Shown here in pieces: positions 1 through 30,143 of a DNA stretch of 30,143 nucleotides. The translations under genes were made by a program, and so were the position numbers. The notes under the pieces were generated by a model that saw nothing but the letters and a program-made list of their open reading frames with translations, was not told where the DNA came from and did no database searches. The first letter of the stretch is position 1. Each line of letters starts with the position of its first letter. The stretch spans positions 1 to 30,143 of IMG/VR virus record IMGVR_UViG_3300030109_003432. The stretch is one strand, 5' to 3'. This DNA is from a virus.

Positions 1-1
1 T

Positions 2-253
2 GCGTCGAGCAGGGATGGTGGGGCGGGTTCTCCACAGATTACCATAACACCAACTGTAACGAAGATAGATGACCGAACCATATCAGTATCGGGTATATTC
101 GATACTAGCCAAACATCTTCACAAACAATCAAAGAATTGGTGCTTCACGGCGATACTGCATTGGATACGCCGGCTTACCGTGCGACATTCATGCCGATAG
201 ACAAAACCGCATACAATGAAGTTAGGGTCGATGTATTGATGGAGGTTAGATGA
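2..253 (+). CDS. 3' end of a virion structural (tail/baseplate-type) protein, partial
   Basis: An open frame enters from the left edge and ends in TGA at 251-253, giving the last 83 residues of a protein. The visible part is beta-rich and Thr/Ser-rich (for example TITPTVTKIDDRTISVSG) and ends VLMEVR. That composition fits a phage tail or baseplate component, but I recognise no specific family. Its stop overlaps the start of the tail-fibre-like gene (ATGATGG), so the two are translationally coupled and probably belong to one structural operon. This frame has no stop from base 2 onward. It could be another type of virion protein. Confidence 0.6.
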   Translation, partial: ASSRDGGAGSPQITITPTVTKIDDRTISVSGIFDTSQTSSQTIKELVLHGDTALDTPAYRATFMPIDKTAYNEVRVDVLMEVR

Positions 254-1341
254 TGGCGGGAATAGGTCAAGGACATGAAACCGCTTCTCGATCACATCAA
301 GAGGATGGATTACAAGATGCCGATATTCTTTCTAGTCCGACATTAACTAACTTCAATGAACGTGCTTTGCTTAACGGTGTAGTAGCCGCTTCATTGAATC
401 AGTATGACGATGCTAACCGCAATACAACTCAGACCGGCAACTGTGCGGTATCTGTGTCTAGCGGAGATACTGTGGTTGTTGCAGCAGGGACAGTCCTTCT
501 TGACGGGCTGCTACACAGTATATCTGCAATCAACATAGATATCACAGATACCGCTAATAACGCTAAATTTCCTAACAATAGTAACACCCTGCCTTCTCTA
601 ACAGGTGCTAACTATGAAAGAGTCTTGTTAGTCTATATTGACCCAACCGTTACAGGCAAAGTCGCTTGTGTATATGGCGACGAAGTAAATACCGCAACAG
701 GCGTGTATGCCCAATCCCCCTCCGCCCACCTTTCATCACAAACCATTGTATTAGCATCTGCTCGTCTATCATACAGTAGCGGCGTTACTATTGCAAAGAT
801 GAATGATAAGCGGGTATTCATTAGACCCGGCCCATACGCTTTGACCGCATTAGAAAATTCAAGCGGCACGGCAACTAGCCCTGCAAATAGCGGATTCATT
901 ACAGGAGTTACTGCTAGTGCGCCCGTCACAGACATGGGCTTTCTCTTTGCCCGTGATCCTGTCGGCTTAGGTTCATACCCTAACGGCAATGGTGAAACAC
1001 ATCTATTCTATCAATCAGACCAAAGAATAGACTTATTGGGTTCAGGTGGTGCATATCAAATTACACCAACTCACAGAACCTCAATTGTTACAGACACCTA
1101 TACCGGCTCAGAAAAGACAGTAACATTGGCTTATGCCCCTTTAGGCTCACAAGATGAGGCAAGCACAAAGTTAGTCGAAGCGGTGATATACAAAACCTCA
1201 ACACCTAGATTCATTGCTACTTTGATTCAAGGCTCAGATTTTACCATATCAGGTAAAGTCGTTACAGTAGCCGCTTCATTAGGATATACAGGAACGCCAA
1301 CTAATGTGCGTATTACCTATGTTCATGCCGGACACGCTTAA
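250..1341 (+). CDS. Tail fibre / adhesin-like virion protein
   Basis: This encodes about 363 residues that are rich in Ser, Thr, Gly, Ala and Asn with alternating hydrophobic residues, typical of beta-structured fibre proteins. Residues about 60-140 (VSSGDTVVVAAGTVLLDG, then ANYERVLLVYID) follow the pattern of phage tail-fibre or tail-collar base domains, in which a strand-rich 'amount/value' domain precedes the receptor-binding tip. A GGAGG Shine-Dalgarno sequence lies just upstream and serves either of two adjacent ATGs (250 or 253). It is the last plus-strand gene and ends 4 bases from the stop of the first minus-strand gene, so two transcription units converge here. A role in host recognition is inferred from composition and context, not from a recognised family. 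Confidence 0.55.
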   Translation: MMAGIGQGHETASRSHQEDGLQDADILSSPTLTNFNERALLNGVVAASLNQYDDANRNTTQTGNCAVSVSSGDTVVVAAGTVLLDGLLHSISAINIDITDTANNAKFPNNSNTLPSLTGANYERVLLVYIDPTVTGKVACVYGDEVNTATGVYAQSPSAHLSSQTIVLASARLSYSSGVTIAKMNDKRVFIRPGPYALTALENSSGTATSPANSGFITGVTASAPVTDMGFLFARDPVGLGSYPNGNGETHLFYQSDQRIDLLGSGGAYQITPTHRTSIVTDTYTGSEKTVTLAYAPLGSQDEASTKLVEAVIYKTSTPRFIATLIQGSDFTISGKVVTVAASLGYTGTPTNVRITYVHAGHA

Positions 1342-1345
1342 TCGC

Positions 1346-1852
1346 TCATCTTGATGTTTCTTTGCGGCTACCGCCCGCGCCTAACTGCCTACGCATCTTC
1401 GGCCTAACATTGCCTCTTGACTTCTGACGATTGTATATGCTTCGGGTTCTGCCTCTAGCGACCTTTCTCGATTTATTCCATGCACGGGCTTTGCCTTGAC
1501 GTTCAGCCCTGCCGCTTACTGTATTCTTAGAATAGCCACGAAATTTGCCCTTTTCTTCGGATTTACCGAAGTCCTCCAACTCCATCACCCCTTCATCACC
1601 CCATACCTCATCATCAGGCACACCCGTTCCATTACAGGACACACATTCCATCATGTGATACGAAGTATCTTTGTTGGCTAATTCTCTAGCGTGTGCAAAA
1701 GAAGTCGAGTCGTCAGTATTTCCACTACCGACGGTAACTAATTGTTGGCCCGTGCCTTCACAAGAAGGACATCGCCCCGCTTCATAGTGTGTAATTTCTT
1801 CTAATGTTCTCGGCATTTTGACGATAGCCCACGCTTGGTCGAATGCAGACAT
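1346..1852 (-). CDS. Small protein with DnaJ-type zinc motifs and N-terminal AFDQAW tag
   Basis: This encodes about 168 residues. The N-terminus reads MSAFDQAWAIVK, the same tag found on three nearby genes. Two CxxCxGxG motifs follow (CPSCEGTG and CVSCNGTG), the signature of the DnaJ/Hsp40 central zinc-finger domain. No J-domain HPD motif is present, so it is not a complete co-chaperone. The C-terminal third is strongly basic (Lys/Arg-rich, ending GGSRKETSR), which suggests nucleic-acid or virion association. I chose the ATG at 1852, which overlaps the TAA of the upstream gene (TAATG), instead of the longer start at 1864. A chaperone link to the thermosome further along is possible but speculative. 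Confidence 0.6.
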   Translation of the reverse strand: MSAFDQAWAIVKMPRTLEEITHYEAGRCPSCEGTGQQLVTVGSGNTDDSTSFAHARELANKDTSYHMMECVSCNGTGVPDDEVWGDEGVMELEDFGKSEEKGKFRGYSKNTVSGRAERQGKARAWNKSRKVARGRTRSIYNRQKSRGNVRPKMRRQLGAGGSRKETSR

Positions 1853-2472
1853 TAACAATTCCACCTTTTCAACGCTGCACCCTTCGGCGTTAATTTTCCT
1901 TCTTTGCTTGTTGGCCCTTTAACACCGGACATACGAGCGCAGAACGATTTACGCCTTTTTGCTTTCTTAGAACCCGGCTTAAGTGTCGATGGCTTTTCAG
2001 TCACAGGAGGCTTTAGATTAGAACCCTGCTCACGCTTAAATTTAGCACGGCCTTTAGCATTCAACCCACCTTTACGACTATGCTTGTTTGGATTGTAGCC
2101 GTGAAATGGCTTATCCTTTTTCTTCGCCTTAGTCAATAAGGCCTTAGACAATATGTTGCAGGTATCGCAATCGCACATTGCTGATTTTACCATTGTTGGT
2201 TTGCCTCCTACTCCTTGTGGTTTGCTTCTTTTCCTTCTAGTCGCCGCTTTCTTTTCCTTTGCACTCATGTTTTTTGTAGTCTTAGGTGTCTTATCGCTCA
2301 CTTTCTTTGAAGGTCGGCATTTAGGATATCCTTTGCTTGATGTTTTAGCGTCGCTTCTCCCGCACGGTGGGTGTTTTCCATCTTTGTCTTTTCTTGATAC
2401 ATCAACCCACTTCTCCTTGAACCATCTTCGTAAATCCTTAGAAATTAAATCAGTAATCGGGTTTTCAATCAT
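1852..2472 (-). CDS. Basic, lysine-rich phage-type protein (two fused modules)
   Basis: This encodes about 206 residues and is extremely basic. The N-terminal part contains WVDVSRKDKDGKHPPCGRSD and YPKCRPSKKVS, a pattern I recognise from small uncharacterised proteins of marine tailed viruses. The C-terminal part (KRRKSFCARMSGVKGPTSKE, ending ALKRWNC) matches a second such module that is often a separate protein in other phages. The two appear fused here, joined by a Lys/Pro-rich linker with a CDCDTC cluster. The function is unknown; DNA binding or condensation is plausible from charge. I placed the start at the ATG at 2472, behind a GGGGGGTAAAA sequence and overlapping the upstream stop, not at 2535. 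Confidence 0.7.
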   Translation of the reverse strand: MIENPITDLISKDLRRWFKEKWVDVSRKDKDGKHPPCGRSDAKTSSKGYPKCRPSKKVSDKTPKTTKNMSAKEKKAATRRKRSKPQGVGGKPTMVKSAMCDCDTCNILSKALLTKAKKKDKPFHGYNPNKHSRKGGLNAKGRAKFKREQGSNLKPPVTEKPSTLKPGSKKAKRRKSFCARMSGVKGPTSKEGKLTPKGAALKRWNC

Positions 2473-2686
2473 TTTTACCCCCCGCCCACGCATCACAAAT
2501 ATGATCTGCTCGGCAGGTGAAATCATACCATTCACAATAACCCGTCATTGGGTCATCTGTCTTTGAAGAATCCCACGCTTTACAATTACCGCAATTCTTA
2601 GAGCCGGATGCCTTTCTGTAATTAGGGGCATCCTTTTTGGCTTTCATTAGCGACCAAATATGATTGAATTCAGAATCGCTAATCAT
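2465..2686 (-). CDS. Cysteine-rich small protein
   Basis: This encodes about 73 residues. Six cysteines fall in the second half with the spacing CGNC...YCEWYDFTC...ICDAW, suggesting a metal-binding or iron-sulfur mini-domain. I recognise no family. The start at 2686 overlaps the stop of the upstream gene (ATGA), and its own end overlaps the start of the downstream basic protein, so it sits in a coupled chain. Confidence 0.6.
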   Translation of the reverse strand: MISDSEFNHIWSLMKAKKDAPNYRKASGSKNCGNCKAWDSSKTDDPMTGYCEWYDFTCRADHICDAWAGGKND

Positions 2687-3000
2687 TTCTTTTCCGCCTT
2701 GCCCTTCTTTTTCCAACCGCCGCCTTTGGACTTATACCACTTAGCAGCCCAACCGTTAGCATAGGCTGACGGATATACTTTGAATTTAGAACGGGCTTTT
2801 GATTTGGCTTGCGACCATAGGCTAGGGTTGGTTGGTTGATTTTCACCTTTGTATTCAGATTTTTCGACTTTGTTTTGCCTTTCGCAAATTTCGGAACAGT
2901 ATTCGCTATTCGGAGAGCCATGCGCTAAACCGCAGCCCTTACACTCGTCAATAGGAACTTCATTCTTTGCGATAGCCCAAGCCTTGTCAAATGCGGTCAT
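2683..3000 (-). CDS. AFDKAW-tagged small protein with a marine-phage basic module
   Basis: This encodes 105 residues. MTAFDKAWAIAK at the N-terminus is the shared tag of this cluster. It is followed by a cysteine cluster (CKGCGLAHGSPNSEYCSEIC) that looks zinc-binding, then a basic C-terminal module with KARSKFKVYPSAYANGWAAK and WYKSKGGGWKKKG. That last pattern is common in small uncharacterised proteins of marine tailed viruses. GAGAGG lies about 9 bases upstream of the ATG as Shine-Dalgarno. The protein seems modular: tag, zinc knuckle, basic tail. Confidence 0.75.
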   Translation of the reverse strand: MTAFDKAWAIAKNEVPIDECKGCGLAHGSPNSEYCSEICERQNKVEKSEYKGENQPTNPSLWSQAKSKARSKFKVYPSAYANGWAAKWYKSKGGGWKKKGKAEKK

Positions 3001-3185
3001 CTTAATTGCCTCTCATTTTCTTTACGATTGCGATTCATTTTTGCCCCGCAGCCTATACAATATGCCTTCCCGTCTTCTCCTTCGTAGTGCAACCCTTCGT
3101 AATTTCTTATGTTCGCCGTGCAACCTTCGCTTGCACATATACGGCTTTCTTTCACGACACCCCAAGCCTTGTCAAATGCGGTCAT
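2997..3185 (-). CDS. AFDKAW-tagged zinc-ribbon microprotein
   Basis: This encodes 62 residues: the MTAFDKAWGVVK tag followed by a compact domain with CASEGC and CIGC pairs, consistent with a four-cysteine zinc ribbon, then a basic tail. The start overlaps the upstream stop and the end overlaps the next start by four bases. The function is unknown; the tag suggests that it is targeted to the same partner as its neighbours. Confidence 0.7.
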   Translation of the reverse strand: MTAFDKAWGVVKESRICASEGCTANIRNYEGLHYEGEDGKAYCIGCGAKMNRNRKENERQLR

Positions 3186-3511
3186 CTGTAAGCCTCCGTA
3201 TATGCGGTCATCAAGTCTGTTCCATCAACGCCTAAAAGACGAGCGACGTTCCTTACTGCATCCATTATAGGATAATTATGATTTTTGACTAAATCATGCA
3301 CTTCATCAACATACATATGAGCGTTGCTTTTGTTTAGATTCTCTCGGTTTTTCTTATTTCTCGCTTGAATCTCAGCAATCTTAGCAGCCTCGCTTTCTTT
3401 AGCCCTTTTTGATGCGTTTTCATCCTGTCCGGTTGAAGGTGTGCTAGTGATTCTTTTCATTTCCTCAGAATCGGCTTTGGCTATGGCCCATGCTCTCGCA
3501 AATACGCCCAT
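3182..3511 (-). CDS. AFARAW-tagged helical protein
   Basis: This encodes 109 residues. The tag here is MGVFARAWAIAKAD. The middle is a charged, Ala/Glu/Lys/Asn-rich stretch that should form a helix or coiled coil (residues about 20-65). The C-terminal part (VDEVHDLVKNHNYPIMDAVRNVARLLG) looks helical and globular. There are no cysteines, unlike its tagged neighbours. The function is unknown. Confidence 0.65.
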   Translation of the reverse strand: MGVFARAWAIAKADSEEMKRITSTPSTGQDENASKRAKESEAAKIAEIQARNKKNRENLNKSNAHMYVDEVHDLVKNHNYPIMDAVRNVARLLGVDGTDLMTAYTEAYR

Positions 3512-3522
3512 GATATCAACTG

Positions 3523-3702
3523 CTAATCAATCGTTTTATTGATTTTCGGTTGAGTCTTACGCCAAACCGCTTCGCATAATGGGCATTCCCAAAGAAAAAT
3601 ACGTTCTCTTGAACCGGCATAAAAACCGTTTATTCGTATTGCTAAAACCCGTTTTGAACACGAAGGACAGTCCTGACTGACCTTATCTGTGTATTTCCTC
3701 AT
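3523..3702 (-). CDS. Zinc-ribbon microprotein
   Basis: This is a 59-residue frame starting at the ATG at 3702 and ending in TAG at 3523. The sequence has two CxxC pairs (CPSC near residue 12 and CPLC near residue 40) separated by a beta-strand-like segment, the layout of a classic zinc ribbon. It sits between the replication block and the tagged-protein cluster with only about 10 bases on either side, which supports it as a real gene. The function is unknown. Confidence 0.65.
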   Translation of the reverse strand: MRKYTDKVSQDCPSCSKRVLAIRINGFYAGSRERIFLWECPLCEAVWRKTQPKINKTID

Positions 3703-3711
3703 ACGGAGTCC

Positions 3712-4404
3712 TCATTCTTCTTCTAATGTAGTGTCCTCTATCGTGTCGGGTTTTCTATCTTGAGAATACTTTACTGATACTCTTTTTCCGGTGGCTTCAT
3801 CACGGAAATACAACTCTCCTTTGAGATTGATATTTGCAAAGACCTTTGCGATCACAACAGATTGATTTGCAATATTCCTCATAGTATTACGAAATAATCC
3901 CTTTCTCCAATCTGCAATCAATTTAATCGCAGGGCTGCTCAATAGAATGGTCTTGAGATTTACATTGTTATGTCTAGCCATGTTGGATAAGTCGTAACGT
4001 CGGGCGTGATTCCCATAATGTTCAGCCGATGCGTCGCTGAAAATCTTAAGTAAATCGTGGTGTTCCACGTCTAATTCGGGATACTTTTGTTTGAGCAATA
4101 CACCCCATGCCTTTGCTGAATTATAGCCGACCAAAGTGTATCCTTCTATGGAATTTAACCACGCCTCCAATGAATTTAATCCTTGATAATATACATCATA
4201 ACCCCATAGGTTGTCTTCGTATTCTTTTACCATATCCACGAATACATTGAATGAAATGCCGTCAAAGAATACGACCATTTCTAAATTCATTTCCTCAATA
4301 CTTCTCCATCCCTCAGACAGTAAAGAAGGATCTTCGGATACAAATACCGAAAACGATTGCACTTTATTTTCAGCCATCCAATTGTTCAATTTTCTTTTTT
4401 CCAT
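3712..4404 (-). CDS. Degenerate DnaQ/RNase H-fold exonuclease-like protein
   Basis: This encodes about 230 residues. The order of elements resembles predicted 3'-5' exonucleases of the DnaQ/YprB type: a strand at VVFFDGISFN where DxE motif I should be, LVGYNSAKAWG where the N-x-x-x-x-D motif should be, YDLSNMARHNN like the 'sLdala' helix, and a C-terminal LKGELYFRDEATGKRVSVK like the GxLxYRDxxTGKR ending of that family. The catalytic acids appear to be missing: the motif I glutamate, the motif II Asp (Gly in its place) and the last Asp (NQS). It may be a structural or inactive partner of the AAA+ protein just upstream. A GTG at 4410 overlapping the upstream TGA is an alternative start. The family call rests on pattern only. 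Confidence 0.45.
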   Translation of the reverse strand: MEKRKLNNWMAENKVQSFSVFVSEDPSLLSEGWRSIEEMNLEMVVFFDGISFNVFVDMVKEYEDNLWGYDVYYQGLNSLEAWLNSIEGYTLVGYNSAKAWGVLLKQKYPELDVEHHDLLKIFSDASAEHYGNHARRYDLSNMARHNNVNLKTILLSSPAIKLIADWRKGLFRNTMRNIANQSVVIAKVFANINLKGELYFRDEATGKRVSVKYSQDRKPDTIEDTTLEEE

Positions 4405-4406
4405 AT

Positions 4407-5858
4407 TCACACTTCAAAATACACAAAGGCAGTAACGCCTGTTTTAACGACCTTAACTATGTTATTGGAAATCAAATCATCTAATCTCCTTCTAGCGGTC
4501 TTTTGAGATACACCATGTAATTGCGAATAAACCTCCGTTAATTGGGATAGACGAACCACCTCTCTATTCGTTCTTTCATGTATCATACGATGACACTTAG
4601 CATACGAATCCCGCCATGCTTTAATTTGGCCTTGACGCTTCTTTGATTCCTTATGCCCCTCTTTTTCTTCTAGCCAAATTGTTAGATTGTGAAGGTTATC
4701 GTAAATAATCTCAGTAGCCATCATCACATGATCGCTAGTGATTTTCTTAGAACCCATTGTAGCAGCAATTAGGTTTGCAAATATCATTGTGTAATTCTCA
4801 ACATTCGGTAAAAAGGACATTGCCGTTTCTCTAATGTTTTCATTATTAATGCCCTTGATTAACTCGTAGTAGTCATCTGTCGCATTTAGCAAAGCAGCGT
4901 GATATGACGGCCCCGCTTCAAACAAATCGTAAGCGTGTTTGATAGCCAAATCCTCTTTCGCATCAGCGTCTAAAGCCTCGTAGTCTTCTAAACTGATATT
5001 TGCAGCCGTTAGCAACCTTTCTCTAATTGTATCTCTTGTTTCTAAAATGAATTTAGATAGTGTGTCGTATGTCCATACCTTATCAGGAACAGGAACATAA
5101 GCACCGGATAAACGATGTTCGCTAGTAGTCTGCCGTGTTTCGACGGATACTGAATTTTGATACAGGAATACACGTTGGAAAAACCCTTTCTCAAGGACAT
5201 GGCTCATTATGTCTTTTGGAGGAAAAGTAGTCATCCATAACGATACACCGGAGGGTGTTTTTACAGAACCCGATACTAAGTGCTTGACTAACACATTTGT
5301 TTCGCTGCCTAGTGCAGCCATAGCCTGTTGCAAATAGAGAATCTTATCGGAGAAGTGAGCCTTTGAATCATTCAGTAGCATAGATGCTTCATCAAATAGA
5401 AGTGTTTTGTAACCATTCAGCAAACCCGGAACTAACACATTGTCGAATTGACCTGTTGGTTTGCCGTTTTCATCGTGTAATGGTATCTTATCAAACGTGC
5501 CTATCAATCTAGCATCCGAACCTGCGCTGAATGATTCCACTTCTATTCCACACGCTCTCAGTAATTTAGCCGTGAATTCCCACGCAATCGATTTACCCGT
5601 TCTCGACTCTTGGATCCAATATACATGAAGGCGGCAATCAATCCACACTCCATGAATAGGGATACGGACATAAGGTGCTAACACTTGACCCAAGACAAAG
5701 AAATAGGATAGAAGACCTGCATACTCATTGAAGAAAGATACTGTGTTAAATCTCTCAATGTATTGTCGGATAAATTGACTACCCGAATAAGGCGCATTAA
5801 CGAGCGTGTAATCATTCCACTTTCTCGTAGTGCTATTACTTCTCATGTCTTCTAACAC
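4407..5858 (-). CDS. AAA+ ATPase with C-terminal winged helix, candidate replicative helicase
   Basis: This encodes 483 residues. A P-loop lies at residues about 82-90 (QESRTGKS, with Gln replacing the first Gly of the usual GxxxxGK[ST]), and Walker B is TLLFDEAS near 153-159. A later segment, GVSLWMTTFPPKDIMSHVLE, is followed by GFFQRVFLYQ, as expected for sensor and arginine-finger regions. The last ~55 residues (LSQLTEVYSQLHGVSQKTARRRLDDLIS) form a winged helix, as in MCM and several viral helicases. Position beside the primase and ERCC4 nuclease suggests the replicative helicase or an ATP-dependent loader. It begins with GTG behind GAGGTG (5-base spacer); an ATG 12 bases further in is the alternative. 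DUF3987-like ATPases are another possible relationship. Confidence 0.6.
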   Translation of the reverse strand: MLEDMRSNSTTRKWNDYTLVNAPYSGSQFIRQYIERFNTVSFFNEYAGLLSYFFVLGQVLAPYVRIPIHGVWIDCRLHVYWIQESRTGKSIAWEFTAKLLRACGIEVESFSAGSDARLIGTFDKIPLHDENGKPTGQFDNVLVPGLLNGYKTLLFDEASMLLNDSKAHFSDKILYLQQAMAALGSETNVLVKHLVSGSVKTPSGVSLWMTTFPPKDIMSHVLEKGFFQRVFLYQNSVSVETRQTTSEHRLSGAYVPVPDKVWTYDTLSKFILETRDTIRERLLTAANISLEDYEALDADAKEDLAIKHAYDLFEAGPSYHAALLNATDDYYELIKGINNENIRETAMSFLPNVENYTMIFANLIAATMGSKKITSDHVMMATEIIYDNLHNLTIWLEEKEGHKESKKRQGQIKAWRDSYAKCHRMIHERTNREVVRLSQLTEVYSQLHGVSQKTARRRLDDLISNNIVKVVKTGVTAFVYFEV

Positions 5859-5890
5859 TTCACCACCTCATTAGGAAAGCCTCGTATGCC

Positions 5891-5906
5891 TATACAGTAT
5901 ATGATT
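5891..5906 (-). promoter_or_regulatory. Candidate promoter of the helicase-like operon (TCATATAC box, TATAC-A-GTATA palindrome)
   Basis: The 50-base gap between the ERCC4 and AAA+ genes holds a perfect 5-1-5 palindrome TATACAGTATA (5891-5901). It overlaps an AT-rich box read on the minus strand as ATCATATACTG. TCATATAC also occurs at 18611-18618 ahead of another operon. A start site about 25 bases downstream would give a short leader containing the GAGGTG ribosome-binding site. Confidence 0.4.
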
Positions 5907-5908
5907 CC

Positions 5909-6613
5909 TCATGCTCTAGTCATTTTCATTCGTTCATCTGCAACGGCTTCTTCACTATTCAAACAAAGTGAAAGTCGCTTCGCTCGGATTTTGCCAACGC
6001 CTTCGACTGTCTGCAATTCATTTTCAGGTAAACCTGCTATTTCAGCAATAGAACCAAATCTTTCAAGAAGCCTTTTTGCTATGGCTTCACTACAACCTGC
6101 GGCTCGTAGTGTATCGATTCTCTTATCCTCGGATGCCGTCTTTCGCATCAAACGATATGTCGAAGATGAGCCTAAAGTGCCGTGCTTCTGAAATCGTTTG
6201 CAAATGTATCTAGCAGCAGATGATCGATCCGAGAAAATAATCACAGATATGTCGTAGTCTGTGGTAAATCGTGCTAAAGAACCTATGAATGAAGACCATG
6301 CTCGTTGAAAGGGTATCTTTCTGCCGCCCTTTCTAGCCTCGACTACATACTTATCCACAGTCCCCCAAACTAACAGAATCATGGTGTTGTAGTTATCATC
6401 CATGTTTTGCAATTGCCTTTCAAGATGGCCGGAATGTAAAGACCCCATGTAATCTTGAATGGATTTTGCTTCTATTCCCACACTACTGAATGCGTAATCT
6501 GTGATTAGATTCTCTCTTACTTGATAGAACAGGTTATTTTTATCGCAGTAAGATTTCACTAAATCCTCTAATCCCGACTTCTCCCTGTGATCGATGAATA
6601 GAACCTTAGTCAT
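5909..6613 (-). CDS. XPF/ERCC4-family structure-specific nuclease with HhH domain
   Basis: This encodes 234 residues. Residues 7-11 (IDHRE), D39 (ITDYAF) and E48-x-K50 (IEAKSIQDY) correspond to the ERCC4 nuclease active site, usually written GDxnERKx3D. The central region keeps the family pattern (TMILLVWG, FQRAWSSFIGSLARF). Residues about 165-215 form tandem helix-hairpin-helix motifs (LLERFGSIAEIAGLPENEL, VEGVGKIRAKRL) for DNA binding. This is the archaeal Hef/XPF or Mus81-like domain order, without a helicase domain. Such enzymes cut branched or flap DNA at forks, so a role in virus DNA repair, recombination or fork processing is likely. It overlaps the upstream small gene. Confidence 0.88.
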   Translation of the reverse strand: MTKVLFIDHREKSGLEDLVKSYCDKNNLFYQVRENLITDYAFSSVGIEAKSIQDYMGSLHSGHLERQLQNMDDNYNTMILLVWGTVDKYVVEARKGGRKIPFQRAWSSFIGSLARFTTDYDISVIIFSDRSSAARYICKRFQKHGTLGSSSTYRLMRKTASEDKRIDTLRAAGCSEAIAKRLLERFGSIAEIAGLPENELQTVEGVGKIRAKRLSLCLNSEEAVADERMKMTRA

Positions 6614-6884
6614 CCTTCAATCCCTCCGTAGCCTCTCCATACAAATGCGCTCGATTTAGCAAATCAGTTATCATTTCTCCAAATTGAACATCTGATGTTA
6701 TTGCAACTACATTCTTTTCATTTTGTAGTATCTCAATGAATCCGGTTACGTTGTTAATTCTGTAACCCCACGGTAAAAATTCCATAGCATTTTTCCTTTC
6801 TTCATCGCCCATATCATCTAACGATTTCAGCAATTCCTGTGCTTTCTTTCTTCTAATTTCGTCAATATCATCGTCTTTACTCAT
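6606..6884 (-). CDS. Small acidic protein of the replication operon
   Basis: This encodes about 92 residues from the ATG at 6884, which follows GGTGGTG and overlaps the end of the primase gene. The sequence begins MSKDDDIDEIRRKKAQELLKS, an acidic helical N-terminus. A short beta-rich segment follows (WGYRINNVTGFIEILQNEKN, then VVAITSD). I recognise no family. Being locked between primase and nuclease by overlaps on both sides, it may be an accessory of one of them. Confidence 0.6.
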   Translation of the reverse strand: MSKDDDIDEIRRKKAQELLKSLDDMGDEERKNAMEFLPWGYRINNVTGFIEILQNEKNVVAITSDVQFGEMITDLLNRAHLYGEATEGLKDD

Positions 6885-7977
6885 TTGCACCACCTTTACC
6901 ATCATAAAAAGGACATTTACCTACACAAAGCCCTGCGCCATACAACTTAGGACACGAAGGAGTAAGGTATTGTTTATTCATGCCGTGTATTATCATATCC
7001 CTCGTAACTTGAGGGCTATAATCCGACCATTGTAAATCTGCAATAAAGGAATGTGTTTTCTGTAATATTTCAGACGGCTTTACTTTGCTTGATGTAGCCG
7101 GTCTAGTGAATCCTCTAAAGAAATCAAGCAAATACATGAGAAGATACACTCTTGGTAAATGAGAGGGATTGCTACCCTTTACACAGGCAGCCGCCTCAAG
7201 ACAAGGCAACATAGGTATTCCTTTGACATTGGATGCTGCTATCTCCACATCAGCGTCGAAAGTCATAGGGGTGTTTGCAACACTAAACGGATTACCGGGG
7301 TCGCGCTTTACAATCTCGATTGAAATACCCTTAGAACCATTCACTATCATGCCTGTTGAGGGATTCTGCGCTTTTGTGGTAATATGCCGCCATCCTTCGG
7401 ATAAGTCCTCATATGATACAGGGATACTCCATAACTCGCGTTTGAAATTGTATGTGTTTGGTATTCTGATATGCCTATCCGGTCTAAAGGATACAACAGG
7501 ATCAACAGTAATCAAATCGTATTGCTTTATCCATTTGTTTAGCATTGCTCGACCTGAGAATAATAAATCATTCAAATCGGATTGAGGCAATTTGTATATC
7601 TCATCTAACATAACCCATACATGATATCCACCACCACTAAACCAAACGGCGTGTCTAATGTCGTTATCTAATAGATGCGACACCAATATGCGAGTATCCT
7701 GTGTGCATCTTTTACCGGCTTCGGCATCATCTTCTAGCCCTAGTGCTTCGTATGCTCGCCCTTTATCCAAATCAATAACAAAATGAGGGATAATAGCCGT
7801 GCTATATTCGCATCGTGTTTTGTTTGTTTTCAATTCACGAAAGCCATAAACTGTGGTTGTTAGGTTATCTTTACCATTCATTGCCTTGACGTAACGCTGC
7901 AATTCATCCATGCTTCGTATTACCTTTCTCAAACGCATATCCACTTCTCTAGGATAATCTGAGAATAAATGGCTCAC
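6877..7977 (-). CDS. Archaeo-eukaryotic primase: PriS-like catalytic domain fused to PriL-type Fe-S domain
   Basis: This encodes 366 residues. Primase motif I is FVIDLDKG (D69, D71), motif II is FSGGGYHVW (residues 113-121), and the motif III region is TVDPVVSFRPDRHIRIPNTY (158 onward), as in the AEP superfamily. The C-terminal third reproduces the pattern of the PriL C-terminal 4Fe-4S domain: a first cysteine at 259 (LPCL), an SHLPR helix near 272, then C342, C351 and C355 (PSC, GLC, GKC). Both primase functions, catalysis and the Fe-S-dependent initiation domain, therefore seem packed in one short chain. It would synthesise primers for virus DNA replication. The start at 7977 overlaps the upstream stop (ATGA). 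Confidence 0.85.
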   Translation of the reverse strand: MSHLFSDYPREVDMRLRKVIRSMDELQRYVKAMNGKDNLTTTVYGFRELKTNKTRCEYSTAIIPHFVIDLDKGRAYEALGLEDDAEAGKRCTQDTRILVSHLLDNDIRHAVWFSGGGYHVWVMLDEIYKLPQSDLNDLLFSGRAMLNKWIKQYDLITVDPVVSFRPDRHIRIPNTYNFKRELWSIPVSYEDLSEGWRHITTKAQNPSTGMIVNGSKGISIEIVKRDPGNPFSVANTPMTFDADVEIAASNVKGIPMLPCLEAAACVKGSNPSHLPRVYLLMYLLDFFRGFTRPATSSKVKPSEILQKTHSFIADLQWSDYSPQVTRDMIIHGMNKQYLTPSCPKLYGAGLCVGKCPFYDGKGGANE

Positions 7978-8960
7978 TCATTCACCGCCCTTAATTCGGG
8001 TGGCTTCAATGGTTCATAGTATCGTGGGCAAAAACCCTTGACATTACACCACGGTTCGCAAATATATTTGGTAGCCCCTTCATCCTTCAAAGAAAACATT
8101 GAACCCATTTGATTTCCTGTGTAACTCTTGTGTGTTCTGACTAATTCCCTTAATTTGGAGAACATAGATGATATCTCATCCACCCTGATAGGCTCAACGC
8201 ATCTGTATATGTCCTCTCCACCTGTATGATCCCAACCCCAATACTCAACAGATAAACCACCTAGAACATCATGGTCGCATTGTTTTAGCAAATACACATA
8301 GAATGCTAATTCCTCCCTCATAGATTTCCTCTTGATGGGCTTCTCGACTAAGTTACCTTTCTTATCAGGCTTTAGCCACGCACCCGTCTTCAATTCATGG
8401 ACATGAGGGCGGCCTTCAACATCTGCAAACAATCTATCCACAATACCCGTTAGATGCACTAGAACGCCCTCTATTTCGACTACGGCATTCAATGATACCT
8501 CATTCCCTATGGGGAGAAAACACTCGTCTTCTGCCGTCATAAATCGCTGCGCCTCTTTAGTTAGATAACGGCGGAGATGTTCTTCTTCGCCTAACTCAAA
8601 TTCCATTTCCTCAGATGGGCCTTTTGGTATGTGATTGAGAAAATACTCTAGCACCTTATCATAACCATAAGAGCGCATAGACAAAGCATACGAGAGATTC
8701 ATTTCCTGATAGAATTCTTCGACCGCATCATGCACATTCGTTCCACGCCGCATATCGTCATTTTCAGGTTCTTTAACACCTAATACTCGTTTAATGAAGT
8801 ATTGTTGTTGGCAGAATCCATGATCGCCTAAAGACGATTTAGACACCCTTAGAATAGTATCTTTAGGCATACCGGGATGCCAACCATAGGTTGATTTCAA
8901 ACCCGGTTTGTTAGGAACGTCAAAAGCCCTCACAGACCGTATTTTCATTAGATCGCTCAT
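7974..8960 (-). CDS. Cas4/RecB-like Fe-S PD-(D/E)xK nuclease
   Basis: This encodes about 328 residues. Catalytic elements are H77 (GTNVHDAVEEF), D175 (TGIVDRLF) and E189-x-K191 (HELKTG), followed by a Q/E-type helix (REELAFYVYLL). Four cysteines, C50 (FCQQQY) and C301/C305/C311 (CEPWCNVKGFC), are arranged as in Cas4 and AddB, where they bind a 4Fe-4S cluster. Such nucleases resect DNA ends. Beside a Sak4-like recombinase it probably makes single-stranded ends for viral recombination; there is no CRISPR context. I moved the start from 8996 to the ATG at 8960 because GGGGGAG sits at proper distance in front of it. Confidence 0.85.
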   Translation of the reverse strand: MSDLMKIRSVRAFDVPNKPGLKSTYGWHPGMPKDTILRVSKSSLGDHGFCQQQYFIKRVLGVKEPENDDMRRGTNVHDAVEEFYQEMNLSYALSMRSYGYDKVLEYFLNHIPKGPSEEMEFELGEEEHLRRYLTKEAQRFMTAEDECFLPIGNEVSLNAVVEIEGVLVHLTGIVDRLFADVEGRPHVHELKTGAWLKPDKKGNLVEKPIKRKSMREELAFYVYLLKQCDHDVLGGLSVEYWGWDHTGGEDIYRCVEPIRVDEISSMFSKLRELVRTHKSYTGNQMGSMFSLKDEGATKYICEPWCNVKGFCPRYYEPLKPPELRAVNE

Positions 8961-8992
8961 TCGTAATCTCCCCCAATAGATTTCGGAGGAAA

Positions 8993-10219
8993 TCACTCAT
9001 TGCTTTCTTCACCATACATTACGTTGTCTTCATGGTCTATCGAACCATCACGCAGACCCGGCCAACCATGCCATACTCCGCCGTCTTTATCACGTCGGAA
9101 TAGATGCACTTTACCTGATGATTTCAGGCTAGTCCGGTTTTGAGTAACAACCGCATAGGAATTGACTATGCCTGTTAATTCGCCCCTATCATCCCGTTCT
9201 TCATCGACTTCGACGTATGCGACCTGTTGTAGCCATCCTTCGGTTGATTTCTCCCAATGTGGGTTATCTGCACCTAGAATCTCATTTCCTTGACCGTCGT
9301 AACTAGCCTTCATGTGTGTTATGATATAGCAATGAATACCCCTGCGACATAACTCTTGAAGCACAGTCAATGCGCTATTGTATCGGTTCTTTCTGATGTT
9401 CCAATTGAATCGCCCAATCTTAGTAGTAGCGTCTTTACCTGCTACTGCTATACCATCCGGCCCTAACTTCAAATCATCGACCTTCATTGTTGTTTCACAA
9501 ATGTTTAGCCAATGGTCTGCGCCATCGAAAACGATAGTCTTGAGATATGGCTTAGGCATTTCTCCATGTTCAGCATAATGAACTAATTGAGCATCTGCTT
9601 GATCGACCGCCGCTAATAGGAAATCCAATGTTTTCTGATAAGTAGCGGGGAAATCATAAGGCACACGGCTAGGATTACTATTGAGAACCCACGGATTTAG
9701 AACCACGATGTTATCTTTGCCTTGATGATGAGCAGCCTTTGTTGTTTCTCCACCTAAGTCGAAATCAATATGCCATACCTCAGCACCATTAGCGATTTCT
9801 TCATCTGTGAGGCTATCTAATGTGATACCTGTTTTACCGCTCTTAGGCGGCCCTGCAATGCCCATTAAGACGTAACTCTTGATTGCACCTTTGCCGGCTC
9901 TAGCAGCCTTTATTTCATTAACAATAGGATTCCAACCTTTACTACCCGGACTTTCTAACTTAACCTCTTTCTTTGGAACAGGGATTGTTTGCTTAGGAAT
10001 TTCTTTCTTTTCTTCGGCCTTCTTTTGGTCGGCCTCATCCAATTTACGCTGCTCGTCTATCCAATTGGTGTTTTCTTCATCCACCGTTTCACCCCATACG
10101 TTCTTTGTATCGGGTTCTGAGGGCTTAGGAGGTGCAGAAGGCGCAGGTGCGCCCCCTTCTGAATCTCCGGTCTTAGGATCCACCGGAGTCCAATTATCTA
10201 GGAATCCTGTTCCACTCAT
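8993..10219 (-). CDS. Sak4/RecA-like recombination ATPase
   Basis: This encodes 408 residues. Residues 1-95 are a low-complexity Pro/Lys/Glu linker. Walker A is GPPKSGKT (123-130), preceded by SYVLMGIA, and Walker B is LKTIVFDGAD (D232). IHCYIITHMKASYD later is the RecA-core strand that leads to the sensor region. Length and order match phage single-strand annealing ATPases of the Sak4 type (a reduced RecA/RadA core). Probable role: annealing or strand exchange with the neighbouring nuclease and the putative ssDNA-binding protein. ATGA overlap with the upstream gene couples the two. The long disordered N-terminus is unusual and may be a docking tail. Confidence 0.8.
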   Translation of the reverse strand: MSGTGFLDNWTPVDPKTGDSEGGAPAPSAPPKPSEPDTKNVWGETVDEENTNWIDEQRKLDEADQKKAEEKKEIPKQTIPVPKKEVKLESPGSKGWNPIVNEIKAARAGKGAIKSYVLMGIAGPPKSGKTGITLDSLTDEEIANGAEVWHIDFDLGGETTKAAHHQGKDNIVVLNPWVLNSNPSRVPYDFPATYQKTLDFLLAAVDQADAQLVHYAEHGEMPKPYLKTIVFDGADHWLNICETTMKVDDLKLGPDGIAVAGKDATTKIGRFNWNIRKNRYNSALTVLQELCRRGIHCYIITHMKASYDGQGNEILGADNPHWEKSTEGWLQQVAYVEVDEERDDRGELTGIVNSYAVVTQNRTSLKSSGKVHLFRRDKDGGVWHGWPGLRDGSIDHEDNVMYGEESNE

Positions 10220-11523
10220 GCCCCCACACTCCTAAAGCCGGAAAAGTCACCCACGTCGCCTGAATCTTCGGGAACGCTGACTTCAACAATAGCCCTCAAA
10301 GGAGAAGCATACACATTTCTAGCGGAGAAAGAAAGGTCGAAATCGCCTGTGGTATTATTCTGATATTTGCGAGATTGCATGAGAACAAAGATTTGTGAGC
10401 CTTTAGCAAAGCGGGATACGTCGCCGTTCTTGACTACATTTAATGCGCCGAGATTGACTAACTTACGAGAAGCGTCACACCAAATTTTACCATCGGGGTC
10501 TTCTCGCTTTAGTGATTGGCTAGTGATAGCCATACTGTGCCTGAATCCACCGTCTGAGTATTCGTTTTCTGTTCCATCGTGATCGACATATTCTGCAACA
10601 CCGCGCACTAAGAACGTCGGGCCAATTTCTCGACCTGTGTTTGTGCTTCTGCAATTATCGTCATGGTATTGATAGACTTCTGAGATATCTTGCACATAAG
10701 GTGTGAATTGCGTTAGGAATTGCTCAGGAGAAAACATTTGCTCGACACGCCCTAATACATTATCTTCAACCCACTCTAAGCCATATTGAGGGGCTATATT
10801 ACCTGCTTTCAGTATCATGGTTTCGCCATCATACCATGCAGTATCAGATTCAGCCTTGAAGCAAATAGGAACATTGAGTTTTAAATCGACTGTCGCTGCA
10901 TCCCATGAGCATTCTAAAGTCATCATAGGTAATGGCCCTTCTTGTAAGAATTTGCTCTTTTCATTGACTACAACCAACCATTCTCTCTTGTATGAGTATG
11001 GCTTCTTTGGCCCATTCGCACCCATAAGGGCAAACAAAACGCCTGTTTTGCCTTCAATGGCCCATTCCGGTGCTTCGTTTTCAGAACCCTGTTGAGCATA
11101 TAGAATAGAATCTTGATGATCCACAACAGTCCATCGACCATCTCTAAAGAAGGCTCGACCGACATTAACGGTGTTTTGGCCTGAAATCACTCCATATCTA
11201 AGGAGGCTTGATACATCACCCGATGCGTCTATCAAAGCGGTTCTTTGATTTCTCATCAAATCTCTTTCACCTGCAAATCCAACAACCATACCAACATACT
11301 CGTCGCCTTTACCACCGCCGCCTGAGCCGCCGCGCCTTACTGTTACAACCTCAAAAGCCGTCAATGCGAAAGCCGCATCTTCTTCATCTAAGTTAGCGAA
11401 GTCTTCTTTGGCCTCAGACCATAACTCAGGATATGTTTCGGCAACGAATTCCCTCAATTTGCCTATCGTTTCGTCTTTACTCCATCCTGTTGCATTTACT
11501 ATTCTATCTAATACTTCATCCAT
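10216..11523 (-). CDS. Candidate ssDNA-binding (RPA/OB-fold-like) protein
   Basis: This encodes about 435 residues. It starts with a helical segment (EVLDRIVNATGWSKDETIGKL), contains a GGSGGGGKG linker near residue 70, and is then mostly beta-rich (VGFAGERDLMRNQRTALID and later strands), ending in an acidic tail (EDSGDVGDFSGF). Large beta-rich proteins with an acidic C-terminus next to recombinase genes are often single-stranded DNA-binding proteins, and MGII-type archaea use RPA-like ones; I do not see a diagnostic motif. I prefer the ATG at 11523, six bases after GAGGT, to the one at 11529. The leader carries a strong hairpin and an upstream promoter word. Confidence 0.4.
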   Translation of the reverse strand: MDEVLDRIVNATGWSKDETIGKLREFVAETYPELWSEAKEDFANLDEEDAAFALTAFEVVTVRRGGSGGGGKGDEYVGMVVGFAGERDLMRNQRTALIDASGDVSSLLRYGVISGQNTVNVGRAFFRDGRWTVVDHQDSILYAQQGSENEAPEWAIEGKTGVLFALMGANGPKKPYSYKREWLVVVNEKSKFLQEGPLPMMTLECSWDAATVDLKLNVPICFKAESDTAWYDGETMILKAGNIAPQYGLEWVEDNVLGRVEQMFSPEQFLTQFTPYVQDISEVYQYHDDNCRSTNTGREIGPTFLVRGVAEYVDHDGTENEYSDGGFRHSMAITSQSLKREDPDGKIWCDASRKLVNLGALNVVKNGDVSRFAKGSQIFVLMQSRKYQNNTTGDFDLSFSARNVYASPLRAIVEVSVPEDSGDVGDFSGFRSVGA

Positions 11524-11544
11524 AATCATACCTCAATAATTCGT

Positions 11545-11562
11545 TCCCCCCTCATCGGGGGA
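11545..11562 (-). promoter_or_regulatory. Leader hairpin before the putative ssDNA-binding gene
   Basis: This is a perfect 6-bp stem (TCCCCC/GGGGGA) with a 6-base loop. Its upstream edge is 24 bases from the end of the AGAGCATTCATA word, so it would lie at the very 5' end of the transcript. It ends about 15-22 bases before the start codon. Confidence 0.55.
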
Positions 11563-11585
11563 TTCAGTCGTAATCGTATAGCCCT

Positions 11586-11597
11586 TATGAATGCTCT
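11586..11597 (-). promoter_or_regulatory. AGAGCATTCATA word, copy 1 (candidate promoter)
   Basis: One of four exact copies of this 12-base word. It overlaps the stop codon of the 119-residue gene. ATGCTC/GAGCAT arms at 11591-11610 also allow a 6-bp hairpin on its upstream side. Confidence 0.5.
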
Positions 11598-11955
11598 AGC
11601 CGTCGAGCATAGAGAGGACTCTAATTACGTCGTCGTGTGTTTTCGGCTGCTGAATCTGTGCATAATGCAAACGAAGCGTGGCTAAACCATGAGGGTTTGA
11701 GGATAAATCATCTAATCCTGTAATCATGTTCAGTATTTTGGTTATTTCTTCGACACTTGAATACTGCATCTTCACTTCAATGCCTTTTGATTCTAAAATT
11801 GACTTAACACCTTGAGGCATTCTATTAGAAAACCAAAGTCTAGGTTGAATTAGATAACCACATTTGCGAGATTTTGTCTTTTGACACACGATATCTCCCT
11901 TAATGCTGCTCGCTAACACTATCAAATTACGATCTTCTTCATTCAATATCGGCAT
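11596..11955 (-). CDS. Unrecognised 119-residue protein
   Basis: This protein begins MPILNEEDRNLIVLASS and has a mixed alpha/beta look (CQKTKSRKCGYLIQPRLWFS, then IEVKMQYSSVEEITKILNMI). I recognise no family. It starts behind GGAGG (9-base spacer) and overlaps the 3' end of the ligase-like gene by 17 bases, so the two are probably made together. It ends in MLDG, and its stop lies within the candidate promoter word. Confidence 0.6.
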   Translation of the reverse strand: MPILNEEDRNLIVLASSIKGDIVCQKTKSRKCGYLIQPRLWFSNRMPQGVKSILESKGIEVKMQYSSVEEITKILNMITGLDDLSSNPHGLATLRLHYAQIQQPKTHDDVIRVLSMLDG

Positions 11956-13363
11956 ATCCTAATTCCTCCGCCCCCATACATTCTGAGATACCGGCTGCTG
12001 ATTCTATCCCTACAATGTCTGCTTTGATGTATGGGCCGATATCACCCCATCCTGATGAATGAACATCGACACTAACAAACAAAGGCGAAGTCATTTTGAT
12101 TACCGTTCCTTCTATTCGTCTGTATGGCTCACACCACTTTTGGAAATCAAAGAATGATTCTGCTTCACCGACCTGTATGTATTCTAATCCATCTCTAGCA
12201 CCTAAAGCCCACAACAATACAGGCGGGCCGCCTGTTGGGGATTCCGCTACCCTGCCGCTTAGAATACGCAGAATACGCTTAGGTGCTTCATTGACCTGCA
12301 CCATTACAACCTCAGATTTAGTATTCTCATAAGATAGGATGCCGGCTGCATTACGCAAAATGTATGCGTTATCTGTTGCTGCTATACCGTCTGAAAAGCA
12401 GGGGGCATCTAACTCAGTCATTTGTTTAACAGACCAATTAGGTAAATCCTCAAACGGTTTTCTTCTCCTTTTGTATGTCCAATTAGGATCATCAGGAGAT
12501 AACCAATCGACTAACATTAGTGGATTATCCCTACCTACTGCATAATCACAAAGGAATATACCGTATGGTATGCGGGCGATTTCGACCCAACCATCCAACC
12601 ACCCTTCACCGTCTATCTCCAACCCCGCCACATCAAACATCTTCAATGACTGAGGGGTATAATGAAGCGACACATAAACGCCCTCTAATCTCTCAACAAA
12701 GCATTTACCGAACATGACTTCTTCTGTTTTAGATACCATAACAGGGGCGGGTATAATCAGTCCTTTACCAATCAACGGCCTAATCTTAGTGTAATCAAAT
12801 TCGCCTAACCTAAGTGCATTGATAGTATGCTCGACTCCTAAGAGATTCACAGAAGAACGGACTTGATGAAAAGGGGTATTGTATGATATGGATATGGCCT
12901 TGACTACATCTCGCCTCGATACGGGGGCTGCATGGGTGCTTAGACGCATGAATAAGGAAAAGAGGTCTAATCGGTTAATCCGGTAAAAGCATGGCCTTAG
13001 AATGCGGCTTCTTTCTTCATTATCAGAAGCAGATAATACTAATTGAATACGACTTACTACCGATGCTGCGGTAATATCGGTTACTTCTGTTTCAGATAGT
13101 AACGACAAAAGATGTATTGGATCGGGTTCATCATACACTTCATCAGGATATGCACCCGTCAATATGTAGTATATCTCATGGAAATCTTCGTCGGATAAAC
13201 GATTACCACCCTCAACAGAATAAAGGAAATAAATCGGTGTGTATGGATATTCGGGTGATGCTAGAACATTATTGGCTACAATTTCAGCACGGCTTCTCAT
13301 CCTTCTATTAGAAAGAACCCGCCATGATTCTGCTAACGAGCGAAATTGAAGCATTCTAATCAT
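11939..13363 (-). CDS. ATP-dependent DNA ligase homologue lacking the catalytic lysine
   Basis: This encodes 474 residues. The overall order matches archaeal/eukaryotic ATP-dependent ligases. Residues about 10-190 resemble the helical DNA-binding domain (SRIQLVLSASDNEERSRIL, then DLFSLFMRLSTHAAPVSRRD). PLIGKGLIIPAPVMVSK follows at the linker. Residues 223-234 (VERLEGVYVSLH) sit where motif I (KxDGxR) belongs. SDGIAATDNAYILRN (324-338) sits where motif IV (EGxxxK) belongs, and a C-terminal OB-like region ends VSVDVHSSGWGDIGPY. The nucleophilic Lys is Arg225, Asp is Glu227, Arg is Tyr230, and the motif IV Lys is also missing. If the alignment is right it cannot form a ligase-AMP adduct and may act as a nick- or end-binding scaffold. 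The alignment is by eye. Confidence 0.5.
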   Translation of the reverse strand: MIRMLQFRSLAESWRVLSNRRMRSRAEIVANNVLASPEYPYTPIYFLYSVEGGNRLSDEDFHEIYYILTGAYPDEVYDEPDPIHLLSLLSETEVTDITAASVVSRIQLVLSASDNEERSRILRPCFYRINRLDLFSLFMRLSTHAAPVSRRDVVKAISISYNTPFHQVRSSVNLLGVEHTINALRLGEFDYTKIRPLIGKGLIIPAPVMVSKTEEVMFGKCFVERLEGVYVSLHYTPQSLKMFDVAGLEIDGEGWLDGWVEIARIPYGIFLCDYAVGRDNPLMLVDWLSPDDPNWTYKRRRKPFEDLPNWSVKQMTELDAPCFSDGIAATDNAYILRNAAGILSYENTKSEVVMVQVNEAPKRILRILSGRVAESPTGGPPVLLWALGARDGLEYIQVGEAESFFDFQKWCEPYRRIEGTVIKMTSPLFVSVDVHSSGWGDIGPYIKADIVGIESAAGISECMGAEELGYADIE

Positions 13364-13743
13364 TCTCTAATTACTGAATCATACAAATCTTCACCAATAA
13401 CTGAGATAATCGCTGCTTTGCCGTTCTCGCTAAGATACCACTTTGGCCCTTTAGTGCCTCGATGTTTTCTCATCGGTCTAACTCTAGTGCCTACTATTTT
13501 TTCTGCAATATGCTCAAGGAAATAAGACGACAAAGGATTGCCTGTTGCATTTGCGGCAATATACACGCAATCAAAACATAGCGTTCTAGGGCTTCTATTA
13601 GCAGCAACCCTAGATACAGACCACAATGCCTTCGCTACTTCTGCTATCCCTTCTTCTGCTACTGCTTTAGCGCAGATTTTGTCTATTAGATTGTGATAAT
13701 GTTCCTCAAATGAATCTAAAGAATCCCACTTTGGTTTTTCCAT
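13360..13743 (-). CDS. Unrecognised protein with a C-terminal winged-helix look
   Basis: This encodes about 127 residues, starting at MEKPKWDSLD behind CGGAGG (8-base spacer), not the longer frame at 13773. The N-terminal half is helical (FEEHYHNLIDKICAKAVAEE) with a single CFDC pair. The C-terminal segment KHRGTKGPKWYLSENGKAAI looks like the wing and last helix of a winged-helix DNA-binding fold. It overlaps the ligase-like gene by four bases. Confidence 0.55.
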   Translation of the reverse strand: MEKPKWDSLDSFEEHYHNLIDKICAKAVAEEGIAEVAKALWSVSRVAANRSPRTLCFDCVYIAANATGNPLSSYFLEHIAEKIVGTRVRPMRKHRGTKGPKWYLSENGKAAIISVIGEDLYDSVIRE

Positions 13744-13744
13744 T

Positions 13745-14035
13745 TTATTTGCCTCCGCTTTGTAATTCTTCATCGGACACTACGGCCCATGCCTCATCAT
13801 CATCTAGTAATTCAGATAGAGAATCCCTCAATTCTGCTGCTTCTTTCTTACTTAAGAAAAAACCGACTTTCGTATATCCGGTGTATCCTGTTTTTGAGGG
13901 GACTACTCTATTCATTCGGATATTCAAAACTCTCGATCCAAACGCATTAGACGTTACAATGTGTAATTCTTCACCCATATGGTGTTCGGTTTGGATTTGA
14001 TTGTGAATTTTGTTTTTGTAATCGTGGCTTCTCAT
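13745..14035 (-). CDS. Unrecognised 96-residue protein
   Basis: This begins MRSHDYKNKIHNQIQTEHHM and has a beta-rich middle (ELHIVTSNAFGSRVLNIRMN) and an acidic helical end (KKEAAELRDSLSELLDDDEA). The start overlaps the upstream stop (ATGA) behind GGGGAGG. I recognise no family. The plus-strand frame over the same interval has a poorer context and is treated as a shadow. Confidence 0.55.
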   Translation of the reverse strand: MRSHDYKNKIHNQIQTEHHMGEELHIVTSNAFGSRVLNIRMNRVVPSKTGYTGYTKVGFFLSKKEAAELRDSLSELLDDDEAWAVVSDEELQSGGK

Positions 14036-14541
14036 TCCTCCCCATCCTCGCCATTTGCTTTGAAAGAGGTAGCCCTTTCATCGACTACAACATACATTCC
14101 ATCCCATTCTTCTGCATCAAACCCATTTCTCTTACAGACCGGACACTCCCCGCCTTCTATCTTAGTCAGAAGCGTTCCCGGTTCAGGAGGCTCGACTCTT
14201 AGAATCGCGCCGCATTTCTTACTACATATTGCTAGGTCGCCCATTCGATTTTCAGGTATTGAAATCAATTCATCATTAACATCGTATGCTTTCTCTATCG
14301 CTTCATCAACAGTCCAACCTATTGATTCTGCTAGTAAAACAACGAATCTGTGCTGATCGAATATGCTAACTACATCATCCAAACGTGGCTTAGATGCAAA
14401 CAAATTTACCAAAGTCAAATTGTTTTCACCTGTTTTCCTATACACTCCCACATCAGGTAATGTCCATTCACCATTAGGTGCTAAGTAATTGAATAACTCA
14501 TAAGCCCATTCGATTTGTTCCTCAGATATGTCTAAACTCAT
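14032..14541 (-). CDS. Acidic protein with C-terminal zinc ribbon
   Basis: This encodes about 169 residues. It starts MSLDISEEQIEWAYELFNYL at an ATG overlapping the TGA of the upstream microgene, in place of the longer start at 14553. The N-terminal two thirds are helical and acidic. The C-terminal part has CSKKC and CPVC pairs with intervening strands, a zinc-ribbon layout. The function is unknown. It forms part of a run of coupled zinc-ribbon proteins. Confidence 0.6.
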   Translation of the reverse strand: MSLDISEEQIEWAYELFNYLAPNGEWTLPDVGVYRKTGENNLTLVNLFASKPRLDDVVSIFDQHRFVVLLAESIGWTVDEAIEKAYDVNDELISIPENRMGDLAICSKKCGAILRVEPPEPGTLLTKIEGGECPVCKRNGFDAEEWDGMYVVVDERATSFKANGEDGEE

Positions 14542-14690
14542 ACAAACACCCACTTTTTACAACGATTACATTCAAGGGTTTCTTTTTCCTCTTTCGTAAT
14601 CAAATCCATTCGTGTCTTACTAGGAATCATTTTTGCCCCGCATAACTCACAAAACAATGTAACATAGATTACTTCATCATCCTCATTCAT
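14538..14690 (-). CDS. Zinc-ribbon microprotein (50 residues)
   Basis: This is a short frame read directly from the sequence: MNEDDEVIYVTLFCELCGAK, with a second pair CNRC near residue 41. The two CxxC pairs are about 24 residues apart. It starts within the stop of the upstream gene (ATGA) and ends in TGA overlapping the next ATG. The precise fit on both sides makes it very likely real. Confidence 0.75.
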   Translation of the reverse strand: MNEDDEVIYVTLFCELCGAKMIPSKTRMDLITKEEKETLECNRCKKWVFV

Positions 14691-15010
14691 ATTGTCCATT
14701 CTGATGCCTCCTTTTCTAATTCCTCATCACTTAGGTTCTTGATTTCCTTCAATGCCTTCTTTACTCCGAATCCTGAATGCTTATTTCTCTCATCTTCGTA
14801 ATTAGAAAGCCATGCTTCTGCCGTTTTCAAACGTGAATCTATCGTATCTAAAGCATCAGATTTCTCATTACCAATCAGATTCAGATACTCGCTAGATGCT
14901 AACAAACCGCCACGTTCTGCCCTTATCTCTCTAATGATTTCAAACCACGGCTTAGATAATGTTCTGTATCTTCTCTCTATGGAAATAGCCTTTACGCGGG
15001 CTTTACTCAT
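14687..15010 (-). CDS. Helical 107-residue protein, possible leaderless transcript
   Basis: This begins MSKARVKAISIERRYRTLSK and is helical and charged throughout, ending in a likely coiled coil (KKALKEIKNLSDEELEKEAS). I recognise no family. A copy of the AGAGCATTCATA word ends 24 bases upstream of the ATG. If that word is a promoter box, the mRNA would start at or next to the ATG. It heads a transcription unit leading into the zinc-ribbon genes to its left. Confidence 0.6.
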   Translation of the reverse strand: MSKARVKAISIERRYRTLSKPWFEIIREIRAERGGLLASSEYLNLIGNEKSDALDTIDSRLKTAEAWLSNYEDERNKHSGFGVKKALKEIKNLSDEELEKEASEWTI

Positions 15011-15033
15011 ACCCTCGCTGCGGAGAATACACC

Positions 15034-15045
15034 TATGAATGCTCT
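15034..15045 (-). promoter_or_regulatory. AGAGCATTCATA word, copy 2 (candidate promoter)
   Basis: Exact copy of the 12-base word in the only gap (33 bases) of this gene run. The preceding context GGAT is shared with the thermosome copy. Its downstream edge is 24 bases from the ATG at 15010. Confidence 0.55.
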
Positions 15046-15712
15046 ATCCCCATTCTTTTTGAAAGCCCGATACGTCAAATTCATCATACACCTTCGGCTC
15101 TCCGCATGAATGGCATAAATCAGTATCCTCACGCGCCACATTTGGTTCTCCACAAACGTCGCAGATTTCACCATCCCACCACAACGCAGGTAATGAATTG
15201 AATTTCTTACTCATAAAGTCGGCTATATTACCCATTTTGTCTATGAGGTCGGGGTCTTCAAATGGATCATCTTTCGGCCATTCATCTGATACCACAACAT
15301 CATTTTCTTCTCGCCATTTTATCTGCTGAATATCAGCAATGATAGGATGCCAACCTTTCTCATAGAAATCTCTAGCAATACCTTCAATCAATTCTATGTC
15401 CCCCTCACTTTCAGATTGAGGGTTGATTGTAACTAATGTTTCACTACTGAATAAGGATATGCAAATCCAACCTTTTTTCTCATTTATTGGATCGTATGCT
15501 AACACGCCTAATTCCTCAGCATTGACTTGAGGCGGGGCTTCTAGTGTTGGAAAAACCACCAATGGATTTCGCTTATCCCAATCTTCACCATCACTCGTTC
15601 CTGATTTATTGAATCTCAAGGTTGCTTTGCCCATAGGATTAGCGAACAAAAGCGTTTCAGACCAACGGCAAATCATCATCCATATAGGAGTCTGAGGCGC
15701 ATTAGGAATCAT
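15044..15712 (-). CDS. Unrecognised acidic protein with C-terminal zinc ribbon
   Basis: This encodes about 222 residues. It starts MIPNAPQTPIWMMICRWSET at the ATG overlapping the upstream stop. A beta-rich N-terminal region (KGWICISLFSSETLVTINPQ) is followed by an acidic stretch. The C-terminal ribbon has CDVC and CHSC pairs (ICDVCGEPNVAREDTDLCHS). I recognise no family. Confidence 0.55.
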   Translation of the reverse strand: MIPNAPQTPIWMMICRWSETLLFANPMGKATLRFNKSGTSDGEDWDKRNPLVVFPTLEAPPQVNAEELGVLAYDPINEKKGWICISLFSSETLVTINPQSESEGDIELIEGIARDFYEKGWHPIIADIQQIKWREENDVVVSDEWPKDDPFEDPDLIDKMGNIADFMSKKFNSLPALWWDGEICDVCGEPNVAREDTDLCHSCGEPKVYDEFDVSGFQKEWG

Positions 15713-15981
15713 TTTTGTTGTTCTCTCCACATCAAACGTAGCCTAGCCTCAACCTTTGATGCTGCGCCATCCATCACTAACGGTTCTTTATCCTCTTGTC
15801 CGATTATCCATCTAGTAGTGTTCAATTGCTCGTCATTATGTTTGCACCTAGCAGGTATCATTCGCATCCATGAAGGAGGGCAACCAATAACCGCTTGAGC
15901 GGCATTCCATACACGATTCGCTAATTTGTGCCTTTTACCGACAGGTCTGCGCTCAAATGTAACATCTCTAGGGCCGGGCAT
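15709..15981 (-). CDS. Small basic unrecognised protein
   Basis: This encodes about 90 residues. It starts MPGPRDVTFERRPVGKRHKL and is rich in Arg and Trp (RLRLMWREQQK at the end). The ATG at 15981 lies inside the TGA of the upstream gene, with GGAG at a suitable distance. The function is unknown. Confidence 0.55.
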   Translation of the reverse strand: MPGPRDVTFERRPVGKRHKLANRVWNAAQAVIGCPPSWMRMIPARCKHNDEQLNTTRWIIGQEDKEPLVMDGAASKVEARLRLMWREQQK

Positions 15982-16217
15982 CAAGAATCATCTCCTACAA
16001 ACATACTTGATTTCAAACGCCATACTCCATTCCTACCATAGATGTGAGGATGAGCATAGCACCACATAGAAAGCGTCTGCGTTAGGGGTATTTTAGCCGG
16101 AGAACCGACTTTATCGATCAGAAGTGAAATCAATTGCCTAGAAGACAATGGCCTATCCTCTCTTTTCATTATCTCAACAACATGAGCCATACATCGCTCT
16201 TTAGATAAACCAACCAT
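15981..16217 (-). CDS. Small winged-helix protein
   Basis: This encodes about 78 residues. MAHVVEIMKREDRPLSSRQL, then LISLLIDKVG, and an ending IYGRNGVWRLKSS fit a helix-turn-helix followed by a beta-wing (the xGxWRL ending is typical). Probably a DNA-binding regulator or architectural protein. The ATG lies within the upstream stop codon (GTGATGG); a GTG three bases earlier is possible. Confidence 0.55.
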   Translation of the reverse strand: MVGLSKERCMAHVVEIMKREDRPLSSRQLISLLIDKVGSPAKIPLTQTLSMWCYAHPHIYGRNGVWRLKSSMFVGDDS

Positions 16218-16864
16218 CACTCAACGCCCCTTACTTTCGTTTGATTCCTAAGTGCGCTGAAATATGCGTTTGAAAGCGCGTCAAAGGCTTCGTTTTCACT
16301 TTGTATCTTAGTGTGCATATATCCGCCTTCTTCTAACAACGGGAATAGGTCGCCTGTATCTAGTGAGGATATGTGTGATTCTATTTTACCAAAGAAATCG
16401 CTATCTTCATCAACACTATCTCCCGCGTCTTGACGTAATTTATCCATTACTTCTCTAAGACATTCGTGCCTCATTGAATTAAGATGTATCATCACTATTT
16501 GATCCATAGTCAATTGCTGGTTTGTTGGAATCACTCTATGTGTTTTGAGCGCATCATCTATCTTTATGGCTACATTACCATGAACCCGGCCACTAGGCGG
16601 GAGTAACATATTACTCTCTATCCACGTTTGCCCAAAGATGCCCCTAAGCCGTTCATTATGAGGCAGACTTCTCATCCAACCTTCTTCATTAGCAACCAAT
16701 GTCAAACCATCTTTGTTAGGCAGATACTCGATGAGGCCGCCTACTATCTTCTGTAAATCGGATAGGCTATCTTCTGCATCTATCAGAACGAGCCTAGTCA
16801 AATGCCCCTTCTTTTGGTCTTCATCATCTTCGTGAGGTAGTATCACCCACAAATCCTTACTCAT
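16217..16864 (-). CDS. DUF3846-like protein
   Basis: This encodes 215 residues. The N-terminal region (DSLSDLQKIVGGLIEYLPNK, then LTLVANEEGWMRSLPHNERL, then LRGIFGQTWI) resembles DUF3846 proteins of plasmids and phages, with the VGG-hIE and NEEG-x(4)-LPxN landmarks. DUF3846 has no firm function that I know. The C-terminal half is helical and specific to this protein. Coupled to neighbours by four-base overlaps on both sides. Confidence 0.5.
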   Translation of the reverse strand: MSKDLWVILPHEDDEDQKKGHLTRLVLIDAEDSLSDLQKIVGGLIEYLPNKDGLTLVANEEGWMRSLPHNERLRGIFGQTWIESNMLLPPSGRVHGNVAIKIDDALKTHRVIPTNQQLTMDQIVMIHLNSMRHECLREVMDKLRQDAGDSVDEDSDFFGKIESHISSLDTGDLFPLLEEGGYMHTKIQSENEAFDALSNAYFSALRNQTKVRGVE

Positions 16865-17496
16865 GCGGCCACCACCTGTTGTTTAGGATCAAACCAATCA
16901 GGCATAGAACGCCCTTTATTCCATTCAGCGAATGTTTTGGAATGATAGTAGCGGCGGTATGCTTGAACGGCCTCATCGCCTGTTGCGTGAGATTTGAGGA
17001 CTCTAACCCAATTCAACACAGGGTCTAACATAAGTCCTCTCGGTCTATACTCATCAGGCATAGCGAGAGCAAATGGAGTCATACCTGTTTTCTCTATGGG
17101 TAGCCCCACTCCTTGATACACCCCACCCGAAGCATCAGCCATATACGTCTCAGGGATTAGGTGTTCAAGTCCATTCAAAATCTCGATACCATTAGCACAG
17201 TAATGCTCTTTGCCGAATCTCTTTTGGAATTCAGAACATAGGGCTAGAGCGTGTGCGATAGTCCATCGGTAATTATCTCTTGACATAGATACCCAAATTG
17301 TTACCGGATGATTCGGATAACCCCCAACAAGAGGCGTTTTTTTCTGCGTCAATGGCATCTGCTCATCAGTAGCCCCATGCTTTCTAACGGCACTACCTAG
17401 CATCTGATAGCATTCCACGACTAATTTAGGAACGTGAAGATCGCAGTAATACTTAGCAGCAATTACAGGGTCGGTGTGGAGGATAAACAGATTCAC
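16861..17496 (-). CDS. Conserved marine-virus protein of unknown function
   Basis: This encodes 211 residues. MNLFILHTDPVIAAKYYCDL, then HVPKLVVECYQML, then HPVTIWVSMSRDNYRWTIAH follow a pattern I recognise from uncharacterised phage proteins (DPxxAAxxxCDxHVxKxxxE, then HPxxxW...NYxW). The ending KTFAEWNKGRSMPDWF is also typical of that group. The conserved Asp/Cys/His/Glu in the first 30 residues look like an active or metal site. I cannot assign a reaction. The start is a clean ATG overlapping the upstream stop. Confidence 0.55.
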   Translation of the reverse strand: MNLFILHTDPVIAAKYYCDLHVPKLVVECYQMLGSAVRKHGATDEQMPLTQKKTPLVGGYPNHPVTIWVSMSRDNYRWTIAHALALCSEFQKRFGKEHYCANGIEILNGLEHLIPETYMADASGGVYQGVGLPIEKTGMTPFALAMPDEYRPRGLMLDPVLNWVRVLKSHATGDEAVQAYRRYYHSKTFAEWNKGRSMPDWFDPKQQVVAA

Positions 17497-18563
17497 TCCG
17501 CATCCCCCACCACCGCATTACTAGCGAGAGAGTATCTAGTCGCTCTCCTAGCCCCTTCTTTGTGGATTGTGCCGTTCTCTATTAGAGAGTCTAAACGTAG
17601 CCGCCAATACTTCTCATCAGGATTCTGAGGACTCGCCTCGATGTATTTCCTCAATTGACCTATTGTGCAGTTAGGGTTCTGCTCGATGATGTTTAGAATC
17701 AAATCATCAGTATCCAATTCATCAGTATCGAGATTAGCCTTTATTTCCATTAAATGCGATTCCATCTCTTGAACGATACTAGGAGGGGTGGAAGGTGCAT
17801 CAGACGATGCACCCCCCGTTCCCTCCTGTGTTGTTGTAGTTAATTCAGGTGATGAAGATATAGAAGCAACGGGGGATGGGATCTTACCCGTTTTTTTCTC
17901 AACATCAGGAGTTACTATTTCATCGACACTAGGCAAATGCCTAGTCTTATTCAAAAGATATGTGGGTTCAGCCGACATAGGTTCAACAATAGCCTCAACA
18001 TTGACTCTAGGAGAACCCTTTGATTTGCTCTTGAATTCACGCTTGAGGGAATCTAAGAATTGAGCAACCTCGATTGCATTCTGTGGCTGAGGTAATGATT
18101 TGGTATCTATCTTCATGCGCCCATTCTTACTAATCTCAGATGCCTCATCAATCTCATGGTTGATGAAGGCTGCAATAGTCTTAGCATACTCAGGGTCGCC
18201 GTCTAGCATGGATATGATAGTCTGATAGAGAATACCGGATACCCATTGCCACGGTATAGCGGCAGTAGTGATTTTGTCCGATAGACCATTAGGAATGACT
18301 ACGGCAGGTTTGCTTAGATCGGCTCGTCGCAATTTGATTACTTTGCCTTGAACAACAATATCGATATCCACTTCATCGACTACCGCTAAGTCAGGAGTCA
18401 CCTTTCGTTCCTCCTTAGTCAGATATGTATTGTTCTGCGGGTTCTCGTCTGCAATCTTCGTCAGACCGTCAGCCGCCGCCTTCAATACGCTGATTAATTC
18501 TAATGGGACATTTGATATTCCCTGATTCTTCAAACTCTCGTAAATTCGTTTTCCATTGCTCAT
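17493..18563 (-). CDS. Winged-helix protein with shared SPRVNVEA motif
   Basis: This encodes 356 residues. The N-terminal 170 residues are an unrecognised alpha/beta domain. Residues about 186-260 are a low-complexity Ser/Pro/Thr linker that contains SPRVNVEAIVEPMSAEP, closely repeated at the N-terminal edge of the large helicase (30143 end). The C-terminal ~75 residues (ILNIIEQNPNCTIGQLRKYI, then LDSLIENGTIHKEGARRATR) form a winged helix. This looks like a DNA-binding adaptor or regulator that shares a partner with the helicase. It starts behind GGGGGTGAT at the end of a leader hairpin. Confidence 0.55.
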   Translation of the reverse strand: MSNGKRIYESLKNQGISNVPLELISVLKAAADGLTKIADENPQNNTYLTKEERKVTPDLAVVDEVDIDIVVQGKVIKLRRADLSKPAVVIPNGLSDKITTAAIPWQWVSGILYQTIISMLDGDPEYAKTIAAFINHEIDEASEISKNGRMKIDTKSLPQPQNAIEVAQFLDSLKREFKSKSKGSPRVNVEAIVEPMSAEPTYLLNKTRHLPSVDEIVTPDVEKKTGKIPSPVASISSSPELTTTTQEGTGGASSDAPSTPPSIVQEMESHLMEIKANLDTDELDTDDLILNIIEQNPNCTIGQLRKYIEASPQNPDEKYWRLRLDSLIENGTIHKEGARRATRYSLASNAVVGDAE

Positions 18564-18574
18564 TTTACATCACC

Positions 18575-18589
18575 CCCACTCGTAGTGGG
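18575..18589 (-). promoter_or_regulatory. Leader hairpin before the SPRVNVEA/winged-helix gene
   Basis: This is a perfect 6-bp stem (CCCACT/AGTGGG) with a 3-base loop, immediately next to the GGGGGTGAT ribosome-binding site of the downstream gene. It starts about 25 bases after the TTCATATAC box. Confidence 0.55.
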
Positions 18590-18610
18590 ATAGTGTCGTG
18601 TGTGGGCGGG

Positions 18611-18619
18611 GTATATGAA
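18611..18619 (-). promoter_or_regulatory. Candidate promoter box TTCATATAC
   Basis: In the 70-base gap between the SprT-like gene and the winged-helix gene. It shares TTCATA with the AGAGCATTCATA word and TCATATAC with the box at 5898-5905. Spacing to the hairpin (25 bases) suits an archaeal TATA-like element. Confidence 0.45.
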
Positions 18620-18633
18620 GGCACTTGAGCCAT

Positions 18634-19419
18634 TCACTTGAACCACCGCATTACTTTGGGGTGTTTATCATTCAGCATTTGCTGATGCAATTCTTTGATT
18701 CTTCTAGTAGGGGCATATCCTTCACCAACGCCCCATCCCCAACGAATAGGGTTACAATCCTGTTCAGACAATCCTAGATATGCTTGCATCATCTTCAACA
18801 TGATTCTATTGTATAGTAAATCGTGAGGCCGTCTTTTTCCATTGATGATTGATGCCTTGAATCTCGTTAGATGCACCACATGAGCCAATTCGTGAATGAT
18901 TGTGTCCATGTGGTCTGCATGGGTGCTTGGGTGATTGATTCCGTATCGTGGCCCGCCTCTTGCTTGTATCCTTCTGCCTTGCCAACCCATCAACCTTGCA
19001 CCGCCGCCTCCTACTGCTGGTTTGCAATCTAATAACAAAGTATCAACCCATAATCGCCAAAGCGCGTTATTCGATGAGAGCGGGCGCACATATTGGGTTC
19101 TCACTACTAAGACACCCCGACCCTTGACCCATTCTTCGGCTTCGTCGCATATCGCATCAACATCTAAAGTTAGACAAATTGATTTTACGAAGGCCATCAA
19201 ATTGATTTCTTTGTCTTCTGTTGGGTGTTTGTGTATCCATCTTGGATCTTTCATTGTGGATGTAATCGGTGTTTTGTTGATTTTGTTTGCATTCCGTTTG
19301 CAAGTATTAGCATAAGGGGTTGATACCTTTTTTCCACTAATGGTTTTCCAATTTTTGAAATTCGGATTTGATTTCCGTTTTTGACTTCGGTTATGCCTAA
19401 CGGGTGGAATGTATCTCAT
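18634..19419 (-). CDS. SprT-like zinc metalloprotease
   Basis: This encodes about 261 residues. HELAH at 176-180 (MDTIIHELAHVVHL) is the zinc-binding HExxH motif. H199 in RRPHDLLYNRIM has the spacing of the third ligand in SprT/Spartan proteins. The N-terminal 65 residues are basic and probably disordered. SPRTN-type proteases degrade proteins crosslinked to DNA; other SprT-like phage proteins have unknown substrates. The C-terminus KHPKVMRWFK ends in a weak PIP-box-like pattern (VMRWF). I chose the ATG at 19419, inside the TGA of the upstream gene and 7 bases after GGGAGGA. Confidence 0.8.
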   Translation of the reverse strand: MRYIPPVRHNRSQKRKSNPNFKNWKTISGKKVSTPYANTCKRNANKINKTPITSTMKDPRWIHKHPTEDKEINLMAFVKSICLTLDVDAICDEAEEWVKGRGVLVVRTQYVRPLSSNNALWRLWVDTLLLDCKPAVGGGGARLMGWQGRRIQARGGPRYGINHPSTHADHMDTIIHELAHVVHLTRFKASIINGKRRPHDLLYNRIMLKMMQAYLGLSEQDCNPIRWGWGVGEGYAPTRRIKELHQQMLNDKHPKVMRWFK

Positions 19420-19526
19420 CAAACAGTCCTCCCACAATGGCCGCACCTTGCTTTTGATTTACCAAAAGACAGGCCGGCTAACAATTCATCTAATCCTTTA
19501 CATTCTTTACATTCTATTTTCTTCAT
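19419..19526 (-). CDS. Zinc-ribbon microprotein (35 residues)
   Basis: The product starts MKKIECKECKGLDELLAGLS and ends CGHCGRTV. Two CxxC pairs about 20 residues apart make a minimal zinc knuckle. The start follows AAGGAG by nine bases and lies outside the upstream gene, unlike the longer frame. Its stop overlaps the SprT-like start, implying co-translation. Confidence 0.6.
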   Translation of the reverse strand: MKKIECKECKGLDELLAGLSFGKSKARCGHCGRTV

Positions 19527-19554
19527 TTCTTTCATCTCCTTGATTTCCTCAGCA

Positions 19555-20133
19555 TCAAACCTGCTTATTCCATTGCCTCCAATGTTTCTTCGGTTTGAAA
19601 TTTGAGGAATCGGGGTTGTCTGAAAATTGGGTTGGGCCGTAGCGTTGTTCATCATAACGCCTCAACACCACTTGTTCTAAGGCATCAGGGTTGTTTAGCC
19701 AATATCCTATTGTTGGATAACTATGCCATTGTTTAGTGGTGTTTGCCATACCAACATAATTACCCCACGATCTTTTGGGCTTATCACGAAAAGCGACCTT
19801 CCATCGAAAGTCCGATTCATCCTCCCATCGGTATCTGCGAATTGGCCTCACAAATGTTTCAGCCAACAATCGCTTAGGTGTCTTCTGCCATTTCTTAATT
19901 TCAAATCGATTAGTCTTCGGATTGTATTTTCTAACCGCAGGTCTAACTACATAGATTGCAGATAGCATTCCATTTTTGTCTGCCTTCACTTTGACTACCT
20001 TACAAGTCTGTTCAGCAAAGCGATGACCCATTTTCTGCCTCATCGCGGGCGTTAAGAGTAGTGATTCAGGGACTCTAACTCGTTTGCCCACTAACTCGGT
20101 TATTTTTCTTACTTTTCTCGCGTTTTTCTTCAT
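19555..20133 (-). CDS. Basic unrecognised protein
   Basis: This encodes about 192 residues and is strongly basic, with many Arg, Trp and Tyr residues. An N-terminal segment (VGKRVRVPESLLLTPAMRQK, then CKVVKVKADKNGMLSAIYVV) looks like a small SH3- or KOW-like barrel. The C-terminal half (RYRWEDESDFRWKVAFRDK, then KHWRQWNKQV) resembles no family that I know. The ATG at 20133 is preceded by AGGTG (6-base spacer); a GTG at 20142 is the alternative. A hairpin and candidate promoter boxes lie upstream. RNA- or DNA-binding is possible. Confidence 0.55.
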   Translation of the reverse strand: MKKNARKVRKITELVGKRVRVPESLLLTPAMRQKMGHRFAEQTCKVVKVKADKNGMLSAIYVVRPAVRKYNPKTNRFEIKKWQKTPKRLLAETFVRPIRRYRWEDESDFRWKVAFRDKPKRSWGNYVGMANTTKQWHSYPTIGYWLNNPDALEQVVLRRYDEQRYGPTQFSDNPDSSNFKPKKHWRQWNKQV

Positions 20134-20149
20134 CTTATTCACCTGCTCG

Positions 20150-20163
20150 ACTCGTAGCCGAGT
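20150..20163 (-). promoter_or_regulatory. Leader hairpin before the basic protein gene
   Basis: A 5-bp stem (ACTCG/CGAGT) with a 4-base loop, lying 16 bases before the ATG at 20133. Its upstream edge is 19 bases from the TTCTAATACCCA word, the same distance as at 23350. Confidence 0.5.
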
Positions 20164-20181
20164 AAATCATCAGGTGGGGTA

Positions 20182-20193
20182 TGGGTATTAGAA
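20182..20193 (-). promoter_or_regulatory. TTCTAATACCCA word, copy 1 (candidate promoter)
   Basis: Exact 12-base match to 23369-23380, in the intergenic gap after the thermosome. Confidence 0.45.
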
Positions 20194-20228
20194 GGTTATG
20201 CGACAAAAACGGGCTACTGCGAGCCTGT

Positions 20229-20239
20229 CCTTATATAGT
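20229..20239 (-). promoter_or_regulatory. TATA-box-like sequence ACTATATAAGG
   Basis: A textbook archaeal TATA-like element in the 116-base gap downstream of the thermosome, oriented toward the basic protein and SprT operon. It would give a leader of about 70 bases, or act together with the TTCTAATACCCA word. Confidence 0.4.
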
Positions 20240-20249
20240 AAGAGGGAAA

Positions 20250-21836
20250 TTAGCCCATCATTCCATCAGGGGCCGGCGGTGCGCCACCTTTCATCGAAAT
20301 TACGTCATCAATCCTGAGAACCATGACTGATGCTTCGGTCGCTGATGCGATAGCGTTAGAAGTAACTTTACGAGGTTCTAGCACACCTAAGTCTAACATA
20401 TCCACGACTTCACCATCTGTGGATATTCCATGCTTGTTAGAGGCCGCCTTTCTTAGATTGAGGATTGCATCCACCGGATCTAGTCCGGCGTTCTCAGCGA
20501 GCGTTCTAGGGATGATTTCTAGCGCATTAGCGAAGGCTTCTATCGCCATACCTACTCTATCCCCTATCTCAGCCGCCTTTGCCCTCAGATGTTGAGCCAG
20601 CCATGTTTGAACCGCACCACCACCTGCTACTAGATTGCCTTCATTCCATGCTAGACCAACCACACCTATTGCATCATCAAAGGCTCTCTCGACCTCATCG
20701 ACAGAATGTCCGGTTGAACCCCTTAGAATAGCAGTAGCGGCCTTATCGCCGTCTTCTGTGCTAATCAGGGTGTTTCTTGAGTCGCCGTATTTGACCTCTT
20801 TAATGGAACACTTAGCGAGCGAATCATACCCATAGTCATCACTACACAACGGCGCACTCGTCAAATGGCTCAACATTTCCATGTCTGAACGCTTTACTCG
20901 ATGAATAGCATACACGCCGGCTTTACCTAGATAGTGAGAAGCCAATGGATCTATTGCTTTATTACAAATAACAACATTTGCATTTGTCGCTACAATTGAT
21001 TCGACCATGCCTTTGATTTCATCTTCTTCTTGTCTAAGCAATTCTTCTAACTGCTTAGGGTCGCTGATGTTGAAATTGATATCTTTCTCAGTCTTCTTTG
21101 CTTCTAGTGGGGCCATCAATAACAGGACTCTCGCATCTGCTATCTCATCAGGCATAGATGATTGAAGACGCTCTTTTTCTATTAGAACACCATCTAACAG
21201 GTTTGATTCTTCATACGTTCCGCCTTCAAATGAAAGCACCTTGACGTTATCTAAATTGAATGGTTGAGCGACTTCTGTGGTGTTTTGAACGGCCTTTACG
21301 CACATTTCAGCAATGATATCTATTGCCGCCTCAGCCGATTTGCCCGTCAATGCCGTTTTAGCAACCGCTAACAAATCTCCATGCTCATGTTCAGCATGGA
21401 ATCCTAATTGTGATAATTCATCTAATGCAATTTGAGATGCTTGGCGGTATCCCTTAGCAATGATTGTCGGGTGTATCTGCTGATTCAGCAGCCCCTCAGC
21501 CTCCTTGAGTAATTCACCTGCAATGACTACTGCACTCGTAGTGCCGTCATAGCATTCCTTCTCTTGAGTCTTTGATACCTCAATAATCAATTTAGCAGCC
21601 GGATGATCGATATCCACTTCTCTTAGAATAGTAGCCCCATCATTAGTAATCAAGACGTTTTCACCATTGCCTGTAACTAGCATCTTATCCATACCCATTG
21701 GCCCTAATGTTGTTCTAACTGCATTGGCTACTGCTGCCGCCGCACCAATGTTGTTCATCTGTGCCGTTCTGCCTGTCGTTCTTTCTGTTCCTTCTCTTAA
21801 GATGTAAATAGGCTGCCCGCCTTGCTGCTGCATCAT
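20250..21836 (-). CDS. thsA-like: Group II chaperonin (thermosome subunit)
   Basis: This encodes about 528 residues. Family landmarks run in order: [18 protein letters not shown] at the N-terminus, [47 protein letters not shown] (the GDGTT ATPase motif with Tyr for Gly), [48 protein letters not shown] and a Gly/Met tail (DGMMG). It forms a double-ring ATP-dependent folding chamber with a built-in lid; such genes occur in magroviruses. It probably folds virion or replication proteins. I chose the ATG at 21836 because the product then starts MMQQQGGQP like known thermosomes. A promoter word ends 25 bases upstream, and no ribosome-binding site is visible, so the mRNA may be leaderless. Confidence 0.95.
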
Positions 21837-21860
21837 ACACTTAGCGGTATTCATACAGGT

Positions 21861-21882
21861 TATGAATGCTCTATCCATTCAT
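21861..21882 (-). promoter_or_regulatory. AGAGCATTCATA word, copy 3, inside an inverted repeat (candidate thermosome promoter)
   Basis: The 12-base word occupies 21861-21872. The interval 21862-21882 is also an inverted repeat, with 7-base arms ATGAATG/CATTCAT and a 7-base spacer, lying between helicase and thermosome. Confidence 0.55.
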
Positions 21883-21890
21883 TAACAGAA

Positions 21891-23321
21891 TCAATCAGAA
21901 CCGAACATTTCCTCAAATGTGCGTGGCGGGTCTTCATACGTCCATTTTACATCTCGACAGTAATGACTGTTCAAGCCGACTTCACTCTTGAATGTCCGAC
22001 CGCATTTCTCGCACTTTTGAGGGGTTGATGGAATGAATGCTTTAGGTGCTTTAGGTGCTTCAATAGACACAAAACCATTCGCTGAATCCCACCTCCAATG
22101 ATTAACAATTTGCCTCTTTTCATCTCCGCTAATGTAATCAGGAATGTCTGCCGTCTTCAATAAGTTATGAAGTCCATCTTCATCTTTAGTGCCGGCGACA
22201 TAGAGGAAATAGATTTCATTAGGTTTGTCTGTTTTACCTCTTAGACAACGACCTAGTGTTTGAATACGCCTTAGAGGGGCATTTGGCCCACTCATCATCA
22301 CCGCTCGCTCGACTCTAGGTGCATTGAATCCCTCCGCTAGAGCAAGGCATGAGTAAAGGTGTTGAGTATCACCTGAAAGGAATCTTTGAATTTCCACATT
22401 TCCTTCTTTCGATTTGCTATGATAGATGGCCGGATTTAGATTAGGAGTCATTCTCGCTAGTCTTTCAACACCATCGATTGTATCATGGAATACCATTGTT
22501 GGAACGCCATCCTCTTGATTGAGAATGTTAGAGGATAGCACATACCTACTCTCAACATCATTCAGCAGCCTCTTTCGCATCATTCCCAATCTTTTCGCTA
22601 ACTCTAGCATTTCTCGACCTCGGCGTTCCCCCCACCATTCGCGGGACTCCTTCATTGCCTTCTTGATTCGATTATCAATAGATGCTAACTCATTGTGTTC
22701 AGCATTCTCCATTGGGATCTGAACGGCATGAAGAACGAATGGTGGAATTACACCGTCATGGAGAGCCTGACCGTAGCGGTATGAATAACGAATTGGGCCA
22801 CATAGAGCCTCGACTACCTCTTTCGCTTCTTTAGTGGGATGAGGCGTGGCCGACAGACCAATTACTGCATCACAAGGTATGTTATCCAATGCTTTACGGC
22901 TTTTGTTGCCTCTAAGATTATGGCATTCATCAACAATAATCAGATGCTTTCTATCTAAAAAGTCGTTGAGATAACTCGCTAATTTACCACTTCGCATAGC
23001 ATTGATAGTAGCGATATTGATGTCATGTCTTAGGATTGTAGGTGAAGATGCTTCATCACCCCATCCTCTAATAGAACCACCACCAAATCTGCCGACGATG
23101 GCGTATGGTTCAAGATCATCCCTCCATTGTAGCATCAATGCCTTTCTAGGGACAACAACAGTCACAATTCCATCCCATTCATCGATTAACCTAATGGCGA
23201 CTTCTGTTTTACCTGCACCTGTGACGGCTGCAATAGTGGTGTTTGGTTCATCGGTTTTCCATGCTTCACGGACAACCTCAATTGCTTCTTTTTGCCATTG
23301 GTATAGGGTTCTATCTCTCAT
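21891..23321 (-). CDS. SF2 DNA helicase with C-terminal zinc finger
   Basis: This encodes 476 residues. Motifs: Q-like YQWQKEA, Walker A AAVTGAGKT (31-39), DECH (131-134), SAT (GLSATP, about 157), and motif VI IQTLGRCLRG. This layout matches UvsW/Rad25/RecG-like SF2 helicases found in phages, which remodel branched DNA or drive recombination-dependent replication. The last 45 residues add CEKCGRTFKSEVGLNSHYC, a C2HC/C2H2-like zinc finger (C437, C440, H453, C455), an uncommon addition that may target DNA. Its leader has a TTCG-containing hairpin. It sits between the methyltransferase and the thermosome. Confidence 0.88.
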   Translation of the reverse strand: MRDRTLYQWQKEAIEVVREAWKTDEPNTTIAAVTGAGKTEVAIRLIDEWDGIVTVVVPRKALMLQWRDDLEPYAIVGRFGGGSIRGWGDEASSPTILRHDINIATINAMRSGKLASYLNDFLDRKHLIIVDECHNLRGNKSRKALDNIPCDAVIGLSATPHPTKEAKEVVEALCGPIRYSYRYGQALHDGVIPPFVLHAVQIPMENAEHNELASIDNRIKKAMKESREWWGERRGREMLELAKRLGMMRKRLLNDVESRYVLSSNILNQEDGVPTMVFHDTIDGVERLARMTPNLNPAIYHSKSKEGNVEIQRFLSGDTQHLYSCLALAEGFNAPRVERAVMMSGPNAPLRRIQTLGRCLRGKTDKPNEIYFLYVAGTKDEDGLHNLLKTADIPDYISGDEKRQIVNHWRWDSANGFVSIEAPKAPKAFIPSTPQKCEKCGRTFKSEVGLNSHYCRDVKWTYEDPPRTFEEMFGSD

Positions 23322-23339
23322 TCAAAACACTCTCTCTAT

Positions 23340-23350
23340 CGGCTTCGCCG
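23340..23350 (-). promoter_or_regulatory. Leader hairpin before the SF2 helicase
   Basis: CGGC/GCCG stem with a three-base loop, extendable past one bulged base (23338-23353). It lies 19 bases before the ATG and 19 bases after the TTCTAATACCCA word. Confidence 0.5.
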
Positions 23351-23368
23351 GATAACTCCGCAGTAGTG

Positions 23369-23380
23369 TGGGTATTAGAA
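23369..23380 (-). promoter_or_regulatory. TTCTAATACCCA word, copy 2 (candidate promoter)
   Basis: Exact match to 20182-20193. It overlaps the TAA stop of the methyltransferase (TTC TAA), so its first half is under coding constraint. Confidence 0.45.
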
Positions 23381-24889
23381 CCAATCTGATATGTTCATTT
23401 GCGTTGAACGTGGTTTAGGTATGAATTCCGCTTCTTCAATTTCATACTCTCCCCAATGTGCTATTCTATGCCGTGCGATATTCAGGTATTCCTCATCCAT
23501 CTCAATTCCTACGAAGTTATATCCCTCAAGACAGGCTGCTATCCCTGTTGAACCACTACCCATGAATGGATCAAGCACGATACCTCCCTCTTTTGTAACC
23601 AATTTTGATAAATACCTCATCAGACTGATAGGCTTCACGGTTGGATGATTGTTACCATCACACCCCGCATTCCTTTCAGACTGTGATACCTTCGGGCAAT
23701 AGAAGAAGCGAGAGCCACCTCCTAGTCCGTCAGAAAAACCATTGGAGTCGCCCTTTTTTGCCGGATTAGTCCATGCGTTACCTGTCCCGCCTTGATTATC
23801 AGTATTTCTTGAAGAATTCTTAGGATTACCTACCATTGGGGCTTGTTCGTCTAAGATAGCACCTGCTACTTCATCCATGATTACATTAGAAGGCCAACGG
23901 CCTTTAGGTGAAAACACATCGACTCTTTTTTTGTGGCCGGTGTCTTTCCAAACGGCCTTTTCATGTTCCTTCGGTGCTTTCTCAGATGCTTTTTTGTTTC
24001 TTGCATAACTTTCAGCGTCATACTCTATTCTGCACCCATCTATGTTCAAAGCACCCGTTCCTTGCTCAAGCACATTCTCAACCACCGTTCCTATCAATGG
24101 CTTACGAGCGACACAAACAGGCTCATGGGCGGGCTTGAGAGCCGTTCCCCAACCATCCCACTCTTTCGCCTTATCAGAACCCAATGCGTATATTTCCTCA
24201 TCTCTCGATTGAGATTCAGAATTGGGCCTTTTAGCAAAATCATCTCCCCCCGACCTCGCATGGGTTTTCACCGCCAAAAATTCACCCCTCACTTCATCTA
24301 TTGAATTGAAAGGTAAATTGAAGGTAGCGCAAATTGTGTTAAATTGTTCATTCGTTGGGAGGCTATGCCCTAATTCCCAATTCGCTACGCGACCTGTTAG
24401 ATTTCCTGTTTTGCTTGGAAATAACTTAGAAATTTCCTTCTGCGGGATTTCATTCTCGGTTCTCCATTTCCTTAACCATTGGCCGAACCATGCAATACTC
24501 TCTCCACCTCTCTTATCTATCGCTTTGCTGATGTTATGCGATTTGGGGAATCCACTAAAATAGAGCCAACATACGATTGAATCTCTAATCTCAAACCCTG
24601 CATCCTCGATATTAACAACCATTCGATGATAGGTTCTCGTTCCACTAAAGGCGAGTAAATGACCGCCGGGTTTCAAGACTCGTAATGCCTCCCTCCATAT
24701 CTCAACCGAAGGAACGTCATAATCCCATTCTTTACCCATGAATCCGCCTTTACTTGATTTACCACTATTACGGGCCGCGCTCAACCCGTATGGTGGGTCG
24801 GTCACGATAGAATCAACGGAGTTATCCTCCATTTCCTTCATTACGTCTAGGCAATCTCCCAACCTTAGATCGATTGTGGGAATAGACAT
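23375..24889 (-). CDS. Beta-class DNA methyltransferase (N6-adenine or N4-cytosine) with inserted XRE-type HTH and C-terminal PIP box
   Basis: This encodes 504 residues. Motif IV DPPY is at 31-34 and the SAM-binding motif DPFMGSGSTG near 440-449. The IV-then-I order defines the beta class. Between them is a segment with the pattern of an XRE/Cro helix-turn-helix (FGQWLRKWRTENEIPQKEIS, then VANWELGHSLPTNEQF), a known insertion in phage methylases, followed by the target-recognition region with KGRWPSNVIMDE. The C-terminus STQMNISDWF is an almost ideal PCNA-interacting peptide (Qxx-hydrophobic-xx-aromatic-aromatic) at the extreme end. Likely roles are host-restriction evasion or marking of new virus DNA. 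No cognate restriction enzyme is visible. Confidence 0.9.
   Translation of the reverse strand: MSIPTIDLRLGDCLDVMKEMEDNSVDSIVTDPPYGLSAARNSGKSSKGGFMGKEWDYDVPSVEIWREALRVLKPGGHLLAFSGTRTYHRMVVNIEDAGFEIRDSIVCWLYFSGFPKSHNISKAIDKRGGESIAWFGQWLRKWRTENEIPQKEISKLFPSKTGNLTGRVANWELGHSLPTNEQFNTICATFNLPFNSIDEVRGEFLAVKTHARSGGDDFAKRPNSESQSRDEEIYALGSDKAKEWDGWGTALKPAHEPVCVARKPLIGTVVENVLEQGTGALNIDGCRIEYDAESYARNKKASEKAPKEHEKAVWKDTGHKKRVDVFSPKGRWPSNVIMDEVAGAILDEQAPMVGNPKNSSRNTDNQGGTGNAWTNPAKKGDSNGFSDGLGGGSRFFYCPKVSQSERNAGCDGNNHPTVKPISLMRYLSKLVTKEGGIVLDPFMGSGSTGIAACLEGYNFVGIEMDEEYLNIARHRIAHWGEYEIEEAEFIPKPRSTQMNISDWF
23881..23902 (-). repeat. 22-bp direct repeat (methyltransferase copy)
   Basis: Exact match to 25477-25498. 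It lies in the target-recognition region of the methyltransferase. Confidence 0.85.
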
Positions 24890-24900
24890 TGTATCATTTC

Positions 24901-24993
24901 CTAATACTGATTACCGCAAACACGGCAAACCTTAGCACCAGCAATTCTAGGGTGATGAAGACGACAAATCGCTGCTTTATCCTCTTTAGACAT
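24901..24993 (-). CDS. Candidate zinc microprotein (30 residues)
   Basis: MSKEDKAAICRLHHPRIAGA, then KVCRVCGNQY: one C-x2-HH cluster plus one CxxC, a plausible zinc site. It starts two bases after the stop of the 39-residue gene, behind GGTGAT, and ends 12 bases before the methyltransferase start. A longer frame to 25083 exists but overlaps that gene. Confidence 0.4.
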   Translation of the reverse strand: MSKEDKAAICRLHHPRIAGAKVCRVCGNQY

Positions 24994-24994
24994 A

Positions 24995-25114
24995 TCACCA
25001 CTTACTCGTTTTACCCTTCTTCTGAATGTATGCCAATTTCCTCCGAGCCGCTTTACGCTCGGTTTTTCCTTTACGTTGTGCAATTCTAGCCGCTTTACTT
25101 TTTGATTCAGTCAT
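24995..25114 (-). CDS. Candidate basic microprotein (39 residues)
   Basis: The frame starts at the ATG at 25114, behind a purine-rich GCGAAGAAGA, and encodes MTESKSKAARIAQRKGKTER followed by a Lys/Arg-rich helix ending GKTSKW. Highly basic, so nucleic-acid binding is possible. It competes with an overlapping 60-residue frame; gene spacing favours this one. Confidence 0.45.
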   Translation of the reverse strand: MTESKSKAARIAQRKGKTERKAARRKLAYIQKKGKTSKW

Positions 25115-25135
25115 TCTTCTTCGCCTCGCATTCTT

Positions 25136-25525
25136 TTACCGTTGGCCGTTGGCCTTCCTTTTTTCTTCTGATTTGCGTTCAATTGCACGAACCTTCTCCA
25201 AATTATTCTTACGGTATTCTCGTTGTCTTACATTCCGTTTTGCCTTAGTCTTTTGATAATATTCATTGGATCGAGAAATACGGCATTCATCACAATACTT
25301 TTTGTTTCGTGTATAGGAAAAGATAGTGTCACAAGTCCCACACATCGTAATTTTCCTTGTCGCAATTCCTCCCCATATTTGCTTTATTATTTCATCATCC
25401 ATTGCACAATTACCTAGCAGAAAGGCATTCATTCTTCTAATCCATTTAGGATCATAGTCCGGTTCATCAGGCACGGTTACATTAGAAGGCCAACGGCCCG
25501 CATTATCGCAGCAATCACAACTCAT
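25136..25525 (-). CDS. Mosaic zinc-ribbon protein with methyltransferase- and helicase-derived N-terminus
   Basis: This encodes about 129 residues. The first nine residues (MSCDCCDNA) and the next ten (GRWPSNVTVP) are encoded by DNA repeated exactly elsewhere: 25500-25520 equals 26998-27018 in the large helicase, and 25477-25498 equals 23881-23902 in the methyltransferase. A zinc ribbon follows (CGTCDTIFSYTRNKKYCDEC), then a long basic helix (RNVRQREYRKNNLEKVRAIE). The ribbon is of the kind found beside HNH or recruitment domains. The function is unknown. The start at 25525 overlaps the upstream stop. Confidence 0.65.
   Translation of the reverse strand: MSCDCCDNAGRWPSNVTVPDEPDYDPKWIRRMNAFLLGNCAMDDEIIKQIWGGIATRKITMCGTCDTIFSYTRNKKYCDECRISRSNEYYQKTKAKRNVRQREYRKNNLEKVRAIERKSEEKRKANGQR
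25477..25498 (-). repeat. 22-bp direct repeat shared with the methyltransferase gene
   Basis: Exact copy of 23881-23902, encoding RWPSNV in both genes. Confidence 0.85.
25500..25520 (-). repeat. 21-bp direct repeat shared with the large helicase
   Basis: Exact copy of 26998-27018, encoding CDCCDNA in both genes. It lies one base from the methyltransferase repeat. Confidence 0.85.
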
Positions 25526-25862
25526 ACAAATCATCCTCGTATCTCTTTAGCAGGTTTGCCCGCCAATTCCTCGTTCTATTGACTCGACTATACTTCTTGA
25601 GGACTTTACCCTCCTTCTGCTTTAGAATCGTTCTAATCGCATCAGAACCACTTGAACGGGAATAGCCGGTTCGCTCATCCACCGTTGAGTAAATCCTCAC
25701 TACGATATTAGGATCATATTGTGTCGGTCTTTCGTATGTGATTTCATAAGAATGATTCCCGAAGATGCCACGTTCAGGCGTAATACGGCTGAATCCCTGT
25801 GCTTCTATTAGAAAGGCGTTCATTTCCTCTAACGATATGGTTTGTGTGCGTGAGCCTTTCAT
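25515..25862 (-). CDS. Conserved small virus protein of unknown function
   Basis: This encodes about 115 residues. MKGSRTQTISLEEMNAFLIE, then IVVRIYSTVDERTGYSRSSG, then SDAIRTILK resemble a small uncharacterised phage protein family with a beta-rich core that ends in a basic helix (WRANLLKRYEDDLYEL). It starts inside the TGA of the upstream membrane micropeptide (TGATG), behind GAGGTGGA. Function unknown. Confidence 0.65.
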   Translation of the reverse strand: MKGSRTQTISLEEMNAFLIEAQGFSRITPERGIFGNHSYEITYERPTQYDPNIVVRIYSTVDERTGYSRSSGSDAIRTILKQKEGKVLKKYSRVNRTRNWRANLLKRYEDDLYEL

Positions 25863-25939
25863 CAAATCCACCTCGTTATGATGTATGCAATAATCGTTCC
25901 TAATGTGAATCCTATGATTCCTAACAACATATCGTTCAT
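25862..25939 (-). CDS. Single-membrane-segment micropeptide (25 residues)
   Basis: MNDMLLGIIGFTLGTIIAYI, then ITRWI: nearly the whole peptide is one hydrophobic transmembrane helix with Arg near the C-terminus. GGAGGCACGGCA precedes the ATG, and stop/start overlaps link it on both sides, which argues for a real gene. A role in the membrane (holin-like or regulatory) is possible but not shown. Confidence 0.6.
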   Translation of the reverse strand: MNDMLLGIIGFTLGTIIAYIITRWI

Positions 25940-26064
25940 TGCCGTGCCTCCATTCTTTTCTTCATCGCTATTTCACTATTTACACAGACATAGCATAAGG
26001 TTCGACCATTGCTAAATCCTTTTGTAATTCGTTTGCATTTAGGATTGTTACATTCCCACGTCAT
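25936..26064 (-). CDS. Zinc microprotein (42 residues)
   Basis: MTWECNNPKCKRITKGFSNG, then CYVC. Four cysteines in two pairs suggest a zinc knuckle; the tail KKRMEARQ is basic. It overlaps the membrane micropeptides on both sides by ATGA junctions. Confidence 0.6.
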   Translation of the reverse strand: MTWECNNPKCKRITKGFSNGRTLCYVCVNSEIAMKKRMEARQ

Positions 26065-26132
26065 ATCATCAACCCCGCAATTGAAATCATTACTATGAAC
26101 AGATATGCAAACATGAAATCAATGACGTTCAT
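26061..26132 (-). CDS. Single-membrane-segment micropeptide (23 residues)
   Basis: MNVIDFMFAYLFIVMISIAG, then LMI: a hydrophobic helix with only one charged residue. It starts within the TGA of the upstream gene (ATGA) and ends within the ATG of the zinc microprotein. GGAGG lies in the upstream coding sequence at workable distance. Confidence 0.5.
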   Translation of the reverse strand: MNVIDFMFAYLFIVMISIAGLMI

Positions 26133-26338
26133 AGTAACCATTCCTCCGCCATTTTTCTTGAAGGGTGATTCTGAGAGGTTCTCTTTTCAATATGTTCGAT
26201 TATCTTCTGAATCTTCTCCTTCACTTCTCCTTCAATGGATTCACCCGATAATGACTTCTTTAGCACCCGACTGAGTATTAGAATCTCAAACTCTTGATGA
26301 ACACAAATTCGATTTAATTCCTCGGCCACATTTACCAT
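26129..26338 (-). CDS. Helical 69-residue protein
   Basis: MVNVAEELNRICVHQEFEIL continues as charged amphipathic helices (GEVKEKIQKIIEHIEKRTSQ). It may dimerise through a coiled coil. The start follows the upstream TGA directly. No family recognised. Confidence 0.55.
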   Translation of the reverse strand: MVNVAEELNRICVHQEFEILILSRVLKKSLSGESIEGEVKEKIQKIIEHIEKRTSQNHPSRKMAEEWLL

Positions 26339-26437
26339 TCAATCACCCCTAATCTCATCTTGAATAGGCTCCGTTGCCTCTCGATATGATTCCCAAACGT
26401 ATTCATCGGTTTCAACTATCATTACTAACTTCATCAT
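26339..26437 (-). CDS. Acidic microprotein (32 residues)
   Basis: MMKLVMIVETDEYVWESYRE, then ATEPIQDEIRGD: a beta-strand followed by an acidic helix. It overlaps the upstream stop (ATGA) and abuts the next start. Function unknown; gene spacing is the main support. Confidence 0.45.
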   Translation of the reverse strand: MMKLVMIVETDEYVWESYREATEPIQDEIRGD

Positions 26438-26583
26438 TCTTCTTCATCTCTCATTGGATCATTATCTTCATCATCTCTCATTTTGAACAGACTATTGCCG
26501 ATGTATTTGTAGTTAGCATTAGGATAACCCCATTTATTCAGGTCGGTTGCACTCAGGTCTTCTTTGGTGTAGGTTTTATTCAT
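26434..26583 (-). CDS. Unrecognised 49-residue protein
   Basis: The product begins MNKTYTKEDLSATDLNKWGY and ends in an acidic tail (MRDDEDNDPMRDEEE). The ATG at 26583 follows GGAGG by nine bases; an earlier ATG at 26592 sits too close to it. It overlaps the upstream gene by eight bases. A promoter word ends 52 bases upstream. Confidence 0.55.
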   Translation of the reverse strand: MNKTYTKEDLSATDLNKWGYPNANYKYIGNSLFKMRDDEDNDPMRDEEE

Positions 26584-26893
26584 CTTCATCATCCTCCGTA
26601 TTTTGGGTGGATAGCAGCGTAGCCCCCTCAAGGCTATGAATGCTCTTTAGGGTCATACACCCCATGCAACCTATTTCCTCGCCTTCTAGCACCTCTCCAT
26701 GCGTCAAAATCAAGCAATTCCCACAGACATGAGAACCGTTTGACCTGAGATAGAGAGAACCAGCGTGGTTGCAGGTATGCTCGCACTCACATTGAGGGGA
26801 TGGAGAGGTCGCCCTCCCCACCCCTGTTTTGTATGCCGCTTTCACCCATTCAGGCTCATAGCCGCCGCCCTGCATTTCCGTCGATGAATCCAT
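26576..26893 (-). CDS. Cysteine-rich (zinc-binding) 105-residue protein
   Basis: It starts MDSSTEMQGGGYEPEWVKAA behind GAGG (about 7-base spacer) and overlaps the last 38 bases of the helicase gene. Three clusters, CECEHTC, CGNC and CMGC, suggest two zinc sites. I recognise no family. The longer frame to 27115 runs through the helicase and is rejected. Confidence 0.6.
   Translation of the reverse strand: MDSSTEMQGGGYEPEWVKAAYKTGVGRATSPSPQCECEHTCNHAGSLYLRSNGSHVCGNCLILTHGEVLEGEEIGCMGCMTLKSIHSLEGATLLSTQNTEDDEDE
26635..26646 (-). promoter_or_regulatory. AGAGCATTCATA word, copy 4 (candidate internal promoter)
   Basis: Exact 12-base copy inside the 3' coding part of the 105-residue gene. A start site about 25 bases on would give a short leader with GGAGG for the 49-residue gene. 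Confidence 0.4.
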
Positions 26894-29800
26894 AGTAGCC
26901 CTCATTCCTAACAGGCATCGCTGAATAGATAGCCCAACATCGTTCCGAACAAAATGCTCTCTCGCCGGTCGGTAAATCCTCATCGACAAATGTGGCTGCA
27001 TTATCGCAGCAATCACAATCCTTGAATTGACGTGAAAGTGATTTGCTTCTATTAGAAGGGTCATCGGCGGCATTGGCTTCAAGCGCATTAGCGGCATGAT
27101 ACCAACCCCTTTCATTCAATTCACCCCACGATTCGGTGCATTTTCCTTCTTTGCCTAATGGGTCATTTTTCAAATCTTCAATCCATTGCAATTCTTCTTT
27201 GCTAGGCTCAGGCAATTTAGACTCATCCTCAATTTCATACACATAATGATCAGCCGTCATCGACCACGAATCCTTTTCCATATCCGCTAGAACCATGATT
27301 GTTTGCTTCTTAGCACGGGTCATAGCCACATACAGAATGTTTGCTTCGGCTACTGCATTAATTGGGTGGCTCTCCATTAGATGATTCAACATGAAGCATG
27401 GTCTAGTAGTGGGTTTGCCGTCTTGGTCTTCTCCCATCGTGCTGATGATACAGAATACATACTCGGCCTGTTCTCCTTTGTATCGATGAACCGTGCTGAG
27501 GGCTACTGCATTCTCCGAGTCGGAGAATAGGATATCCTTCAACCAATTCTCGACCTCATCAATAGTCATCGAATCGCCTTCGCTCTTTTCCAATGCTAAT
27601 AGAATGAGCGATTGAGTTAGGTTTAGCAAATCGACCTGCTCATTGTATTGTGGCTCTTTACCGGCTGCTGAGGCATCATTACCGGCTCGCTGAATGGCTT
27701 GTTTCAACAGATAGTCATTCAGGGTATTGACGTGTCTAACGACGGTTGATTCTGTGAGGCGACCTTCTCTTAGACCCAAACCTACCCTAGTCTGATTGAC
27801 CTTTGTTGGATCTGCGGGTCTATCCTTCTTGGCTAATGTAATCACATCCTTAACCAAACCACCATTTGTTGATGGAGTCTTGATAGGAACGCCCTTGAGG
27901 ACTAATCCTGTGATATACTCTCCTAGAGGGGCAGCCATTCGGCAAATGATAGAAATGGTTGTATCAGCATTTGCTTCTCTTAGTGCAATCACCTTATCGA
28001 TGACCGAAGTGCTAGGCATTACTAACGTCTTCTCACCTTGAGGCCATCCTTCGATACTAGGTGATTGATGCTCTTGGTAATCAGGAATGTCTGCATTATC
28101 GCCCCATTCACTTCTAACTAATTCAGTAGCACCTAACATAGTCTTTCTAGCATGACTAGCAACCTCATGTGTGCCTCTCCAACAAACAGTCATTGAATAT
28201 TCATCAGCATCAATAGCGGCTGCATTGTCGGTCATAGAAGACGCTCTAGCACCTGCAAATTGCATGATAGATTGTTTTCTATCTCCTACGAATACTATTG
28301 AGGTATAGTCGCCACAGACACGGCGTATCAATTCGCCCTTAGTGAAAGATAAGTCCTGAACCTCATCTATTAGAACCACATCGAATAACTCATCCTCAGA
28401 AGCCTGAATATCAAGAACATGAGGCAACCACACTTGATCTGTGAAGGATAGTGTGACTTCTCCATTCTCGTCATTGACGGGTATTTCCTCATCCGGTGCT
28501 TCATCACCAAATCCTTCTAATGAACACTTAGCACCCCACTTCTTCTTGAATGCTGCAACCAATACCTTCGCCTTATCGTCATCCTTGATTCGATGAGGAT
28601 ATGCACCCGTTTTGGTCGCCTTACTTCTAAGAGAATCGACCGCTCTCATACTAGCACCATCAGGGAATTTGACCTTAGCCGTTGCTGATTGACCGCCTGA
28701 GAAATTGACTACAATTCCATTACCGTTCTTGATGAATTGAACCGACCATTCACCATTAGACTTCGATGGTGTAAAGGTCTGCACGTTATCTCTTGGAGGC
28801 CATAGCAATTGGGTATTTCCTAAGACTCTAAACGTGTTCCAATCGTCGTCATCAGTCAGCATATACAATGGGTATAAATCCACATCAAAACGCCCTTCTT
28901 GAGCATCATACGCCTTCATTACTGAGGCGGGATGGTCGATAGGTCTAGGGATAATAATGTCCGTAGCCATCTTATCTCCGACTTTGGGATATTGGAGGCT
29001 AGGATTGAATGCCTGAGTCATCCCTTCTATTAGAACCTCATAAGCGAGCCGATAAACGACGTTAGAGCCTAGACCCCAAATGATTGCACCACTAGAAGCA
29101 TCAACCCCTCTAATAGAACCGGCTTCGGCAATTATCGATTGCATTTCATCAACAGACTTCTGATGAGATCGATGAGGCTTGAATCCTTCATCCATCAGAA
29201 CCTCACAGATGCGTTGTAATTCTGTGGCTAACTTGAACCATGTTTTACGAGAATTAGTCTTAATTCCTGAGTCCTGTTGCTGCCTGACTAATTGATTCAC
29301 TAGACCTCTAGCAGCAGCCAATTTCTGCAAATGGTCGCCCCGTGTGGTTCTGTATATCTCCCCTAGATGTTTGCCTACCGCCATACGGCTTAGGACTCGA
29401 TAACGTGGTGTGCTGCCCTCCATATTGACGGCTACACCCCGTCGGTTGCCTTCATCCCTCAATAGACGATATCCTAATGCTTGAACGGAGTTAGAGCCAC
29501 CAATCACGGTCGCACCATTGAAGCCGTCTTTCTTCGCTTCTATTAGAACGTCTTTCAGAATACCTGCAATCGACCGATTGAATGCACTAGCCATCAACCG
29601 TGCATTCGGGTTGATGTTATGCACAGTATCGATTATCGCTCTCAGGATTGTGGTTTTACCTGAACCTGCAACCGACTCAATAACCATCCTCGCCGGTGGT
29701 AAAACCTCAGGGTCGAAGGTTTGCGCTGAAAAGTGATGAGCAAAAGCACCTAAGATATGCTCTTGTTCATTAGACCACTTATTGCCGTCATAATCTGTTT

Positions 29801-30143
29801 CAGGATAGGCATAGATCCATTCCCTATCATTAGAAGTAGCCAAAACAAGCCCTAGAACGCCTACTAGAGCCGTCATTAGAGTCGGGTCTAATAGAACCCC
29901 TATCAGCCCAATTGGTGCGAATAGGCAGTAATCATCCCCTAGATTCTCACAAATGTCCTCATAGGTATCAGGATGATTTTCTTCTAGGTAATTCACGATA
30001 TCAGAATTCCTTGATATGTCGGGTCTTGATAGCAGATTCTCATGTTTCGCTAACAATTCTTTGTATGCTTCTAGGATGAGCGGTGCATCGGCCATCAACC
30101 CAATGTCGGCTTCAACATTTACTCTAGGTGAATCATCATGCAA
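26856..30143 (-). CDS. UvrD/Rep-type SF1 DNA helicase, 5' end beyond the window
   Basis: At least 1095 residues are visible. Counting from the edge, residues 5-12 are SPRVNVEA (shared with the 17493-18563 gene) and about 84-104 form a strongly hydrophobic stretch (IGVLLDP, then ALVGVLGLVLAT). Walker A ESVAGSGKTT is at 156-165, Walker B VLIDEVQDL near 591, CWRGTHEVA further on, motif V STVHRYKGEQAEYVF, and motif VI LYVAMTRAKKQ near 939. The end carries a zinc knuckle (CDCCDNA, then CSERC). SF1A helicases unwind 3'-5' during repair, recombination or replication. The frame is open to the last base with only TTG at the edge, so I treat it as truncated. It is unusually long, with a large insertion between motifs I and II. 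Confidence 0.88.
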   Translation of the reverse strand: MHDDSPRVNVEADIGLMADAPLILEAYKELLAKHENLLSRPDISRNSDIVNYLEENHPDTYEDICENLGDDYCLFAPIGLIGVLLDPTLMTALVGVLGLVLATSNDREWIYAYPETDYDGNKWSNEQEHILGAFAHHFSAQTFDPEVLPPARMVIESVAGSGKTTILRAIIDTVHNINPNARLMASAFNRSIAGILKDVLIEAKKDGFNGATVIGGSNSVQALGYRLLRDEGNRRGVAVNMEGSTPRYRVLSRMAVGKHLGEIYRTTRGDHLQKLAAARGLVNQLVRQQQDSGIKTNSRKTWFKLATELQRICEVLMDEGFKPHRSHQKSVDEMQSIIAEAGSIRGVDASSGAIIWGLGSNVVYRLAYEVLIEGMTQAFNPSLQYPKVGDKMATDIIIPRPIDHPASVMKAYDAQEGRFDVDLYPLYMLTDDDDWNTFRVLGNTQLLWPPRDNVQTFTPSKSNGEWSVQFIKNGNGIVVNFSGGQSATAKVKFPDGASMRAVDSLRSKATKTGAYPHRIKDDDKAKVLVAAFKKKWGAKCSLEGFGDEAPDEEIPVNDENGEVTLSFTDQVWLPHVLDIQASEDELFDVVLIDEVQDLSFTKGELIRRVCGDYTSIVFVGDRKQSIMQFAGARASSMTDNAAAIDADEYSMTVCWRGTHEVASHARKTMLGATELVRSEWGDNADIPDYQEHQSPSIEGWPQGEKTLVMPSTSVIDKVIALREANADTTISIICRMAAPLGEYITGLVLKGVPIKTPSTNGGLVKDVITLAKKDRPADPTKVNQTRVGLGLREGRLTESTVVRHVNTLNDYLLKQAIQRAGNDASAAGKEPQYNEQVDLLNLTQSLILLALEKSEGDSMTIDEVENWLKDILFSDSENAVALSTVHRYKGEQAEYVFCIISTMGEDQDGKPTTRPCFMLNHLMESHPINAVAEANILYVAMTRAKKQTIMVLADMEKDSWSMTADHYVYEIEDESKLPEPSKEELQWIEDLKNDPLGKEGKCTESWGELNERGWYHAANALEANAADDPSNRSKSLSRQFKDCDCCDNAATFVDEDLPTGERAFCSERCWAIYSAMPVRNEGYYGFIDGNAGRRL
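26998..27018 (-). repeat. 21-bp direct repeat (large-helicase copy)
   Basis: Exact match to 25500-25520, encoding CDCCDNA at the start of the helicase zinc knuckle. Confidence 0.85.

What the first reader, a model, noticed from the sequence alone, without database searches (positions are those of the whole stretch)
1346..3511. Family of small proteins sharing an N-terminal AFDxAWAIxK tag on unrelated bodies
Four of six consecutive genes start MSAFDQAWAIVK, MTAFDKAWAIAK, MTAFDKAWGVVK and MGVFARAWAIAK. The remaining parts are different: DnaJ zinc motifs, a zinc knuckle with a basic module, a zinc ribbon, and a coiled coil. Such a portable amphipathic tag suggests docking to one partner, for example packaging into the capsid or recruitment to the portal or a host complex, delivering diverse effectors. 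Similar tags occur on small marine virus proteins, with no described function that I know.
Basis: partly seen in the sequence, partly recalled or inferred. Interest (0 to 1): 0.65.

Follow-up and report, generated by a model that had tools for sequence, protein, structure and literature searches.

The report
Shared address tag on archaeal-virus cargo proteins
Marine archaeal viruses put the same 12-residue front tag on hundreds of otherwise unrelated small proteins, most likely an address label that loads them into the virus head so they can be delivered into the next host cell.

Summary
Confirmed and larger than reported. Window genes at 1346-3511 (- strand) carry M-x-A-F-D-x-A-W-x-[LIV]-[LVA]-K on unrelated bodies (4 seen, about 0.001 expected); a fifth has a degenerate copy. 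In viral contigs I found 415 distinct tagged proteins in 216 body families. Conservation stops at the Lys and synonymous codons vary, so the unit under selection is the peptide. Up to about 18 copies per record cluster on one strand beside the head genes. The window is a fragment of the same virus type (magrovirus-like, predicted host Poseidoniales). 42 of 49 records with two or more tags share one portal family; no cellular genome had the strict tag.

Bodies include ADP-ribosyltransferase and acetyltransferase folds, DNA methylases, NUDIX, HExxH and zinc proteins. The HMGL-like metabolic enzyme in the same operons is untagged. Best clue: a C-terminal portal domain, where not fused to the portal, is a separate protein that carries the tag (20 of 21 cases, the other a fragment); fused portals have lost FxxAW.

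Best explanation: an archaeal counterpart of the T4 capsid-targeting sequence, loading effectors into proheads for injection (confidence 0.72). Cleavage after Lys by the prohead protease is possible but weakly supported. No virion data exist; the docking partner is unknown.

The parts
1817..1852 (-). tag MSAFDQAWAIVK of gene 1
   Evidence: translation; matches the 354-ORF tag logo
1346..1852 (-). gene 1, 168 aa: tag + DnaJ-type CxxCxGxG zinc pairs + basic C-terminal module (KGKFRGYSKNT...RPKMRRQLGAGG)
   Evidence: weak DnaJ_CXXCXGXG Pfam match; the basic module carries its own tag in L069 and L058, and the zinc module its own tag in L019
1852..2472 (-). gene 2: untagged DUF5872 + DUF6321 basic protein
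   Evidence: Pfam E 1e-18 and 6e-12; tagged relatives of the DUF6321 part in L119 and L096
2465..2686 (-). gene 3, small Cys-rich protein with degenerate N-terminal tag MISDSEFNHIWSLMKA
   Evidence: sequence; canonical N-terminal tag in the L081 homologue, C-terminal FEKAW in the G012 homologue
2965..3000 (-). tag MTAFDKAWAIAK of gene 4
2683..3000 (-). gene 4, 105 aa: tag + Cys motif + DUF5872-like basic module
   Evidence: DUF5872 E 2e-4, phrog_27331 E 3e-6
3150..3185 (-). tag MTAFDKAWGVVK of gene 5
2997..3185 (-). gene 5, 62 aa: tag + zinc-ribbon-like Cys pairs
   Evidence: sequence
3476..3511 (-). tag MGVFARAWAIAK of gene 6
3182..3511 (-). gene 6, 109 aa: tag + charged, probably helical body
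   Evidence: sequence; tagged homologues in G002 and G011
250..1341 (+). convergent gene next to the tag cluster, conserved beside a tag cluster in G006, G015 and G008; function unknown (no significant Pfam or PHROG match)
   Evidence: blastp 40-50% identity

Best explanation
The tag is a cargo-loading peptide: a short N-terminal amphipathic helix with the face F4, A7, W8, [LV]11, ending in Lys12. It docks otherwise unrelated virus proteins to a component of the assembling head, so that they are enclosed in the prohead and delivered with the DNA into the next host cell. It works like the capsid-targeting sequence (CTS) of phage T4 internal proteins. Shown here: the tag is real, protein-level, portable, specific to one portal/capsid lineage, clustered on the same strand upstream of the head genes, placed on effector-type enzymes but not on the HMGL-like metabolic enzyme in the same cluster, and exchangeable with covalent fusion to the portal C-terminus. 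Inferred: docking inside the prohead, injection, and action on the host. Speculative: that the prohead protease (peptidase family S78) cuts after the [LIV]-[LVA]-K end, as T4 gp21 cuts after L/I-x-E.
For: Logo with a sharp edge at Lys and free synonymous codons. 216 body families. Tags lie in the strand and module of GTPase-TerL-portal-S78 protease-MCP in two deeply split clades; in GTPase-selected loci 236 tags same strand, 0 opposite, 0 in the reversed-motif control. Portal co-occurrence 42/49. Domain-fusion evidence: 71 complete portals, 24 short and 47 long; 21 short-portal loci hold a separate homologue of the long portals' C-terminal domain, 20 of them tagged, the 21st (L317) apparently the broken-off end of a long portal; the 3 short-portal loci without one end within about 450 nt of the portal. 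Only 3 of 47 long-portal loci hold a separate copy, all tagged, and those portals carry a different C-terminal domain. No long portal keeps FxxAW in its C-terminal part. In tailed phages the portal C-terminus lies inside the head (general knowledge). Bodies: ADP-ribosyltransferase fold, acetyltransferase fold, methylases, NUDIX, ParB, HExxH motif in 16 families. HMGL-like enzyme in the clusters is untagged. Precedents: T4 CTS, 10 residues, targeting residues 4 and 7 (PMC9026906); P1 DarB (PMC9024508).
Against: No virion proteomics for any of these viruses. The docking partner is not identified and no complex was modelled. About 40% of genes of 50 aa or more inside the clusters lack the tag by a loose pattern (152 tagged, 113 untagged). 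Some tagged bodies, such as DNA methylases, could also act in the producing cell. Fused multi-module proteins keep internal tags, which a simple N-terminal signal would not require. In the window itself the tags sit at the end of the replication-gene operon, not beside head genes; the head half of that genome is missing from the fragment.
Confidence: 0.72

Rival explanations
1. The tag docks proteins to an intracellular hub that is not part of the virion (for example a replication focus, the virus-encoded thermosome, the Arf-like GTPase, or a host complex), where they act during the producing infection.
For: Tagged methylases and DNA-binding bodies would make sense there. In the window, and in G006 and G015, a second tag cluster sits next to replication genes. 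The GTPase gene lies next to the main tag cluster in both clades.
Against: The exchange with the portal C-terminal domain, the same-strand placement with head genes, and the absence of the tag from the cytoplasmic-type HMGL-like enzyme in the cluster.
Confidence: 0.15
2. The tag is a head-assembly (core or scaffold) signal: tagged proteins are internal structural or core proteins of the prohead, mostly degraded or retained, not injected effectors.
For: Some conserved head-region proteins (p22224, p20981, p17782) carry the tag in some viruses. Many bodies are small and of unknown function.
Against: Great diversity and patchy presence of bodies (216 families), and enzyme folds typical of host-modifying proteins, do not fit a conserved structural role.
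Confidence: 0.07
3. The tag is a membrane-binding amphipathic helix that tethers proteins to the host membrane.
For: High helical moment (0.51 against 0.31 for body segments).
Against: Near-invariant F, A, W and K at fixed spacing is far more specific than membrane helices need; it does not explain linkage to one portal lineage or exchange with portal fusion.
Confidence: 0.03
4. The shared start is a nucleic-acid feature (translation-start enhancer, recombination site) or a relic of gene duplication.
For: Genes are tightly packed; a start-proximal sequence could aid translation.
Against: Synonymous codons vary freely; upstream conservation is limited to an ordinary G-rich Shine-Dalgarno-like stretch; bodies are unrelated; internal and C-terminal copies exist in frame; neighbouring HMGL-like genes lack it.
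Confidence: 0.02

Closest known systems
Capsid-targeting sequence (CTS) of phage T4 internal proteins and Alt
   Same: Short N-terminal peptide shared by otherwise different head-internal proteins. T4 CTS is 10 residues with targeting residues 4 and 7; here the conserved residues are F4, A7 and W8 of 12. An ADP-ribosyltransferase is among the proteins in both systems. T4 cuts after L/I-x-E; here the tag ends [LIV]-[LVA]-K (PMC9026906).
   Different: Archaeal-virus lineage with an HVTV-1-like capsid protein; different consensus; over 200 cargo families and up to about 18 copies per record, against a handful in T4; packaging and cleavage not demonstrated here.
Phage P1 DarB N-terminal packaging signal
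   Same: N-terminal peptide directs a large injected protein, and a reporter, into the head (PMC9024508).
   Different: The P1 authors found no consensus among Dar proteins; here one consensus unites hundreds of proteins.
Polyvalent proteins of phages and conjugative elements (Iyer et al. 2017)
   Same: Overlapping repertoire of co-injected effector domains: ADP-ribosyltransferase, GNAT, zincin, kinases, ParB-like (PMC5512222).
   Different: There, many domains are fused in one giant protein; here most are separate small proteins sharing one tag, with only occasional fusions that keep internal tags.
Magroviruses and other Poseidoniales viruses (Magrovirales, Adrikavirales), relatives of Druskaviridae
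   Same: Capsid protein 33-35% identical to Haloarcula HVTV-1/HCTV-1; S78 protease, portal, group II chaperonin; G006 is 108 kb, close to the size reported for magrovirus_A_01.
   Different: The Apasviridae and Satyavativiridae profiles do not mention the tag; in Xu et al. 2023 'N-terminal' and 'motif' do not occur. Host not tested here; Philosof 2017 and Prabhu 2025 were not available to read.

Membership tests
T4-type capsid-targeting sequence (functional class) | short N-terminal peptide shared by otherwise unrelated proteins | tested here: met
   logo over 354 ORFs, 216 body families
T4-type capsid-targeting sequence (functional class) | cargo genes belong to the head/late module | tested here: met
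   same-strand clusters upstream of GTPase-TerL-portal-protease-MCP
T4-type capsid-targeting sequence (functional class) | peptide removed by the prohead protease at a short motif | tested here: inconclusive
   tag ends [LIV]-[LVA]-K; MCP has conserved ELLKAD/DLLKAD; 19 conserved hydrophobic-x-K-[AGSTN] sites in 11 head-block families against 2 for the reversed motif; HK97 gp5 sequence has ...TFNK|SLG at its known site; no direct cleavage data
T4-type capsid-targeting sequence (functional class) | cargo present in virions and peptide sufficient for packaging | not testable with these tools
   needs proteomics or a reporter assay
T4-type capsid-targeting sequence (functional class) | sequence homology to the T4 CTS | not tested
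   no T4 sequence was fetched; only functional analogy is claimed
Polyvalent proteins | multidomain effector polypeptides of 2-15 domains | tested here: not met
   most tagged proteins are 50-250 aa; only a few fused multi-tag proteins found
Poseidoniales viruses (magrovirus-like) | capsid protein in the Druskaviridae/magrovirus clade | tested here: met
   best matches HVTV-1, HCTV-1, HCTV-5; clade described in PMC8651126; no tree was built here
Poseidoniales viruses (magrovirus-like) | infects Poseidoniales | not testable with these tools
   no host link obtained; 0 matches of the strict tag pattern in genome contigs
KptA/Tpt1-like ADP-ribosyltransferase fold (one tagged body family) | ART fold | tested here: met
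   Foldseek E 8.5e-4, prob 1.0; VIA Z 9.4, rmsd 2.3 over 89 residues
GNAT acetyltransferase fold (another tagged body family) | GNAT fold and R-G-x-[GA] motif | tested here: met
   Foldseek prob about 1.0 to GNATs, though E only 0.015 or weaker; RRGYA motif

The most novel reading that the evidence does not exclude
A general cargo code in archaeal viruses: one 12-residue address with separable halves (FxxAW for docking inside the prohead, hydrophobic-hydrophobic-Lys for release by the prohead protease) routes more than 200 unrelated protein families into virions as a swappable injected effector arsenal, and can be replaced by direct fusion to the portal.
Probability: 0.38. Interest if true: 0.9.

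Novelty: new variant of a known kind. Interest (0 to 1): 0.78.

Why it matters
No capsid-targeting sequence of an archaeal virus turned up in the papers I could search. If right, reading the first 12 residues would list the candidate injected proteins of an abundant, uncultured group of marine viruses, turning hundreds of unknown small proteins into candidate host-takeover factors. It would also give an addressable cargo-loading system, and it makes testable predictions: the proteins in virions, the tag-binding head protein, and cleavage after Lys12.

Tried and rejected
Whole-protein paralogy: rejected, 216 families after tag removal and no similarity among the window bodies. DNA or RNA element: rejected, synonymous codons vary and upstream conservation is only an ordinary ribosome-site-like stretch. 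Chance: rejected, 236 same-strand tags against 0 controls, reversed-pattern control 0-1 per record. The capsid protein's NAWAYSGTDLLKADSP as a true copy of the tag: not accepted; only the LLKAD part persists in the second clade and the aligned HVTV-1 region reads MSKAD. The protease's FILKS/LLKAG: may simply be the first strand of the protease fold. Tag-like motifs in HVTV-1, HCTV-1 and vir519 stretches: none found. Named phage relatives: TerL, chaperonin and helicase searches gave only distant or no matches. Genome scan with the strict pattern: no hits. OR863078 and PP497040 are not in the collections. Single-match records such as L048, L066 and L045 look like chance hits. No library match names a function for most bodies.

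Full report
OBSERVATION. The window (30,143 b, a virus record) has six consecutive - strand genes at 1346-3511. Four begin with M-[TSG]-[AV]-F-x-x-A-W-[AG]-[IV]-[VA]-K. The expected number of such ORFs in the window is about 0.0015 and the four bodies are unrelated by blastp. A fifth gene (2465-2686) has a degenerate copy whose homologue in L081 is canonical.

EXTENT. Whole-record counts give up to 18-19 matches of a looser pattern per record, nearly all on one strand, with 0-1 in the reversed control. Combining samples gives 415 distinct tagged proteins in 216 families after removing the tag, 146 of them singletons. The strict pattern has no exact match in genome contigs.

THE UNIT. In 354 ORFs, 242 have F at position 4. 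The consensus is M-[TSN]-[AP]-F-[DE]-x-A-W-x-[LIV]-[LVA]-K; F, A and W were required by the search, the rest were not. Lys12 is 91% (3.4 bits); the next positions carry 0.6, 0.3 and 0.16 bits. Synonymous codons at every position are mixed, and upstream only a G-rich Shine-Dalgarno-like stretch is visible. The tag has a high helical moment (0.51 against 0.31) and is modelled as a separate short helix, at low confidence. Random tag pairs are about 58% identical, and tags of homologous proteins with 37% identical bodies are 66% identical: the tag is held by common selection, not only by descent.

THE VIRUSES. Twelve records with many tags share one syntenic head block: an Arf-like GTPase-like protein, several unknowns, TerL, portal, S78 prohead protease and MCP (Pfam/PHROG assignments). 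A second, deeper clade (G013, G014, G016, G022) has the same plan. The MCP matches Haloarcula HVTV-1/HCTV-1 at 33-35%, the clade that literature links to magroviruses (PMC8651126). The window encodes a chaperonin (Cpn60_TCP1) and is collinear with part of G006, a 108 kb record, so it is a replication-side fragment of the same virus type; its own head genes are not in the fragment. The host (Poseidoniales) is inferred, not tested.

ASSOCIATION WITH THE HEAD. Of 49 records with two or more tags, 42 hold this portal family; the seven without are 8-62 kb partial records. In an independent sample chosen by the GTPase, 49 of 68 loci with at least 3 kb of upstream sequence have upstream tags; 236 tags lie on the same strand, none on the other, none in the reversed-motif control. 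In 16 assembled records the upstream clusters hold 152 tagged and 113 untagged genes. The HMGL-like enzyme found inside these clusters in both clades is not tagged, so the tag is not a property of position in the operon.

DOMAIN-FUSION EVIDENCE. Of 71 distinct complete portals, 24 are short and 47 long. Most long ones carry a shared C-terminal domain. 21 of 24 short-portal loci have a separate ORF homologous to that domain, and 20 of the 21 begin with the tag; the 21st (L317) looks like the broken-off end of a long portal, and the three short-portal loci without one end within about 450 nt of the portal. Three long-portal loci also have a separate tagged copy, but those portals end in different domains. 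In no long portal does FxxAW survive in the C-terminal part; in many, a stub such as LFKR, MFKR or LVKR remains at the junction, for example ...GQFELFKRDVTDPVHGS in G002 against tagged MSAFDLAWELVKRDVRDPIHGS in L086. So the tag and covalent attachment to the portal replace one another. Because the portal C-terminus faces the head interior in tailed phages (general knowledge), this places the docking site in or near the prohead interior. Two further proteins of the head region (p30340 in G015; p22224/p20981) also match stand-alone tagged proteins.

CARGO. One large tagged family has an ADP-ribosyltransferase fold of KptA/Tpt1 type. Another has a GNAT fold (individual E-values 0.015 or weaker, probability about 1). 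Others are C5 and N6 DNA methylases, NUDIX, ParB, DUF6321 and DnaJ-type zinc proteins. HExxH occurs in 16 families and paired CxxC in 41 (motif counts only). Most bodies have no library match. The repertoire resembles the injected polyvalent proteins (PMC5512222). Fused proteins keep internal tags, for example four in the 690-aa protein of G002.

MECHANISM. The best-supported reading is a capsid-targeting sequence. T4 offers a close functional parallel: a 10-residue N-terminal peptide, targeting residues 4 and 7, cut by the prohead protease after L/I-x-E, on internal proteins; Alt, an ADP-ribosyltransferase, is likewise head-packaged and trimmed (PMC9026906). P1 DarB is a second precedent, without a shared consensus among Dar proteins (PMC9024508). 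The idea that Lys12 marks a protease site rests on weak evidence: the [LIV]-[LVA]-K end, the Lys before the known HK97 gp5 cut (sequence; site from general knowledge), conserved LLKAD in MCPs, and 19 against 2 conserved hydrophobic-x-K-small sites in head-block families relative to the reversed motif, with 2 against 2 in three families expected not to be substrates. The reversed-motif control is imperfect.

LIMITS. No virion data; partner unknown; the first loci were chosen by the tag pattern (the GTPase and portal samples were not); gene calls are mechanical; family counts depend on the blastp threshold (E<1e-3, half-length overlap). Two key magrovirus papers could not be read, so novelty is judged on the papers that were searchable.

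Noticed in passing
L135:13416-14141 and homologues (A3): Conserved protein with small-GTPase-like motifs (GxxxxGKT, D[VI][GA]G, NKxD) next to the tag cluster in both virus clades; no Pfam match. An Arf-like GTPase in the head operon would be unusual.
   Followed up: partly
L135:3099-3950, L166:9284-10234, L167:12048-12872: HMGL-like (HMG-CoA lyase family) enzyme gene inside the tag clusters of both clades, untagged in every record seen; a possible auxiliary metabolic gene.
   Followed up: partly
L135:16110-16529: Small head-operon protein with EF-hand-like calcium-binding repeats.
   Followed up: no
window 20250-21878: Virus-encoded group II chaperonin (Cpn60_TCP1, E 5e-148).
   Followed up: no
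window 23375-24889: N6/N4 DNA methyltransferase (PF01555).
   Followed up: no
L119:7411-9480 and L221: Fused protein with an N-terminal tag and three internal tags, each preceded by an SGD-like linker; may be a cargo polyprotein.
   Followed up: partly
L225:15342-16688, L081, L222, L211: Conserved head-block protein p17782 carries the tag only in a subset of viruses (M[IV]FGRS[NE]DAFEDAW).
   Followed up: no
L136 portal and homologues: A VQK[ST] motif is conserved near the C-terminus of many clade I portals, short and long; a possible processing site.
   Followed up: no
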